Below, piece after piece: positions 1 through 64,000 of a stretch of DNA of 64,000 bases. The position numbers were made by a program, and so were the translations under genes. Positions within the stretch are counted from its first letter, which is position 1. Each line of letters opens with the position of its first letter. The notes below the pieces were generated by a model. That model ran no database searches and had not been told where the DNA came from. It was given only the letters and a program-made list of their open reading frames with translations. Location: NCBI RefSeq assembly GCF_004522105.1, contig NZ_SPUJ01000003.1, forward strand, positions 186,001 to 250,000. The letters are read 5' to 3'. The DNA is from Nocardioides sp. 1609 (lineage in GTDB: Bacteria > Actinomycetota > Actinomycetes > Propionibacteriales > Nocardioidaceae).

Positions 1-2
1 CG

Positions 3-596
3 CCCACCAGCGGGCGGGTGTCCGAGCACGTGTCGCCGAGCGTCCACCGCGTCCTGTCGCGTCTCGGGGACGCCGCGGTGGCCGTGTTCGCCGCCGACTG
101 GCAGCTGATCTGGTGGAACCGCAGCTGGGCCGCGCTGCTCGGGGATCCTGCCGCGGTGCCGGTGCCCGTGCGCAACTTCGCCCGCTGCGTCTTCCCGGTC
201 GCGGCGGACGGCCCGGCGATCGCCCAGTGGCCCGTGGTCGTGCAGGACCAGGCCCACACCGAGGCGGCGGTGGCCTCCGACCTGCGTCGCGCCACCGGCC
301 GCTTCCCCGACGACCCACGCCTGGCCGCCCTGGTCCGCAGCCTGCTGGCCGGCAGTGCGCGCTTCGCCGAGCTGTGGGCCGCCGGCACGGTCAGCGCCCA
401 CCGCGAGGACCGCAAGGTGGTCCACCACCCGGCCGTCGGCCCCGTCGCCGTCGACTGCGACACCCTGACCGACGGCGAGGCCGACCTCAAGATCGTCGTG
501 ATGACCGCCGCCCCCGGCACCGACGACGAGAGTCGGTTCCGCCTGGCGCTGGTGGCCGGCGTCCAGGACGCCGTCGCACCCTCGCCCACCGGGTGA
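3..596 (+). CDS. MmyB-like transcription regulator, C-terminal part (cut by window start)
   Basis: The reading frame is open to the left edge, so the 5' end, which should carry an XRE-type helix-turn-helix, lies outside the window. What remains resembles the MmyB-type ligand-binding (PAS-like) domain found C-terminal to such HTHs in actinobacteria. It has the W-N-R element near the start (WWNRSW), an RNFAR segment, an LRRATGRFPDDPRL segment, and the late R-K-V-V-H-H-P-A-V-G strand. The GTG at 18 is not a convincing start, because homology of this type continues upstream of it. The domain is thought to bind a fatty-acid-like ligand, but target genes cannot be inferred here. Confidence 0.75.
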   Translation, partial: PTSGRVSEHVSPSVHRVLSRLGDAAVAVFAADWQLIWWNRSWAALLGDPAAVPVPVRNFARCVFPVAADGPAIAQWPVVVQDQAHTEAAVASDLRRATGRFPDDPRLAALVRSLLAGSARFAELWAAGTVSAHREDRKVVHHPAVGPVAVDCDTLTDGEADLKIVVMTAAPGTDDESRFRLALVAGVQDAVAPSPTG

Positions 597-620
597 CCGC
601 TCCGCGACACGCCGGGTCGC

Positions 621-3290
621 TCAGCCGGGCGCCGTCACGCGGACCCGGTGGCCGGTGCTCTGCCCGCCCCACGTCCAGTCGGTGCGCGCCGCGACCACGC
701 GCCACCGCGCGCCGGTGCGCGGGACCACGACCCGCACCGCAGCCCGGCCGAGCCGGTCGGTGCGGACCAGCGCGGCCCGCTGCCACGTGCGCCCGTCGAC
801 CGAGCGCTGGAGGCGCAGGGCGCCGTCGACCGCCGCGCCGGACGCCGTCCGCCAGCCGACCCGCAGCACGACGCGCCTGCCCGCACGTGCGCGGTGCGGG
901 CCGCCCACCGTCAGCACCGACCGACGGCGCACGAGCGTGCTGGTGACCGCGGTGCTCGTGCTGGCGGTGAAGGCCGGGTCGCCGGCCCAGCGGGCACGGA
1001 AGACGTTGAGGCGCGCCGACCGCGCCCGGACCAGGCGGGTCGTGGCCCGGCCGCGCTCGTCGGTGACGACGGCGCCGGCCGGCTCCCACCCGCCGTCGCG
1101 GCTCCGCTCGACGACGACCCGCGCACCGGGCACCGGCGAGCCGTCGTCGGTCTCGAGGGCCAGGCCGAGGGCCACCAGGTCGTCGGCAGGCCCGGCCGGC
1201 GCGCTCAGTCGCAGCCGGGTGGCGGCCGGCGCGCCGACGGCCGACTCGGCGGCACCCGCCATGATCACGGCGTAGAGGTAGCTGCGCGTGTTGCCGTTGT
1301 CGACGCGCGGCAGGCCCTGCGCGATGGCCAGCGCCCGCTCGGGGTCGGCCAGGCCGAGCAGCGCGGCGTTCCAGTCGATGAGCGGCCGGTTCGCGTAGTC
1401 GCCCTCGAACAGCGGTTCGGTGACCGCGCGGATGCGCTCCTCCCCGAGGCTGGAGAGGAACCCCAGCTGGCTGGGGCCCATCGGGATCACGATGATCGCC
1501 GTCTTCGCGCTGGCGTCGCCCGAGAACCACGTCTCGTAGGTCGACTTGCCCTGGAAGACCATCGAGACGATCGGGGCGCGCAGCGTGCTCGCCCGGTAGG
1601 GGTTCCACCAGTAGGCCCGGGCGGTCGCGGCCTCGAAGGCCAGCATCCACCGGGCGTGCTCCTGCTGCGCCTCGTCGCCGCTGACCTCGCTCCACAGCGC
1701 GAGCCCGGCCCAGGCGTTCATCGCCTCCGAGGTCGACTCCTGGTCGTTGCCGTCCATGCCGCCGCCGGTGCCGTTGGCCCACGAGTGGCCGCGCCAGTCG
1801 TCGAAGGCGCGACGCTGGATCGTCGAGTCGGTCGTCTGCAGGGCGGCGATGTCCTGCGCCAGGACGTCGGCGGTCTCGCGGTAGCGGTCGACCAGGGCGG
1901 GGTCGTCGCGCGCCAGGACGCCGACGGCGTAGAGGAAGTAGCCGTAGTGGAAGTGGTGGTCGTTGACCGACGACGACACCCCGAAGGCGTCGCCGTCGGG
2001 CACCACGGTGCGGGTGACGGCGTCGTAGCCGAAGCAGCGGTCGCGGCGCTCGGTGGCGCAGCGATCGGCGTCGAGCCAGACGTCGAGCTCGGCGGTCATC
2101 GCGGCCTCGATGCGGGCCGCCTCGTCGGGGAGGCCGAGCTGGCCGGCCAGCAGGTACAGGTTGGCCGCGCGGTACAGCGCCTTGCCACCGAAGTAGGTGT
2201 CGGCGGGGAACTCGAGGACGCCGTCGACGTCGGAGCGCACCTGGTCGCGCAGCAAGGTGAGCTGGGCCTCGTCGAGCCCGGACAGGTCGAGCCGGCTGGC
2301 GACGTCCCACACCTTCGCGGTGGTGGTGAACGACGTGCCGACCGCGCCGTGCGCCCACCCGGTGGCGTTCTCCCAGCGCCCGGTGAGCGTGGGCAGGCCG
2401 TAGTCCTGGTGGGGCATCTGGGTGAGCACGGTGGGCCGTCCGCCGGTCTGCAGCACGAAGGTGGCGCGGGCGAGGCCGCCGCTGACGTCGTGCTCGGTGC
2501 GGGTGCCCAGCACCGGCACCGCGCCGTCGACCAACGCGGTGACGTCGGCGGCGGTCGCCCCCTGCGGGGTGCCGAAGACGTGCACGCTCTGGCCGGCGTC
2601 GAGCGCGATCCCGCCGCCGCCGACCGTGCCGGCCGTGACGACGTTCAGCACCTGACCGGTGCCCGCCTGCCAGGTGTGGCGACCGCCGGACGCGCTGAGC
2701 GCCCGGTTGACGGCGACCGACTGGTCGGTCGCGGCCGTGTACATCACGTACGGCCAGCCCTCGACCGCCCGCAGTGTGCCCAGCTCGGTCTGCCCGGCGT
2801 ACCAGGTGAGGTCGGCCGAGAGGTCGTCCCACCGCGTGAGGCGGTAGGTGGTGGCGCCCGGCGGGGTCAGCCGGAGGGCCTGGGCGTCCTCCCACGACTG
2901 CAGCAGCGCGTAGTCGCCGAAGCCGCGCACGACGGGGAGGGCGACGCCGAAGCCGTCGTCGTGCGAGCGGAAGGCGAGGCCGCCCCCGACCCAGGTGGGC
3001 GGGTCGGGAGCGTCGGCCTCGGGGCGGGCGTAGACCGCGCCGCTGATCCACGAGTTGGTCGGGGGCACGACCCCCGGGCCGACCCGCGGCGGCACCGGGA
3101 CCCGGGTGGCGAACTCGGGCAGGACGTCGGCGGCCGCGGCGGCCGCGGCGGGCGCTCGCGGGGACGCCCGCCCCTCGGTCGGCGCACCTGTCGTCGTGGC
3201 CGTGGCGGTGCCCGCGGCCGGCGCGCCGGCGAGGACCAGCAGCGCCGCCAGGGCCACGAGGGCCGGACGACGTCGTCGACGGTCGTTCAT
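621..3290 (-). CDS. Secreted glycoside hydrolase family 81 (endo-1,3-beta-glucanase) with C-terminal Ig-like domains
   Basis: Predicted extracellular endo-beta-1,3-glucanase that would attack laminarin or fungal wall glucan. The start is the ATG at 3290, which has GAGGAG 8 bases upstream and begins an Arg-rich, hydrophobic signal peptide (residues 1-30); an in-frame ATG at 3404 lacks this. The GH81 core spans about residues 50-690. It carries the hallmark DHHFHYG motif (about residue 443) and ESTSEAMNAWAGLALW (about 517), which hold the conserved acidic residues of the family. A further 200 residues form two Ig-like beta domains (SRDGGWEPAG and SVDGRTWQRA repeats), probably spacers or adhesion modules. 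About 889 residues in total. No sugar transporter or regulator flanks it. Confidence 0.88.
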   Translation of the reverse strand: MNDRRRRRPALVALAALLVLAGAPAAGTATATTTGAPTEGRASPRAPAAAAAAADVLPEFATRVPVPPRVGPGVVPPTNSWISGAVYARPEADAPDPPTWVGGGLAFRSHDDGFGVALPVVRGFGDYALLQSWEDAQALRLTPPGATTYRLTRWDDLSADLTWYAGQTELGTLRAVEGWPYVMYTAATDQSVAVNRALSASGGRHTWQAGTGQVLNVVTAGTVGGGGIALDAGQSVHVFGTPQGATAADVTALVDGAVPVLGTRTEHDVSGGLARATFVLQTGGRPTVLTQMPHQDYGLPTLTGRWENATGWAHGAVGTSFTTTAKVWDVASRLDLSGLDEAQLTLLRDQVRSDVDGVLEFPADTYFGGKALYRAANLYLLAGQLGLPDEAARIEAAMTAELDVWLDADRCATERRDRCFGYDAVTRTVVPDGDAFGVSSSVNDHHFHYGYFLYAVGVLARDDPALVDRYRETADVLAQDIAALQTTDSTIQRRAFDDWRGHSWANGTGGGMDGNDQESTSEAMNAWAGLALWSEVSGDEAQQEHARWMLAFEAATARAYWWNPYRASTLRAPIVSMVFQGKSTYETWFSGDASAKTAIIVIPMGPSQLGFLSSLGEERIRAVTEPLFEGDYANRPLIDWNAALLGLADPERALAIAQGLPRVDNGNTRSYLYAVIMAGAAESAVGAPAATRLRLSAPAGPADDLVALGLALETDDGSPVPGARVVVERSRDGGWEPAGAVVTDERGRATTRLVRARSARLNVFRARWAGDPAFTASTSTAVTSTLVRRRSVLTVGGPHRARAGRRVVLRVGWRTASGAAVDGALRLQRSVDGRTWQRAALVRTDRLGRAAVRVVVPRTGARWRVVAARTDWTWGGQSTGHRVRVTAPG

Positions 3291-3425
3291 GGCGGCTGCT
3301 CCTCGTCGGGGGTCCGAGCTGGTGCTTCCGGCGGGCGCCGATCGACTTCGGACCAGCGCCCGCCAGAAGTGGGGTGAGCGTAGCGCCGCTGTGAGGTGGG
3401 ACACAACGGGTGTCGTCGGACCCGA

Positions 3426-3463
3426 CGAAGGGCCCGCACCGGTCGTCCGGTGCGGGCCCTTCG
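3426..3463 (-). terminator. Strong hairpin terminator downstream of tRNA-Pro
   Basis: A perfect 17-bp stem closes a TCGT tetraloop at 3443-3446. It lies 35 bases beyond the 3' end of the tRNA on the same strand. There is no U-tract, as is common in high-GC actinobacteria. It also sits upstream of the GH81 gene and would insulate it from tRNA transcription. Confidence 0.75.
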
Positions 3464-3497
3464 GCTCTGACCTGCGAGGACTCCGCAGATCCTTCGG

Positions 3498-3571
<74 letters not shown>

Positions 3572-3748
3572 AAACCTTGCGAGCAAGGCGAGTGGACTCT
3601 ATCGCAGCCGGACCGCGGGCCGGAATCGAGGGTGCCGACACGCCGGCCGGGTGGAGCATCGAGCCCCGGCCGCACGGCGTCGGGGAGGGCCGTCGCGGCC
3701 CGCCGCACGGCGGTACCGGATCCTCGGCCGGGCCGACCACCGCGCCCA

Positions 3749-3795
3749 CCACTACATCTGGGTAGTTACAACGGCGTGACTCCCGTATATGGTGG
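3749..3795 (+). promoter_or_regulatory. Tandem candidate NrdR boxes in the nrdAB promoter
   Basis: Two 16-bp elements, at 3749-3764 (core CTACATCTGG) and 3780-3795 (core CCGTATATGG), each match the NrdR core CwAtATaTwG at 7 of 10 positions as I recall it. Their cores are exactly 31 bp apart, three helical turns, which is the spacing typical of paired NrdR boxes. They sit immediately upstream of the cobalamin riboswitch. NrdR is the ATP/dATP-sensing repressor of ribonucleotide reductase operons. The assignment is inferred from spacing and context. Confidence 0.55.
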
Positions 3796-3796
3796 T

Positions 3797-4009
3797 GCAC
3801 GCAGCTGGTTCGGCTCCTCATCCAGGGGAGTCGTCGCAAGAGGGAATCCGGTGAGACTCCGGAACTGCCCCGCAGCGGTAAGTGGGAACGACCTCCGTCA
3901 CAAGCACTGGGTCCGGCGTACGTGCCGGGCCTGGGAAGCGACGGACAGTAGGAACGCAGCACCTGCCCACGAGTCCGAAGACCTGCCAGTGCCCACCGCG
4001 ATCGGTGGG
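3797..4009 (+). promoter_or_regulatory. Cobalamin (B12) riboswitch upstream of nrdAB
   Basis: The conserved aptamer core (3839-3882, containing GGAATCCGGTGAGACTCCGG and CTGCCCCGCAGCGGTAAG) and the 3' element GAGTCCGAAGACCTGCC (3971-3987) are both present. A 7-bp hairpin follows at once (3992-4009, CCCACCG/CGGTGGG, loop CGAT) as the probable expression platform. About 130 nt of leader separate it from the nrdA start. The known logic, as in the Streptomyces nrdABS operon, is that B12 shuts off the B12-independent class I reductase while a B12-dependent class II enzyme supplies dNTPs. That second enzyme is not in this window. Confidence 0.93.
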
Positions 4010-4140
4010 GTCCGCGACCTCGAGGGAGGGTCAGGGGATCGAACGCGCACGGCGGGCCCGACCCGTCGACCGCGCCCGCCGTCTCCTGCTCGCCTCGCCC
4101 CCGGACGCTTCACCGCACGAGTCCACGAGGGGTGGAACCG

Positions 4141-6747
4141 ATGAGCAGCACCATCACGGTCGTCAAGCGCGACGGCAGCCGCGCGCCGTACGACGGGTAC
4201 GAGATCGCCCGGTCGATCCAGGAGGCCGCCGCCGGCCTCGACGACGAGGTCGCCCGGGCGACGCAGCTGCGCTCCGAGCTGGAGATCACCCTCTTCGACC
4301 AGATCACCAGCGAGCAGCTCGACGAGGCCGTCGTCCAGGTCGCCCTCCAGAACGTCAAGGACGACCCGGCCTACGACACCATCGCCTCCCGGCTGCTGGT
4401 GAAGAGCCTCTACAAGTCCATCTTCGGCGAGGGCGTGACGCGCGACGAGGTGCAGGCCTTCCACGCCGAGGCGTTCGTGGCGTTCGTCGAGCGCGGTGTC
4501 GAGCTCGGCCTGCTCGACCCGCGGCTGGGCACCCACTTCGACCTGCAGCGCCTCGGCGCCGCGCTCGACCCCGGTCGAGACGACCTGCTGCGCTACATCG
4601 GCGTGCAGACCATGCGCACCCGCTACATGATCTCCGCACCCGACGGCCGGCCGATGGAGATGCCCCAGTTCTTCTGGATGCGGGTCGCGATGGGCCTCTC
4701 GCTCAACGAGACCGAGCAGGACGGACCGGGCGCCAACGCCGCCGCCGAGCGCTTCTACGACAAGATGTCGCGCCTGGAGTACCTCGCGGCCGGCTCGACC
4801 CTGGTCAATGCCGGCACGTCCTACGCCCAGCTCTCCAACTGCTTCGTGATGCAGATGGAGGACGAGATCGAGCACATCGCCAAGTCCGTGCGCGACGTCA
4901 TGTGGCTGACCAAGGGCACCGGCGGGATCGGCATGTCCGTCACCAAGCTGCGCGCCGAGGGCTCGGCGATCAGGTCCAACAACACCAGCTCGACCGGGCC
5001 GATCCCGTTCATGCACACCATCGACTCGACGCTGCGCGCGGTCAGCCGCGGCGGCAAGAAGTTCGGCGCGCTCTGCTTCTACATGGAGAACTGGCACCTC
5101 GACTTCCCGGCGTTCCTGGACCTGCGCCAGAACTCCGGTGACCCCTACCGTCGGACCCGCACCGCCAACACCGCCGTGTGGATCAGCGACGACTTCATGA
5201 AGCGCGTCGAGGCCGACCAGCCGTGGTACCTCTTCGACCCGGCCGACGTCCCGGACCTCGTCGAGCTCACCGGAGCGGCGTTCTCGCGGCGCTACGCCGA
5301 GTACGCCGCCCGTGCCGAGGCCGGAGAGCTGCGGCACAAGAAGATCGGCGCGCGCGAGCAGATGCGCGCCATCCTCACCTCGCTGCAGTCGACCTCGCAC
5401 CCGTGGCTGACGTGGAAGGACACGATCAACACCCGCGCGCTCAACCACAACACCGGGACGATCCACCTCTCCAACCTGTGCACCGAGATCTGCCTGCCGC
5501 AGGACGTCGACAACGTCTCGGTGTGCAACCTCGCCTCGATCAACCTCGCGCGCCACGTCACCGGACGCCGCCGCAGTGCCGGGGGAGACGGGGCGAGGAT
5601 CGACTGGGACCGGCTCGCGGAGTCGGCCCGGCTCGCGGTGCGCCAGCTCGACAACCTCATCGACATCACGATCTCGTCGGTGCCGGAGTCCGAGCGGAGC
5701 AACGAGCTCAACCGGGCGCTCGGCCTCGGCGTCATGGGGTTCACCGACGTCGTCGAGCGGTTCGGGTACTCCTACGAGTCCGAGGAGGCCTACGAGCTGA
5801 TCGACCGGCTGATGGAGTTCATCAGCTGGCACGCGATCGACGCCTCCGCAGACCTCGCCCGCGAGCGCGGCTCCTACGCGAACTTCGAGGGCTCGCGCTG
5901 GAGCCAGGGCCTGGTGCCGGTCGACTCCCTCGACCTGCTCGAGGCCGACCGCGGCGTGCCTGTCGAGGTCGACCGCACGACCCGGCTCGACTGGGCCGCC
6001 CTGCGCACCAAGGTCGCCGGCGGCATCCGCAACTCGACGTTGCTGGCGATCGCGCCGACCGCCTCGATCGGCCTCGTCGCCGGGACGACGCCCGGGCTCG
6101 ACCCGCAGTTCAGCCAGATCTTCAGCCGCGCCACCAGCTCGGGCAAGTTCCTCGAGGTCAACCGCAACCTCGTCGAGGACCTCCAGGCGCTCGGGCTGTG
6201 GGAGCGGGTGCGCGAGGACCTGCTGCGCCACCAGGGCGACCTGTCCCAGGTGGCCGAGCTGCACCCCGTCCCGGCCGAGCTGGTCGAGATCTACCAGACG
6301 TCGTTCCAGCTCTCGGGCCGCGCCTACCTCGAGGTCGCGGCGCGGGCGCAGAAGTGGATCGACCAGGCGATCAGCCGCAACATCTACCTGGCCGACCGCA
6401 ACGTCGCCAACATGGTCGACCTCTACTCCGCCGCCTGGCGGATGGGCGTCAAGACGACCTACTACCTGCACATGATGCCGCGCCACACCGCCGAGCAGAG
6501 CACGGTGAAGGTCAACAAGGCCGAGGCGATCGCGACCGGCGGCAGCGGTGGGGGCGGTGCCCCCCGCCGCGGGTTCGGCGCGGCCGCGCCGGCCGGACGG
6601 GGGTTCGGGGCGGTGGCGGCGCCGGTCGTCGAGGCGGCGGCGGCGGAGCCCGTCGTGCCGGACGACGTCCAGGAGCTCGAGCAGGTCGACGGGGCCGAGT
6701 GCCCCATCGACCCGATGGAGCGTCTGCAGTGCGAGTCGTGCCAGTGA
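4141..6747 (+). CDS. nrdA: Class I ribonucleoside-diphosphate reductase, alpha (R1) subunit
   Basis: Catalytic subunit that reduces ribonucleoside diphosphates to deoxy forms in the cytoplasm, with NrdB as radical source. The ATG at 4141 follows GAGGGG; an in-frame GTG at 4132 lies inside that ribosome site and is less likely. Residues 1-95 form an ATP-cone (KRDGSRAPY), the dATP/ATP activity switch. The active-site cysteines are visible in LSNCFV (about 236), NLCTEICLPQ (about 445) and VCNLASINL (about 461). A Gly/Ala-rich flexible linker leads to the C-terminal CESC pair (about 864-867) that shuttles electrons from thioredoxin-like donors. Length 868 aa. The stop overlaps the nrdB start (GTGA). 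Confidence 0.95.
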   Translation: MSSTITVVKRDGSRAPYDGYEIARSIQEAAAGLDDEVARATQLRSELEITLFDQITSEQLDEAVVQVALQNVKDDPAYDTIASRLLVKSLYKSIFGEGVTRDEVQAFHAEAFVAFVERGVELGLLDPRLGTHFDLQRLGAALDPGRDDLLRYIGVQTMRTRYMISAPDGRPMEMPQFFWMRVAMGLSLNETEQDGPGANAAAERFYDKMSRLEYLAAGSTLVNAGTSYAQLSNCFVMQMEDEIEHIAKSVRDVMWLTKGTGGIGMSVTKLRAEGSAIRSNNTSSTGPIPFMHTIDSTLRAVSRGGKKFGALCFYMENWHLDFPAFLDLRQNSGDPYRRTRTANTAVWISDDFMKRVEADQPWYLFDPADVPDLVELTGAAFSRRYAEYAARAEAGELRHKKIGAREQMRAILTSLQSTSHPWLTWKDTINTRALNHNTGTIHLSNLCTEICLPQDVDNVSVCNLASINLARHVTGRRRSAGGDGARIDWDRLAESARLAVRQLDNLIDITISSVPESERSNELNRALGLGVMGFTDVVERFGYSYESEEAYELIDRLMEFISWHAIDASADLARERGSYANFEGSRWSQGLVPVDSLDLLEADRGVPVEVDRTTRLDWAALRTKVAGGIRNSTLLAIAPTASIGLVAGTTPGLDPQFSQIFSRATSSGKFLEVNRNLVEDLQALGLWERVREDLLRHQGDLSQVAELHPVPAELVEIYQTSFQLSGRAYLEVAARAQKWIDQAISRNIYLADRNVANMVDLYSAAWRMGVKTTYYLHMMPRHTAEQSTVKVNKAEAIATGGSGGGGAPRRGFGAAAPAGRGFGAVAAPVVEAAAAEPVVPDDVQELEQVDGAECPIDPMERLQCESCQ

Positions 6748-7748
6748 GCGCCGGCGACGGGACCAGGCGGGGGATCCTCGGCACCGGCATCGAGCAGGGC
6801 CTGCTCCTCAAGCCGGTCACCTACCCGTGGGCGATGGAGCTCTACGACCAGGCGGTCGCGAACACCTGGTTCCCGAACGAGGTGCAGCTGGGGGAGGACC
6901 TCGGTGACTTCGAGCGGATGAGCGACGACGAGCGCCGCGCGCTGACCTTCCTGATGAGCTACTTCAACCCCAACGAGCTGCTCGTCAACAAGGCCCTGGC
7001 CTTCGGCGTCTACCCCTACGTCAACGCCGCGGAGTGCCACCTCTACCTCGCCAAGCAGATGTGGGAGGAGGCCAACCACTGCATGAGCTTCGAGTACGTG
7101 CTCGAGACGTTCCCGATCGACCGGGAGGCGGCGTACGCCTCGCACGTGACGGTGCCGTCGATGGCGGCGAAGGAGGAGTTCGAGATCCGCTACATCAAGC
7201 GGATGACCGAGCAGACCCTCGACATCACCACCACCGAGGGCAAGCAGGACTTCGTCCGCAACCTGATCGCCTACAACGTGATCCTCGAGGGCATCTGGTT
7301 CTACTCGGGCTTCATGGTGGCGCTGAGCTTCCGGCAGCGGAACCTGCTGCGGAACTTCGGCTCGCTGATCGACTGGATCGTGCGCGACGAGTCGCTGCAC
7401 CTGAAGTTCGGGATCAACCTCGTGCTCACGGTGCTCGAGGAGAACCCGGACGTCGCCACCGAGGAGTTCGCGGCCGAGATCAAGCAGATGGTGCTGGACG
7501 CCGTGGAGATGGAGGAGGCCTACAACCGCGACCTCCTGCCGAACGGGATCCTCGGGCTGAACGCCGACTACATCAACACCTACGTGCGCTACCTGGCCGA
7601 CCGGCGCCTCGACGAGCTGGGCTTCGGCGCGCACTACGGGGTGGCGAACCCGGCGAAGTGGATGGCGACGGCGAACGACACGCTCCAGCTGGTCAACTTC
7701 TTCGAGTCGATCAACACCTCCTACGAGGTCAACGCCCGGCAGGGCTGA
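6744..7748 (+). CDS. nrdB: Class I ribonucleotide reductase R2 subunit, class Ic-like (Phe at the radical-Tyr site)
   Basis: Radical-generating subunit partner of NrdA. The GTG at 6744 overlaps the nrdA stop (GTGA), so translation is coupled; in-frame GTGs at 6729 and 6738 are alternatives. The dimetal ligands can be read directly: E78 (NPNELL), E109 and H112 (EEANH), E182 (ILEGIW), E216 and H219 (RDESLH). The position four after H112, Tyr122 in E. coli R2, is Phe116, and the first ligand is Glu instead of Asp. Every ligand is offset by exactly 11 from those of Chlamydia trachomatis class Ic R2 (89, 120, 123, 127, 193, 227, 230). A Mn/Fe cofactor without a Tyr radical is therefore predicted. 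C-terminal tail ...SYEVNARQG. Confidence 0.93.
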   Translation: MSAGDGTRRGILGTGIEQGLLLKPVTYPWAMELYDQAVANTWFPNEVQLGEDLGDFERMSDDERRALTFLMSYFNPNELLVNKALAFGVYPYVNAAECHLYLAKQMWEEANHCMSFEYVLETFPIDREAAYASHVTVPSMAAKEEFEIRYIKRMTEQTLDITTTEGKQDFVRNLIAYNVILEGIWFYSGFMVALSFRQRNLLRNFGSLIDWIVRDESLHLKFGINLVLTVLEENPDVATEEFAAEIKQMVLDAVEMEEAYNRDLLPNGILGLNADYINTYVRYLADRRLDELGFGAHYGVANPAKWMATANDTLQLVNFFESINTSYEVNARQG

Positions 7749-7758
7749 CGGTGGCCTG

Positions 7759-8193
7759 ATGTCCTGCCTGGGTTTCCTCACCGAGCAGCAGCGGGCGGCC
7801 CTGGCCGCGTCCAGCAGCACGGACGCGGCCGGGGTGCCGCTCTCGGCGTTCACCTCGCCGCCGGCCAGCGACGGCAAGACCGCGCGGGTCCGAGCGCTCG
7901 CGGCGTCCGCCGACCCACGCATCCGCGAGAGCGCCGCGCTCTCGTACCGCGCGCCGGACGACGTCCTGGTCGAGCTGGCCGGCGACGCCGACGCCGCGGT
8001 GCGCCGCTGCGTCGCCCGCAACGAGCGCACCCCCGTCGCGGTGCTGCACCGCCTGGTCGACGACCCCGACCCGTTCGTGCGGGGATGGGTCGCGGCCCAC
8101 CCCGCCGTCCCCTCCCACGTCCTCGACCGGCTGGGCGCCGACCCGGACGCCGCCGTCCGTGCCGTCGTCACCTGGGCGCGCGGCTGGGCCTGA
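7759..8193 (+). CDS. Variant leucine-rich (LRV/HEAT-like) repeat protein
   Basis: A 144-aa soluble protein starting 10 bases after nrdB, probably in the same transcript. From about residue 55 it carries short alpha-helical repeats of about 24 residues. Each contains a D-P/A-D-x-x-V-R-x-x-V-A pattern followed by x-P-x-x-V/L-L (for example DPDPFVRGWVAAHPAVPSHVL), typical of LRV repeats. It was probably a scaffold or protein-binding module. I know of no assigned role next to a ribonucleotide reductase. It is not related to the AraC-like NrdS found at this position in Streptomyces. The N-terminal 50 residues are unrecognised. Confidence 0.75.
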   Translation: MSCLGFLTEQQRAALAASSSTDAAGVPLSAFTSPPASDGKTARVRALAASADPRIRESAALSYRAPDDVLVELAGDADAAVRRCVARNERTPVAVLHRLVDDPDPFVRGWVAAHPAVPSHVLDRLGADPDAAVRAVVTWARGWA

Positions 8194-8203
8194 TCGCGAC
8201 GCG

Positions 8204-9097
8204 TCACCGGGACGCGGTCGTCCTCCCGCCGAGGTCGCCGGGGTCCTCGAAGCTGCCGGCGACGCCGTAGGAGGCCTTGCGGGAGGCCCGGCGCAGGGTG
8301 TTCAGGACGGCGGGGCCGAGCACCAGGATCGCGAGGGTGTTGGTGATCGCGCGGCCGGTGTCCCAGCCGGCGGTGGAGGTCAGCAGGGTGAAGACCGCGA
8401 ACCGGTGCAGGTTCTCCAGCACCGGCGCTCCGGCGACGTAGGAGATCGCGCCCTCGTGGTAGGCGACCTCCGCGCCGGTGACGAACGGCCAGAACCACAG
8501 GTTCATGACGAAGCCGAAGGCGTAGGACACCACGATGCCGTAGCCGACGAGCATGGCGATCTCGGCCCTGCCCGTGACCCGCTTCGGTAGCAGCCCGGCG
8601 CCCATCCCGATCCACGCCGAGGCCAGCATCTGGAACGGCAGCCAGGGCCCGACGCCGGCGGTGAGCAGTGCGGAGGCGAACAACGACGTGCACCCCAGCA
8701 CGAAGCCGAACCCGGCCCCGAAGACCCGGCCCGACAGCACGAGCAGGAAGAAGACCGTCTCGATGCCCGCGGTGCCCGCCCCGAGGGGGCGCAGCGCGGC
8801 GTTGATCGCGGACAGGACGCCGAGCATCGCGAGCGCCTTGGAGTCCATCCCGCCCTCGGAGAGCTCGGCCAGCACGATCACGATCAGCACCGGCAGGATC
8901 GCGAGGAAGACGAACGGCGCGTCGACACCGTGCTGCAGCGAGGAGGGGTCGACGCGCACCAGCAGCGGCCAGCAGAACATCAGGAGGCCGCCGAGCGAGG
9001 CCAGCGCCAGCACGAGGGCCGAGCGCCTGCCGATCCGGACGGCGCCGGCGTCGTCCCAGGCCCTGACCGGTGCGGAGACGGGCCGGACGTCGCTCAC
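8204..9097 (-). CDS. ECF transporter substrate-binding (S) component, putative B12 specificity
   Basis: Integral membrane protein of 297 aa with about six hydrophobic segments (residues 28-48, 62-80, 88-105, 112-150, 160-215, 250-265), including the small-residue-rich helices typical of ECF S proteins (ALMLGVLSAINAALRPLGAG-like region near 88-110). It is the last gene of a six-gene operon; its GTG start overlaps the ATPase stop (GTGA). Substrate cannot be read from the protein itself. B12 is inferred because the operon opens with a cobalamin riboswitch and encodes transcobalamin-like surface proteins. It is longer than minimal S components such as BioY or ThiT. A cobalt or corrinoid precursor is the main alternative. 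Confidence 0.8.
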   Translation of the reverse strand: MSDVRPVSAPVRAWDDAGAVRIGRRSALVLALASLGGLLMFCWPLLVRVDPSSLQHGVDAPFVFLAILPVLIVIVLAELSEGGMDSKALAMLGVLSAINAALRPLGAGTAGIETVFFLLVLSGRVFGAGFGFVLGCTSLFASALLTAGVGPWLPFQMLASAWIGMGAGLLPKRVTGRAEIAMLVGYGIVVSYAFGFVMNLWFWPFVTGAEVAYHEGAISYVAGAPVLENLHRFAVFTLLTSTAGWDTGRAITNTLAILVLGPAVLNTLRRASRKASYGVAGSFEDPGDLGGRTTASR

Positions 9098-10701
9098 GGG
9101 GTCCTCCCCAGCGCGGCGCCGACCTCGTCGACGGTGAGCCAGCCCGCCCCGAGGATCTTAGCGACCTGGGTGGCGAAGGCGGGGGAGCCGCCGAGGACGT
9201 CGCGGGTCGGGCCCTCCGAGACGATCTCGCCCTCGGCCATCACGACGGCGCGGTCGGCGACCTGGGCGACGAACTCGACGTCGTGGGACGCCACCACGAT
9301 GGCCCGGCCCGCCGCGGCGAGCCGGCGGACGACGGCCACGAACGTCGCCTTCGCGGTGTAGTCGAGCCCCCGGGTCGGCTCGTCGAGCAGCATCACCTGC
9401 GGTGCCGCCGTCAGCTGGAGGGCGAGCACCAGCGCGAGCCGCTGTCCCTCGGAGAGGTCGCGTGGGTGCCGGGCGTGGTCGACACCCGGCGCGATCGACT
9501 CCAGCAGGGTCGCGCAGGTGCCCGGCTCGGCGCCTGCCTCGACGTCGCCGGTCGCGCACTCGGCGCCGACCGTCTCGAGGTAGAGGAGGTCGGCCGCCGA
9601 CTGCGGGACCAGCCCGACGAGCTCGCGCGCCCGGGTGGCGGAGAGCTCCTTCGGGTCCTTCCCCGCGATCGCGACCCGGCCGCCCTGGCGCGGGCCGGAG
9701 CCCTGGACCGCCCACAGCAGCGAGGACTTGCCGGAGCCGTTGCGGCCCATCAGCGCGGTCACGGTGCCGGGGCGCAGGACGAGGTCGACGCCGCGCACCG
9801 CGACCTTCGGTCCGTAGCGGACGACGACGCCGGAGGCCTGGAGGAGTGGGGGCGCCGTGCTCGCGGGCGGGTCGACCGGAGCGCCGGCGACCTCGAGCCG
9901 CTCCCGGACGGCGCCGGCCCGGCGTCGTGCGTCACGGACCGACAGGGGCAACGGGTCCCAGCCGACCTCGCGGCCGAGCCGGACGATCGGCGGCGCGATC
10001 GGCGTCCGGGCGAGCAGGGCGGCGGGCTCGTCGACCTCGACGCGGCCGTCGGCGTCCACGAACAGCATCCGGTCGGCGAACGGGACCACGCGCTCCATCC
10101 GGTGCTCGGCGAGCACCACGGTGGTGCCGAGGTCCTGCACCAGCCGGGCGATGGTTGCGAGCACGTCCTCGGCGGCGGTGGGGTCGAGGGCCGACGTCGG
10201 CTCGTCGAGCACCAGCACCTGCGGGTGGGTGGTCAGCACCGCGCCGATCGCGACGCGCTGCTGCTGGCCCCCGGAGAGGGTGCGCAGGGCGCGTCGGCGC
10301 AGCTCGGCGATCCCGAGCAGGTCGAGGGTCTCCTCGACGCGGCGGCGCATCACGTCGGCGCGGACGCCGAGCTGCTCCATCCCGTAGGCGAGCTCGTCCT
10401 CGACGGTGTCGGTGACGAACCCGGCGAGCGGGTCCTGACCCACGACGCCGACCAGGTGCGCGAACTCGCGGGGCGGTCGCTCGTGCGTGCTGACGCCGGC
10501 GACGGTGACCCTGCCCTGCAGGTGGCCGCCGGTGAAGTGCGGCACCAGTCCGTTGAGGGTGCCGAGCAGGGTCGACTTCCCGGCGCCGGTGCGGCCGGTG
10601 AGCAGCACCAGCTCGCCCTCCTCGAGCGTCAGGTCGACCTCGTGCAGGGTGGGTCGCTCCTGGCCGTGGTACCAGAACGAGACGGCGTCGAGGGTGATCA
10701 T
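9094..10701 (-). CDS. ECF transporter fused double ATPase (EcfA-EcfA')
   Basis: Two ABC nucleotide-binding domains in one 535-aa chain power import. Domain 1 has Walker A GRTGAGKST (36-44), signature LSGGQQQRV and Walker B VLVLDEPTSALD. Domain 2, after a 70-residue linker, has Walker A GRNGSGKSS, a degenerate signature LSEGQRLAL and Walker B VMLLDEPTRGLD with a D-loop and a switch His (ASHD). One canonical and one weaker site is usual for fused ECF ATPases. The ATG at 10701 overlaps the stop of the T component (ATGA). No transmembrane segment. Partner of the flanking T and S subunits. Confidence 0.92.
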   Translation of the reverse strand: MITLDAVSFWYHGQERPTLHEVDLTLEEGELVLLTGRTGAGKSTLLGTLNGLVPHFTGGHLQGRVTVAGVSTHERPPREFAHLVGVVGQDPLAGFVTDTVEDELAYGMEQLGVRADVMRRRVEETLDLLGIAELRRRALRTLSGGQQQRVAIGAVLTTHPQVLVLDEPTSALDPTAAEDVLATIARLVQDLGTTVVLAEHRMERVVPFADRMLFVDADGRVEVDEPAALLARTPIAPPIVRLGREVGWDPLPLSVRDARRRAGAVRERLEVAGAPVDPPASTAPPLLQASGVVVRYGPKVAVRGVDLVLRPGTVTALMGRNGSGKSSLLWAVQGSGPRQGGRVAIAGKDPKELSATRARELVGLVPQSAADLLYLETVGAECATGDVEAGAEPGTCATLLESIAPGVDHARHPRDLSEGQRLALVLALQLTAAPQVMLLDEPTRGLDYTAKATFVAVVRRLAAAGRAIVVASHDVEFVAQVADRAVVMAEGEIVSEGPTRDVLGGSPAFATQVAKILGAGWLTVDEVGAALGRTP

Positions 10702-11885
10702 GCGCGGCTCCCGACGGGCTGGTCGTCCCGGTCGTGGTCGTGGGTCGGTAGCCGGTCGTCGGGGACGTCGTCCAGCTCGTCGTGGGGCGGCACCGGCGGC
10801 GGCGACAGGAACGCGGGCACCAGCCCGATCCAGACCGCGGCGAGCGGCGCCCAGGCCAGCAGCGGCCACGACAGCTCGAGGAGCGAGGGGTTGAGGGCGG
10901 CCGGGTCGGCGCCGCCCGAGGTGAGCACCAGGGCCGCGACCAGGACGCCGGAGCCGGCGGTGACGACCTCGGCGAGGTGCCAGCGGTCGGGCCGGTACCG
11001 GGTGCGCTGCACCCGTCGTCCGGCCAGGGCGAAGCCGGTCATCCCGATCACGAGTCCGCCGGCGAGCATCGGCCCGCCGAGGTACCCGGGGGTGGTGGCG
11101 TCGAGGGTGCCGTAGATGCCGACGCAGAGCCCGACCAGGCCGGTGACCATGAAGAACCCGGTGGTCGCGCGCTGCCGTGGGGTGGCGTCGCCGGCGCGGC
11201 CGTAGCCCCGGGAGTCCATCGACGCGGCGAGCCGCAGCGAGCGGTCGAGGGCGTCCTCGAGCACCGGGATGACGACCGAGCGCAGCGCCCGGCGACCCGT
11301 CGACGTGCTGCCGCGCAGCCGGCGGGCGCGGTTGACGCGGAGCACCGACTCGGCGAGCTGCGGGAACACCGACAGCGCGACGACGACGGCCGTGCCGACC
11401 TCGTAGAGCGCCGACGGCATCGACTTGAGCAGCCGCTTGGGGTTGGCCAGCGCGTTCGCGGCGCCGAGGCAGATCACCATCGTCGCCAGGCGCAGACCGT
11501 CGTAGAGGCCGCCGAGGAGCGACTCGGCCGACACGTCCCCGAACAACCGGATCCCGGCGGCCCAGGCGGGCAGCGGGACCTCGGGGAGCCGCAGCACGAT
11601 CGACGGTCCCTCGGCGCCGCCGAAGACGACGCGGAACAGCACCCGCGCCACGACGATGAACGCGCCGAGGTAGACGTAGAGCCGGAACGACATCGCCCAC
11701 GGCTCGCTGCCGCGCCGGACGACCACGACGTGACCGACGACGGCGAGCATGCTGGCGAGCAGCCACGGGTTCGTCGTCCTGCTGGCAGCGGTGGCGATGC
11801 CGAGCGCCCACACCCACCACGCGACCGGGTGCAGGTCGCGCGGCAGGAAGTACGTCGAGACGACCCGCACGGCGCGGTCACGCAC
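10698..11885 (-). CDS. ECF transporter transmembrane coupling (T) component
   Basis: Polytopic membrane protein of 395 aa that couples the ATPases to the S component. The conserved N-terminal TYFLPRDLHPVAW, the AANALANPKRLLKSMP segment and the two Ala-Arg-Gly coupling signatures (NRARRLRG and SMDSRGYGR) are all visible. About six to seven membrane segments are spread over residues 20-305, followed by a polar, Asp/His-rich C-tail. The GTG at 11885 lies 8 bases inside the end of the upstream gene. Its position between the surface proteins and the ATPase fits one transport complex. Confidence 0.9.
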   Translation of the reverse strand: MRDRAVRVVSTYFLPRDLHPVAWWVWALGIATAASRTTNPWLLASMLAVVGHVVVVRRGSEPWAMSFRLYVYLGAFIVVARVLFRVVFGGAEGPSIVLRLPEVPLPAWAAGIRLFGDVSAESLLGGLYDGLRLATMVICLGAANALANPKRLLKSMPSALYEVGTAVVVALSVFPQLAESVLRVNRARRLRGSTSTGRRALRSVVIPVLEDALDRSLRLAASMDSRGYGRAGDATPRQRATTGFFMVTGLVGLCVGIYGTLDATTPGYLGGPMLAGGLVIGMTGFALAGRRVQRTRYRPDRWHLAEVVTAGSGVLVAALVLTSGGADPAALNPSLLELSWPLLAWAPLAAVWIGLVPAFLSPPPVPPHDELDDVPDDRLPTHDHDRDDQPVGSRA

Positions 11886-12876
11886 CGTCGCGGGCCCGCC
11901 GTCGTCGTCGTGACGTCAGCACGGCCGACGCCGCGAGCAGCAGCATCGCGCCGGCCGCGACCCACGGCGCCAGGTCGCTGGCGCCGACCTGGTCCCCGAC
12001 CGTGTCGCGGACGTCGGGCGCGGCCTCGCCGCCGGTGAACTCCACGTTGTCGGCCGGGTCGTCGGCGGTGCCGGCCGCGCCGGCGGTCGGGGCCGGGTCG
12101 CGGGGCCTCGGCGCGGGGAGGTCGTCGCTGCCGGCCGAGCCGCCCGGCGCGACCGGCGGGTCCTGGCCCGCGCCGGTGCCGGGGGTGTCGGCGCCGGTGG
12201 GTGCGGGGCCGGTGGGGGCCGGGGCGTCCGGTCGTGCCTGCTGCGCGAGCGGGTCCTCGCCGGTCGGCGCCGCCTCCCGCGACTCCGTGCACGGCCCGCC
12301 CTCGGTGCCCGGCCGGACCGCGGCGACCCGCGGCCGGGGGTTGTCACCGCTCCCGGCGTTGAGCGAGAACGACCAGCCCTCGAAGCCGCCCGCCACGAAG
12401 TCGCGGTTCTTCACGCCCCACTGGCTGTAGGTCCAGGCGCAGTTGTTGCCGGCGTGCCAGTAGGACCAGTAGCCCGACGCGGGCGGGGTGTCGAGGCACC
12501 CCTCCCGGTAGTCCTCGTCGCCCTCGATGGCGAGGGTCTCGACGGCCGAGGGCCGGTTCTCGACCCGGCAGACGAACGCCAGGCCCCACCGCTGGACGCC
12601 CTCGACCTGGATGCCGCTGCCCTGGAGCGCGTCGAGGCCGGTGCCGCGGGTGCTGGTGGGGTTGCACCGCACGATCGGGTCGCCGCCGAGCTGCTGGAAG
12701 TCGACGACGACGGTCACGCCGGTGTCGTCGGGGCAGAAGCCCGGGGTGCCCTTGCTGGTGTCGACGGCCGCGACGGCCCCGACGGCCGTGGCGGGGGCCG
12801 CGGCGGGCACCCCGGCGACCAGCACGCCCGCGAGCGCGAGCAGCAGGGCACCCGCGGCGGAGGCGAGTCTCCTCAC
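11878..12876 (-). CDS. Secreted C-terminally anchored protein with DUF4430-like (SCO2322-type) domain
   Basis: 332 aa: a signal peptide (1-33), a compact domain (about 45-195), a long Pro/Thr/Gly-rich stalk (195-290) and one C-terminal membrane helix (about 297-318) followed by an Arg-rich stop-transfer. The domain has a VVVDFQQLGG strand, conserved cysteines (CPDD, RCNP, FVCRV, GCLD, NNCAW) and an aromatic patch YWSYWHAG...GGFEGWSF. The same domain recurs at the N-terminus of the 14594-17905 product, so the two genes are relatives. I recall this as the SCO2322 family and compare it with DUF4430, the beta-domain of transcobalamins; both assignments need a profile search. The GTGA start overlaps the previous gene. 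Confidence 0.8.
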   Translation of the reverse strand: MRRLASAAGALLLALAGVLVAGVPAAAPATAVGAVAAVDTSKGTPGFCPDDTGVTVVVDFQQLGGDPIVRCNPTSTRGTGLDALQGSGIQVEGVQRWGLAFVCRVENRPSAVETLAIEGDEDYREGCLDTPPASGYWSYWHAGNNCAWTYSQWGVKNRDFVAGGFEGWSFSLNAGSGDNPRPRVAAVRPGTEGGPCTESREAAPTGEDPLAQQARPDAPAPTGPAPTGADTPGTGAGQDPPVAPGGSAGSDDLPAPRPRDPAPTAGAAGTADDPADNVEFTGGEAAPDVRDTVGDQVGASDLAPWVAAGAMLLLAASAVLTSRRRRRARDGA

Positions 12877-14597
12877 CGGCGGACCACGCGGAAGGTCGCC
12901 GCGCCCGAGCGGACGGCGTACGCGCCGGTGGCCCGCACCCGGGCCGTGCCGAACGGCCTGGTGACGCGGACGGTGCGGACCAGGACGCCCGCGGCGGTGG
13001 CGCGACCGCGCAGGACCCTGCCGCGGACCCGGAGGGTGACGGCCTCGCCGGCGGCCAGGCCGCGCACGGTGATCCTCTGCTGCGTGCCGGGCCGCAGCCT
13101 CGCCGCCCTCAGACGGACCGCGAGCCGCTTCGCGGCGAGCACCTGGATGGTGCCGGCGCCGGTGCGCTCGGAGGTCGACCCGGTGACCACCACCGCGCGG
13201 GTCCCGGGCGGGGTGGCGGCGGGGACGACGACGGCGGCGGCGACGGCGCCGGTCGCGGACGCCGTCCCGGTGGCGGCGCTGCGCCCCCCGACGGTGACCC
13301 GGTAGGCCTCGCCTCCGGCGAGCCCGGTGGCGCGGACCGCGATCGACCGGCCACGCAGGACGTACCCGGTCGGTGCCGTGACGGCGAACCGGGCGGCGCG
13401 CGGGGCGGTCAGGTCCCAGAAGCCGACCTGCGCCAGGCCGAGCGAGGCCTGCGCGGTCGCGCGGACCCAGGTGTCGGGCGAGCCGATGCCGTCGGTGCGG
13501 GCCGCGTCGTGCTCGGCCGGGGTGTAGGCGATCGCTCCCACGTCGCCGGCGAGCGCGGTGCCGGCGTCCGCGGCGGTGGCCTGCGCGGACGTGAGGTAGG
13601 CCTCGCCGTCCGCGACCGCGCCCACCGGTGCGCCGGCGTCCGCGAGGGCCTGGACGACCAGGCCGGTGCTGTTGGTGTTGGGGGCCTCGGTGCCGACGCC
13701 GCCGCCCCAGCCGCCCCCGGCGTCCTGCTGGTCGAGGAGCCAGTCGACGGTCCCGGCGATCTCGTCGTCGAGGCCGCCGACGCCCGAGCGCTGGGCGGCC
13801 AGCATCGCGGAGAGACCGAGACCGGTGGCGTCGCGGTCCGGCGCGGCCGACGGGCTCTGGTCACAGCTGCGCGGACCGTCGTAGTAGATCCGGAAGAACC
13901 CCGCACCGCAGCGCTGCCACAGCAGCTTGTCGACGACGGGGCCGGCGAGACGGCCCGCGCGGGCGAGCCCGATGACGGCCAGCGTCTGCCCGAAGCTGTT
14001 GGCGTTGTTGTAGGTGACGTCGGGCCCGAAGTCGACGACGCGACCGACGTCGGTCACCGAGATGCCGCCGTCGGCGAACTCGCCGCCGGCTGCGAACCGG
14101 CCGCCCGGGGCGACGTCGGCCGCCGTGACCACGGTGCTCAGGGTGCGGGCCACGAGGTCCTGGCCCCCGAAGTCGCGGGTGTCGCGTCCCCCGACCTGCG
14201 CGGCGACGAGGGTCTTGGCGGTCGCGCCCGCCACGTGCTCCTCGAGCCCGTGCTCGGCGTCCCACTCGACGGCGCTGTAGAAGTTCGCCGCCAGCCCCTC
14301 GTCGTCGAGGGCGGTCAGGATCGGCTCGGCGAGCTCGCCGTCGCCGGAGGCGTGCATGGCGTAGATCGCGTCGATCGACAGCCCGTAGTCGGGCCGGGGA
14401 CCGAACGGTCCCGGGAGCAGGCCGTCGACGAGCTGCGAGGCGAGCCACGCCGAGCTGGACGACGCCGCCGGCAGGTCGCGGCCGGCGGTGGGTGCCGGGG
14501 TGGGAGCGGCGGTCGCCGGTGACGGTCCGGTCACGGCGAGGGCGAGGGCCAGCGCGGCGATCGGGACGGCGGCGGGGCCGGTGGTGCGGAGCTTCAC
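12873..14597 (-). CDS. Secreted prenyltransferase/squalene-oxidase-type alpha-barrel repeat protein (transcobalamin-like)
   Basis: 574 aa with a signal peptide (1-31). Residues about 45-395 form alpha/alpha-barrel repeats of the prenyltransferase/squalene-oxidase type, with recurrent NSFGQTLAVIGLAR, DATGLGLSAMLAAQ and NTNSTGLVVQALADAG helices and a GGGWGGG turn. Two cysteines near 250-262 (QRCGAGFF, SCDQSP) may pair. Residues about 400-574 are two Ig-like beta domains. No terpene-cyclase DxDD motif appears, so enzymatic activity is unlikely; this fold binds cobalamin in intrinsic factor and transcobalamin. No membrane anchor is seen. The GTG start overlaps the upstream stop (GTGA). Confidence 0.82.
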   Translation of the reverse strand: MKLRTTGPAAVPIAALALALAVTGPSPATAAPTPAPTAGRDLPAASSSSAWLASQLVDGLLPGPFGPRPDYGLSIDAIYAMHASGDGELAEPILTALDDEGLAANFYSAVEWDAEHGLEEHVAGATAKTLVAAQVGGRDTRDFGGQDLVARTLSTVVTAADVAPGGRFAAGGEFADGGISVTDVGRVVDFGPDVTYNNANSFGQTLAVIGLARAGRLAGPVVDKLLWQRCGAGFFRIYYDGPRSCDQSPSAAPDRDATGLGLSAMLAAQRSGVGGLDDEIAGTVDWLLDQQDAGGGWGGGVGTEAPNTNSTGLVVQALADAGAPVGAVADGEAYLTSAQATAADAGTALAGDVGAIAYTPAEHDAARTDGIGSPDTWVRATAQASLGLAQVGFWDLTAPRAARFAVTAPTGYVLRGRSIAVRATGLAGGEAYRVTVGGRSAATGTASATGAVAAAVVVPAATPPGTRAVVVTGSTSERTGAGTIQVLAAKRLAVRLRAARLRPGTQQRITVRGLAAGEAVTLRVRGRVLRGRATAAGVLVRTVRVTRPFGTARVRATGAYAVRSGAATFRVVRR

Positions 14598-17500
14598 GGG
14601 GTGCTTCTTTCTTCAGGGGCGAGGAGGCGAGGGAGCGAGAGCAGGAGGACGACGGCGGCGAGCGCGAGGGCAGCCCAGGCCGGCCAGTCGAGGCCGGGCT
14701 CCACCGGGCCGGCGGCGGCGTCGGACCGGACGGGGTCGGACGTGTCGGCGTCCGGCTCGGCGGCGAGCGGCAGCAGGACCTGCGCCTCCAGGGGCGACGC
14801 GGACGACGTCAGCCACGACGTCCCGGCCACGGCGGGGGCGGCGGCCGCGGAGGTGGAGAGGTCGCTGACGGTCACCGGGGTCGCCCCGAGGGTCGCGGGC
14901 AGGCCGCCGTCCGTGCGTTGGGTGCCGACCAGGACGTCGCGGGTCCGGGTGCTGTCGAGGCCGACCGCCTGGCGCGCGATGGCCACCGCCGCCAGCGCGG
15001 ACACGCGGTCGTCGTCGAGGGTGAGTCCGCCGTCGACGGTGACCGCGGACCGGAGTGCCGCGCCGGCGCCGGCCAGGGCGGCCGTGCGCTCGCCCGGCCA
15101 GGCCGCCGGCGCCCGGTCGGCCGGTGCGTCGGCCGGGCCGCTGTCGGGCGGACGGACCGTCGCGTCGAGGGCCTGGACGACGAGCGCGGTGGCGACGGGG
15201 TCGCCGGTCGCGCACCCCGCACCGCCCGCGACGGTCGTGGGGAAGAGGCCGTCGTCGCACGGGGCGCCGACCAGGGTGGCGACCGCCCCCGCGGCGGCCT
15301 CGGGCCGGCCCGCGGCGGTCAGGGCGAGGACCGCCCACGCCGACCGGGTGGTGGACGCGACGTCGTCGTCCGCGCCGCCCGCGGCGAACCCGGTGGGGTC
15401 GGCCCGGCCGGCGAGCCGGTCGGCGAGGGCGGACGCGCGGGCGGCGTCCGCGGGACGGTCCGAGGCGAGGGCGACGAGGACCAGCCTCGCCAGCGGCTCG
15501 ACGTAGGTGGCGGCACGCTCGTAGGGCGCTGCGCCGACGTACGCCGCGACCGAGCGCCGGTCGAGCAGGAACCGGGTGGCGCGGCGCGCGGCACCGGGTT
15601 GCTCACCGCTCTGGCGCAGGGCCAGGACGACCTCGGCGGTGAGGTCGTAGTCGACGTACGCCGTCGCGTCGACGGTGACCTCGACGTGGTCGCCGTCGAC
15701 CAGGCTCGCCGCGAGGTGCGCGCCGAGCCGGCCGCTCGGCGTGGCCGCCGCCGGCGCGACGGGCGGGGACCCGGGGACGGTGAGGGCCGGCTCGCCACCG
15801 GTGCCGGAACCGGTCGCGGAACCGGTGCTCGACGGCGGCGCGGGGGAGCCGGGCGCCGTCGTCCCGGTCGCCGGCGGGGTCGCGGGTGTCGGCTCGTCGC
15901 CACGGTCGGGCGCCTCGGGCTCACCACGCGGCGCCCGTTCCCCGAGGGTGACGAACGAGACCGGGGCGAGGGCGAAGATCGCCTGGGTCGTCGCACGACG
16001 CCACTGGTCGCGGCCGGTGATGCCCGTCGCGCGCGCCGCCGCCAGGGAGCCCGCGTCGTAGGCGATCGCCCCGCGCTCGGTGGCCAGCGGCCCGGTGCGC
16101 GGGGCCGGGACGACGCTCAGCGACCGTACGAACGCCTGGGCGCGCCGGAACGCGGGCCGGCGCCCGGCGGCGGCGAGGGTCTGTGCGACCAGGCCGGTGC
16201 TGTTGGTGTTGGAGCCCTCGGTGCTGGTGCCGCCGCCGAACGAGCCGTCGCGGCGCTGGACGCGGACCAGCCACGCCACGCCGCGGTCGATCTCGTCGTC
16301 GAGCCCGGCGACGCCGTTCGCGCGGGCGGTCATCAGGGCCTGGAGGCCCATGGCGGTGCCGTCGCCGTCGGCCGCGTCGGCGTCCTGGTCGCAGGTGCGG
16401 TCGCTGCGGTCGAACATCCGGAAGTAGCCGGCGGCGCACTGCTGCCGGACCAGGTAGTCGACGGCGACCGTGGGGACGCCACCGGAGCGTGCCAGGGCGA
16501 TGACCGCGAGGGCCTGGCTGAAGGTGTTGGTGTTGTCGATGCCGACCCCGCTGTCGCGCACCCGGCCGACCTGGGGTCCCCGACGAGCCACCAGCGACAG
16601 GGTCTCGCGGCGCAGGTCGTAGCGGCCGGCGGTGAGCGAGCCGTCGGCGCGCATGACCCGGCCGAAGGACCGCGGGTCGCGGCCCGCCACGACGGCGGCC
16701 AGGAGCACCTTGGCGGTCGGCCCGGCCCGGCGCACGTCGGCGTCGCCGAACAGCCGGACCCCGAGGTAGTCGCCGGCGTCGCGGTCGAGCGCGTCGAGGA
16801 TCGTCCGCGTCGCCTCCCGTCCGGTGCCCGCGGCGTACAACGCCCAGAGGGTGTCGACGGTCAGGCCCCAGTCGGTCGATTCGGCCGACGTCGGGATCGG
16901 TGCCGGCATCGTGCCGTCGACGAGCTCACCGACCAGCCAGCCGCTCACCTGCCGCGCGGCCGGGTCGACCGGGAGGTCCTGCTGGCCACCGGGGGCCGGG
17001 TCCGGCGCCGGGTCCGGACCGGGGTCGGGGCCGGCGCCGACGACCTCGAGGGTGAGCACGTCACGCACCTCGGTGCCGTCGGCCGAGCGCGCGGTGACCT
17101 CGTAGCGGTGGGTGCCGGCGGTGGTGGGCCGGACGGTGCGCGCGCCGCCCGGCCGGGCGAGGTCGCCGGTCCACGCCCCGCTCGCGGTCAGCCGGTCGGC
17201 GTTGCGCGACGTCCACCTCAGCGTGGTGCTCCCCCCCAGCACCAGGGTCGCGTCGAGCCGGTCGGAGGTCAGCGCGACCTGGGGCGCGTCCGGGTCGACG
17301 GCCGGGTTGACGGGCAGGTGCCGCGGCGGCGGGTTGGACTCGGCCGTCGCGTCCAGCGCGAAGGACCAGCCCTCGAAGCCGCCGGGGACGACGTCGCGGT
17401 TCAGGACGCCGTGCTCGGAGTAGCGCCAGTCCTGACCGCCGCCGTCGGCGTACCAGTAGGACCAGTACGCCGCCGCGGGCGGCGTTTCGGTGCAGCGCTC

Positions 17501-17905
17501 CCGGTAGCGCGGGTTCGACCGCACCGGCAGCGTCTCGGACAGGGCCGGGCGGCCGTTGATCCGGCACACGAACGCATCGCCCCACCGGTCGACGCCGGTC
17601 GGCGTCAAGCCGGCGTCGACGAGCGCCTGGTGCCCGGTCCGCGGGGTGACCGTGCCGTCGGCGGCCACCGTGCCGGGGGAGCAGCGCACGATCGTCGGCG
17701 CCGCCGTGCCGCCGTTGCCGTCGAGCTGCTGGAAGTCGACGACCACCGTGACCCCGCTGCGCGCGTCGTCGCCCGTGCAGGCGCCGGCGTAGGACGGCGA
17801 CGCGGCGGCTGCGGCCACGACGCCGGCGACCAGCGCGAGGGTGGTGGCCACGAGCGCGAGCGCTGCGGCGCCGGCCGCGACCCGGCGGTGCGTCCCGATC
17901 GGCAT
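14594..17905 (-). CDS. Large surface protein: DUF4430-like + Ig + two alpha-barrel repeat domains + membrane anchor
   Basis: First gene of the ECF operon, 1103 aa. In order: signal peptide (1-40), DUF4430-like domain (43-205, VVVDFQQLDG, AYWSYWYADG, GGFEGWSF), an Ig-like domain (210-288), a Pro/Asp linker, a prenyltransferase/squalene-oxidase-type alpha repeat domain (305-660, NTFSQALAVIALARSGG, NTNSTGLVAQTLAAAG), a Pro/Ser/Thr stalk (660-735), a second, more divergent helical-repeat domain (735-1050) and a C-terminal membrane helix (about 1075-1092). This is the alpha-barrel plus beta-domain pairing of transcobalamin inside one chain, anchored at the membrane. The ATG at 17905 has its GGGGAG ribosome site inside a hairpin. 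Likely the primary corrinoid receptor; binding is inferred. Confidence 0.82.
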   Translation of the reverse strand: MPIGTHRRVAAGAAALALVATTLALVAGVVAAAAASPSYAGACTGDDARSGVTVVVDFQQLDGNGGTAAPTIVRCSPGTVAADGTVTPRTGHQALVDAGLTPTGVDRWGDAFVCRINGRPALSETLPVRSNPRYRERCTETPPAAAYWSYWYADGGGQDWRYSEHGVLNRDVVPGGFEGWSFALDATAESNPPPRHLPVNPAVDPDAPQVALTSDRLDATLVLGGSTTLRWTSRNADRLTASGAWTGDLARPGGARTVRPTTAGTHRYEVTARSADGTEVRDVLTLEVVGAGPDPGPDPAPDPAPGGQQDLPVDPAARQVSGWLVGELVDGTMPAPIPTSAESTDWGLTVDTLWALYAAGTGREATRTILDALDRDAGDYLGVRLFGDADVRRAGPTAKVLLAAVVAGRDPRSFGRVMRADGSLTAGRYDLRRETLSLVARRGPQVGRVRDSGVGIDNTNTFSQALAVIALARSGGVPTVAVDYLVRQQCAAGYFRMFDRSDRTCDQDADAADGDGTAMGLQALMTARANGVAGLDDEIDRGVAWLVRVQRRDGSFGGGTSTEGSNTNSTGLVAQTLAAAGRRPAFRRAQAFVRSLSVVPAPRTGPLATERGAIAYDAGSLAAARATGITGRDQWRRATTQAIFALAPVSFVTLGERAPRGEPEAPDRGDEPTPATPPATGTTAPGSPAPPSSTGSATGSGTGGEPALTVPGSPPVAPAAATPSGRLGAHLAASLVDGDHVEVTVDATAYVDYDLTAEVVLALRQSGEQPGAARRATRFLLDRRSVAAYVGAAPYERAATYVEPLARLVLVALASDRPADAARASALADRLAGRADPTGFAAGGADDDVASTTRSAWAVLALTAAGRPEAAAGAVATLVGAPCDDGLFPTTVAGGAGCATGDPVATALVVQALDATVRPPDSGPADAPADRAPAAWPGERTAALAGAGAALRSAVTVDGGLTLDDDRVSALAAVAIARQAVGLDSTRTRDVLVGTQRTDGGLPATLGATPVTVSDLSTSAAAAPAVAGTSWLTSSASPLEAQVLLPLAAEPDADTSDPVRSDAAAGPVEPGLDWPAWAALALAAVVLLLSLPRLLAPEERSTP

Positions 17906-17915
17906 TGCTCTGCAT

Positions 17916-17934
17916 CTCCCCGTTGGGCGGGGAG
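17916..17934 (-). promoter_or_regulatory. Hairpin sequestering the ribosome site of the ECF/B12 operon
   Basis: On the minus strand CTCCCC pairs with GGGGAG (6 bp, 7-nt loop). GGGGAG is the only good ribosome-binding sequence for the ATG at 17905, 10 bases downstream. A second hairpin (17939-17961, 8-bp stem CGGGTGGG/CCCACCCG) lies between it and the riboswitch. Together they look like a translation-level expression platform. Confidence 0.6.
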
Positions 17935-17961
17935 GCGCCGGGTGGGCGCTGACCCCACCCG

Positions 17962-18125
17962 TAGTCCACGACGGTGTGTTGTGTGTATCTGCTCCACGGG
18001 CCAGTCCGGCTCACCGCGGCGCCGGGGCGCCGCGATCTACGGTTGCGGGTCAGCGCCGGGATCGAACCGGCTTTGAGCACCGCGGAGGTGTGTTCGGTTG
18101 TGGTGCCCGGGCCAGCCGGGCACCG
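17962..18125 (-). promoter_or_regulatory. Variant cobalamin riboswitch upstream of the ECF/surface-protein operon
   Basis: Read on the minus strand, a hairpin GGTGCCCG...CGGGCACC (about 18105-18124) is followed by a core with AAAGCCGG-TTCGAT-CCCGGC, then GCTGACCCGCAACCGT (about 18038-18053), a GC-rich hairpin, and the 3' element GAGCCGGACTGGCC (about 18000-18013). These match, in order, the P4 arm, the CTGxCCCGCAAC core and the GAGCCxGAxxACC element of cobalamin riboswitches, with differences from the nrdA copy (GACCCGCAAC instead of GCCCCGCAGC). The boundaries are approximate. A covariance-model search would settle it. Confidence 0.7.
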
Positions 18126-18301
18126 CAGTGTGCGCCCTGCCGACGCGCCCCTGCAACTCGTCGCTCCACGTCCCCGGCGCACGTCGTCCGAGGTGGGCGC
18201 CGCGCCGCTGCCCGGTCCACGGGCGCCGGGGCCGACCATCCTGCGGGAGGTGGTGCGACCGCGGGGCCGGCCGTTGACTGGGCTCACGAGGAGGTGCCGA
18301 G

Positions 18302-18361
18302 ATGCCAGCCGGGATGTCAGCCGAGACGCCAGCCGAGACGCCGCGACGCGTGGCCGGGTGA
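18302..18361 (+). CDS. 19-residue leader ORF overlapping the carboxylate-amine ligase start
   Basis: An ATG at 18302 sits 5 bases after an excellent ribosome site (GAGGAGGTG, 18288-18296) and encodes MPAGMSAETPAETPRRVAG. Its TGA overlaps the GTG at 18358 (GTGA). The downstream gene has no good ribosome site of its own, so this small ORF probably delivers ribosomes to it by translational coupling. It contains a short repeat (SAETPAETP). No function for the peptide itself is evident. An unrecognised frameshift joining the two frames is the alternative. Confidence 0.5.
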   Translation: MPAGMSAETPAETPRRVAG

Positions 18362-19452
18362 CGCGTGGCGTGCGCAAGGTCGGGGTCGAGGAGGAGCTCT
18401 GGGTCGTCGACCCCGCGTCGCGGCGGGCGGTGCCACGCGCGCCCCAGGTGCTGCGCCTGGCCGACGGCGACGTCGAGCGCGAGCTCTTCCGCCACCAGGT
18501 CGAGATCCACAGCGCCCCGTCCACCGACCTCGACGACGTCGGGCGCGACCTGCGGGCGGCCCGGTCCGGCGCCGGGCAGGCGGCCGAGCGGCTGGACCTG
18601 GCGCTCGTGGCCTCCGCCGTCCCGGTGCTCTCCTCCGACGTCGCCGTCGTCAGCGACGACGACCGGTACCGCGACATGGTCGCGCGCTACGGCGACGTCG
18701 CCCGCTCCGCCGGTACGTGCGGCATGCACGTCCACGTCGACATCGCCTCGGACGACGAGGGCGTGGCCGTCATCGACCGGATCGCGCCGTGGCTGCCGGT
18801 CGTGCTCGCGGTGAGCACGAACTCGCCCTTCGCCGACGGTGGCGACACCTCCTACGCGTCGTGGCGCAGCGAGCAGTGGTCCCGCTGGCCCAGCGCCGGC
18901 CCGACCGACCCCTTCGGCGACGTCGCCGGGTACCGCGCCGCCGCGCAGGCGCTGGTGCGCTCGGGTGCCGCACGCGACGACGCGATGCTCTACTTCGACG
19001 CCCGGCTCGCCGCGGACTACCCGACCGTGGAGGTCCGCGTCGCCGACGTCGCCACCGACCTCGACGACACCCTGCTGGTGGCGGCGCTCGTCCGCGCGCT
19101 GGTGCACACCGCCGCCGGCGGTGCGCTGCCCGCCCTGCCGTGGCGCTCCGAGCTGGTGCGGGCCGCGCGCTGGCGGGCCGCCCGGTACGGCCTCGCCGGC
19201 GACCTGCTGCACCCGGCCCGACCGGACGCCGAGCCCGTCGGCGCCGCCGACGTCCTGACCGACGTCGTGGACGCCGTCCGCGACGCGCTCGACTCAGCCG
19301 GCGACACCGCGCGCGTCGAGGACGGCGTGGCCGGGGTGCTCCGGGGCACCGGCGCCACCCGCCAGCGTGCCGCCCTCGAGCGCACCGGCGACCTCGACGG
19401 CGTCGTCGACGACCTCGTCGCCCGCACCCGCGACTCCTGGAAGGAGCCATGA
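18358..19452 (+). CDS. YbdK-type carboxylate-amine ligase (glutamate-cysteine ligase-like, GCS2 family)
   Basis: 364 aa of the ATP-grasp-like GCS2 fold. Visible motifs are VGVEEELWVVD at the N-terminus, the ELFRHQVEIHS substrate/Mg segment, GMHVHVDI (about 122-129) and the VEVRVADV strand. YbdK proteins have weak gamma-glutamylcysteine ligase activity. Actinobacteria usually make mycothiol and not glutathione, so the real product here could be another gamma-glutamyl amide, for example in ergothioneine-like chemistry. The GTG at 18358 overlaps the leader ORF stop; a GTG at 18370 is possible. The stop overlaps the HAD gene start (ATGATG). Confidence 0.85.
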   Translation: MTRGVRKVGVEEELWVVDPASRRAVPRAPQVLRLADGDVERELFRHQVEIHSAPSTDLDDVGRDLRAARSGAGQAAERLDLALVASAVPVLSSDVAVVSDDDRYRDMVARYGDVARSAGTCGMHVHVDIASDDEGVAVIDRIAPWLPVVLAVSTNSPFADGGDTSYASWRSEQWSRWPSAGPTDPFGDVAGYRAAAQALVRSGAARDDAMLYFDARLAADYPTVEVRVADVATDLDDTLLVAALVRALVHTAAGGALPALPWRSELVRAARWRAARYGLAGDLLHPARPDAEPVGAADVLTDVVDAVRDALDSAGDTARVEDGVAGVLRGTGATRQRAALERTGDLDGVVDDLVARTRDSWKEP

Positions 19453-20126
19453 TGTCCACACCCGAGGTGACCACCGTGGTCCTCGATCTCGACGGCACGC
19501 TCGTCGACTCCGTCTACACCCACGTCCTCGCGTGGCACGCCGCGTTCCAGGACGTCGGCGTCGAGGTGCCCGCCCGCCGGCTCCACCGGCTCATCGGCAT
19601 GGGCGGCGACCGGCTGGTCGCCGAGGCGGCGGGCGACGCCACCGAGCACGCGCTCGGCGACGAGCTCCGCCGGCGCCACCCGCGCCACCTCGACCGGCTG
19701 TTCGGGTCGATCACGCCGACCGACGGCGCCCTCGACCTGCTGGAGGCGATGCGCTCCCGGGGCCTCGACGTCGTCCTGGCCAGCTCCGGTGACCGCGAGA
19801 CCACCGAGCGGCTGCTCGACCTCCTCCCGGGCTCGCGCGAGCTCCTCGGCCGGATCGTGACCGGCGCCGACGCCGAGCTGAGCAAGCCCAGCGGCGAGCT
19901 CGTCGAGGTCGCCCTCGGCGACGCCGAACGCTCGCGCGCCGTCCTCGTCGGCGACGCCGTCTGGGACGTGCGGGCCGCGGCGGACGCCGGCGTCCGGTGC
20001 CTCGCCGTGCTCACCGGCGGCCTGGCCGAGACCGAGCTCCGCGACGCCGGGGCGCACGACGTCGTCGCCGACGCGGCGGCCCTCGCCCGGCGGGTGACGG
20101 AGACCGGGTCGCTCCTCAGGTCGTGA
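19452..20126 (+). CDS. HAD-superfamily phosphatase
   Basis: 224 aa of the beta-phosphoglucomutase/phosphoglycolate-phosphatase type. Motif I is DLDGTLVDS (nucleophile Asp), the helical cap spans about 20-85, motif II is the Ser in ASSGD, motif III the Lys in SKPSGE and motif IV GDAVWDVRAA. Two ATGs occur in tandem (19449 and 19452); the AAGGAG site suits the second (5-base spacing). The first overlaps the stop of the YbdK-type gene, suggesting a two-gene operon. The substrate is unknown; a role in clearing a phosphorylated side product is possible. Confidence 0.85.
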   Translation: MSTPEVTTVVLDLDGTLVDSVYTHVLAWHAAFQDVGVEVPARRLHRLIGMGGDRLVAEAAGDATEHALGDELRRRHPRHLDRLFGSITPTDGALDLLEAMRSRGLDVVLASSGDRETTERLLDLLPGSRELLGRIVTGADAELSKPSGELVEVALGDAERSRAVLVGDAVWDVRAAADAGVRCLAVLTGGLAETELRDAGAHDVVADAAALARRVTETGSLLRS

Positions 20127-20194
20127 GGTCCTCGGCCGGCGCCGGCGGGTCGCACGTCGAGACGGCTTGCCCGGCACCGGAGCCGTCCGGCTAG

Positions 20195-22057
<1,863 letters not shown>

Positions 22058-22082
22058 CCCACCCGCGCGGACGCGCGGCCGC

Positions 22083-22316
22083 TCAGCCGGCCGCGCGTCC
22101 GCCGCGGCGCTCGAGGGCCCACTCGATCGCGTGCTCCCGCTTCTCGACGCCGATCTTGCGGTAGGCCGAGCGGATGAACGACTTGATCGAGTTCGGCGAG
22201 AGTGCGGTGGTCTCCGCGATCTGCTTGTTGCTGAGCCCCTCCGCGATCAGGTCGATCATCTCGGCCTCCCGTGGCGTGAGCGAGTCCTGGTCGGGCGTGG
22301 GTCCTTGCTGGTGCAC
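22083..22316 (-). CDS. Stand-alone LuxR-type helix-turn-helix protein
   Basis: Only 77 aa: a short N-tail and then a complete LuxR/GerE HTH (LTPREAEMIDLIAEGLSNKQIAE...SIKSFIRSAYRKIGV). The GTG at 22316 has GGGGAG five bases upstream. No receiver or sensory domain is present and the upstream frame contains none, so it is a genuine orphan DNA-binding domain and not a truncated response regulator. It lies 71 bases downstream of the Nramp gene on the same strand and may be co-transcribed. It could act as a dimer with a partner or as a small activator; targets are unknown. Confidence 0.8.
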   Translation of the reverse strand: MHQQGPTPDQDSLTPREAEMIDLIAEGLSNKQIAETTALSPNSIKSFIRSAYRKIGVEKREHAIEWALERRGGRAAG

Positions 22317-22387
22317 GGTCTCTCCCCAGGGTCGTCGGTCACGCGAGCACCAGGGGTTCGTCGCCGCGGCCCCGACGGATGGCCCGC

Positions 22388-23620
22388 TCAGGCGAAGGTC
22401 AGGTAGACCAGGGTGAGGTTCAGCGCGATGACCACCGCCGCCACCGCCCACGCCACCTGCGTGGTGACCCCTCGGTTGACCAGGCGGCCCATCACGTCGG
22501 GACGCCTCGTGAAGAGGATCAGCGGCACCAGGGCGAACGGGATGCCGAAGGACAGCACGACCTGGGAGACCACCAGCGCCCGCGTCGGGTCGACCCCCAG
22601 GGCCAGGACGACGAGCGCCGGTGCGAGCGCGACGAGGCGGCGCACCACCAGCGGCATCCGGACCTCGAGGAAGCCCTCCATCACGACCTGGCCGGAGAGC
22701 GTGCCGACGCTGGACGAGGCGAACCCGGAGGCCAGCAGGGCGAGGGCGAAGAGGAGTGCGGCGGCGGGTCCGAGAGCGGCACCCAGCCCGGCGTGCGCAC
22801 CCTCGATCGTGGTCACGGGATCGCCGCCGCGCAGCACCGAGGCCGCGACGACGAGCAGCGCCAGGTTCATCAGCCCGGCGATCGTCATCGCGACGACGAC
22901 GTCGGTGCGCTGGCTGCGGAGCAGCGCGAGTCGCTGGCCCTCCGTCGTGCGCACGTAGCGCCGGCTGGTCAGCGCCCCGTGCAGGTAGATCGCGTGCGGC
23001 ATGACGGTGGCCCCGAGCATGCCCGCGGCGAGCAGCACGCTGTCGCTGCCCTCGAACCTCGGGACGGTGCCGTCGAGCAGCGCCAGCGGTTCGAGCCCGC
23101 TGCGCAGGACGTCGTACAGGAAGCCCACGAGGATCACCAGCAGCAGGCCGGTGATGGCGATCTCGAACGGACGGTGACCGCGGGTCTGCAGGGCCAGCAG
23201 CCCGAACGCGACGCCGGCGGTGATCAGGCCGCCCGCGAGCAGCGGGATGTCGAAGAGCAGCCTGAGGGCGATGGCGCCGCCGACCACCTCGGCCAGGTCG
23301 GTGGCGATGGCCACCAGCTCGCCCTGCACCCACAGGCCCCGGGTGACCGGGCGCGGGAAGTGCTCGCGGCACAGGGCGGGCAGGCTGCGGCCGGTGGCGA
23401 TGCCGGCCTTGGCCGACAGGTACTGGATGAGCATCGCCATCAGGTTGCTGACGACGGCGACCCAGACCAGCAGGTAGCCGAAGGTCGAGCCGGCCGTGAC
23501 GTTGGTGGCGAAGTTGCCCGGGTCGACGTAGGCGATGGCGGTGACGAACGCGGGCCCGAGCAGCGGGAGGGGACCGCGGACGCGGGCCCGGGCCTCGACC
23601 TTCGGGGACTGCTGGTACAC
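22388..23620 (-). CDS. mntH: Nramp-family divalent metal (Mn2+/Fe2+) transporter
   Basis: 410 aa with about 11 transmembrane helices. The metal-binding motifs of the family are intact: DPGNFATN in helix 1 (Asp and Asn ligands) and MPHAIYLHGAL in helix 6 (Met and His ligands). It imports Mn2+, or Fe2+, with protons. The start is the GTG at 23620, where the weak ribosome site leaves some doubt. No clear MntR or DtxR box is seen upstream. The neighbouring small LuxR-type protein may belong to the same unit. A Mn importer would suit the Mn/Fe cofactor predicted for NrdB elsewhere in this window, but this is only suggestive. Confidence 0.9.
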   Translation of the reverse strand: MYQQSPKVEARARVRGPLPLLGPAFVTAIAYVDPGNFATNVTAGSTFGYLLVWVAVVSNLMAMLIQYLSAKAGIATGRSLPALCREHFPRPVTRGLWVQGELVAIATDLAEVVGGAIALRLLFDIPLLAGGLITAGVAFGLLALQTRGHRPFEIAITGLLLVILVGFLYDVLRSGLEPLALLDGTVPRFEGSDSVLLAAGMLGATVMPHAIYLHGALTSRRYVRTTEGQRLALLRSQRTDVVVAMTIAGLMNLALLVVAASVLRGGDPVTTIEGAHAGLGAALGPAAALLFALALLASGFASSSVGTLSGQVVMEGFLEVRMPLVVRRLVALAPALVVLALGVDPTRALVVSQVVLSFGIPFALVPLILFTRRPDVMGRLVNRGVTTQVAWAVAAVVIALNLTLVYLTFA

Positions 23621-24034
23621 GCAGGAGCTCGATTTCGTCGTCGGGCGAGGAGGGGGACGTCAACAGGGGAGGAGCGCGCCGGACACGTCGCCCGGGAGTC
23701 AATGAAGCGCCGATCCGTGTTCGGCGCAACACCCTCGCCGGATTGCCTGTCGGCGCTGCTTCACCCCGTCGGATGGAATCGCGGCACGGCCGATCGGGGG
23801 TGGTGACACCGACGGGACCGAGGTGCTTCCGTTGAGGAAGTCGGGTGACTCGTCACCGTCCCCTCGGCGCCCTCGGCGCAGGAAATGAGGCTGACCACCG
23901 CCGCCGGTCGTTGCGGTCGGAGCACGGACCGAGCCCTGCCGAGAACGGCAGGGCAGGGCGTGACAGCCCGGCCGCGGACGAGCGCGCCCGAACTCAACGC
24001 GATCCAGGTCGCACTCACCGCGAAGGAGCACCAC
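23621..24034 (+). other. 414-base intergenic region between divergent genes, one hairpin
   Basis: It separates the Nramp and ferritin-like genes and must hold both promoters. I see no convincing ORF. One perfect 9-bp hairpin with an AGAA loop (GCCCTGCCG/CGGCAGGGC, 23933-23954) lies 80 bases before the ferritin-like start and may belong to its leader. Confidence 0.6.
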
Positions 24035-24976
24035 ATGTTCGGCAAGACAGTCGTCAAGCAGATGATCGAGCGCAGTTCCGAGAACGAGGCCGACCGTCGG
24101 CTCTTCCTCAAGTCCGCCGGCGTCGGCGGGCTCGGCGTGCTCGGCGCGGGCGCCCTCGGCGGGATCCTCCCGGACTCGGCCTCGGCCGCGGCCGCGGCGG
24201 CACCGAGCGACGGTGCGATCCTCAACTTCGCCCTCAACCTCGAGTACCTCGAGGCGGAGTTCTACCAGCAGGCCGCGTTCGGCAGGAGCCTCTCGGACAA
24301 GCTCACGTCCGGCAAGGGCGACAAGGGTGGCGTGACGGGCGGCCGTGAGGTCAGCTTCGCCACGCCGGCGATCCGCAGCTACGCCCGCGAGATCGCGATG
24401 GACGAGCTCGACCACGTCCGGTTCCTGCGCACGGCGCTGGGCGGGGCCAAGGTGGCCCGACCGCAGATCAACCTGCGGCAGAGCTTCACCGCGGCGGCCC
24501 GGGCGGCCGGGTTGATCGGTGCGGGCCAGACGTTCGACCCGTTCGCCAACGAGAACAACTTCCTGCTGGCCGCGTTCATCTTCGAGGACGTCGGCGTGAC
24601 CGCCTACAAGGGGGCCGCGCCGCTCATCACCAACAAGACGTACCTGGACGCCTCGGCCGGCATCCTCGCCGTCGAGGCCTACCACGCAGGCATCGTCAGG
24701 ACGCTGCTGGCCACCAAGGGGCTGAACAAGGAGGCCGGTGCTATCTCCGACGCCCGCGACTCGCTCGACGGCCGCAAGAGCCTCGACCAGGGCATCGGCC
24801 GCAAGAAGTGGCTGTCGAACCTGGTCCCGACCGACCGGAACGGCATCGCCTTCTCCCGGACGCCCGGCCAGGTGCTCAACATCGTGTACCTGACCCCGGA
24901 GAAGTCGCGGAAGGGCGGGTTCTACCCGCGCGGGGTCAACGGCAGCATCAACACCTCGGGCAACAACGCGGGCTGA
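24035..24976 (+). CDS. Tat-exported ferritin-like domain protein (desiccation-related family)
   Basis: 313 aa. The N-terminus carries a twin-arginine signal (DRRLFLKSAGVGG, then a hydrophobic stretch and ASAAA). It is followed by a four-helix ferritin-like domain with acidic and His residues in LEYLEAEFYQQ (about 70-80), MDELDHVRFLR (about 127-137), FIFEDVGVTAY and VEAYHAGIVR, the expected di-metal carboxylate pattern. It belongs to the Dessication_associated/ferritin_2 type found in actinobacteria and deinococci; a periplasmic or surface role in oxidative or desiccation stress is proposed for the family. The ATG at 24035 has AAGGAG 6 bases upstream. The C-terminal Gly/Asn tail is unusual. 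Confidence 0.85.
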   Translation: MFGKTVVKQMIERSSENEADRRLFLKSAGVGGLGVLGAGALGGILPDSASAAAAAAPSDGAILNFALNLEYLEAEFYQQAAFGRSLSDKLTSGKGDKGGVTGGREVSFATPAIRSYAREIAMDELDHVRFLRTALGGAKVARPQINLRQSFTAAARAAGLIGAGQTFDPFANENNFLLAAFIFEDVGVTAYKGAAPLITNKTYLDASAGILAVEAYHAGIVRTLLATKGLNKEAGAISDARDSLDGRKSLDQGIGRKKWLSNLVPTDRNGIAFSRTPGQVLNIVYLTPEKSRKGGFYPRGVNGSINTSGNNAG

Positions 24977-25036
24977 GTGTCCGGAACGTCGAACGGCGTC
25001 CGTGGGGACCGCCCGTCGGTGTCGTAGCCTGCCCCC

Positions 25037-25933
25037 ATGCTGGTCTCCGAGCGCATCGGTCAGTTCTTCCTCGAGAGCGGGTCGGGCCGCGACCGCCTCG
25101 AGTACACCGAGTACGGCGGCGGCGACGCCTGGGTGGTGCTGCTCCCCGGACAGCTGTTGCCGCGCCGGATGCAGCAGCCGCTCGCGCGGGCGCTGGCCGC
25201 CGAGGGCATGCACGTCGTCACCCTCGACCTGCTCGGCCACGGTCGCTCCGACCGGCCCGCCGACCCGCTGGTCTACTCGATGACGGCGTTCGGCGAGCAG
25301 GTCGTCGCGCTGCTCGACCACCTCGGCGCACCCGAGGCGGTGATCGGCGGGACGTCGCTCGGTGCCAACGCCTCGCTCGAGGTCGCCGCGATCGCGCCCG
25401 AGCGGGTGCGCGGGCTGCTCCTGGAGATGCCCGTCCTCGACAACGCCGTCGAGGCGGGCATCCTGGTGTGCGCGCCGCTGATGTTCGCCGCTCGGTTCCT
25501 CCCGTTCACGGTGACCGCGCTGCGCCGGGCCACCAGGCCGGTGCCGCGCGGACTGGTGCCCTTCTGGGCCGGGATCGCGCTCGACGCCTGCAACCAGCGC
25601 CCCGACGCGATGGGCGCCGTCGTCCACGGGGTGTTCTTCGGCCGGATGGCGCCGTCGTCGAAGCAGCGCCGCGCGATGACCATGCCGGCGCTGGTGGTCG
25701 GGCACCCCTCCGACCCGATCCACCCGGCCGCCGACGCGGCGATGCTCGCCGAGGAGATGCCGGACGCGCGGTTCGTCCGCGCCCACCACATCCTGGAGTG
25801 GCGGTTCTGGCCGGAGCGGCTCGACCGCGAGGCCGTCGCGTTCGCGCAGGGCTGCTGGGCCCCGGCGTCGCGGACGGCGTCCGGCCCGGTCCGGGGGCCG
25901 CGGCGTGCGCGGCGTACCGGCTCGGTCACCTGA
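25037..25933 (+). CDS. Alpha/beta-fold hydrolase
   Basis: 298 aa. The order oxyanion LLPGQLLP, strand-turn LDLLGHGRSDRP, nucleophile elbow GTSLGA (Ser about 111), acid region LVVGHPSDPIHP and a late His in RAHHILEW makes a complete catalytic triad plausible. A 60-residue cap lies between 140 and 200. No signal peptide. The C-terminal 30 residues are Arg-rich and may be disordered. The substrate is unknown. It lies 20 bases upstream of recO on the same strand. Confidence 0.82.
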   Translation: MLVSERIGQFFLESGSGRDRLEYTEYGGGDAWVVLLPGQLLPRRMQQPLARALAAEGMHVVTLDLLGHGRSDRPADPLVYSMTAFGEQVVALLDHLGAPEAVIGGTSLGANASLEVAAIAPERVRGLLLEMPVLDNAVEAGILVCAPLMFAARFLPFTVTALRRATRPVPRGLVPFWAGIALDACNQRPDAMGAVVHGVFFGRMAPSSKQRRAMTMPALVVGHPSDPIHPAADAAMLAEEMPDARFVRAHHILEWRFWPERLDREAVAFAQGCWAPASRTASGPVRGPRRARRTGSVT

Positions 25934-25952
25934 GCCCTGTCAGACTGGGTCG

Positions 25953-26681
25953 GTGCCCGTCTACCGCGACGAGGCGGTCGTGCTGCGCACCCACAAGCTG
26001 GGCGAGGCCGACCGCATCATCACCCTGCTGACCCGGCACCACGGACGGGTCCGGGCGGTCGCGAAGGGCGTGCGGCGCACGTCGTCGAAGTTCGGGTCGC
26101 GGCTCGAGCCGTTCACGCACGTCGACCTCCAGCTCGCCGAGGGCCGCTCCCTCGACATCGTCACGCAGGCCGAGACCCGGTCGTTGTTCCACGCCGGCCT
26201 CGGCAACGACTACGAGCGCTACACCTCCGGCACCGCGATGCTCGAGACCGCCGAGCGGCTGGTCACCGAGGAGAAGGAACCGGCGCTGCAGCAGTTCCTG
26301 CTCCTCGTCGGCGGGCTGAGGGCCCTCGCCCTGCCCGAACGACGGCCCGGCCAGGTGCTCGACTCCTACCTGCTGCGCTCGCTCGCCGTCGCCGGCTGGG
26401 CGCCGTCGTTCGACGGGTGCGCGCACTGCGGCCGCGAGGGTCCGCACCGTTGGTTCAACCCGTCGATGGGCGGCGTCCTGTGCAGCACCTGCCGGGTGCC
26501 CGGCTCGGCCGCCCCGGCCCCCGAGGCGCTGGTGCTGATGGGTGCCCTGCTCGCCGGCGACTGGGGGCACGTCGACGCCGCCGATCCGCGCCACCTGCGC
26601 GAGGCCAGCGGCCTCATCTCGGCGTTCCTCTCCTGGCACCTCGAGCGGCAGCTGCGCTCGATGGAGCACGTCGAGCGGTAG
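25953..26681 (+). CDS. recO: DNA repair protein RecO
   Basis: 242 aa RecFOR-pathway protein that loads RecA onto SSB-coated gaps. The N-terminal OB fold (1-80: [34 protein letters not shown]) is followed by the helical C-domain with a zinc site, CAHCG and CSTC (about 152-178). The start is the GTG at 25953. It is followed 28 bases later by uppS, a common actinobacterial arrangement. Confidence 0.96.
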
Positions 26682-26709
26682 GCCGCCCGCCCGTCTAGGG
26701 TGGGCGATC

Positions 26710-27474
26710 GTGAAGCGCGCCGTCCGACCACCCACGCCGCACCCGACCGGGGCGCGGCCGCCGGAGCTCCCGAAGGAGCTCGTGCCGCGGCACGTCGCCA
26801 TCGTGATGGACGGCAACGGCCGGTGGGCCAAGGACCGCGGCCTGCCCCGCACCCGGGGTCACGAGATGGGCGAGGCGTCGCTGTTCGACGTCGTCGAGGG
26901 CGCGATCGAGATCGGCGTCCGGGCGATCTCCGCCTACGCCTTCTCCACCGAGAACTGGACCCGCTCGCCCGACGAGGTGCGCTTCCTCATGGGCTTCAAC
27001 CGCGACGTGATCCGGCGCCGGCGCGACCAGATGCACGAGCTCGGCGTCCGGGTCCGCTGGGCCGGCCGTGCCCCGCGCCTGTGGAAGTCGGTGATCAAGG
27101 AGCTCCAGGTCGCCGAGGAGCTGACCCGCGGCAACGACGTCCTCACGCTCACCATGTGCGTCAACTACGGCGGCCGCGCCGAGCTCGCCGACGCCGCCCG
27201 CTCCATCGCCCGCGAGGTCGCCGCCGGCCGGCTGAACCCCGACAAGGTCGACGAGAAGACCTTCGCCAAGCACCTGTACGTCCCCGAGGTCTCCGACGCC
27301 GACATGATCTGGCGCACCTCGGGGGAGCAGCGGCTGTCCAACTACATGCTCTGGCAGGCCGCGTACGCCGAGATGGTCTTCACCGACGTCCTCTGGCCCG
27401 ACGTCGACCGGCTCGCGCTGTGGCGGGCGATCGAGATCTACGCCGAGCGGGACCGCCGCTACGGGAGGGCGTGA
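26710..27474 (+). CDS. uppS: Isoprenyl (di-trans, poly-cis decaprenyl/undecaprenyl) diphosphate synthase
   Basis: 254 aa cis-prenyltransferase that makes the polyprenyl carrier for peptidoglycan and arabinogalactan-type polymers. Conserved regions are present: [17 protein letters not shown] (catalytic Asp), [30 protein letters not shown] and [19 protein letters not shown]. The GTG start at 26710 follows a GGGTGGG-type site. Linked to recO. dxs, which supplies its isoprenoid precursors, lies at the end of the window. Confidence 0.96.
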
Positions 27475-27515
27475 GGAGGGACCCAGGAGCGCAGCGACTG
27501 GGTGCCCTCCTCGAG

Positions 27516-27577
27516 GGTGGTCGAGCAAGCCGTCGTGGTGCGAGCCTGCGAGCACCACGAACCGGCGTGTCGAGACC
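27516..27577 (+). repeat. Dispersed intergenic palindromic repeat, copy A
   Basis: A 62-bp element bounded by GGTGGTCGAGCAAGC and GTGTCGAGACC, whose ends are imperfect inverted repeats. Its internal hairpin CGTGGTGC/GCACCACG is perfect. It is the same length as copy D at 40879-40940, with only six differences, most of them in the hairpin arms. It sits between uppS and a small minus-strand ORF. Confidence 0.8.
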
Positions 27578-27639
27578 CCGCGAGCGGACACGGGGCCGTG
27601 GGAAGACCCCGCGAGCGGGACGCGGGACCGCCGGAGTGC

Positions 27640-27777
27640 TCAGCCGCCGGCGTTCCGGACGAACCAGCCGTCCTCGACGAGCACCATGGCGGGCTCGAGG
27701 ATCGGCTCGTCCTCGGAGGTGACGGTGTCCTCGAGCCGGACTTGCTCCGGGAGGCGGGCGAACCTGGGCTCGGTCAT
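27640..27777 (-). CDS. Small acidic hypothetical protein
   Basis: 45 aa, ATG at 27777, beginning MTEPRFARLPEQVRLEDTV and ending GWFVRNAGG. It is acidic with no membrane segment. The ribosome site is weak (CAGGGC). Codon use and a clean stop between intergenic repeats make it plausible; the sequence has the look of a small conserved actinobacterial protein, but I cannot name a family. Confidence 0.5.
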   Translation of the reverse strand: MTEPRFARLPEQVRLEDTVTSEDEPILEPAMVLVEDGWFVRNAGG

Positions 27778-27860
27778 GCCCTGACGGTACGCCGGGCCGG
27801 GTGGGTCGGCCAGGGGCGGCGGCGATTCCTGGTCGCGTTCCTGGGATCGCTCGGTCGTGC

Positions 27861-27880
27861 CGCTTGCTCGACCACCATCG
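27861..27880 (-). repeat. Dispersed repeat, partial copy B
   Basis: Carries the left end GGTGGTCGAGCAAGCG (minus strand) of the intergenic repeat family, joined directly to a hairpin at the 3' end of the znu operon. The right end (TCGAGACC) is not present. Confidence 0.65.
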
Positions 27881-27918
27881 ACGAAGGTTCGCGCTCGCTG
27901 CGCTCGCGCGACCTTCGT
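27881..27918 (-). terminator. Hairpin terminator of the znu operon
   Basis: ACGAAGGT-CGCGC pairs with GCGCG-ACCTTCGT in a 13-bp stem with one bulge. It overlaps the last base of the znuB stop region and runs into repeat copy B. Confidence 0.6.
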
Positions 27919-28919
27919 CAGTGCTCGTCGTAGTGGGCGCCGTGCGGGGCGTGCCGGTGCCCGTCGTGCACGTAGTCGACGTGGTCGTCGTGCGGGACGG
28001 CGACGTGACCGCACGCCGGCCCGTGGTCGTGCGGGTGGGTGTCGGTGACGTCGTGGCCGACCGGTTCGTCGGCGAACGGCGCGTGCAGCCGGGCCCGGTG
28101 CCGCAGCCAGGCGCCGATCGGCCAGGTGACGACGAAGCCGGCCAGCGAGAGCAGCACGATCGTCGGGCCCGGGGCGACCGTGGCGTGGTACGACGCGAAC
28201 GCCGAGATGGTCAGTCCACCGACCGAGGCCAGGCAGCCGAGCGCCATCGCCGAGACGAGCGTGGCGCGGAAGGTGCGCGACAGCTGCTGCGACGTCGCGA
28301 CCGGCACGACCATCAGAGCCGAGACGAGCAGCAGGCCGACGGTGCGCATCGCGACCGTCACGCTGACCGCCGCCAGCACGGCGACCAGCACGTTGTAGAC
28401 CCGCACCTTCAGGCCTGCGACCCGCGCGAACTCCGGGTCCTGGGCGACGGCGAAGAGCTGCGGGGCGAGCCCGACGCAGACCAGGATCACGAGCGCGGCG
28501 AGGACCATCGTGACGATCACGTCGCCGGCCGAGATCGTGGTGATCGAGCCGAAGAGGTACTGCTGCAGCTGGGCCGCGCTCTGCCCGCCCAGCCCGGTGA
28601 CCAGGACGCCGCCCGCAAGCCCACCGTAGAAGAGCAGCGCGAGCGCGACGTCGCCGTTGGTGTGCCCGCGCTCGCGGATGACCTCGATCAGGACCGCGCC
28701 GAGCACGGCGACCACCACGGCCGTCCACGTGGGCGACCACCCGGTCACCAGCCCGAGCGCGACGCCGGTCACCGCGACGTGGCCGATGCCGTCGCCCATC
28801 AGCGCGAGCCGGCGCTGCACGAGGTAGGTGCCGATCGCCGGCGCCGCCAGCCCGGTGAAGAGCGCGGCGAGCAGCGCGCGCTGCATGAACGGGTAGCTGA
28901 GCAGCTCGGACGCGTTCAC
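27918..28919 (-). CDS. znuB: Zinc ABC transporter permease with His-rich C-tail
   Basis: 333 aa membrane protein of the ABC-3 family with eight or nine helices (LMGDGIGHVAVTGVALG, TVGLLLVSALMVVPVATSQ segments typical). The C-terminal 45 residues after the last helix contain about 14 His in an Asp/His/Pro-rich tail, probably a cytoplasmic zinc-binding or buffering segment. The GTG start overlaps the znuC stop (GTGA). Last gene of the znuACB operon; expected to be repressed by Zur when zinc is plentiful. Confidence 0.93.
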   Translation of the reverse strand: MNASELLSYPFMQRALLAALFTGLAAPAIGTYLVQRRLALMGDGIGHVAVTGVALGLVTGWSPTWTAVVVAVLGAVLIEVIRERGHTNGDVALALLFYGGLAGGVLVTGLGGQSAAQLQQYLFGSITTISAGDVIVTMVLAALVILVCVGLAPQLFAVAQDPEFARVAGLKVRVYNVLVAVLAAVSVTVAMRTVGLLLVSALMVVPVATSQQLSRTFRATLVSAMALGCLASVGGLTISAFASYHATVAPGPTIVLLSLAGFVVTWPIGAWLRHRARLHAPFADEPVGHDVTDTHPHDHGPACGHVAVPHDDHVDYVHDGHRHAPHGAHYDEH

Positions 28920-29698
28920 CGACCGCCGCCTTCCAGGGGTGAGCGCACCAGCGGCGCGTGGTCGCCACGCTGGTCGGCGGCGAGGTGGTCGTGGTGGTGC
29001 TGGCCGAGGACGTCGTCCTCGGCCAGCGGGGCGCCGTCGTAGACGATCCGGCCGTCGCGCATCACGATCGACCGCTCGACGAGCGGCGCGAGCGGGCCGA
29101 GCTCGTGGGCGACCAGGACGATGGTGGAGCCGCGGTCCTTGAGCGCGCGCAGGGTGTCGGCCAGGACCTGCTGCTGCGGGAGGTCGACCCCGGCGGTCGG
29201 CTCGTCGAGGAAGAACAGCTCCGGGTCGCCGGCCAGCGCCCGGGCGATGAGCACCCGTTGCTGCTGGCCGCCGGAGAGGGTGCTGACGCCGTCCCTGGCC
29301 CGGTCGGTGAGGCCGACGAGCTCGATCGCGTCGTCGATCGCGCGACGGTCGGTGGCGCCGAGCGGGCGCAGCAGGCGGCGCCGGGTGAGCCGCCCGGACG
29401 TGACGACCTCGCGCACCGACGCCGGCACGCCGGAGGCCGCGCCGCTGCGCTGGGGCACGAAGCCGATCCGGTGCCACTCGCCGAACCGCTCGAACGGCGT
29501 CCCGAACAGGGTGAGCTCGCCGCGGGCCAGCGGTCGGAGCCCGGTGAGCGCGCGGACCAGGGTGGACTTCCCGGAGCCGTTGGGACCGAGGAGGGCGAGG
29601 AACTCCCCGGCCGGGACCGTCAGGTCGATGCCGCGCAGGACGGGGCGGCCGCCGATCGCGACCGCGCCGTCCCTCAGGTGCACGGGTGCTACCGGCAC
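28916..29698 (-). CDS. znuC: Zinc ABC transporter ATPase
   Basis: 260 aa. Walker A GPNGSGKST (about 38-46), Q-loop FVPQRSG, signature LSGGQQQRV, Walker B LFFLDEPTAGVD and switch His (VAHELG). The C-terminus has an HHHDH cluster, a second His-rich segment in this operon. The GTG at 29698 lies 10 bases inside the end of znuA, so expression is coupled. Confidence 0.94.
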   Translation of the reverse strand: MPVAPVHLRDGAVAIGGRPVLRGIDLTVPAGEFLALLGPNGSGKSTLVRALTGLRPLARGELTLFGTPFERFGEWHRIGFVPQRSGAASGVPASVREVVTSGRLTRRRLLRPLGATDRRAIDDAIELVGLTDRARDGVSTLSGGQQQRVLIARALAGDPELFFLDEPTAGVDLPQQQVLADTLRALKDRGSTIVLVAHELGPLAPLVERSIVMRDGRIVYDGAPLAEDDVLGQHHHDHLAADQRGDHAPLVRSPLEGGGR

Positions 29699-30624
29699 GC
29701 GTTCGCCTCCTGCAGGGCCGCCAGGTTGGACGTCATCAGCGAGAGGTAGTCGTCGTCGGCGGTCTCGTCGGTGAGGCCCTCGATCGGGTCGAGCACCGCG
29801 GTCTCGATGCCGGTGTCGTCGGCCAGGCTCTCGACGAACCGGGGGCTCGCGAGCCGCTCGTTGAAGACGGTCGTGATCCCGTCCTCGTCGATCAGCTCCT
29901 GGAGCCGGGCGAGGACGGCGGGGGTCGGTTCGGCGTCGGGGGAGAGGCCGGCCACGGGTGCCACCTCGACACCGTACTTGCCGAGGTAGCCGAACGCGTC
30001 GTGCGAGACGACGATCGTCGAGCGCTCGCAGGTGGCGAGGCCGTCGGTGTAGGCCCGGTCGACCTCCTCGAGGTCGGTGCGCAGCGCGGCCGCGTTGGCG
30101 GCGAAGTCGTCGGCGTGGTCGGGGTCGATCTCGGCGAGGGCGTCGGCGACCGCGTCACCGAGGTCGGCCATCCTGATCGGGTCGAGCCAGAAGTGCGGGT
30201 CGAGGTCGCCCTCGTGGTCGTGGCCGTCGTCCTCGGTGTGGCCCTCCTCCTCGTGCTCGTGGCCCTCCTCGGAGAACGGCTGGAGCCCGACGACCTCGGC
30301 CGCGTCGAGGACGTCGCCGGTCGCGTTCTGCTCGACGGCGTCGTCGACAGCCGGCTGGAAGTCCTTCTCGTGGACGACGAGCGCCGCCTCGGCGATCATC
30401 GCCGTCTCCTTGACGGTCGTCTCGAGGTCGTGCGGCTCCTTGCCCGCCGTCGTGAGGTTCTCGACGTCGGCGTGCTCACCCGCGACCCGGTCGGCGACGT
30501 ACTGGAGCGGGTAGAACGCCGTCACGACCGACGGCGCGCCGTCGCCGCCCGCCTGGTCGTCGGCGAACGCCGAGCAGCCCGTCGTGGCGAGGAGCAGTGC
30601 GCAGGGGATCAGGAGACGTCGCAT
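29689..30624 (-). CDS. znuA: Zinc ABC transporter substrate-binding lipoprotein
   Basis: 311 aa cluster-9 solute-binding protein. The signal peptide ends in a lipobox (LATTGC, Cys about 17). The metal-site histidines appear in AGKEPHDLE, PHFWLDP and VSHDAFGYL, with Asp/Glu in the C-lobe. Between lobes lies a His/Glu/Asp-rich loop (EEGHEHEEEGHTEDDGHDHEGD), the hallmark of zinc-specific members. The ATG at 30624 has no ribosome site and directly abuts a Zur-type box, so the mRNA may be leaderless. First gene of the operon. Confidence 0.94.
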   Translation of the reverse strand: MRRLLIPCALLLATTGCSAFADDQAGGDGAPSVVTAFYPLQYVADRVAGEHADVENLTTAGKEPHDLETTVKETAMIAEAALVVHEKDFQPAVDDAVEQNATGDVLDAAEVVGLQPFSEEGHEHEEEGHTEDDGHDHEGDLDPHFWLDPIRMADLGDAVADALAEIDPDHADDFAANAAALRTDLEEVDRAYTDGLATCERSTIVVSHDAFGYLGKYGVEVAPVAGLSPDAEPTPAVLARLQELIDEDGITTVFNERLASPRFVESLADDTGIETAVLDPIEGLTDETADDDYLSLMTSNLAALQEANACR

Positions 30625-30660
30625 GAGAACGATTCTCAGTGTTAGTGAGAATCATTGTCA
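30624..30660 (-). promoter_or_regulatory. Two tandem Zur-type operators at znuA
   Basis: On the minus strand TGACAATGATTCTCA (30646-30660) and TGAGAATCGTTCTCA (30624-30638) each match the TGANAATNNTTNTCA pattern of Fur/Zur boxes. They lie 22 bp apart, and the proximal one touches the start codon. With a zinc-importer gene downstream, Zur is the likely regulator. Confidence 0.85.
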
Positions 30661-30746
30661 ACTCGAAGGGCCCCGCCGGAGGTCGCGCGAGCGAGCGCCG
30701 CCGACACCGGCGGCGTCCACGGCTACGTCCCCGAGGTCGCTTGCGA

Positions 30747-30803
30747 GGTCTCGACGAGCGGGTCGCGACCTCGTTCCTCGGTCGCGCCGCTCGCTCGACC
30801 ACC
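30747..30803 (-). repeat. Dispersed intergenic palindromic repeat, copy C
   Basis: Minus strand: it starts with GGTGGTCGAGCGAGCG and ends with TCGAGACC, with a different interior from copies A and D. A 9-bp arm pair CGAGGTCGC/GCGACCTCG (30732-30773) overlaps it. Located between the convergently facing 3' end of the SDR gene and the znuA promoter. Confidence 0.7.
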
Positions 30804-30809
30804 ATCGAT

Positions 30810-30840
30810 CGGTACCGACCTCGTCCCTCGGTCGGTACCG
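30810..30840 (-). terminator. Terminator of the two-domain SDR gene
   Basis: Perfect 11-bp inverted repeat CGGTACCGACC/GGTCGGTACCG with a 9-nt loop, ending 2 bases before the stop codon of the minus-strand gene at 30842. No U-tract. Its position fits transcription termination. Confidence 0.65.
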
Positions 30841-30841
30841 C

Positions 30842-32836
30842 TCACCAATGGATGCCCTTGAAGACCTTGGCGAGCATGACCTGCTCGGACTCCCGCGTCC
30901 CGCCCTCGGGGACCTGGCCCTTGGCCGCCGCGGAGTCCGGGAACACGTGGTAGGCCAGGTTGAGCAGCCGGAAGGCCAGCTTGGGCGCCACCGTGTGGGC
31001 GACCGCGCCGACGTTGCCGAGCAGCGTGTTGATCTCGTGCGGACGCCCCACCATCGCCTCGATGACGGTGTCGGCGGCCTGCGCGGGCGAGATCGTGGGG
31101 AACTTGTCGTAGAGCTTGGTCGGCGCGATCATCGGCGTCCGCACCAGCGGCATGTGGATGCTGGTGAAGGTGATGCCGTTGCCGACGACCTCCGAGGCGA
31201 CGACGTTGCTCCAGGCGTCGAGGGCGGCCTTCGAGGCGACGTAGGCCGAGAAGCGCGGCGGGTTGGTCTGCACCCCGATCGAGGAGATGTTGACGACGTG
31301 TCCGCGCTGCTGGCGCTGCATCGACGGCATCAGGCCCATCACGAGCCGGATCGCGCCGAAGTAGTTCAGCTGCATGGTGCGCTCGAAGTCGTGGAACCGG
31401 TCGGTGCTCAGCCGCAGCGAGCGCCGGATCGAGCGCCCGGCGTTGTTGACCACGAAGTCGACCGACGGGAGCTCGGAGTTCAGCTGCTCGCAGAGCCGGT
31501 CGATGGCCTCGAGGTCCGAGAGGTCGCACGGGTAGACGTGGGCGGTGCCCCCGCGCAGCTCGATCGTCGCGCGGGTCTCCTCGAGCTTCTCCTTGCCGCG
31601 CGCGACGAGGACCGGGACGCCACCGGCCTGGGCCACCTTGAGCGCCGTCACCTGGCCGATGCCCGACGACGCGCCGGTGATGACGACGTGCTTGCCGGCC
31701 AGCGCGCCGCGGATCCGGGCGTCGCGGCCGGTCGAGGGGTCGAGGTGCTCCTCCCAGTAGCCCCACAGCGTGCGGGCGTAGGACTCCAGGTCGGGCACGG
31801 CGATCCCGGAGCCTGCCAGCGCCTGCTCGGTGCGCGCCGAGTCGAAGACGGCGGCGAAGCCGGTGTGCGCGAGCACCTCGGCCGGGACGCCGAGCCGGCC
31901 GACGGTCTGGTCGAGCGCACCCTGGACGAGGCCGTTGCGCACCAGCCCGCCGATCAGGGACGACGGACGCAGCCGGGCCGGCACCGGGATGCGGGACGCG
32001 GGGGTGGCCAGCTGCGGCGCCCCGGCCGCCTTGCAGAACAGGTTGAGCGTCTCGACGGTGGGCTGCGGCTCCGGGTTGACCAGGTGGAACGCCTCGCCGT
32101 CGCGGTCGGGCAGGTGCGCGAGGTGGTCCATCGCCTTGGCGACGTAGTCGACCGGGACGACGTTGGTGTCGCCGAGGTCGACGCCCACCAGCGGCAGCCA
32201 GGAGGGCAGCCGGTCGCGCATCGCCTTGAGCAGCGGGAAGAAGTAGTAGGGGCCGTCGACCTTGTCCATCGCGCCGCTCTGCGAGTGGCCGACCACGATC
32301 GAGGGCCGGTAGACCCGCCACGGGACGCCGGCCGCCGGGCACTCCTCGCGCACGATCCTCTCGGACTCGAACTTCGTGCGGTGGTACGGCGACGGCAACG
32401 TCTGGCCCTCGTCGAACATCGTCTCGTCGAACCGGCCGCGGCGATCGCCCGCCGCGGCGACCGACGAGACCTGGTGGAACGTGCCGGCGCGCAGCCGCCC
32501 GGCGAGGGCGACCGCGTGGCGGGTGCCGCCGACGTTCATCACCTCGTTGGTGGCGTCGTCGGCCGTCATGTCGTAGATCGCCGCGAGGTGGAAGAAGTGC
32601 TCGATCGCGCCGTCGTGCTCGGCCACCCAGTCGGGGTCGACCCCGAGGCCCTCCGCCGCGAGGTCACCGACGACGGGCACGACCCGGTCGGAGCCCCAGC
32701 GCCGCTGCAACGTCTCGAGCCGGCCGAGCGAACCCGCACGGCACAGCACGAAGATCTCGCCCTCGCGGTGGTCGATGAGCTCCTGGACGAGGTGTCGACC
32801 GATGAAGCCGGTGGCCCCGGTCACGAAGTACGCCAT
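30842..32836 (-). CDS. Two-domain SDR protein, fatty acyl-CoA reductase-like
   Basis: 664 aa with two Rossmann reductases in one chain. Residues 1-370 are an extended SDR of the fatty-acyl-reductase type (GATGFIG nucleotide loop, HLAAIYD, catalytic YHRTK at about 166). Residues about 385-640 are a classical SDR (GASSGIG, NNAGRS, ISSIG, catalytic YVASK). This layout matches the mycobacterial AcrA1-type proteins that reduce acyl-CoA to fatty aldehyde or alcohol. A role in lipid or wax metabolism is inferred. Both active sites look intact. It is followed by a hairpin terminator and a dispersed repeat. Confidence 0.85.
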   Translation of the reverse strand: MAYFVTGATGFIGRHLVQELIDHREGEIFVLCRAGSLGRLETLQRRWGSDRVVPVVGDLAAEGLGVDPDWVAEHDGAIEHFFHLAAIYDMTADDATNEVMNVGGTRHAVALAGRLRAGTFHQVSSVAAAGDRRGRFDETMFDEGQTLPSPYHRTKFESERIVREECPAAGVPWRVYRPSIVVGHSQSGAMDKVDGPYYFFPLLKAMRDRLPSWLPLVGVDLGDTNVVPVDYVAKAMDHLAHLPDRDGEAFHLVNPEPQPTVETLNLFCKAAGAPQLATPASRIPVPARLRPSSLIGGLVRNGLVQGALDQTVGRLGVPAEVLAHTGFAAVFDSARTEQALAGSGIAVPDLESYARTLWGYWEEHLDPSTGRDARIRGALAGKHVVITGASSGIGQVTALKVAQAGGVPVLVARGKEKLEETRATIELRGGTAHVYPCDLSDLEAIDRLCEQLNSELPSVDFVVNNAGRSIRRSLRLSTDRFHDFERTMQLNYFGAIRLVMGLMPSMQRQQRGHVVNISSIGVQTNPPRFSAYVASKAALDAWSNVVASEVVGNGITFTSIHMPLVRTPMIAPTKLYDKFPTISPAQAADTVIEAMVGRPHEINTLLGNVGAVAHTVAPKLAFRLLNLAYHVFPDSAAAKGQVPEGGTRESEQVMLAKVFKGIHW

Positions 32837-32919
32837 GGGCGGAGCGTACTGCTGGAGGTCGCCGGTGCCGGGGCTCGCGAGGCGGCTGCGCGGGTCTCCC
32901 GGTCAGCCGGCGCCGGGTC

Positions 32920-34005
32920 CTACTGGTCCCCGCCGCCGAACATGATCTCGTCCCAGCTCGGCACGGACGCACGGCCCCGCTTCTTCTGCACCGGTCGGCG
33001 GTTGCGCGGCTCCTCGACGACGGGCTCGTCGACGGTCGGCTCCGCGGCGACGGGCTCCTCGAGGAGCGGCTGGTCGACCGACGCGTGGCCGACGACCGGC
33101 TCCGGCGCCAGGTCGGGGTCGAGCCCGTCCGCGGCGGCGGCGTCCTCGGCCTCGTGCCGCAGCTCGGGGTCGTCGGAGTCGGGGGACTCGTCGAGGAAGG
33201 CCTCGAGCGGGGTGTCGGAGACGAGCTCGATGGCGTCGTCGCCGAGCGGGAGCTCCTCGTCGTGGCGCAGCGAGGACATCCGGCGTTCGCGGACCGAACG
33301 GAGGTCGTCGCGGGCCGGAGCCGGAGCCGCGACGTCCTCGCCGACCAGCCACCGGGCGTCCTCACCGTCGAGGACGACGTAGTTGCCGGGGCCGTCGAAG
33401 ACGAAGTGGGCGGTGGCGGTGCGGACCGGGAGCGCGATGCCGGCGGTGACGGCCCAGCGCCCGTCCTCCCGGCGCGAGGCGTCCCACTCGACGACGTCGG
33501 GGTCGACGTTGAGGGAGCGGAGGTGGGTGGCGACGGCGTCGCCGAGCGTGCGGCTGTGGCCCGACTCGCCGGCCGGACGACGCACGTTGGAGCGCTGGGC
33601 GCGCTCGGCGACGTGCTGGCGCTCGGCGAGGACCGGTGCCACGAAGGACATGATCTTGTCGACGCTCGTCTGGGCAGCCTCGGCGACCGCCTCGGGCGTC
33701 TCGCCGGCCCGGATCCGGGCCTGGATGTCGCGGGGCCGGAGGACGCTGTCCATCTTCTTCTCCTGACCGGGCTGGCCGGGTCGGGTGGGGTGGCTGGGGT
33801 GGGTGCCCGCGCCGCGGAGGGCGGCGCGCAGGCTGGGCGTGATGTCGAGGGTGAACGTGGCGCCGTCGTCGGCCGCGAGCAGCAGGCGGGCCTGGTCGCT
33901 GCTCACCCCGGCGAGGGTCAGGGCGAGCTCGCGCGCCGCAACGTCGGCCGCCGTGGGCTCCACGGCAGGCGCTGTCTTCTCGTACTCGTGCCCGGCAGTC
34001 GTCAT
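32920..34005 (-). CDS. sepH: Septation protein SepH (DUF3071)
   Basis: 361 aa from the ATG at 34005 (MTTAGHEYEK); an in-frame ATG at 34032 is less likely. The N-terminal about 200 residues match the SepH/DUF3071 domain, with LTLAGVSSDQARLLL, the RPRDIQARIRAGETPEAVAEAA helix-turn-helix and a WAVTAGI...AHFVFD strand. The C-terminal half is long, acidic and Pro/Glu-rich, ending in a conserved basic-aromatic tip VPSWDEIMFG. SepH stimulates FtsZ assembly at division sites in Streptomyces and mycobacteria. Monocistronic, between the SDR gene and a divergent channel gene. Confidence 0.9.
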   Translation of the reverse strand: MTTAGHEYEKTAPAVEPTAADVAARELALTLAGVSSDQARLLLAADDGATFTLDITPSLRAALRGAGTHPSHPTRPGQPGQEKKMDSVLRPRDIQARIRAGETPEAVAEAAQTSVDKIMSFVAPVLAERQHVAERAQRSNVRRPAGESGHSRTLGDAVATHLRSLNVDPDVVEWDASRREDGRWAVTAGIALPVRTATAHFVFDGPGNYVVLDGEDARWLVGEDVAAPAPARDDLRSVRERRMSSLRHDEELPLGDDAIELVSDTPLEAFLDESPDSDDPELRHEAEDAAAADGLDPDLAPEPVVGHASVDQPLLEEPVAAEPTVDEPVVEEPRNRRPVQKKRGRASVPSWDEIMFGGGDQ

Positions 34006-34091
34006 CTTCCTGCTGACCCTACGCCAGCGCACGACGGCATCCGGGACGGCGCGCCCGACTCCGGGGAGCCGGTCGGGCCTACCCTGGCGGG

Positions 34092-34712
34092 GTGCCCGGC
34101 ACCCTCATCACGTTCGACCTCGTCGGCATCTTCGTCTTCGCCATCTCGGGTGCCCTGGTGGCGGTTCGCAAGGACCTCGACGTCTTCGGCGTCCTCGTGC
34201 TGGCCGGGACGACGGGCCTCGGTGGCGGGTTCCTGCGCGACGTCCTCATCGGCGCCACGCCGCCCGCCGCGCTGGCCGACTGGCGCTACCTGCTGGTGCC
34301 GGTGACGGCCGGCCTGCTCACGTTCGTCTTCCACGCCACGCTCGGCCGGATCGAGCGCCAGGTGGAGGTCTTCGACGCCTTCGGGCTGTCGCTGTTCTGC
34401 GTCGCGGGCACCCTGAAGGCCCTCGACCACGGCCTCGGACCGGTGCCGGCGGCGCTGATGGGGATGGTGACCGGGATCGGGGGCGGGATGCTCCGCGACC
34501 TCCTCGCCGGGCGGGTGCCCGTCGTCTTCAGCGGTGACCTGTACGCCACGCCCGCGCTCGCCGGCGCCGCCGTCACGGTGCTCGGCGAGCGCACGGACCT
34601 GGCCCCCGTCGTCGTCGCGGTGGCCGGCGCCGGGGTGTGCCTGACCTGGCGGCTGCTGGCGATCTGGCGTGGCTGGCGGGCCCCGATGCCCTCGGGGCCC
34701 GCCAGCGTGTAG
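34092..34712 (+). CDS. TRIC-type cation channel family protein (UPF0126)
   Basis: 206 aa with seven predicted membrane helices. Two repeated halves each carry the family signature: GLGGGFLRDVLIG (about 43-55) and GIGGGMLRDLLAG (about 131-143). Bacterial TRIC homologues form trimeric potassium-permeable channels. The start at 34092 is a GTG. It is divergent from sepH and converges with the next gene. Confidence 0.88.
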   Translation: MPGTLITFDLVGIFVFAISGALVAVRKDLDVFGVLVLAGTTGLGGGFLRDVLIGATPPAALADWRYLLVPVTAGLLTFVFHATLGRIERQVEVFDAFGLSLFCVAGTLKALDHGLGPVPAALMGMVTGIGGGMLRDLLAGRVPVVFSGDLYATPALAGAAVTVLGERTDLAPVVVAVAGAGVCLTWRLLAIWRGWRAPMPSGPASV

Positions 34713-34720
34713 CGACGGAC

Positions 34721-35824
34721 TCAGCTCCAGCCGCCGCCGGGGTAGGTCTTCCCGGTCTGGCGGTTGCCGGGGAGGGCGCCGTGGTCGGCGATGACGAGCG
34801 TGCAGGCGCCGCTCGGGACGTCGCAGGAGAACAGCTGCTCGGGGCGTCCCGAGCGCTCCTCGTTCCAGGGGACGACGGCGACCGTCACGGTGTCGGCGTC
34901 GATCCACCCGGTCGCGTCGACGAGGTCACGCTGCCTCGCGTCGACGTCGAGGCGCACCTCGTCGCCGGTGGCGGTGTCGACCACGCCGACACCGAGGTTG
35001 GGCGGGTTGGACTCGAACACGTCGGCCGCGGCGTACCACCGGCCGTCCGGGGACAGCGTCCCTTGGTCGACGGCGTCGACCTCGACCCGGCGCGCCGGGT
35101 CCTCGACCGGTCCGAGGACCGTGCCGGTCTGGTCCCACGCGGCCAGGACGCCGTCCTCGACGTCGAGCAGGTCGATGTCCCCGAGGTCGCCGGTCTCGCC
35201 GCCGGCGACGTCGACCGAGGCGCTCCCGTCGTCCCCGGTGACGTACACGGTGCCGCCGTCCACGGCCTCCACGCCGGCGCCGGCGCCCACCGTGACCGGG
35301 ACGTCGAGCCGGACGACGTCGCCCGTGCGCTGGTCGAGCACGAGCACCTGGCCGCCGGCCACGTCGGTCCACGCCACCAGGTAGCCGTCCTCGTCGCCGG
35401 CGAAGGACCCGGTCGTGGTGCCGACGACGGACTCGGTGCCGTCGACGTAGGAGCGCAGGTCGTCACCGGTGCGGTAGACGAACCCGGCCCGGGTGCGCTC
35501 GAGGTCGTCGATCCAACCCTCCACCCGGATCATCCGCTCGCCGACGAAGACCCGCGTTCCGACGGTCGCCATCGGTTCGAACGCACGCGTCCGCGTCGGG
35601 AACGGGTCGGCCGGCGCCGGCGCGCCGTCGTCGTCGCCCGCGGGCAGCAGGGTCACGAGGCCGACCCCGACGGCGACGGCGAGCGCGGCGACGCCCGCGG
35701 TGGCGCCGACCCGGCGCCGGCGGGCCCGGCGGTTGCCGACGGCGACGATGGTGGCGAGGTCGGGCTGGGCGAAGGTCTCGGCCCCGGCACGCTGGTGCAG
35801 GAGGTCCATGAGGTCGTCGGTCAT
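34721..35824 (-). CDS. Membrane-anchored beta-propeller protein, putative anti-sigma partner
   Basis: 367 aa: an N-terminal cytoplasmic segment (1-42, Arg-rich end), one membrane helix (about 43-62), then an extracytoplasmic domain of repeated beta-strands with Asp/Gly turns (TGDVVRLD, GGTVYVTGDDG, DGRWYAA) suggesting a propeller. The ATG at 35824 overlaps the stop of the sigma-factor gene (ATGA). This arrangement is typical of sigma/anti-sigma pairs in Nocardioidaceae, but the N-terminus has no obvious zinc-binding anti-sigma motif, so the role is inferred. A paralogous arrangement lies at 53627-55418. Confidence 0.7.
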   Translation of the reverse strand: MTDDLMDLLHQRAGAETFAQPDLATIVAVGNRRARRRRVGATAGVAALAVAVGVGLVTLLPAGDDDGAPAPADPFPTRTRAFEPMATVGTRVFVGERMIRVEGWIDDLERTRAGFVYRTGDDLRSYVDGTESVVGTTTGSFAGDEDGYLVAWTDVAGGQVLVLDQRTGDVVRLDVPVTVGAGAGVEAVDGGTVYVTGDDGSASVDVAGGETGDLGDIDLLDVEDGVLAAWDQTGTVLGPVEDPARRVEVDAVDQGTLSPDGRWYAAADVFESNPPNLGVGVVDTATGDEVRLDVDARQRDLVDATGWIDADTVTVAVVPWNEERSGRPEQLFSCDVPSGACTLVIADHGALPGNRQTGKTYPGGGWS

Positions 35825-36372
35825 CGGGTCACCGCCTGGGTCTGGAGGTCGAAGGAACGGGCGGCGTCGTCGCCGACCCGGTCGGCGAGCCGGTCGCGGA
35901 GCTTGGCGATGCCGGCCGACACCTGGCTCTTGACGGTGCCGACGGCGCAGTCCATCGCCGCCGCGGTCTGGGCCTCGGTGAGGTCCTCGTAGTAGCGCAG
36001 CACGATCGCGGTGCGCTGCCGCACGGGCAGCTCCTGCAGGGCCGTCCAGAGCACCTGCTGCTGGTCGACCCGGGCGGCGTGGTCGCCCGTCGACCCCTCC
36101 GGCAGCCGCTCGGTGGCCCGCTCGTTGTTCCAGCCCTTGCGCCGGAACCACGAGATCGCCGTGGTGGTGATCGCCTTGCGCGTGTAGGCCTCGGCGTTGT
36201 GCGGGTCGCGCAGCCGCGGCCAGGCGACGTAGGTCTTGGTCAGGGCCTCCTGCACGAGGTCCTGGGCCAGGCCCACGTCGCCCACCATCAGGTACGCCGC
36301 GCGGTGCAGGGAACCCGAGCGGGCGGCCACGAAGTCCGCGAACTCCGCTCGGTCCCGAAGCTGTCGTCTCAT
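35821..36372 (-). CDS. SigE-family (ECF-type) RNA polymerase sigma factor
   Basis: 183 aa. Region 2 (FADFVAARSGSLHRAAYLMVGDVGLAQDLVQEAL) and region 4 (LPVRQRTAIVLRYYEDLTEAQTAAAMDCAVGTVKSQ) are clear. It belongs to the short SigE-family group common in Nocardioides and Streptomyces. The start may be the ATG at 36372 or the GTG at 36378. It is coupled by a 4-base overlap to the membrane protein downstream, which probably senses an external signal and restrains it. Confidence 0.9.
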   Translation of the reverse strand: MRRQLRDRAEFADFVAARSGSLHRAAYLMVGDVGLAQDLVQEALTKTYVAWPRLRDPHNAEAYTRKAITTTAISWFRRKGWNNERATERLPEGSTGDHAARVDQQQVLWTALQELPVRQRTAIVLRYYEDLTEAQTAAAMDCAVGTVKSQVSAGIAKLRDRLADRVGDDAARSFDLQTQAVTR

Positions 36373-36417
36373 GACCACCCAGACGCTACGACACCCCGGA
36401 ATGGTTCGGAGCGGCCC

Positions 36418-37218
36418 TCAGCCCTGTTCTGCCGAGCACCACCACGTCGTCCGGCCGCCCACCGTGCCCCGGCACATCGGAGCGCCGCAGCGAGGACAGA
36501 GGCCACCGGCACGGCGGTGCCCGATCACCTCGCCGGTGTGGACGCCGCCGTGGCGGATCGCCGCCCTCGTCGCCGTCCGCAGGGCCCGGTGCAGGCCGGT
36601 GAGGTCGTCGTGGTCGAGCTCGGAGACCCTGCGCCGCGGGTCGATGCGCGCCTGCCAGAGGGTCTCGTCGGCCAGCAGGTTGCCGACGCCGGCGATCACG
36701 GACTGGTCGAGCAGCCGCGCCTTCACGGGTGCCGTGCCCCGGCCCACGCGCTCGCGGAAGGCGGCGACGCCCACCTCGCCGGCGTCCGGGCCGAGGGCGT
36801 CGAGGTCGGGGTCGAGCCGCACCCGGCCCAGCCGTCGGGTGTCGAAGAGCCGGAGGCTCGACCCGTCCTCGAGCACGAGGGTGAAGCGGTCCCACTCGGG
36901 CTTGAGGCCGTGCCGGTGCCGGCGTGCGGGGTCGCCGCCCTCGACCACCTCGCCGTCCGGGCCGGTGACCAGGATCCGTCCGGCCATCCCGAGGTGCAGT
37001 CCCAGCAGCGGGCCGGAGTCGGACGTCGTGCACCACAGGGTCTTGCCGCGCCGGTGGGCGCCGGTCAGGGCGCGGCCGACGAGTGCGTCGCGGATCTCGC
37101 CGGGGGAGTGCGGGCGGCAGACGTAGGTGTCGGCGTCGTCGACCTCGACGACGCGGCGGCGCAGCGCGGCCCGCTCGATGGCGGCACGCGCGGACTCGAC
37201 CTCGGGGAGCTCCGGCAC
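36418..37218 (-). CDS. Fpg/Nei-family DNA glycosylase with altered zinc finger
   Basis: 266 aa base-excision repair enzyme that removes oxidised bases. The N-terminus PELPEVESA supplies Pro2 (nucleophile) and Glu3. The helix-two-turn-helix region (about 135-220: DQSVIAGVGNLLADETLW) is conserved. The C-terminal zinc finger begins CPRCGAPM but ends WWCSAEQG, so the fourth Cys of the usual CxxC-CxxC is replaced by Glu. The SAEQG tail keeps the Gln often found after the last Cys. Activity may still be retained. The GTG start is at 37218, 18 bases after the MFS gene. Confidence 0.9.
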   Translation of the reverse strand: MPELPEVESARAAIERAALRRRVVEVDDADTYVCRPHSPGEIRDALVGRALTGAHRRGKTLWCTTSDSGPLLGLHLGMAGRILVTGPDGEVVEGGDPARRHRHGLKPEWDRFTLVLEDGSSLRLFDTRRLGRVRLDPDLDALGPDAGEVGVAAFRERVGRGTAPVKARLLDQSVIAGVGNLLADETLWQARIDPRRRVSELDHDDLTGLHRALRTATRAAIRHGGVHTGEVIGHRRAGGLCPRCGAPMCRGTVGGRTTWWCSAEQG

Positions 37219-37236
37219 GGCCCCATGGTGACCGGG

Positions 37237-38439
37237 TCAGGCCGGCGTCCGCACACCCCGTCGGGTCGTGACCGGCCGGGTCGCGAGCGCCGCGGCCAGG
37301 CCGATAGCGCCGCCGGCCACCGACACGAGGTACGCCGGCGACGCACCCGCGGCGTCGATGACGACGCCCGCGACCGTGGCACCCGGGGCGACGCCGAAGA
37401 CGATGCCGGTCTGCACGAACGCCATGCCCTCGGTGAGCCGGGAGGGTGGCACGGACTGCTCGGTCAGCGACATCGTCGCGATCAGGGTCGGGGCGATCGC
37501 GAAGCCGGCCACGAACAGCACCACGCCCATGAGCAGCAGCGAGTCGATCAGCGCGAGCGGCACCATCGCGAGCGCCATCGCCGCGGCCCCGACGCGCAGC
37601 CGCACCAGCAGGCCGCGACGCCAGGTGATGCCCCCGGTGAGGAAGCCCGCGATCAGACTGCCCGCCGCCCACAGCGCGAGCAGGACGCCGGCCATCCCCT
37701 TCGCGCCCTGCTCCTCGGCGAAGGCGACCGTGGTGACCTCCGCGGACCCGAACAGGCTCCCGAGCGCGAGCGAGACGATCGAGAGCGAGACGACCGTGCC
37801 CCACGGCATCGGCGCCCGCGCCGCGTGGTGGTCGGGGCGCGGGTTCGCCGGGGGCTCGGTGCCGCGCTGCGCGCTGAAGCCGTAGGTGCCGGCCAGGCCG
37901 GCGACCAGCGCCGTCGCGAGCCCGGCGACCGGGTCGACCGCGGTGGCCAGCACCGTGACGATGATCGGCCCGGCGATGTAGACCGTCTCGTCGGCCACCG
38001 CCTCCAGCGCGAACGCCGTCTCCCGCTCGCGGTCGTCGTCGAGCACGTGGGCCCAGCGGGCCCGCACGCAGGAGCCGACCGACGGCAGGCTGGCGCCGGC
38101 GATCGCCGCCAGCACGAAGGTCGTCCAGATCGGCCAGTCGGCCTCGACGGAGAGGACGGCCAGCGACAGCGCCACGCCCCAGACGGTGATCGCCAGCGGC
38201 AGCACCCGTGACTGGCCGAACCGGTCGATGAGCCGGCCCTGGAGGATCGCGAAACCGGCGTTGGCGACCAGCCCGGCGGCCGAGACGGCACCGGCCAGCC
38301 CGTAGGAGCCGGAGGCGTCCTCGACGAGGAGGACAGTGCCGAGGCCGACCATCGAGATGGGGAGCCGGGCGACCAGCCCGGTGGCGGAGAAGAGCGCCGT
38401 CCCGGGGCGGTTCAGGATACGTCCGTAGGTCTGCAACAT
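37237..38439 (-). CDS. Major facilitator superfamily transporter
   Basis: 400 aa with 12 hydrophobic helices in two halves around a cytoplasmic loop (about 190-215, Arg/His/Pro-rich). The conserved loop 2-3 segment [10 protein letters not shown] and GGITWRRG are present. The MFS class resembles drug or metabolite exporters; the substrate is unknown. It is probably co-transcribed with the DNA glycosylase (18-base gap) and divergent from ferrochelatase with a 32-base gap. Confidence 0.85.
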
Positions 38440-38471
38440 GGCGACGACATGCTGCTCCCTACGATGGCGAG

Positions 38472-39602
38472 GTGACCAATCCCCAGGCTCCAGACGACGT
38501 CCGGGACCAGCTCCCCGACGTCTCGCCGTACGACGCCCTGCTGCTCGTCTCGTTCGGTGGCCCCGAGGGCCCCGACGACGTCGTCCCCTTCCTCGAGAAC
38601 GTCACCCGCGGTCGCGGCATCCCGCGCGAGCGCCTCGAGGAGGTCGGCCAGCACTACTACCTGTTCGGCGGCCGTTCGCCGATCAACGACCAGAACCGCA
38701 GCTTCATCACCGCGCTGCGGGCCGACCTCGACGAGCACGGGATCGACCTGCCGGTCTACTGGGGCAACCGCAACTGGGACCCCTACCTGACCGACACGAT
38801 CGCCCAGATGGCCGCCGACGGCGTCCGCCGGGCCGCCTGCTTCGTGACCAGCGCCTACTCGTCGTGGTCCAGCTGCCGGCAGTACCGCGAGAACCTCTAC
38901 GACGCCGTCGCCGCGGTCCCCGAGGGCGTGGAGGCGCCGGTGCTCGACAAGCTGCGCCACTACGCCAACCACCCCGGCTTCGTCGCGCCGGTCGTCGAGG
39001 CCACCCTGGCCGCGCTCGCCGAGCTGCCCGACGGTGCCCGGCTGGTGTTCGTGACCCACTCGATCCCGACGTCGATGAACGACAGCAGCGGCCCGCCCGA
39101 GGCCGGCGGCGGTGCCTACGTCGCCCAGCACCTCGACGTCGCCCAGGTCGTCGTCGACGCGGTCGCCGAGCAGAGCGGCACGCGCCCCGGGCACGACCTC
39201 GTCTTCTGCTCCCGCTCCGGTGCCCCGCACGTCCCGTGGCTCGAGCCGGACGTGAACGACCACCTGGAGGCACTGGCCGCGGACGGCGTCCCCGGCGTCG
39301 CGCTGGTGCCGATCGGCTTCGTCTCCGACCACATGGAGGTCATCTACGACCTCGACACCGAGGCCAAGGAGACCGCCGAGCGCCTGGGCCTGCCGTTCCG
39401 CCGGGTCGCGACCGCCGGGGAGGACCCGCGGTTCGTCGCCGTCGTGCGCGACCTGCTCGTCGAGCGGGCCGCCGTCGAGCGCGGCCTCGAGGTCTCGCGC
39501 GCCGCCCTCGGCGCCCTCGGCCCCCGGTGGGACCGCTGCCCGGTCGGCTGCTGCGCCAACGCCCGCGCGCCGCGCCCGGCCCTGACCGGGGTGGGTGAGT
39601 GA
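38472..39602 (+). CDS. hemH: Ferrochelatase (coproporphyrin type) with Fe-S cysteines
   Basis: 376 aa enzyme inserting Fe2+ into (copro)porphyrin, the penultimate step of heme synthesis in Actinobacteria. Motifs: [39 protein letters not shown], the catalytic [10 protein letters not shown] (His) and the [19 protein letters not shown] acidic segment. Cysteines in SSCRQY and in CPVGCC near the C-terminus match the [2Fe-2S] ligands known for mycobacterial ferrochelatase. The GTG start follows AGG closely. The stop overlaps the next start (GTGA). In this phylum the coproporphyrin-dependent route is expected, hence the alternative name CpfC. Confidence 0.95.
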
Positions 39603-40429
39603 GCCGCACCGACCCCGAGCCGCTGGCCGACCTGCTGGCCGACGTCGCCCTCGACGTCGCCCGCGAGGCGGCGGACCTCGTGCGCGAGCACGCGGCCCGC
39701 GGCGTCGCCGTCGCCGCCACCAAGACCAGCGACATCGACGTCGTCACCGAGGCCGACCGGGCCACCGAGCGACTGGTCCGCGCCCGCCTGGCCGAGCGTC
39801 GTCCCGACGACGCGGTGCTGGGGGAGGAGGGCGACGACCTGCCCGGCACGTCCGGGGTGCGGTGGGTCGTCGACCCCATCGACGGCACCGTGAACTTCCT
39901 CTACGGCATCCCGCAGTACGCCGTCTCGATCGCCGCGGAGGTCGACGGCGTCGTCGTGGCGGGCGTCGTCGTCGACGTCGCCAAGCGGGTCGAGTACGTC
40001 GGCCGCCCCGGTCCCGGCGGTCCCGGCAGTCCGACGGTGGCCCTGCGCGACGGCGTCCCGATCGCCGTCCGCGGACCCGCGCCGCTCGGGCAGCGGCTGA
40101 TCGGCACCGGGTTCTCCTACCTGAGCGAGGTCAAGGCGGTGCAGGCCGCCGCGCTGGTCCACCTGCTGCCGCGCGTGCGCGACGTCAGGCGGCTCGGGTC
40201 CTGCGCGCTCGACCTGTGCCACGTGGCCGAGGGGAGGCTCGACGGCTACGTCGAGGAGGGCGTCAACCTCTGGGACCACGCGGCCGGTGGGCTGATCGCC
40301 CGGGCGGCCGGTGCTCGCACCGGGATGCGGGCCGGGGCCGGGGGTCTCGACCTGCTCCTGTGCGCCCCGTCACACGGCTTCGACGACCTCTCGGAGGCGA
40401 CCCGCGAGGCGGGTTTCTGGGTGGAATAG
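39599..40429 (+). CDS. Inositol monophosphatase-family protein
   Basis: 276 aa Mg2+-dependent phosphatase. The three metal-site motifs are present: GEEGDDLPG (Glu), [17 protein letters not shown] (Asp, Asp) and [17 protein letters not shown] (Asp). Members act on inositol phosphate, histidinol phosphate or FBP/3'-phosphoadenosine; the exact substrate is not readable. The GTGA overlap with hemH suggests co-transcription. Actinobacteria need inositol phosphatases for mycothiol and phosphatidylinositol. Confidence 0.9.
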
Positions 40430-40569
40430 CCCGGCACGACGCGGCGTTGAGCGCGACGTCCCCCGGACCGGTGTTCCGCTCTTTGGATAGATGGTGCATG
40501 ATCTGCCGCGCCGGTAGGGGGGAAGCCCACTCAGGGCGACACGACTGTTTGAGGGGAGTGAGCGACGCG

Positions 40570-40860
40570 ATGGCGACCGACTACGACGCACCGCGCAAGA
40601 ACGAGGAAGACCAGTCCGAGGAGAGCATCGAGGAGCTCAAGGCTCGGCGCCACGACAAGAACTCGGGCAAGGTCGACGAGGACGAGACCGAGGCCGCTGA
40701 GTCGTTCGAGCTGCCCGGTGCAGACCTCTCGAACGAAGAGCTCGCCATCGAGGTGAAGCCCAAGCAGGAGGACGAGTTCACCTGCATGAACTGCTTCCTC
40801 GTGCACCACCGCAGCCAGCTGGCCGACGAGAAGAAGATGATCTGCCGCGACTGCGCGTGA
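40570..40860 (+). CDS. DUF4193 family zinc-ribbon-like protein
   Basis: 96 aa, very acidic, starting MATDYDAPRKNEED. The C-terminal third has two Cys pairs, CMNC and CRDC, 22 residues apart and likely to bind zinc. Conserved across Actinobacteria (DUF4193) with unknown function; some relatives associate with RNA polymerase regulation, but I would not assert that. A GTG 12 bases upstream in frame (40558) is an alternative start. It is followed by a dispersed repeat and a strong terminator. Confidence 0.9.
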   Translation: MATDYDAPRKNEEDQSEESIEELKARRHDKNSGKVDEDETEAAESFELPGADLSNEELAIEVKPKQEDEFTCMNCFLVHHRSQLADEKKMICRDCA

Positions 40861-40878
40861 CGGCGCACCGACGTCGAT

Positions 40879-40940
40879 GGTGGTCGAGCAAGCCGTCACG
40901 GTGCGAGCTTGCGAGCAGCGTGAACCGGCGTGTCGAGACC
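40879..40940 (+). repeat. Dispersed intergenic palindromic repeat, copy D
   Basis: 62 bp, identical to copy A (27516-27577) at 56 positions. Several differences occur on both sides of the hairpin (CGT...ACG becomes CAC...GTG), so base pairing is largely kept. It lies just downstream of the DUF4193 gene. Confidence 0.8.
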
Positions 40941-40965
40941 TGGTGAGGTCGACGTGAACACCGCC

Positions 40966-40998
40966 AAGGCCGCTGCCCCGGATCGGGGCAGCGGCCTT
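40966..40998 (+). terminator. Strong hairpin terminator after DUF4193
   Basis: Perfect 15-bp stem (AAGGCCGCTGCCCCG paired with its complement) around a 3-nt loop, with AA/TT at the base. It can serve both the plus-strand gene and the minus-strand gene that ends at 41101. Confidence 0.75.
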
Positions 40999-41100
40999 CG
41001 TGCGTGCGTAGAGACCCGGCCTAGCCGGACGTGACCGGCCGGACGTGCCGGACGTGACCGGCCCGGTGGCCTCGATCCGAGGCCGGCCGGCGGACCGGGG

Positions 41101-41418
41101 TCAGGCCTTCTGGTCGTCCTTGCGCAGGTCGGGCGGCAGCGTGCCGGTCGAGCGGTGGTAGTACGACGCGGCCTTGCGCTGGGCGAGCATCCGGGCGACG
41201 CCGACGAACGCGCCGCTGGCGATCGCCCAGGCGACGGCCTCGCGCAGCTCGACGTCGGGGTCGGCCGGGTTCTCGGGCGGCTGGCGACGGGTCGCGGCCT
41301 TCCACGAGGTGTTGAGGGCCTTCTTCGCGACCGTCGCGGCCCCGAGGGCGGCGATCACCGAGAAGGCGGACCACACCTTCGAGCTGTCCTTGGCGCCGGA
41401 GGCGCCCTTCTTTGCCAT
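41101..41418 (-). CDS. DUF4235 family membrane-associated protein
   Basis: 105 aa: a basic N-terminus, a hydrophobic segment (about 17-34), a polar Pro/Asp-rich stretch, a second short hydrophobic segment (AWAIASGAFVGVARML, about 64-80) and a basic C-tail ending in PPDLRKDDQKA. This matches DUF4235, a small actinobacterial family of unknown function. It lies 9 bases downstream of the DUF3093 gene on the same strand and is probably co-transcribed. Confidence 0.85.
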   Translation of the reverse strand: MAKKGASGAKDSSKVWSAFSVIAALGAATVAKKALNTSWKAATRRQPPENPADPDVELREAVAWAIASGAFVGVARMLAQRKAASYYHRSTGTLPPDLRKDDQKA

Positions 41419-41427
41419 GCCCCGACC

Positions 41428-41946
41428 CTACTGTCGCCGGGTGCCGGCGCGTCCAGCGAGCCCGTTGACGGCGTGCGCGAGGGCCTCGGGGTGGCGGGTG
41501 CAGACGAGCCAGTAGGGCACCGGGTCGGCCGGGTCGGTGACCTGGATCCGGACCGCGCGCGACAGGTACGGGCGCAGCACCAGCCAGGCCCGGGCGTCGG
41601 CCTCGACACCGGCGGTGCGCCGGGTCTGCTCGGCGTCCAGGGCGACCGCCGCACCCAGGTGGCGGGCCTCGATGTGGGCCCGGCCGACCCGGAGCACCCC
41701 GTCGTGCACGAGGACCTGGGGCGCGCCGTAGGAGCGCAGCGCGACGGTCATCACGGCCAGGAGCACCGCGGTGGCGGCGAAGGCCACCACGGACGGTGCG
41801 GCGACGACGAGGGCCAGCCAGAGGGTGGCGATGAACATGGTGGCCTGGACCCACCAGCGCAGCGGCACGTGCAGCCGCTCGCTGTAGGCGGGCTCCCCGA
41901 CCGCGGCTTCCACGGGGAGAAGCGTCGCACCCAGGTCGGCATCCAC
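41428..41946 (-). CDS. DUF3093 family membrane protein
   Basis: 172 aa with two adjacent membrane helices (about 32-72: [19 protein letters not shown] and [11 protein letters not shown]) followed by a cytoplasmic domain with a [11 protein letters not shown]-like strand pattern. It fits DUF3093, a family found next to dut in most actinobacteria. Function unknown. The start is taken as the ATG at 41946; shorter starts are possible. Divergent from dut with a short promoter region. Confidence 0.85.
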
Positions 41947-41999
41947 GCGACCCAGGGTACGGCGCCCCCGGGCCGGAAGGGCCCACTAGGGTGCCGCAG

Positions 42000-42470
42000 G
42001 TGCCCGACCTCGACATCCAGGTGGTCCGCCTCGACCCCGGCCTCCCGCTCCCGTCGTACGCCCATCCCGGCGATGCCGGGGCCGACCTGCTGACGACGGT
42101 CGACGTGACCCTGGCGCCGGGGGAACGGGTCCTGGTGCCGACCGGGCTGGCCCTCGCGCTGCCCGAGGGCTACGTCGCCCTGGTGCACCCCCGCTCGGGC
42201 CTGGCCGCCCGCCACGGGCTGTCGATCGTCAACACGCCGGGCACGGTCGACGCCGGCTACCGCGGCGAGGTCAAGGTGCTCCTCGTCAACCTCGACCCGC
42301 GCGAGCCGATCACCCTCCACCGCGGCGACCGGATCGCCCAGCTGGTGGTCCAACGGGTCGAGCGGGCGGCGTTCGTGGAGGTCGACCGCCTCCCAGGGAG
42401 CGTCCGTGGCGCCGGGGGCTACGGTTCTACCGGTGGCTTCGGCCCCGACACCAGACCCTCCGAGGAGTGA
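42000..42470 (+). CDS. dut: dUTP diphosphatase
   Basis: Hydrolyses dUTP to dUMP and PPi, preventing uracil incorporation and feeding dTMP synthesis. All five family motifs are visible: [39 protein letters not shown] and the C-terminal Gly-rich [10 protein letters not shown]. About 156 aa. Either the GTG at 42000 or the one at 41991 could be the start. It leads a conserved actinobacterial run (dut, DUF3710, OB-fold, DUF3159). Functionally linked to the ribonucleotide reductase of this window only in the broad sense of dNTP supply. Confidence 0.96.
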
Positions 42471-42474
42471 CGCA

Positions 42475-43128
42475 GTGAAGTTCCGCCGCAAGTCCGCAAC
42501 CGACGTGTCCGAGGTGGGCGCCGAGGATGGCTCGACGTCGGAGCCGGTCGTCGGACCGCACGACGCCGAGCACGTCCCCGTCGACGGCATCGACCGCGTC
42601 GACCTCGGGTCGCTGCTCGTCCCGCCCTCGGCCGGCCTCGAGCTGCGGCTCCAGGTCGACGAGGCGACCAACGAGGTGAAGTCGGTGCTGCTGGCCGGCC
42701 CCGAGGGCGCCATCGAGGTCCGGGCCTTCGCGGCGCCGCGGCACGGCGACCTCTGGAGCGACGTCCGCCCCCAGATCGCGGCCGACATGGCCCAGCGCGG
42801 GGGCACCGCCACCGAGCGCGACGGTCGCTTCGGCACCGAGCTGATCTGCGAGATCCAGGTGCGTCGTCCCGAGGGCAACTCGCTGCAGCACTCGCGGATC
42901 GTGGGGATCAACGGCTCGCGCTGGCTCCTGCGGGCGACGTTCCTCGGCAAGCCCGCCCGCGACGCGGACGCCGCCGCGCAGTGGGAGGACGTCCTGACCC
43001 AGATCGCCGTCCGCCGCGGCGACGGTCCGATGCCGGTCGGCGAGCCGCTCCCGATCACCCTGCCCGAGGGCGCCCGCCGCGTGACGCCGCCCGGCAGCAG
43101 CACGAGCCCCGCACCGACCGAGGCCTGA
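42475..43128 (+). CDS. DUF3710 family protein
   Basis: 217 aa soluble protein. The GTG at 42475 follows GAGGAG by 8 bases and lies 4 bases after dut. The core (about 38-190) has VDLGSLLVPP, VLLAGPEGAIEVRAFAAPRHGDLWSDVR and GSRWLLRATFLGKPA, the DUF3710 pattern. Its function is unknown, but it is conserved downstream of dut in Actinobacteria. The C-terminal 30 residues are Pro/Ser-rich. Confidence 0.88.
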   Translation: MKFRRKSATDVSEVGAEDGSTSEPVVGPHDAEHVPVDGIDRVDLGSLLVPPSAGLELRLQVDEATNEVKSVLLAGPEGAIEVRAFAAPRHGDLWSDVRPQIAADMAQRGGTATERDGRFGTELICEIQVRRPEGNSLQHSRIVGINGSRWLLRATFLGKPARDADAAAQWEDVLTQIAVRRGDGPMPVGEPLPITLPEGARRVTPPGSSTSPAPTEA

Positions 43129-43145
43129 GCGGCGGCACCGGCGCC

Positions 43146-43508
43146 ATGGGTCACAAGAGCCGTCTGCGGCGCACCATCAGCAAGTGGGCGAACGCCGAGG
43201 AGGACTACGCCCGTGAGATGCGCGCCACCTACGTCGGCGGTGGGCACGTCGCGATCGGCGATGCGCCCGACCGCGAGCTCGTCGAGCTGCGCGGCACGGT
43301 CCGCAGCATCCTGGTGCGACCGCGCGGCGGCGTCCCGGCCCTCGAGGCAGAGCTGTACGACGGCTCGGGGGTCGTCACGATCCTCTGGCTCGGGCGGCGT
43401 CGGATCGCCGGCGTCGACCCCGGCCGCTCGCTCACGGTCCGCGGCCGGATCGGCGTGCACGACGGCGCCCGCATCATGTACAACCCGCGCTACGAGCTGA
43501 TGCCGTGA
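43146..43508 (+). CDS. OB-fold nucleic-acid-binding protein
   Basis: 120 aa. After a basic N-terminus (SRLRRTISKW), strands ELVELRGTVRSI, ALEAELYDGSGVVTILWLGRR and RSLTVRGRIGVHDGARIMYNPRYEL form a five-strand OB fold of the tRNA-anticodon/ssDNA-binding type. Conserved between DUF3710 and DUF3159 genes in the phylum; its ligand is unknown. The stop overlaps the next GTG (GTGA). Confidence 0.85.
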   Translation: MGHKSRLRRTISKWANAEEDYAREMRATYVGGGHVAIGDAPDRELVELRGTVRSILVRPRGGVPALEAELYDGSGVVTILWLGRRRIAGVDPGRSLTVRGRIGVHDGARIMYNPRYELMP

Positions 43509-44275
43509 GCGCGACCGACGAGCCGGGCGGCGACCACCGCCCGGAGGCTCCCGCCGCCCCCGACGCACCGCCGGCGCCGACGGTCGCGACCGTCGAGGCG
43601 ATGGTGCGCCAGCAGATGTCCAAGGCGCTGGGCGGGCGGCGCGGCATGCTCGAGGCGGGCGTCCCCGGGATCCTGTTCACCGCCGTGTGGCTTCCCACCA
43701 AGGACCTGACCCTCGCACTGGTCATCAGCCTGGCCGCCGCCGGCGTCGCGCTGGTGCTGCGGCTGCTGCAGCGCAGCACCCTCCAGTTCGTCCTCAACGC
43801 GGTCTTCTCGATCGGCATCGGCTGGGTCTTCGTCCGGATCGCCGCGAGCAGCGGTGGCTCGGAGTCTGACCAGGCGCTGGCCTTCTTCCTACCCGGGATC
43901 CTGTACAGCCTGGGCTACACGATCCTGCTCTTCGGCTCCGTGGCCGCCCGGTGGCCGGCCGTCGGGTTCATGCTCGGCAGCGTCACCGGCGACCCCACCG
44001 CGTGGCACGCGGACCGTCAGGTGGTGCGCCTGTGCTCCCGGCTCACGCTGCTGCTCGGTGCCCCCGGTGCCGTCGGCGTCCTGCTGCAGGGCCCCGTCTG
44101 GCTGCTCGGCTCGCGCGACGTCATCGACGCCGACACCGCCGTCGCGATCATCGCCGGGCTCCGCTACGGACTGGGTTGGCCGCTGCGGATCGGGTCCTGG
44201 TCGGCGATGGTGTGGCTGCTGGCCCGCAACGCGACCCCGATCGAGCAGGCAGAGCCCCAGCGAGGCACGAGCTGA
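43505..44275 (+). CDS. DUF3159 family membrane protein
   Basis: 256 aa. A Pro/Ala-rich N-tail (1-28) is followed by MVRQQMSKALGGRRGMLEAGVPG and five or six membrane helices (about 55-235), matching DUF3159. Its function is unknown; some relatives resemble intracellular septation proteins (YciB-like) in topology. Translationally coupled to the OB-fold gene. Last gene of the dut run. Confidence 0.85.
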   Translation: MSATDEPGGDHRPEAPAAPDAPPAPTVATVEAMVRQQMSKALGGRRGMLEAGVPGILFTAVWLPTKDLTLALVISLAAAGVALVLRLLQRSTLQFVLNAVFSIGIGWVFVRIAASSGGSESDQALAFFLPGILYSLGYTILLFGSVAARWPAVGFMLGSVTGDPTAWHADRQVVRLCSRLTLLLGAPGAVGVLLQGPVWLLGSRDVIDADTAVAIIAGLRYGLGWPLRIGSWSAMVWLLARNATPIEQAEPQRGTS

Positions 44276-44400
44276 GGCTCGTCGGCTGCGAAGGTCGAGC
44301 GGGCCCCGCCTCGGCTGTCCCCGCCCCAGTCGGGTGGGCCGGCTGCGGTGGTCTCGACCGTCGGACGTGACGCGGGCGCGCTCGTCCCCTCGCGCTCCCG

Positions 44401-45078
44401 CTACGTCCTCTTCGGATGAGCGATGGGAGCGAGGAGCCGCTCGAGCTCGTCCTCACCCTCGGCCGGGACGACGAACAGCAGCTCGTCGCCGGCCTCGACC
44501 GGCTGCTCGACGTCGGGGACGTAGACCTGGCCGTCGCGCAGGATGGTGACGAGCGCGCAGTTCTCGGGGAACGGGATGAGGCCGGCCGGCTTGCCCACGT
44601 ACGGCGAGTCGGCGGGCAGCGTCATCTCGACGAGGTTGGCGTTGCCCTGGCGGAACGTGAACAGCCGCACCAGGTCGCCGACGGTGACGGCCTCCTCGAC
44701 GAGCGCCGACATGATCCGCGGGGTGGAGACGTTGACGTCGACGCCCCAGGCCTCGGTGAAGAGCCACTCGTTGTTGGGGTGGTTGACCCGGGCGACCGTG
44801 CGCGGGACGCCGAACTCGGTCTTGGCGAGCAGCGACGTCACCAGGTTGACCTTGTCGTCGCCGGTGGCGGCGATGACGACGTCGCACTTGTCGAGACGCG
44901 CCTCCTCGAGGGAGGAGAGCTCGCAGGAGTCGGCGAGCAGCCACTCGGCGTCCGGCACCCGCTCGGGCATCACCGAGCGCGGGCTCTTGTCGATGAGGAG
45001 GACCTCGTGGCCGTTGCCGATCAGCTCGCGCGCGATCGAGCGGCCGACGGCACCGGCTCCGGCGATGGCGACTCTCAT
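44401..45078 (-). CDS. trkA: TrkA-type potassium transport regulatory protein (second of pair)
   Basis: 225 aa. A Rossmann RCK_N domain (MRVAIAGAGAVGRSIARELIGNG, then VLLIDKSP and DVVIAATGDDKVN) binds NAD(H) or nucleotide, and an RCK_C domain (about 140-220) binds a second ligand. It corresponds to CeoC/TrkA proteins of actinobacteria. The ATG at 45078 overlaps the stop of the first TrkA (ATGA). The pair lies head-to-head with a KimA-like importer and is likely to regulate it or another channel subunit. Confidence 0.9.
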   Translation of the reverse strand: MRVAIAGAGAVGRSIARELIGNGHEVLLIDKSPRSVMPERVPDAEWLLADSCELSSLEEARLDKCDVVIAATGDDKVNLVTSLLAKTEFGVPRTVARVNHPNNEWLFTEAWGVDVNVSTPRIMSALVEEAVTVGDLVRLFTFRQGNANLVEMTLPADSPYVGKPAGLIPFPENCALVTILRDGQVYVPDVEQPVEAGDELLFVVPAEGEDELERLLAPIAHPKRT

Positions 45079-45740
45079 GAGTGGTCCTCCGGGCCCTTCT
45101 TGATGACGTCCATGGCCCGTCCGGCGTTCTCCTCGCGCATCACGAGGTGGATCAGGTCGTTCTCCTGGATGACCGTGTCGCGGGTCGGGAGCATGCCCTC
45201 GCCGAGCCGGTCGATCCAGGCGATCCGGCAGCTGGTCTGCTCCTGGAAGTCGATCGTGCGCTGGCCGACCCAGACCTCGGGCACCGGCACCTGGTCGACC
45301 CGGACGGTGCCGCTGGGGTCGCGGAAGTCCGGCTCGGCGCCGGCGGGCAGGATCCGGCGCAGCACCTGGTCGGCGGTCCACTTGACCGTGGCCACGGTCG
45401 TGATGCCCAGGCGCTGGTAGACCTCGGCGCGGCCGGGGTCGTAGATCCGGGCGACGACCTGCTGGATGCCGAACTGCTCCCGGGCGACCCGCGCGGCGAT
45501 GATGTTGGAGTTGTCGCCGCTGGAGACGGCGGCGAACGCGTCCGCCCGGCGGATCCCGGCCTTCTCCAGCACCTGCTGGTCGAAGCCGTAGCCGGTCACC
45601 TTCTCGCCGTTGAACGCCGGCCCCAGACGGCGGAACGCGTCCGGCTCGCTGTCGATGACGGCGACGGTGTGGTTCCGGTCCTCGAGGGAGCGCGCCAGCG
45701 TCGAACCGACGCGGCCGCAGCCCATGATCACGACGTGCAC
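45075..45740 (-). CDS. TrkA-type potassium transport regulatory protein (first of pair)
   Basis: 221 aa RCK protein (CeoB-like): MHVVIMGCGRVGSTLARSLEDR nucleotide loop, VIDSEPDAFRRL acidic strand end, SGDNSNIIAARVARE, then an RCK_C domain with VGQRTIDFQE and NDLIHLVM. The GTG at 45740 is chosen because the Rossmann strand begins there; the ribosome site is weak. Only 66 bases separate it from the divergent transporter start, so the promoters are shared. Cyclic-di-AMP or NADH sensing is known for related RCK proteins. Confidence 0.9.
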   Translation of the reverse strand: MHVVIMGCGRVGSTLARSLEDRNHTVAVIDSEPDAFRRLGPAFNGEKVTGYGFDQQVLEKAGIRRADAFAAVSSGDNSNIIAARVAREQFGIQQVVARIYDPGRAEVYQRLGITTVATVKWTADQVLRRILPAGAEPDFRDPSGTVRVDQVPVPEVWVGQRTIDFQEQTSCRIAWIDRLGEGMLPTRDTVIQENDLIHLVMREENAGRAMDVIKKGPEDHS

Positions 45741-45806
45741 GCGCTCACCGTAGCCGCAGGCGACGCGAAGCACGCGAAAGGACCGCGCACCAGTACTGTG
45801 CGGCTC

Positions 45807-47864
45807 GTGGGTGTCGGTGACGTCTCCAAGCGGATTCTGCTGGGGCGCAAGCTCAGGAGCGCACAGCTGGGGGAGACGCTCCTCCCCAAGCGCATCGCCC
45901 TCCCCGTCTTCGCCAGCGACGCGCTGTCGTCGGTGGCCTACGCGCCCGACGAGGTCTTCATCATGCTGTCGCTCGCCGGCGCCTCGGCCTACGTCTGGTC
46001 GTGGAAGGTCGCGATCGCGGTCGCGGTCGTGATGGCGGCCGTGATCGCGTCGTACCGCCAGACCGTGCACGCCTACCCGAGCGGCGGCGGCGACTACGAG
46101 GTCGCGACCGTGAACCTCGGCAAGACGGCGGGCACGACCGTCGCGAGCGCCCTGCTCGTCGACTACGTGCTGACGGTCGCGGTGTCGATCTCGGCCGCGG
46201 CGCAGTACGCCGGCGCCGCCATCCCGGTGCTGCACAACCACGAGGCGACGTTCGCGTCGGTGATGGTGGTCCTGCTGACCGCGGTGAACCTGCGCGGCAT
46301 CCGGGAGTCGGGCACCTTCTTCGCCGTCCCGACCTACGCCTACATGGTCGCGGTCCTCGGCATGTGCGCCTTCGGCTTCCTGCGGCTGGCCCAGGGCACG
46401 CTGCCCGACGTCGAGAGCGCGGATCTCGGCATCACGCCCGACCCGAGCTTCGACGGCTCCCTGACGACGTTCGGGCTGCTGTTCCTGCTGGCGCGGGCGT
46501 TCTCGTCGGGCTGTGCGGCACTGACGGGCGTCGAGGCGATCTCGAACGGCGTCCCGGCGTTCAAGCGGCCGAAGAGCCGCAACGCCGCCACGACGCTGCT
46601 GCTGCTCGGGCTGATCGCGATCACGATGATGGTCAGCGTCATCGTGCTGGCCAAGCAGATGGGCCTGCGGTTCGTCGACCCGGCCCAGCTCGACCGGCTC
46701 ACCTACCCCGACGGCACCCCGGTCGGCGACGACTACGAGCAGAACGCCGTCATCGCCCAGATCGCCAAGGCCGTCTTCAACGACTTCCCGCCGGGCTTCT
46801 ACGCCGTCGTCATCGTCACCGGGATCATCCTGGTGCTCGCCGCGAACACGGCGTTCAACGGCTTCCCGGTGCTCGGCTCGATCCTCGCCAAGGACGGCCT
46901 GGCCCCCCGGGCCCTGGGCTCGCGCGGCGACCGGCTGGCCTACTCCAACGGCATCGTGTTCCTGGCGATCATGGCGATCATCCTGATCGTCGTCTTCAAC
47001 GCCGAGACGACCCGGCTGATCCAGCTCTACATCGTCGGCGTCTTCGTCTCCTTCAACCTGAGCCAGCTCGGCATGATCCGGCACTGGACCCGCCACCTGA
47101 CGACGGAGCGCGACCCGGCCGCCCGGCGTCGGATGCAGCGCTCGCGGGTCATCAACACGGTCGGGCTGTCGTTCACCGCGGTCGTGCTGGTGGTCGTGCT
47201 GCTCACCAAGTTCCTGGAGGGCGCCTGGATCACCATCCTCGCGATGGTGTTCTTCTACGCCCTCATGCGCGCGATCCGCGGCCACTACGACAAGGTGACG
47301 CTCGAGCTCGAGGCCGACGAGAGCGACAACCTGCTGCCCACCCGGGTGCACGCGATCGTGCTCGTCTCCAAGCTGCACAAGCCGACCCTGCGGGCGCTGG
47401 CGTTCGCGAAGGCGTCCCGCCCGAACGTCCTCGAGGCCGTGTACGTCGCCACCGACCCGGCCGAGACCAACCTGCTCGTCGAGAACTGGGAGCGCCGCAA
47501 CCTCGGTGTCCCGCTGAAGCTGCTGCACTCGCCGTACCGCGAGCTGGTGAACCCGATCGTGGCCTACGCGACCGAGATCCGCCGGGCCAACCCGCGCGGC
47601 GTCGTCGCGGTCTACATCCCCGAGTACGTCGTGGGCCGCTGGTGGGAGCAGCTCCTCCACAACCAGACCGCCCTGCGGCTCAAGGGCCGGCTGCTCTTCA
47701 CCCCCGGCGTGATGGTGACCTCGGTGCCCTACCAGCTGCGGTCCTCCCAGCTCGCCGTCGAGCGCGGGGAGCGCGACCAGCAGCGGGTCCGCGCCGGCGA
47801 CCTGCGGCGCGGCCAGGCCGACGACCGGTCCGACCCGCGGTCCTCCGGGCAGATCAACCGGTGA
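45807..47864 (+). CDS. KimA-like potassium importer (APC superfamily)
   Basis: 685 aa. Twelve membrane helices (about 30-470) carry blocks very close to Bacillus KimA (YdaO): FASDALSSVAYAPDE, ASYRQTVHAYPSGGGDYEV, NLGKTAGTTVASALLVDYVLTVAVS. The C-terminal about 200 residues form a cytoplasmic domain (HAIVLVSKLHKPTLRALAFA...) of the universal-stress type that in KimA binds c-di-AMP. The predicted role is high-affinity K+/H+ symport. Annotation as a generic APC amino-acid permease would be misleading given the adjacent K+-regulatory TrkA pair. The GTG at 45807 is preferred; one at 45798 is possible. The stop overlaps the next gene. Confidence 0.85.
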   Translation: MGVGDVSKRILLGRKLRSAQLGETLLPKRIALPVFASDALSSVAYAPDEVFIMLSLAGASAYVWSWKVAIAVAVVMAAVIASYRQTVHAYPSGGGDYEVATVNLGKTAGTTVASALLVDYVLTVAVSISAAAQYAGAAIPVLHNHEATFASVMVVLLTAVNLRGIRESGTFFAVPTYAYMVAVLGMCAFGFLRLAQGTLPDVESADLGITPDPSFDGSLTTFGLLFLLARAFSSGCAALTGVEAISNGVPAFKRPKSRNAATTLLLLGLIAITMMVSVIVLAKQMGLRFVDPAQLDRLTYPDGTPVGDDYEQNAVIAQIAKAVFNDFPPGFYAVVIVTGIILVLAANTAFNGFPVLGSILAKDGLAPRALGSRGDRLAYSNGIVFLAIMAIILIVVFNAETTRLIQLYIVGVFVSFNLSQLGMIRHWTRHLTTERDPAARRRMQRSRVINTVGLSFTAVVLVVVLLTKFLEGAWITILAMVFFYALMRAIRGHYDKVTLELEADESDNLLPTRVHAIVLVSKLHKPTLRALAFAKASRPNVLEAVYVATDPAETNLLVENWERRNLGVPLKLLHSPYRELVNPIVAYATEIRRANPRGVVAVYIPEYVVGRWWEQLLHNQTALRLKGRLLFTPGVMVTSVPYQLRSSQLAVERGERDQQRVRAGDLRRGQADDRSDPRSSGQINR

Positions 47865-48985
47865 GCCCGGCCCCCCGCCGTCCGGGCGGCGCCCGCAGGG
47901 CGAGGCCGCGCAAGGCCCGCGGCGAGTCCCGGGTCGGCGAGCGCTTCGAGGTCGAGGTCGGCCCGGTCGGGCACGGCGGCTTCTGCGTCGCCCGGCACGA
48001 GGGCCGCGCGGTGTTCGTGCGGCACGCGCTGCCCGGGGAGCGGGTCGTGGTCGCCGTCACCGAGGGCACCGACGGCGACCGGTTCTGGCGTGCGGACGCC
48101 GTCGAGGTGCTGACGCCGTCGGAGCACCGGGTGCCGCCGCCGTGCCCGTACGCCGGCCCCGACGCCTGTGGCGGCTGCGACTTCCAGCACGTCGAGGTCG
48201 CCCACCAGCGTGACCTCAAGGCGACCGTCGTCGCCGAGCAGCTGCGCCGGCTCGCGGGCCTGGACGTCGAGGTGACGGTCGAGCCGGTCGCCGGCGACCT
48301 CGGCGGCCTCGGGTGGCGGACCCGCCAGCGCTACGTCTCGTTGCCGGACGGCGGCCGGGCGATGCGCAAGCACCGCTCGCACGACCTGGTCGCCGTCGAC
48401 CAGTGCCTGCTGGAGTCGCCCGACCCCGCGACCCACGTCGTGCACGGCGTCCCGTTCGCCGTCGCCGACGGCGGGTTCTGGCAGGTGCACCCCGGCGCGC
48501 CCGAGACCCTCGTGGACGCCGTCCTCGACGTGCTCGCGCCGCAGCCGGGGGAGTCGGCGCTCGACCTGTACGCCGGCGTCGGGCTCTTCAGCCGCTTCCT
48601 GGCCGACCGCGTCGGTGCCACGGGCCGGGTGGCGATGGTCGAGGGCGACGTCACCGCCTCGGCCCTCTCGCTCGACAACGTCCCCGGCGCCGAGGCGACG
48701 GCCGGAGACGTCGCCCGCGTGCTGGGCGACGGTCACCCCGGCGCCTGGGACGTCGTCGTCCTCGACCCGCCGCGCGAGGGCGCGAAGCGGGCCGTCGTCG
48801 AGCAGGTCGTCGCGCGCACGCCGCGCGCGGTCGCCTACGTCGCCTGCGACCCCGCGGCCCTGGCCCGCGACGTCGCGATCTTCGCCGAGCACGGCTACCG
48901 GCTCGCGTCGCTGCGCGCCTTCGACCTCTTCCCGATGACCCACCACGTCGAGTGCGTGGCGCTCCTGCTGCCCGGGGGCGACTGA
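47861..48985 (+). CDS. TrmA/RlmD-family class I SAM-dependent RNA m5U methyltransferase
   Basis: 374 aa. A basic N-tail and TRAM-like domain (VGPVGHGGFCVARHEGRAVFVRHALPGERV) are followed by Fe-S cysteines (CPYAGPDACGGC plus CLLE), the SAM-binding LDLYAGVGLFSRFLA, DPPREGAK, and the catalytic Cys in YVACDPAALARD. This is the RumA/TrmA fold that methylates uridine C5 in rRNA or tRNA; which RNA is not clear. The GTGA overlap with the potassium importer makes a two-gene unit. Confidence 0.93.
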   Translation: MSPAPRRPGGARRARPRKARGESRVGERFEVEVGPVGHGGFCVARHEGRAVFVRHALPGERVVVAVTEGTDGDRFWRADAVEVLTPSEHRVPPPCPYAGPDACGGCDFQHVEVAHQRDLKATVVAEQLRRLAGLDVEVTVEPVAGDLGGLGWRTRQRYVSLPDGGRAMRKHRSHDLVAVDQCLLESPDPATHVVHGVPFAVADGGFWQVHPGAPETLVDAVLDVLAPQPGESALDLYAGVGLFSRFLADRVGATGRVAMVEGDVTASALSLDNVPGAEATAGDVARVLGDGHPGAWDVVVLDPPREGAKRAVVEQVVARTPRAVAYVACDPAALARDVAIFAEHGYRLASLRAFDLFPMTHHVECVALLLPGGD

Positions 48986-49054
48986 CCGCCGGCGCGCGGC
49001 GCTCGTCGCGTGGGGCCGTTCCTGGTCGCGCAGTGGGGCACCTCGGCGGTGCGG

Positions 49055-49627
49055 TCAGCGACCGACGGCGTACACCAGCTTCTGGACGCCGTTCGCGTAG
49101 GTCTCGCTCTCGAGGACCCGCAGCGCCTGCATGTCCTTGTCGGTGTCGCTGAAGTAGCGCTTGCCGGCTCCGAGCAGGACGGGGAAGACGAGCAGGTGGA
49201 AACGGTCCACGAGGCCGGCGTCGGTGAGGTTGCGGACCAGGGTCGCGCTGCCGTGCACCGAGATCGGGCCGCCCTCGGTCTCCTTGAGTGCCGCGACGTC
49301 GTCGAGGGTGCGCAGGATCGTCGCGGGCCAGCGCGGCTCCAGGGCCGACTCGTCGAGGGTCGACGAGACGACGTACTTCGGCATCTCGTTGTAGCGGGGG
49401 AAGACGTCGCCCATGTCGGGCCAGACCGGGGCGAACGCCTGGTAGCTCACCCGGCCGAGGAGCAGGGCGGTCGCCTCCTCCTGCTCGCGGCCCTTGATCT
49501 CGAAGGCGGCGTCGTCGTGGTGGACGGCCTTGAAGGTCCAGCCGGCGCTGCGGTGGCCGGGCTCCCCGCCGGGAGCCTCGACGACGCCGTCGAGGGACAT
49601 GAAGGCGGTGGCGACGAGGGTGCGCAT
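49055..49627 (-). CDS. Dihydrofolate-reductase-like (RibD C-terminal) domain protein
   Basis: 190 aa. The DHFR-like fold shows MRTLVATAFMSLDGVVEAPGG at the start, LLLGRVSYQAFAPVWP, KYVVSSTL, ISVHGSATLVRNL and DRFHLLVFPVLLGAGKRYF. This is the YyaP/YwjB type common in actinobacteria, an NADPH-dependent reductase of unknown substrate; it is not the housekeeping FolA. The ATG at 49627 has AGGAG 8 bases upstream; a longer frame to 49753 has no such site. Confidence 0.9.
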   Translation of the reverse strand: MRTLVATAFMSLDGVVEAPGGEPGHRSAGWTFKAVHHDDAAFEIKGREQEEATALLLGRVSYQAFAPVWPDMGDVFPRYNEMPKYVVSSTLDESALEPRWPATILRTLDDVAALKETEGGPISVHGSATLVRNLTDAGLVDRFHLLVFPVLLGAGKRYFSDTDKDMQALRVLESETYANGVQKLVYAVGR

Positions 49628-49776
49628 GGTGGTGTCTCCTGGGTCGGGATCCGGTGTGGACATCCTCTCCACGAACGGGGCCGGCGCGACACGACAGCCC
49701 CCGTCGGGTTTGAGGTCACCAGTCGCCCCGCAGGATGGGAGGGTCCGCACCACCCGCCACGAAAGGGTCCCCTCGC

Positions 49777-50574
49777 ATGCCCATCTCCCTCGACAAGGTC
49801 GAGTCCACCGCTCCCGGTCTGGTCAGCCTCGCCAAGACCGCGAAGATCAGCCTCGAGAAGCGCAACCTGTTCGGTACCCGCGCCAAGGTCGCCCTCGTCA
49901 TGGACTACAGCGGCTCGATGTCGCGGGAGTACAGCTCCGGCCGGGTCCAGAACCTGACCGAGCGGATCCTGGCCCTCGCCACCCAGCTCGACGACGACGG
50001 CGCCATCGACTTCTTCGTCTTCGACTCGACCGCCGCCCACCTCGGCGAGGTCCCGCTCGACAACTACACCGGCGCCGTCAACCGGCTCACCGAGGGCCGC
50101 CGGATGGGCACCACCGACTACGCCGGTGCCTTCCGCACGGTGCGCGACCACTTCGGGTTCGCGCCGCCGAAGCTCGTGCAGCAGGCCGGCGGGGAGAAGA
50201 AGGGGCTGTTCGGTCGCAAGAAGAAGGTCGAGGGCGCGGTCGACGTCGCACTGCCCGACGGCCTGCGCCCGGCGTCCGAGCCGGTCTTCGCGATCTTCCT
50301 GACCGACGGCGCCCCGAACTCCAAGCCGCAGGCCGTCCAGGCCCTCATCGAGGTCTCCACGGCCCCGATCTTCTGGAAGTTCCTCTCCATCGGCGCGGAG
50401 TCCTTCGACTTCCTGCAGAAGCTCGACGACCTCGAGCAGCGCGTCATCGACAACGCCGACTACAAGCCGATCGGCTCGATCGACGCGCTCTCCGACGAGG
50501 CCCTCATCGACGCCCTCCTCGACGAGTACGCCGAGTACGTCACCGAGGCGAAGCGCCTCGGCCTCCTGGCCTGA
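49777..50574 (+). CDS. VWA-domain protein (TerY/tellurium-resistance type)
   Basis: 265 aa cytoplasmic von Willebrand factor A protein. The MIDAS metal site is complete: DYSGSMS (about 46-52), a Thr in MGTTDYAGA and an Asp in FLTDGAPNSK. A Lys-rich insertion (GEKKGLFGRKKKVEG) lies between strands. The family, often near ter genes, was first linked to tellurite or stress resistance, probably as a complex scaffold. No ter genes adjoin it here. The ATG at 49777 follows GAAAGGG. Confidence 0.88.
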   Translation: MPISLDKVESTAPGLVSLAKTAKISLEKRNLFGTRAKVALVMDYSGSMSREYSSGRVQNLTERILALATQLDDDGAIDFFVFDSTAAHLGEVPLDNYTGAVNRLTEGRRMGTTDYAGAFRTVRDHFGFAPPKLVQQAGGEKKGLFGRKKKVEGAVDVALPDGLRPASEPVFAIFLTDGAPNSKPQAVQALIEVSTAPIFWKFLSIGAESFDFLQKLDDLEQRVIDNADYKPIGSIDALSDEALIDALLDEYAEYVTEAKRLGLLA

Positions 50575-50587
50575 TCGGGGTGCGTCG

Positions 50588-50654
50588 GCGATAGTCCCGG
50601 CCGTTCGGGCCCTGCACAGGCCCGATCCGGGGCCCAAACGGCCGGGACTATCGC
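50588..50654. repeat. 67-bp near-perfect palindrome
   Basis: An 18-bp perfect arm (GCGATAGTCCCGGCCGTT and its complement) is followed by a 1-nt mismatch and a further GGGCCC/GGGCCC pairing around a 17-nt loop. It lies just after the VWA stop and before the acnA promoter. It could terminate the VWA transcript, but its length and symmetry exceed the other terminators here. Confidence 0.7.
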
Positions 50655-50694
50655 GGCGGGCGCTCAGACGTGAAAACTGCCTCGACCTCGTGTA

Positions 50695-50708
50695 TCTTGA
50701 TATCAAGA
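50695..50708. promoter_or_regulatory. Perfect 14-bp palindrome TCTTGATATCAAGA upstream of acnA
   Basis: The element is fully self-complementary, AT-rich in a GC-rich background, and 99 bases before the acnA start, so it is a likely operator. I cannot name the regulator with confidence. A TTAGGT half-site like part of a DtxR/IdeR box follows at 50725-50730, but the second half is poor. Confidence 0.55.
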
Positions 50709-50807
50709 GAAACGACAGGGCCGGTTAGGTCCGCCTTACTACCGCCGGGATTCCCGGCGGCGGCAAGATGGGCGGAGGTCACACGAGCACCCACGAGGAG
50801 ACGGCTG

Positions 50808-53480
<2,673 letters not shown>

Positions 53481-53505
53481 CCGCCGGCTCCGCCGGCTCT
53501 CTCCG

Positions 53506-53535
53506 CCGCCCCGACACCCCGTGGTGCCGGGGCGG
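53506..53535 (+). terminator. Hairpin terminator after acnA
   Basis: 13-bp stem CCGCCCCGACACC/GGTGCCGGGGCGG with one A-C mismatch and a CCGT loop, 26 bases beyond the acnA stop. Confidence 0.65.
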
Positions 53536-53626
53536 TGGTGCGTCCGGATGAGAAAGTTCTCCCCGGCACCCCTCCTCCGGCCCTCGTCGTGACGTGGACG
53601 GAGGTGAGGACCGAGGAGGGCCACCC

Positions 53627-54916
53627 ATGACGACACCGACGACGCTCGCCGACCGGCTGCGCGACCTGGCCGAGGACGCGCCCTCGCACCTGGACGGTGC
53701 GCCGCTCTGGGACGCCGGACGTCGCCACGATCGGCAGCGGCGCGTCCGCGCCCTCGCCGCGGTGGCGGCGGTCGTCGTCGCAGTGCTCGGGGTCGGCGCG
53801 ACGGTGGCGTGGCCGGGTCGCGACGCGTCGCCCGAGCCCGCAGCGGCCGCGTTCAGCGATCTCCACCTCCCGCGGATGATCCACGCCCCGGACGGCTGGA
53901 CCGAGGGCACCGACGAGGCCGGACCCCCCGGTGTCCTGGCCGCGGTGTCCATGAGCACCCGCATCGAGCGCGACGGGCTGCTCGGATCTCGGCGCAGCTC
54001 GAGCGTGTTCGGCGTGTCGGCGGTGGACGGGTCGACCCGGTTCCTGGACCTCCGCGGAGCGAGCGCCGACATGCTCGGCAACGGCACGGTCGTCCTGTCG
54101 CCCGACGGCACGAAGGTCGGCTACGTCCGCTACCGCGGCGAGGAGGTGGTCGGGTGGGCGGTCTACGACACCGTGACCGGCAGCACCCGCTTCCTGGACG
54201 ACCCCGAGCAGGCGGTGATCCGCGGTACCGACGCCTTCGAGATCATCTTCAGCGGGGACTCCAGGTACCTGTTGACGAACTACTCGCCGTCCGGGTCCGA
54301 CCGTGCCAAGGACGACGAGCTGGTCGTCTGGGACGTCGAGACGGGGGAGGCGACCAGCGCCGAGTCGCAGGGTCACTACTGGCTCCCGTCACCCGGCTCG
54401 GGTCCGTCCGGCGTCGTCTGGTCGCGCGGGCAGCGCGTGCTGCGGTTCGACCCCGAGTCGGGTGAGAGCAGCTCCGAGCGGCTGCCCCACGACGTCGTCC
54501 ACGCGTCCTACGGCCCGAGCGGCGAGCTGGCCTACGTCGCCTGGGGCGAGCGGTCCCGCGACCCGTGGCGACTGGTCGCCGGTGGCCGCGACGTCGACGT
54601 CGGGTTCGAGCCGCGCACGGTGATCGGGTGGCGCGACGCCGGCCACGTCGTCGTCGGGAACCTCCGCGGGCGGGTCGCGGTCGTCGACGTCGAGACCGGG
54701 GAGGCGCGCGCCGACCGGCTCCGGACGGACACGCAGACCATGACCCCGGTCTACGCGACCGACCTGTGGGCGAACGACCTCGTGCCCGGGACCCGCCCGC
54801 CGCCGGCGGACGACCCGAGGCGCACCACCGTGGTGGCCGGTGTCGCGAGCGCCACGGTCCTCGTGCTGGCCGGTGCCTCCATCCTGTGGAGGAGGCGACG
54901 TGTCCCTCCCGCCTGA
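53627..54916 (+). CDS. Membrane beta-propeller protein paired with a sigma factor
   Basis: 429 aa. An N-terminal cytoplasmic segment (1-42) is followed by a membrane helix (about 43-62), a propeller-like extracytoplasmic domain (about 75-385, with WD40/TolB-type turns such as LSPDGTKVGYVRY, DELVVWDVETGE and GRVAVVDVETGEA) and a second C-terminal membrane helix (about 404-420). The ATG at 53627 follows GAGGAGG. Its last 17 bases overlap the next gene, a SigE-family sigma factor, so it may restrain that factor. It resembles the 34721-35824 product in plan but has two membrane segments and lies upstream, not downstream, of its sigma gene. Confidence 0.72.
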   Translation: MTTPTTLADRLRDLAEDAPSHLDGAPLWDAGRRHDRQRRVRALAAVAAVVVAVLGVGATVAWPGRDASPEPAAAAFSDLHLPRMIHAPDGWTEGTDEAGPPGVLAAVSMSTRIERDGLLGSRRSSSVFGVSAVDGSTRFLDLRGASADMLGNGTVVLSPDGTKVGYVRYRGEEVVGWAVYDTVTGSTRFLDDPEQAVIRGTDAFEIIFSGDSRYLLTNYSPSGSDRAKDDELVVWDVETGEATSAESQGHYWLPSPGSGPSGVVWSRGQRVLRFDPESGESSSERLPHDVVHASYGPSGELAYVAWGERSRDPWRLVAGGRDVDVGFEPRTVIGWRDAGHVVVGNLRGRVAVVDVETGEARADRLRTDTQTMTPVYATDLWANDLVPGTRPPPADDPRRTTVVAGVASATVLVLAGASILWRRRRVPPA

Positions 54917-55418
54917 CCGAGCCGGCTTCGAGGAGTTCGTGCGGGCGCGGCAGCACGCCCTGCTGCGCACGGCGTACCTGCTCACCGGCAGCCACGCCGA
55001 CGCCGAGGACCTCGTGCAGGCCGCGCTGGTCAAGGCGGTGCCGCACTGGCGCAGGATCGCGGACCACCCGGAGCCGTACGTGCGCACGATCCTGGCCCGC
55101 GAGAGCGTGTCGCGGTGGCGTCGGCGGCGCTGGCGTGAGGTCGCGGCCGCCGTGCTGCCGGACCGCGGGGTGCCGGACGCGGACGTCGCCGAGCGCGAGG
55201 ACCTGCGCCGCGCGCTGCTGTCGCTGGCCCCGCGTCAGCGCGCGGTCATCGTGCTGCGCTACCTCGAGGACCTCACCGAGCGCGAGACCGCCGAGACCCT
55301 CGGCATCGCCGTCGGCACGGTCAAGTCCCAGGCCCGCGACGGACTCGCCGCCCTGCGCCGGCTGCTGCCGGACCTCGACGCCGACCCGTCGGTCGACCTC
55401 CTGACGGGTCGGCCCTAG
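54900..55418 (+). CDS. SigE-family (ECF-type) RNA polymerase sigma factor
   Basis: 172 aa. Region 2 (FEEFVRARQHALLRTAYLLTGSHADAEDLVQAAL) and region 4 (LAPRQRAVIVLRYLEDLTERETAETLGIAVGTVKSQ) are typical of the SigE family. The GTG at 54900 has GGAGGAGG 5 bases upstream, inside the end of the propeller gene. Converges with the MmcQ/YjbR-like gene, with stop codons overlapping. Confidence 0.9.
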   Translation: MSLPPDRAGFEEFVRARQHALLRTAYLLTGSHADAEDLVQAALVKAVPHWRRIADHPEPYVRTILARESVSRWRRRRWREVAAAVLPDRGVPDADVAEREDLRRALLSLAPRQRAVIVLRYLEDLTERETAETLGIAVGTVKSQARDGLAALRRLLPDLDADPSVDLLTGRP

Positions 55419-55729
55419 GCTCCGGAGCGGTCGCGCTGGAGCCGGTAGGCGACGGTCACCGCGTCCCGCACGGCGTCGTCGTCGCCGTGGTCGAGGACGG
55501 CCTGCACCTTCTCGTGCCGCTCCATCGACGGCGGCACCCCGAACGTGCCGGGGTGGGCGGCGACCAGCTTCTCGCGGTGCGCCAGGGTGCAGCGGATCGT
55601 CACGGTCGTGGGATCCTCGAGCCGGACGACGAGCCGGTCGGCGACGTACCAGGCCGGACGCTCGGCAGTCCCCTTGCGGCGGCAGCGCGGCAGCGACGCG
55701 CAGTGCGCGGCGAGCTCGTCCGGCGTCAT
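55415..55729 (-). CDS. MmcQ/YjbR family DNA-binding-fold protein
   Basis: 104 aa. The pattern ERPAWYVADRLVVRLEDPTTVTIRCTLAHREKLVAAHPGTFGVP resembles MmcQ/YjbR (CyaY-like fold) proteins, with a Cys/Arg-rich N-terminal segment (CASLPRCRRKGTA). The function of the family is unknown. The ATG at 55729 is divergent from a lipoprotein gene. Confidence 0.75.
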   Translation of the reverse strand: MTPDELAAHCASLPRCRRKGTAERPAWYVADRLVVRLEDPTTVTIRCTLAHREKLVAAHPGTFGVPPSMERHEKVQAVLDHGDDDAVRDAVTVAYRLQRDRSGA

Positions 55730-55838
55730 CCGCCCAGCATCGCCCGCCGGGCCGCGGACGTCGAGGGGTGCAGCGCCGCGGCGCGCCGCGCGGGCCGGTT
55801 CCGCCTCGGTGGCGGCCCGACGCGCGACGATGTGGGAC

Positions 55839-56546
55839 GTGAGCCGACTTCCCCTCGTGGCCCTGGTCGCCGTCCTCGCGCTGGGCCTCACGGCCTGTGG
55901 CGACGACGAGCCGACCGCCGACCCGACCCCCAGCGACCCGCCGACCGCGGAGACGACCACCCCGTCCGAGACGCCGTCGACGAGCGAGACGCCGTCCCAG
56001 ACGCCGTCCGAGACACCGAGCGCGACGCCGTCCGAGACCCCCACGTTCACCTCGACGCCCGACCCGACACCCAGCGAGACCGTCGAGCCGTCGCAGACCA
56101 CCACGCCGCCCCCGGCGCCCGGCCCCGACCCGGTGCCGACGACCTACGCCGACGCGCAGGCCAAGCTCGACGCCGCCGGCCAGGAACCGCGGACGGCGAA
56201 GCGGTTCCAGACCTCCTCGGGCATCTACTGCCTCACCCAGTCCCGCTTCGCCGTCGGCTGCGAGCTGCCCTCGGGCGGCATCCCCGACCCCGGCTACTGC
56301 GGGACCGACGGGCCGGTCCAGAGCGTGGGCCGGGTGGTCTTCGGCGAGGGCGGCGCGCCGACCGCGGAGTGCAACAGCGACACCATCCGCGAGCCCGGCG
56401 CAGCGACGGTCGCGGACGGCTCGGTCGTCGCGTCGCCGTCCGGTGCGGTCCAGTGCCTGCTCGAGGCCTCCGGCGTCACCTGCATCGACACGGTCGCCGG
56501 CAGCGGCTTCTTCCTCGGCAGCAGCTACTCCGTCTTCGGCGGCTGA
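55839..56546 (+). CDS. Lipoprotein with long Thr/Pro/Ser-rich stalk
   Basis: 235 aa. The signal peptide ends in the lipobox LTAC (Cys about 20). Then comes a 75-residue low-complexity stalk of repeated T-P-S-E-T-P units (about 25-100), and a compact C-terminal domain with six Cys (IYCLT, VGCEL, GYCGT, AECNS, VQCLL, VTCID) likely paired in disulfides. It is surface-displayed; function unknown. The start may be the GTG at 55839 or an ATG at 55830. Confidence 0.8.
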   Translation: MSRLPLVALVAVLALGLTACGDDEPTADPTPSDPPTAETTTPSETPSTSETPSQTPSETPSATPSETPTFTSTPDPTPSETVEPSQTTTPPPAPGPDPVPTTYADAQAKLDAAGQEPRTAKRFQTSSGIYCLTQSRFAVGCELPSGGIPDPGYCGTDGPVQSVGRVVFGEGGAPTAECNSDTIREPGAATVADGSVVASPSGAVQCLLEASGVTCIDTVAGSGFFLGSSYSVFGG

Positions 56547-56622
56547 CCCCGGCCGGCCCGGGTGCCGGCCGTGGCGGCCCGGCCGCCGGCCGGGTGCCGG
56601 CCGGGTCGCTACCGTGGCGGGC

Positions 56623-56931
56623 ATGATCGTGGCCTTCAGCATCAGTCCCAGCTCCGGCGACGCCGACGGGGGAGTGGCCGAGGCCGTCGCGGCCGCCGTG
56701 CGCGTCGTCCGCGACTCCGGGCTGCCGCACGAGACGAACGCGATGTTCACCAACATCGAGGGCGAGTGGGACGAGGTGATGGCGGTCGTCAAGCGGGCCG
56801 TCGACGTCGTCGCCGAGGTCTCGCCGCGGGTCGGGCTGGTGCTCAAGGCCGACATCCGCGCCGGCCGGTCCGGCGAGATGACGGCGAAGCTCGAGCGCCT
56901 GGAGACGGCGCTGGAGCGCGGCGATGCGTAG
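56623..56931 (+). CDS. Thiamine-binding protein (MTH1187/YkoF-like, DUF77)
   Basis: 102 aa small alpha/beta protein: MIVAFSISPSSGDADGGVAEAVAAAV, SGLPHETNAMFTNIEGEWDEVMAVVKRAV and the end R-A-G-R-S-G-E-M. This fits the MTH1187 family, which binds thiamine (Ykof-like). It overlaps the yjbQ-like gene by 8 bases, so both are made together. YjbQ proteins can substitute for thiamine-phosphate synthase, which makes a thiamine-related pair plausible. Confidence 0.85.
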   Translation: MIVAFSISPSSGDADGGVAEAVAAAVRVVRDSGLPHETNAMFTNIEGEWDEVMAVVKRAVDVVAEVSPRVGLVLKADIRAGRSGEMTAKLERLETALERGDA

Positions 56932-57337
56932 CGAGGTCCGCACCTACCGCACCGGCGGGGCGGAGCGGGTGCTCGACCTGACCGCCGACGCCGAGGCGTT
57001 CCTGGCGGACGTCGCCAGCGCCGACGACGGGCTCCTCCAGGTGTTCGTGCCCCACGCCACCGCCGGGATCGCCGTCATCGAGACCGGCGCCGGCAGCGAC
57101 GACGACCTGCTGGCCGCGCTCGGCGACCTGCTGCCGGCCGACGACCGCTGGCGGCACCGGCACGGCAGTCCGGGCCACGGCCGCTCCCACGTGATGCCGG
57201 CGATCGTGCCGCCGCACGCCACGATCCCGGTCCTCGGCGGCAGCCTCGCCCTCGGGACGTGGCAGAGCATCTGCCTGGTCGACCTCAACGTCGACAATGA
57301 CGTCCGCGAGGTGCGGTTCTCCTTCCTGGCGGGCTAG
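56924..57337 (+). CDS. YjbQ family (UPF0047) protein
   Basis: 137 aa. The conserved motifs are present: LLQVFVPHATAGIAVIE, DRWRHRHGSPGHGRSHVMPAI and GTWQSICLVDLN, with the histidines that bind metal or phosphate in YjbQ structures. Homologues show weak thiamine-phosphate synthase activity. Overlaps the thiamine-binding-protein gene. Confidence 0.9.
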   Translation: MRSEVRTYRTGGAERVLDLTADAEAFLADVASADDGLLQVFVPHATAGIAVIETGAGSDDDLLAALGDLLPADDRWRHRHGSPGHGRSHVMPAIVPPHATIPVLGGSLALGTWQSICLVDLNVDNDVREVRFSFLAG

Positions 57338-57341
57338 TCGC

Positions 57342-57357
57342 TCGAACAGGTGTTCGA
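57342..57357 (+). promoter_or_regulatory. SOS (LexA) box
   Basis: TCGAACAGGTGTTCGA, extendable to an 18-bp palindrome (57341-57358), matches the GAACNNNNGTTC LexA operator of Actinobacteria and Bacillus perfectly. It lies 14 bases before the next start codon and 4 bases after the yjbQ stop. Confidence 0.85.
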
Positions 57358-57371
57358 GTAGCGTGGGGGGC

Positions 57372-57743
57372 ATGCCCCACCCGTACGCGCCGCCCGGCTG
57401 GCCGAGCGCGGTCCGACCACCCGACGCCGAGCGCTGGGAGGGCACCGCGGAGTCGTGGCTCCTCGACGTCTGCCCGCCCGAGTACCGCACCTACCCGACC
57501 CTGCGGCGCCACGTCCTCGTGCTCGCCCGGTTCGCGGTGCTGCACGTCGAGGCGATGCAGGCCGCCTGCCGACGCGGCCTGAGCGAGGCGCGTGCCGAGC
57601 TGCGCGACGTCGCGAGCCCCGACGTCGTCGACGCCGCCGTCGACACCTGGCTCACCGAGGACGCCCGCCTCTCCGCCGTGCGCCGCGAGGTCGGGCTGGT
57701 CGAGGACGCCCTGCGCGGCACCCGGCACCGACCCCGGTTGTGA
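57372..57743 (+). CDS. Small SOS-box-associated protein of unknown function
   Basis: 123 aa, helical, with many charged residues (LRRHVLVLARFAVLHVEAM, LSEARAELRDVASPDVVDAAVDTW). No signal or membrane segment; no family recognised. Its start is 14 bases after a perfect LexA box, so it should be induced by DNA damage. The ATG at 57372 follows GTGGGGG. DNA-damage-inducible genes of unknown function with this arrangement are worth testing. Confidence 0.75.
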   Translation: MPHPYAPPGWPSAVRPPDAERWEGTAESWLLDVCPPEYRTYPTLRRHVLVLARFAVLHVEAMQAACRRGLSEARAELRDVASPDVVDAAVDTWLTEDARLSAVRREVGLVEDALRGTRHRPRL

Positions 57744-57824
57744 CTCGCCGGTGACCCGTTCCCGAGGTGGCGGTGGCCCGAACGGGTCATGCGGTCGCCT
57801 GCGTGGGGGGTGTCGTCTGGGGAC

Positions 57825-60029
57825 ATGGCCACCGAGACCCGCTTCGCGCTCGTCCTGAACGGCGGCGTCAGCCTGGCCGTGTGGATGGGCGGCGTCGTCC
57901 ACGAGCTCGACCGGCTCCGCCTGGCGTCGGTCGGTGCCGACCCTGCGGAGCCGGGCGAGCAGGCCGTCCACGACGCCTGGCGCACGATCCTCGAGCGCAC
58001 CGACCGGCGCGTGGTGGTCGACGCCGTCGCCGGCACCAGCGCCGGAGGCATCAACGGCACCCTGCTCGCGACGGCGGTCGCCCGCGGCGCCGAGCTGCCG
58101 CACATGAAGGCCGTGTGGGGCGACCTCGCCGCGCTGCAGCGCGGCGCGCTGCTGCGCGACGACAACGAGGCCGCGCCGTCGGTGCTCGACGGTGACTTCT
58201 TCGCCCGCTCGGTCGCCGACGTCGTCGCCGGCATCCGCCCGCACCCGGGCGTCGAGCCGGCCGAGTGCACGCTGCTGGTCACCGCGACGGCGCTGCGACC
58301 GCAGCCCCGCCGCTACGACCTCGAGCACGGGCTCGCCGCCTGGGCGGTCGACAGCCGCCGGGTCTACCGCTTCCGCCGGCGCCACGGAGCCGACGGCGTC
58401 CTCGAGGACGACGACTTCCACCCCGATGACACCGTGGTCGCCCGGGCGGGGCGGGCCTCGGCGGGGTTCCCGGTCGCCTTCGCGCCGGTGTGGGAGAGCG
58501 CCGCCCTGCGCGAGCGTCGCCGCGACCGGCGCGACGACGACCCGCAGACGTGGCTGATCGACGGCGGCGTCCTCGACAACGCCCCGTTCGAGCCACTCCT
58601 CGACGAGCTCCGCGACCGATCCGTGGCGGCGCCGTTCGAGCGCGTCGTCCTCTACGTCACCCCGAGCACCGCCGCCGCCGGACAGCCCTGGACGAGCGGC
58701 GACCCGCCCGACGTGGCCCGGGTCATGGGCGCGGTGATCGGTGCCGTCCGCGAGCCCGACCAGCGCGCCGACATGGAGACCCTGGGGGAGTCCTTCGCCC
58801 GGGCGTCGTTCACCAGGTCGGGCCCGCACCACGTGCTGGCCGACCTGCTGTCGCCGTCGTCGGTGCCCGTGCTCGACCCGGTCGCGGGGCGCGCCGCCGC
58901 CGCGGCGTTGTTCCCGGCCTACCGCGCGCGCCGTCTCGAGGAGGCCGAGCGGTGGCTGCTCGCGCTCGGGCGGCCCGCCCAGCTGGTGCCCCCGGCGCCG
59001 CTCGAGCTCGCCGCGGAGGCCTGGCCCGTCGTCCCCGACGGGCCGGCGTTCGACCCGACCGCCTGGGCCTGGGGGTTGCCGGCCGCGGCGCGGATCCTGC
59101 GCTGGTGGGGACGCGCGCTCGTCCTCGCCGCGGCCGCCGACGCCACCCGCACCCAGGCCTTCGGCGCGGTCGACCGGGCGCAGCGGCGGGTCCGCACGCT
59201 GCGCCGGGCCGAGGAGTCGGCGCTGCTCGCCGCCGTCACCGCGACGTCGTCCCCGTCGGCCCGGTTCGCCGCGCTCACCGCCGTGCACGACGACCTGGGG
59301 GCCCGCGGGGAGGTCGCGGTGCTGCTCGCCGACGTCGTCGAGGCGATCGTCGCCACCTGGCCCGGCGCGCCGAGCGCGGCCGACCTGGCCCAGCACTCGC
59401 TCGACCTGGAGGTGGTGTCGGCGGCGCTCTCGTCGGAGTCGGGTGACCGACCGACGTTCCGCTACCGCCAGGTCACCCCGGCCGCGCCGCCCCTGGTGCC
59501 GGTCGAGGCCAGCGGCTACGGCGACTGGCCGGCCAGGAAGCTCCACGGCGAGCGGTGGAACCACTTCGGCGCGTTCGGCTCGCGCGAGGGTCGCGCCCAC
59601 GACTGGCTGTGGGGCCGGCTCGACGGCGCCAGCGCGCTCTGCGAGTACCTCGTCGGTCGCGACTTCGCCGACGACCCGGCGTGCCAGGCGCTCGCGGCCG
59701 CCATCCTCGCCGCCGACGGCACGACCCCGGAGCGGCTCGAGGCGAGCGCGCTACGGGCCTACCACCAGCAGCCGGGGCAGATGCTGCGCGACATGGTGGC
59801 CGAGGACGACTCGCTCGACCTGCTGATCGACACCGTCCCGGAGGTGCTCGGCGAGATCCGGGGGGCCGGCCCGACCCTGGAGTGGGTGCTCTCGCGCCGG
59901 ATCGACGACCTCGACGTCCCGCCGAACGCCGGCCTCGCCGAGCGTCTCAAGCTCCGCCTCGCCCGCGTCGTCACCACCCCCGTCCGCCTCTACCTCGACC
60001 GGGTCGTCGACCGGGCCGCCGACGACTGA
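57825..60029 (+). CDS. Patatin-like phospholipase (DUF3376 type)
   Basis: 734 aa. The N-terminal patatin domain has LVLNGGVSLAVWMGGV (oxyanion Gly-rich loop), nucleophile elbow GTSAGG (about 79-84) and the catalytic DGG in LIDGGVLDN (about 246). The long C-terminal region (about 330-734), rich in Ala/Arg helices, is typical of actinobacterial patatin/DUF3376 proteins. A lipid acyl hydrolase is predicted; no signal peptide is seen, so it is likely cytoplasmic or membrane-associated. It converges with the GH18-like gene across hairpin repeats. Confidence 0.9.
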   Translation: MATETRFALVLNGGVSLAVWMGGVVHELDRLRLASVGADPAEPGEQAVHDAWRTILERTDRRVVVDAVAGTSAGGINGTLLATAVARGAELPHMKAVWGDLAALQRGALLRDDNEAAPSVLDGDFFARSVADVVAGIRPHPGVEPAECTLLVTATALRPQPRRYDLEHGLAAWAVDSRRVYRFRRRHGADGVLEDDDFHPDDTVVARAGRASAGFPVAFAPVWESAALRERRRDRRDDDPQTWLIDGGVLDNAPFEPLLDELRDRSVAAPFERVVLYVTPSTAAAGQPWTSGDPPDVARVMGAVIGAVREPDQRADMETLGESFARASFTRSGPHHVLADLLSPSSVPVLDPVAGRAAAAALFPAYRARRLEEAERWLLALGRPAQLVPPAPLELAAEAWPVVPDGPAFDPTAWAWGLPAAARILRWWGRALVLAAAADATRTQAFGAVDRAQRRVRTLRRAEESALLAAVTATSSPSARFAALTAVHDDLGARGEVAVLLADVVEAIVATWPGAPSAADLAQHSLDLEVVSAALSSESGDRPTFRYRQVTPAAPPLVPVEASGYGDWPARKLHGERWNHFGAFGSREGRAHDWLWGRLDGASALCEYLVGRDFADDPACQALAAAILAADGTTPERLEASALRAYHQQPGQMLRDMVAEDDSLDLLIDTVPEVLGEIRGAGPTLEWVLSRRIDDLDVPPNAGLAERLKLRLARVVTTPVRLYLDRVVDRAADD

Positions 60030-60069
60030 CGACGGGTCCGCGCGGCTGGCGTGCGGGGGCTGGCCGATC

Positions 60070-60248
60070 CGGTGCAATTGCCGCGATTGGCTCAGGTCTG
60101 GCTGCAGGAACTGACCAATTCGATGCAATTGCACCGAGTGAGCGGTCTCAGCGGTTGCGCGGGGTGAGAGCCGGCCAGACCAGTGCAATTGCCGCCGATT
60201 GGCCAGCTGGGGGCTGCGAGAACCGACCAATTCGATGCAATTGCACCG
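60070..60248. repeat. Two tandem hairpin repeats between convergent genes
   Basis: Two units (60070-60136 and 60181-60248) each start with a TGCAATTGCCG arm and end with ATGCAATTGCACCG, forming a long imperfect hairpin with a second internal arm (GATTGG/CCAATT). A 25-bp segment (60113-60137 and 60225-60249) is identical in both, 112 bp apart. Likely a bidirectional terminator or a REP-like doublet. Confidence 0.75.
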
Positions 60249-60261
60249 ATGCGGGCAACTC

Positions 60262-61305
60262 TCAGCGGGGGAGCGGGTCGGCCGAGCCGAGGCGCCAGAC
60301 GGCGAGCCCGCGGAGGTCGAGCTCCTCGGCGAGGTCGACCCGGCGGTCGTAGGAGCGGGCGTCGGACCACCAGAGCACCGTGCCGCTGGGGAGGCGGGCC
60401 GACCACTCGCCCGACCGGGCATGCCAGACCGGGTCGATGCCGGCGCGCTCGACCAGCAGCCGGGCCCGGGCGGGCGTCACCGTGTGGCCGGTGCGGCCCG
60501 GCGCCGCCGGCCAGGTGTAGCCGTAGCCGGCGACCCCGAGGTCGACCTTGCCGGCCGGGACCCGGCGCAGGACGGTCTCGACGGCGTCCCGCTGCCAGCG
60601 CAGGTCGCCGACCGGGCCGGGGCCCGACCACGTCGGCCCGTGCTGGTCGTAGGCCATCAGCTGGACGGCGTCCACGGCGCGTCCGAGCCGGGCCAGGGCG
60701 TAGCCGCGGTCGCGGTAGGAGGGCAGCGACGTCGAGGCGCTGATGTCGATGGTGACGGTCCGCTCCGCGGGCATCGCGTCCTGGAGGGCCTCGACCAGGT
60801 CGACCAGCCCGTCCGCGTCGCCACGCCGGACCAGCTCGAGGTCGACGTTGACGCCGTCCCAGCGACCGTCGGCGACGTGGGCCGCGAGCTGCCGCGCCAC
60901 CCGCCGCACCGACCGGGGGTCGGAGAGGAGCCGGTGCGCGGCTCGCGGGTCGAAGTCCTCGAGCCGGTTGCTGTAGTTCGACAGCAGCAGCTCGGTGCGC
61001 AGCCCGTGCCGCCGCGCCACCCGCCCCACGCGCAGGACGTCGGCGGGCGGGCGCAGCGCCCGCCGGCCGTCGGCGGACAGGGGGGCGGCCGCGACGGTGA
61101 CCGTCGTGAGCGCGTCGGCGTCGCGCGCGACCACCCGGGCGGCCAGGCTGCCGAGCGCGTACCCGGTGACCTCCGGCTCCTCGGCGCGGGCGGACGCGGG
61201 CGCGACCGGCAGGGCGAGCACGAGGGCGAGCACGAGGGCGAGCACGAGGGCGAGCACGAGGGCGAGCGCCCCACGGGCCAGGGCGGTGGGTCGGCGACCG
61301 GTCAT
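60262..61305 (-). CDS. Secreted GH18-like glycosyl hydrolase (chitinase-like)
   Basis: 347 aa. After a signal peptide with an unusual Ala-Leu-Val-Leu repeat (about 11-35), a TIM-barrel GH18 domain shows WDGVNVDLE (DxxDxDxE-type site with the catalytic Glu, about 150-158), LMAYDQHGPTW (substrate-binding Tyr-Asp) and a C-terminal WWSDARSYDRRV and GLAVWRLG. The second Asp of the canonical DxxDxDxE is Asn. It resembles spore-cortex/chitinase-like GH18 proteins; activity on peptidoglycan or chitin is inferred. Confidence 0.82.
   Translation of the reverse strand: MTGRRPTALARGALALVLALVLALVLALVLALPVAPASARAEEPEVTGYALGSLAARVVARDADALTTVTVAAAPLSADGRRALRPPADVLRVGRVARRHGLRTELLLSNYSNRLEDFDPRAAHRLLSDPRSVRRVARQLAAHVADGRWDGVNVDLELVRRGDADGLVDLVEALQDAMPAERTVTIDISASTSLPSYRDRGYALARLGRAVDAVQLMAYDQHGPTWSGPGPVGDLRWQRDAVETVLRRVPAGKVDLGVAGYGYTWPAAPGRTGHTVTPARARLLVERAGIDPVWHARSGEWSARLPSGTVLWWSDARSYDRRVDLAEELDLRGLAVWRLGSADPLPR
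61211..61268 (-). repeat. 12-bp tandem repeat inside the signal peptide of the GH18-like gene
   Basis: About 4.75 copies of AGGGCGAGCACG (plus strand), in frame, encode repeated Ala-Leu-Val-Leu in the hydrophobic core of the signal peptide. Each unit is four codons, so copy-number change would lengthen or shorten the core without a frameshift. Confidence 0.85.
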
Positions 61306-61345
61306 GGCTCCAGGGTGGCACCAGCGGTGCCACTAGGTTGACGGG

Positions 61346-61765
61346 GTGCACCGCTTCGCCTCCGCCACCCTCGTCGACCGGCGGGGCCGGCTGCTGGTGC
61401 AGGAGCGCGACGAGCACCCGCGGATCGATCCCGAGCGCTGGGGCTTCCCCGGCGGTGGCGTCGAGGAGGGCGAGAGCTTCGAGCAGGCCGCATACCGCGA
61501 GCTGGCCGAGGAGACCGGCGTCGTCCTCGACGGCGGGCTGACGCTGTGGGGTGAACGCACCTTCTTCAGCGAGCCGTGCGGCGGGGACGACACGTTCCGC
61601 CTGTACGTCGGTCGCACCGAGCTGACCGAGGTCGAGTGCCACGAGGGCCGCCAGATGGTCTTCCTCGAGCCCGACCTGCTCCGCACCCTGCCGCTCACGA
61701 CCTCGTGCGCGCTCGTCCTGGACGAGCTGCTCGCCTCCGACCTCTACCGAGAGCTGCTCCCATGA
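61346..61765 (+). CDS. Nudix hydrolase
   Basis: 139 aa. The Nudix box is complete: [24 protein letters not shown] (G-x5-E-x7-R-E-x2-E-E-x-G, about 35-58). Members cleave nucleoside diphosphates linked to other groups; the substrate is not predictable. The GTG start at 61346 lies 40 bases from the divergent GH18-like gene. The stop overlaps the next ATG (ATGA). Confidence 0.92.
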
Positions 61766-62715
61766 CGACCGGCACGAACCGCACCCTCACCGTCCACCCC
61801 GTCCCCGGCCCGGGCGCCGAGGACGTCGTCGTGGGGCGCTCGGGCGCCGACGAGGGCGCCGTCTTCACCGGCACCGAGGACGGCTCGGTGTTCCGTGTGA
61901 GTCCCGACGGCACCAAGGTCGACCGGGTCGCGCAGACCCGGGGACGCCCCCTCGGCCTCGAGATCGACCTCGACGGGCGCCTCCTGGTCTGCGACGCGCA
62001 CCGGGGACTGCTCCGCGTCGACACCCGCAACGGCGCCGTCGAGGCGGTGACCGGCGAGGTCGACGGGCGGCCGATGCGGTTCTGCAACAACGCCGCGATC
62101 GCCGCCGACGGCACGGTCTGGTTCTCCGACTCCTCCACCCGCTTCGGCATCGAGGACTGGAAGGCCGACTTCGTCCAGAACACCCGGACCGGACGGCTCC
62201 TGCGCCTCGACACCGACGGCACCGTCACCGTCGTCCTCGACGGGCTCGCCTTCGCCAACGGCGTCGCGTTGTCGCGGGACGAGGACTTCGTCGCCGTGGC
62301 GGAGACCGGCGCCCGCACCGTCGTCCGGCGCTGGCTCACCGGCCCGAACGCCGGCATGCGCGACCTCCTGTGCAGCAACCTGCCCGGCTACCCCGACAAC
62401 ATCGCCCGCGGCAGCGACGGCCTGGTCTGGGTCACCATCGCGAGCCCGCGCGACCCGGTCGTCGAGCGCCTGCAGACGGCACCGATGGCGCTGCGCCGGC
62501 TCGCCACGAGGCTGCCCGAGCGCCTCCAGCCGGCACCCCGGCGGACCGTGCGGGTCCAGGCCTACGACGACGACGGCCGGCTGGTCCACGACCTCGACAT
62601 CGACCCGACGACCCAGCGCACGGCGTACCACATGGTCACCGGGGTCCGGGAGCACGACGGCCGGGTCTGGCTCGGCAGCCTCCACGAGCCCGCGATCGCC
62701 GTCGTCGACCTCTGA
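61762..62715 (+). CDS. SMP-30/gluconolactonase-like (strictosidine synthase-type) protein
   Basis: 317 aa six-bladed beta-propeller: repeated strands with D-G-x-x-x-V ([60 protein letters not shown]). Such proteins include lactonases and APMAP/strictosidine-synthase-like esterases. No signal peptide. Coupled to the Nudix gene by ATGA overlap; function unknown. Confidence 0.85.
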
Positions 62716-62804
62716 GACGACGACGCGGTCGACGCGGCGACGCGGGCGACGTGGGGGTCCTGCCGATCCCGGGGGAGGGGCTACGAGCAGGTAACCTCGA
62801 CAGC

Positions 62805-64000
62805 ATGTCCTTGCTGGAGTCCATCACCGGGCCGCGCGACCTGCGGGCCCTCGACGACGACCAGCTGGCGGCGCTGGCCGCCGAGATCCGCGACCTCCTC
62901 ATCCGCACGGTCGCGACCAACACCGGTCACCTCGGCCCCAACCTCGGCGTGGTGGAGCTGACCCTGGCGATCCACCGGGTCTTCGACTCCCCGCGCGACC
63001 GCGTGGTCTTCGACACCGGTCACCAGGCCTACGTGCACAAGCTCGTCACCGGCCGCGCCGCGACGTTCGGCACCCTGCGCCGCGAGGGCGGCATGAGCGG
63101 CTACCCGAGCCAGGCGGAGTCCCCGCACGACATCGTCGAGAACTCCCACGCCTCCACCGCCCTGAGCTACGCCGACGGCCTGGCCAAGGCCTACCGGATC
63201 CGCGGCGAGGACCGGCACGTCGTCGCCGTGATCGGTGACGGCGCCCTCACCGGCGGCATGGCCTGGGAGGCGCTCAACAACATCTCGATCGCCAAGGACA
63301 GCCGGCTGGTCATCGTCGTCAACGACAACGGGCGCTCCTACACCCCGACCATCGGCGGGCTCGCCACGGCGCTCACCTCGCTCCGCACCAACCCGCGCTA
63401 CGAGAACGTGCTGGACCTGGTCAAGCGGCGCCTCACCGCGGTGCCCGGGGTCGGTCCCGCGGCCTACGACGCGCTGCACGCGATGAAGAAGGGCGTCAAG
63501 GACGCGCTGGCGCCCCAGGGCCTCTTCGAGGACCTCGGCCTCAAGTACGTCGGCCCCGTCGACGGTCACGACCGCGCCGCGGTGGAGCAGGTGCTGGCCC
63601 AGGCCAAGAAGTTCAACGGGCCGGTGATCGTGCACGCCATCACGCGCAAGGGCTACGGCTACGACCCCGCCGAGCGCCACGAGGCCGACCAGTTCCACGC
63701 GCCCGGACCCTTCGACGTGCAGACCGGCGCCGAGAAGCCCAAGGGCCGGATCTGGACCGACCACTTCTCCGACGCGATCGTGGAGGTCGGGCACCGCCGC
63801 GAGGACGTCGTCGCGATCACCGCGGCCATGACCCACCCGGTCGGGCTCGACGTCTTCCAGCAGCACTTCCCGGAGCGCACCTTCGACGTCGGCATCGCCG
63901 AGCAGCACGCGGCCACGTCCGCGGCGGGCCTGGCGCTCGGCGGGCTGCACCCGGTGTTCGCGGTCTACGCCACCTTCCTCAACCGGGCCTTCGACCAGGT
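62805..64000 (+). CDS. dxs: 1-deoxy-D-xylulose-5-phosphate synthase (3' end cut by window)
   Basis: 399 aa visible of about 620-640. Thiamine-diphosphate enzyme that joins pyruvate and glyceraldehyde-3-phosphate, the first step of the MEP isoprenoid pathway. Visible motifs: [30 protein letters not shown], the TPP-binding [16 protein letters not shown]...[13 protein letters not shown], and [12 protein letters not shown] with its catalytic Glu. The ATG at 62805 begins MSLLESI. The frame is open to the right edge. It feeds IPP to UppS encoded earlier. Confidence 0.96.

Follow-up and report, generated by a model that had tools for sequence, protein, structure and literature searches.

A predicted vitamin B12 scavenging operon with transcobalamin-like proteins and an ECF importer behind a divergent cobalamin riboswitch in Nocardioides

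Animals carry vitamin B12 in transcobalamin, intrinsic factor and haptocorrin, in which an alpha/alpha toroid is combined with a C-terminal SLBB beta domain. Two kinds of bacterial protein invite comparison: SLBB-toroid proteins, the subject of a 2007 paper by Burroughs et al., and the BtuG surface lipoproteins of Bacteroides. According to Burroughs et al., SLBB-toroid proteins that adjoin CbiO and CbiQ are predicted to scavenge B12 (PMC1796856). The hosts named there for the transcobalamin-like clade are low-GC Gram-positives, planctomycetes and, more rarely, euryarchaea; actinobacteria are not among them. A Mycobacterium stands among the organisms of Figure 2, with the clade unstated in the legend, and the text mentions no riboswitch, S component or CbiM. 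The Bacteroides lipoproteins capture B12 ahead of an importer, according to the available portion of PMC6143338.

ECF modules behind cobalamin and AdoCbl riboswitches were proposed in 2017 as cobalamin transporters of acI freshwater actinobacteria that lack B12 synthesis; the available portion of that paper mentions no SLBB or toroid proteins (PMC5301498). Uptake of cobalamin and cobinamide was shown experimentally for ECF-CbrT of Lactobacillus delbrueckii, which uses a shared (group II) ECF module and for which the accessible text mentions no extracellular capture proteins (PMC5997447). A 2009 survey detected BtuFCD in more than 90% of the prokaryotes that take up B12, as given in the accessible part of that paper (PMC2667541). 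In the part of the open-access literature listed, no description united SLBB, toroid, ECF and riboswitch in actinobacteria, and the available portions of PMC1949818, PMC4350170, PMC2667541 and PMC8123684 describe no SLBB/toroid/ECF system.

Such an arrangement was analysed in a 64,000-nucleotide stretch of Nocardioides sp. 1609, here called the window. Six open reading frames, each free of internal stops, run on the minus strand from 17905 to 8204 (Table 1). As the first-pass annotation had claimed, every junction overlaps; the overlaps are 4 bases (S/A, A/T, SLBB2/TOR2 and TOR2/BIG) or 8 bases (T/SLBB2), a range of 4-8 and not the 4-10 given there. The largest product, BIG, was said to combine both domain types and to be membrane-anchored. 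It does contain SLBB and toroid domains, with hydrophobic segments at its N-terminus (8-37) and C-terminus (1071-1098), and to this make-up we add a further toroid-like region as well as an all-beta (Ig-like) domain between the SLBB domain and the first toroid. SLBB2 also has hydrophobic segments at both ends (1-38 and 301-322), and TOR2 has one at the N-terminus only. In NCBIfam, TOR2 and BIG fall near the 'SCO2321 family' and SLBB2 and BIG near the 'SCO2322 family', all below the curated cut-offs. The closest named relative of SLBB2, from Nocardioides dongxiaopingii, is 82% identical. Relatives of SLBB2 are named 'ABC transporter substrate-binding protein' in the source records, other relatives are hypothetical proteins, and toroid relatives are indeed labelled 'terpene cyclase/mutase', much as pipelines had been expected to name them. 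On the opposite strand a YbdK/glutamate-cysteine-ligase-like gene (17974-19452, +) is listed as a long ORF that overlaps the riboswitch antisense. Since its GCS2 domain does not begin until some 400 bases into the ORF, its true start likely lies downstream.

Table 1. Coordinates of the operon, its leader and the second operon of the same genome
Feature	Position	Strand	Basis or remark
Divergent cobalamin riboswitch, aptamer plus downstream conserved hairpin	17944..18096	-	R2 65.5 bits, E 5.1e-12; R1 44.5 bits at 17970-18094
Predicted 7-bp hairpin CTCCCCG/CGGGGAG holding the likely ribosome-binding site of the first gene	17916..17934	-	minimum-energy fold; function inferred
BIG, 1103 aa	14594..17905	-	signal/anchor, SLBB, Ig-like, toroid, toroid-like region, C-terminal membrane segment
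SLBB (transcobalamin C-terminal-like) domain of BIG	17327..17776	-	sequence kinship with SLBB2 domain; beta-rich part of model med16713569d0
Ig-like beta domain of BIG	17027..17299	-	all-beta stretch of structure model; type inferred from strands only
First alpha/alpha toroid of BIG	15956..16975	-	
Putative second toroid-like region of BIG	14681..15730	-	tblastn to relatives' toroid genes
TOR2, 574 aa secreted toroid protein with C-terminal tail region	12873..14597	-	NF053823 SCO2321_fam 67.7 bits, cut-off 300
SLBB2, 332 aa membrane-anchored SLBB protein	11878..12876	-	domain folded: 12241-12771
ECF T component (CbiQ family)	10698..11885	-	PF02361 E 2.3e-11
ECF A component, single chain with two ABC ATPase domains	9094..10701	-	PF00005 in two stretches; start = ATG 10701
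ECF S component	8204..9097	-	79-85% identity to 14 relatives; PF07155 24.2 bits, cut-off 26.7
Second operon on contig C10	L057 1098-4970; L082 2667-3956	-	riboswitch-toroid-SLBB-T...S

The motifs VVVDFQQL and GGFEGWSF, by which a related domain had been picked out, are present in both SLBB2 and BIG, and the SLBB domain of BIG is a sequence relative of that of SLBB2. Structure prediction against transcobalamin and intrinsic factor had been named as a check. Among the 379 chains matched in Foldseek, the predicted fold of the SLBB2 domain best matches the animal B12 carriers of blood and gut. It is a beta-grasp fold in which the helix is followed by an inserted beta-hairpin, as in the transcobalamin-like SLBB clade (PMC1796856). 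In an alignment of 46 rows G45 is invariant and G53, G58 and W62 are nearly so. These residues probably correspond to the two glycines (one after strand 2, one in the turn before strand 3) and the hydrophobic residue of the hairpin noted in the 2007 paper. A PDB sequence search with the SLBB2 profile gave no match.

Like that clade, the operon encodes a secreted SLBB-toroid fusion and a second, paralogous SLBB protein together with CbiO/CbiQ-type genes, and like it the operon is predicted to scavenge B12; hosts of the clade usually lack key B12 synthesis enzymes. The operon differs from the systems of 2007 in that BIG also includes an Ig-like domain and another toroid-like region, and in that TOR2 supplies a toroid as a secreted protein of its own. 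The animal carriers share the pairing of toroid and SLBB domain. Their beta domain is C-terminal, whereas that of BIG is N-terminal, ahead of the Ig-like domain and the toroids, and SLBB2 and BIG, unlike the animal proteins, end in membrane segments. Because its domain order is reversed and interrupted, BIG is not a member of the animal transcobalamin/intrinsic factor family; it would work like one. Bacteroides BtuG resembles the operon by description in the surface capture of B12 that is predicted for the latter, in a lineage that has an outer membrane, as far as the available account goes.

The toroid domains were compared with the PDB by sequence. Squalene-hopene cyclases were the best matches of the toroid profile, the list consisting mainly of cyclases and complement/macroglobulin proteins, with transcobalamin not on top. 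For BIG 44-670, Foldseek placed complement C3-C5 first at a low TM-score. We take this ranking to reflect a long chain that combines a toroid with beta domains. VIA-align, which covered Foldseek's matches alone (379 chains for SLBB2, 1000 for BIG), gave a list for BIG that is filled by the toroid. The structure model of BIG has a pTM of 0.66, and its inter-domain geometry is unsure.

The last three genes had been read as the T, A and S components of an ECF transporter, and this assignment holds. T matches PF02361 (CbiQ) with 44.2 bits against a cut-off of 25, A has two ABC_tran stretches in one chain, that is, two ABC ATPases, and S is a polytopic membrane protein that falls barely below the PF07155 cut-off and weakly matches ECF vitamin S families. 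S is also the best conserved of the products compared. Its paralogue on contig C10 is matched by the window-family S profile (3.6e-112) and exceeds the cut-off of PF12822 (31.1 of 30.7 bits). Since the single S sequence had no match in a PDB sequence search and the S profile gave four chance-level matches at E<=10, with no CbrT chain among them, S is not recognisably CbrT.

A variant cobalamin riboswitch had been placed at 17962-18125, ahead of BIG. An Rfam search of 17700-18400 gave no cobalamin match, even at E<=10, and at Rfam's own cut-off the sole cobalamin riboswitch of the window lies at 3788-4004 (+), upstream of nrdA. Genome-wide, RF00174 gave three matches only at E<=1: that element, one on C10 (32.7 bits, above the cut-off) and, ranked third, 17993-18073 (-) in the operon leader, with 17.8 bits against a cut-off of 31.5. 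To extend the comparison, 23 loci encoding SLBB2 relatives were taken from named actinobacterial records, and 22 of them (all but L053) were scanned with Rfam. A match above the cut-off lies directly upstream of the operon in 8/22 loci (L032, L033, L035, L042, L047, L048, L049 and L050). A covariance model, R1, was built from 17 elements of relatives, 8 supported by Rfam and 9 found by motif, with the window excluded. The 17 elements share a nearly invariant core, and their consensus fold comprises 29 pairs, of which 13 show one or more compensatory changes.

R1 matched the leader with an E of 8.5e-9 in the 64 kb window. Genome-wide the leader element came second (E 6.4e-7), after the C10 element (5.9e-10). 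A fourth, weak match on contig C14 (E 0.46) adjoins apparent iron-uptake genes and was set aside as likely due to chance. Over 24 loci R1 gave 44 matches at E<=1, among them L037, L040 and L057 from outside the training set. A second model, R2, was built from 9 other elements of the subtype in the same locus set, mostly before orphan toroid genes, again with the window excluded. Its match to the leader extends over a hairpin further downstream, in which GTCGTGG is unchanged in 8/10 aligned sequences. The leader element is thus below Rfam's cut-off but matched by both models built from relatives, in keeping with the original claim. Because RF00174 reaches so little of its cut-off score, we regard it as a divergent member of the cobalamin riboswitches (Rfam clan CL00101); by homology it is a true one, predicted to bind its ligand.

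Orphan toroid genes, each behind its own cobalamin-type riboswitch, lie near the operon in five loci: L031 14512-15721, L032 5149-6393, L037 14525-15734, L051 14589-15802 and L052 1812-3007 (-). R1 matches precede such genes (L031 14512, L032 5149, L037 14525, L051 14589, L052 2887).

A kissing loop between L5 and L13 is a feature of cobalamin riboswitches. In the leader, ACCCG in L5 is complementary to CGGGT downstream; in a test of the kissing pair, the true partners fared no better than swapped ones (60 against a mean of 59.5). In the minimum-energy fold of 17880-18098 (-), the aptamer core at 18054-18037 pairs with a near-perfect complement at 17964-17948; the fold energy has a z-score of -2.35, and 3/200 shuffles were equally low. 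Parts of the aptamer fold and the downstream pairing are mutually exclusive, as needed for a switch. The likely ribosome-binding site, GGGGAG at 17921-17916, lies inside the 7-bp hairpin. Cobalamin binding may stabilise the aptamer against the competing leader pairing, so that the ribosome-binding site would stay closed; which leader state exposes the site is something we infer.

The complete order toroid(s), SLBB, SLBB2, T, A, S was found in 17/23 relative loci. L047 and L048 are without the first SLBB gene at this place, L040 has SLBB and toroid in one ORF, and L034, L036 and L044 are cut off upstream. Fusions of SLBB and toroid comprise BIG and several homologues. An R1-type element lies upstream in 19 of the 20 loci that are not cut off (17 of the 19 belong to the training set), and L053 has none. 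In Nocardioides zeae (L048 14658-15185) an extra SLBB gene directly follows the S component.

Co-occurrence of these families across actinobacteria, another proposed check, was examined in 196 genomes of the window's class (Actinomycetes). The SLBB2 profile matched 30 genomes, the S profile 104 (109 places), about half of the sampled class, and R1 at E<=1e-4 at least 140. R1 lies upstream on the same strand, at 83-3640 bp, in at least 21 of the 30 SLBB2-profile genomes; for nine (G042, G049, G118, G123, G137, G166, G210, G217 and G219) no R1 was among the matches listed. At least 72 of the 109 S places (71/104 genomes) are preceded by R1 in the same orientation, at a distance of 2.8-8.9 kb. 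Among the matches listed, 37/109 places have no R1 upstream, and at one place R1 lies no more than 10 kb away but is downstream or wrongly oriented. In the very small genome G144 (1.2 Mb) an R1-type riboswitch is followed immediately by a solitary SLBB gene (L086 5659-6186, -) whose 175-aa product looks secreted; in the 7 kb examined, five ORFs reach 120 aa, and none is recognisable as a toroid or ECF gene. G172 has the same arrangement, judged from coordinates, and the S profile has no match in G144 or G172.

The need of the host for B12 was also examined. Five proteins of the genome score above the B12-binding cut-off, and an AdoCbl-dependent NrdJ is encoded on C14 (1594 bits). Since CobN had no match in the genome and CobJ/CbiH reached 32.6 bits against a cut-off of 246, de novo B12 synthesis is not apparent. 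This result, from two markers and not a full pathway survey, is consistent with an importer. Given possible BtuFCD, the operon need not be the sole B12 importer of the genome. A second, diverged operon lies on C10, with a riboswitch at 507847-507969 (-) and genes read as toroid, SLBB, T and S.

Elsewhere in the window (3788-7748, +), the cobalamin riboswitch recognised by Rfam (88.9 bits) is followed by class I nrdA (4132-6747) and a small-subunit-like ORF, a unit convergent with the B12 operon. Together with NrdJ on C14, this likely represents a B12-controlled choice of reductase. In Asanoa (L045) the operon has as its neighbour a gene with 37% identity to nrdA, which likewise has a cobalamin riboswitch to itself.

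The gene order with its conservation, the overlaps, the homology of the leader, the predicted SLBB2 fold and a genome that matches profiles of B12-dependent enzymes but not those of two corrin-synthesis markers lead us to conclude that the six overlapping genes very probably form one vitamin B12 (corrinoid) scavenging system with surface capture, ECF import and riboswitch control. The initial suggestion of a Gram-positive surface system that hands captured B12 to an ECF importer is supported. The two membrane-anchored proteins, BIG and SLBB2, and the secreted TOR2 would grip B12 outside the cell, where SLBB domain and toroid may close on the ligand by analogy with transcobalamin. The vitamin would then pass to the ECF importer, its S component presumably taking B12 from the capture proteins, and B12 is predicted to shut off importer expression through the divergent riboswitch.

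The same parts and riboswitch would serve an operon that imports another B12-related ligand, such as cobinamide, another cobamide or a lower-ligand precursor, a reading that overlaps the corrinoid wording above. The riboswitch indicates the pathway and not the ligand, the paralogous C10 operon would permit two ligands, and the characterised ECF-CbrT imports both cobalamin and cobinamide, according to the accessible part of PMC5997447. However, the SLBB2 fold matches binders of intact cobalamin, and the genome has no match to CobN and no CobJ above the cut-off, both of them markers of synthesis de novo; we consider such a ligand possible but rather unlikely. The missing CobN match and the low CobJ score also disfavour a cobalt or nickel importer for B12 synthesis accompanied by unrelated surface proteins, even though the T component belongs to the CbiQ (cobalt transport) family and cobalamin riboswitches also regulate cobalt importers, as stated in the available portion of PMC3766115. 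S weakly matches ECF vitamin S families, its paralogue exceeds the PF12822 cut-off, and CbiM is not among the matches listed in either search. A metal ion, one may argue, has no need of an 1100-aa capture protein. Metal import therefore appears improbable.

Other readings concern the surface proteins. Were the toroid proteins terpene cyclases, the operon might serve lipid or hopanoid chemistry. The DXDD motif of class II terpene (squalene-hopene) cyclases is kept in 0/25 toroid rows: 24/25 have D-x-D followed by a non-acidic residue, and L057 has SVDT. N-terminal signal-like segments suggest export, and B12-type riboswitches precede the operon as well as the orphan toroid genes of relatives. 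We rejected this reading, which is barely credible, on the loss of DXDD and the context. Alternatively, the SLBB and toroid proteins might bind a polymer or another soluble ligand at the surface, and regulation might be the sole reason why they are encoded together with a B12 importer. Polysaccharide binding is predicted for other SLBB families (PMC1796856), and the toroid fold is common among many enzymes, including glycan enzymes; we nonetheless give this arrangement little credence.

The B12 scavenging operon unites the lines of 2007, of 2017 and of ECF-CbrT in actinobacteria, with an architecture, an S family and a riboswitch subtype of its own, and it shares riboswitch, ECF module and a host without apparent B12 synthesis with the acI system as far as that is described in PMC5301498. 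A wider picture, for and against which we see about equal weight, is an actinomycete surface B12 relay whose transcobalamin-like modules, some separate and some fused, clamp the vitamin and pass it to an undescribed family of ECF S components; by its distribution it would be a main B12 route of the class, and the closest working bacterial counterpart of intrinsic factor or transcobalamin feeding a receptor. The divergent riboswitch shows that Rfam's models can overlook members of the B12 regulon. B12 import by actinobacteria that depend on the vitamin without synthesising it is understood only in part; here the operon offers a concrete, testable uptake machine, which would be a bacterial form of the clamp, built of two domains, that carries B12 in animals.
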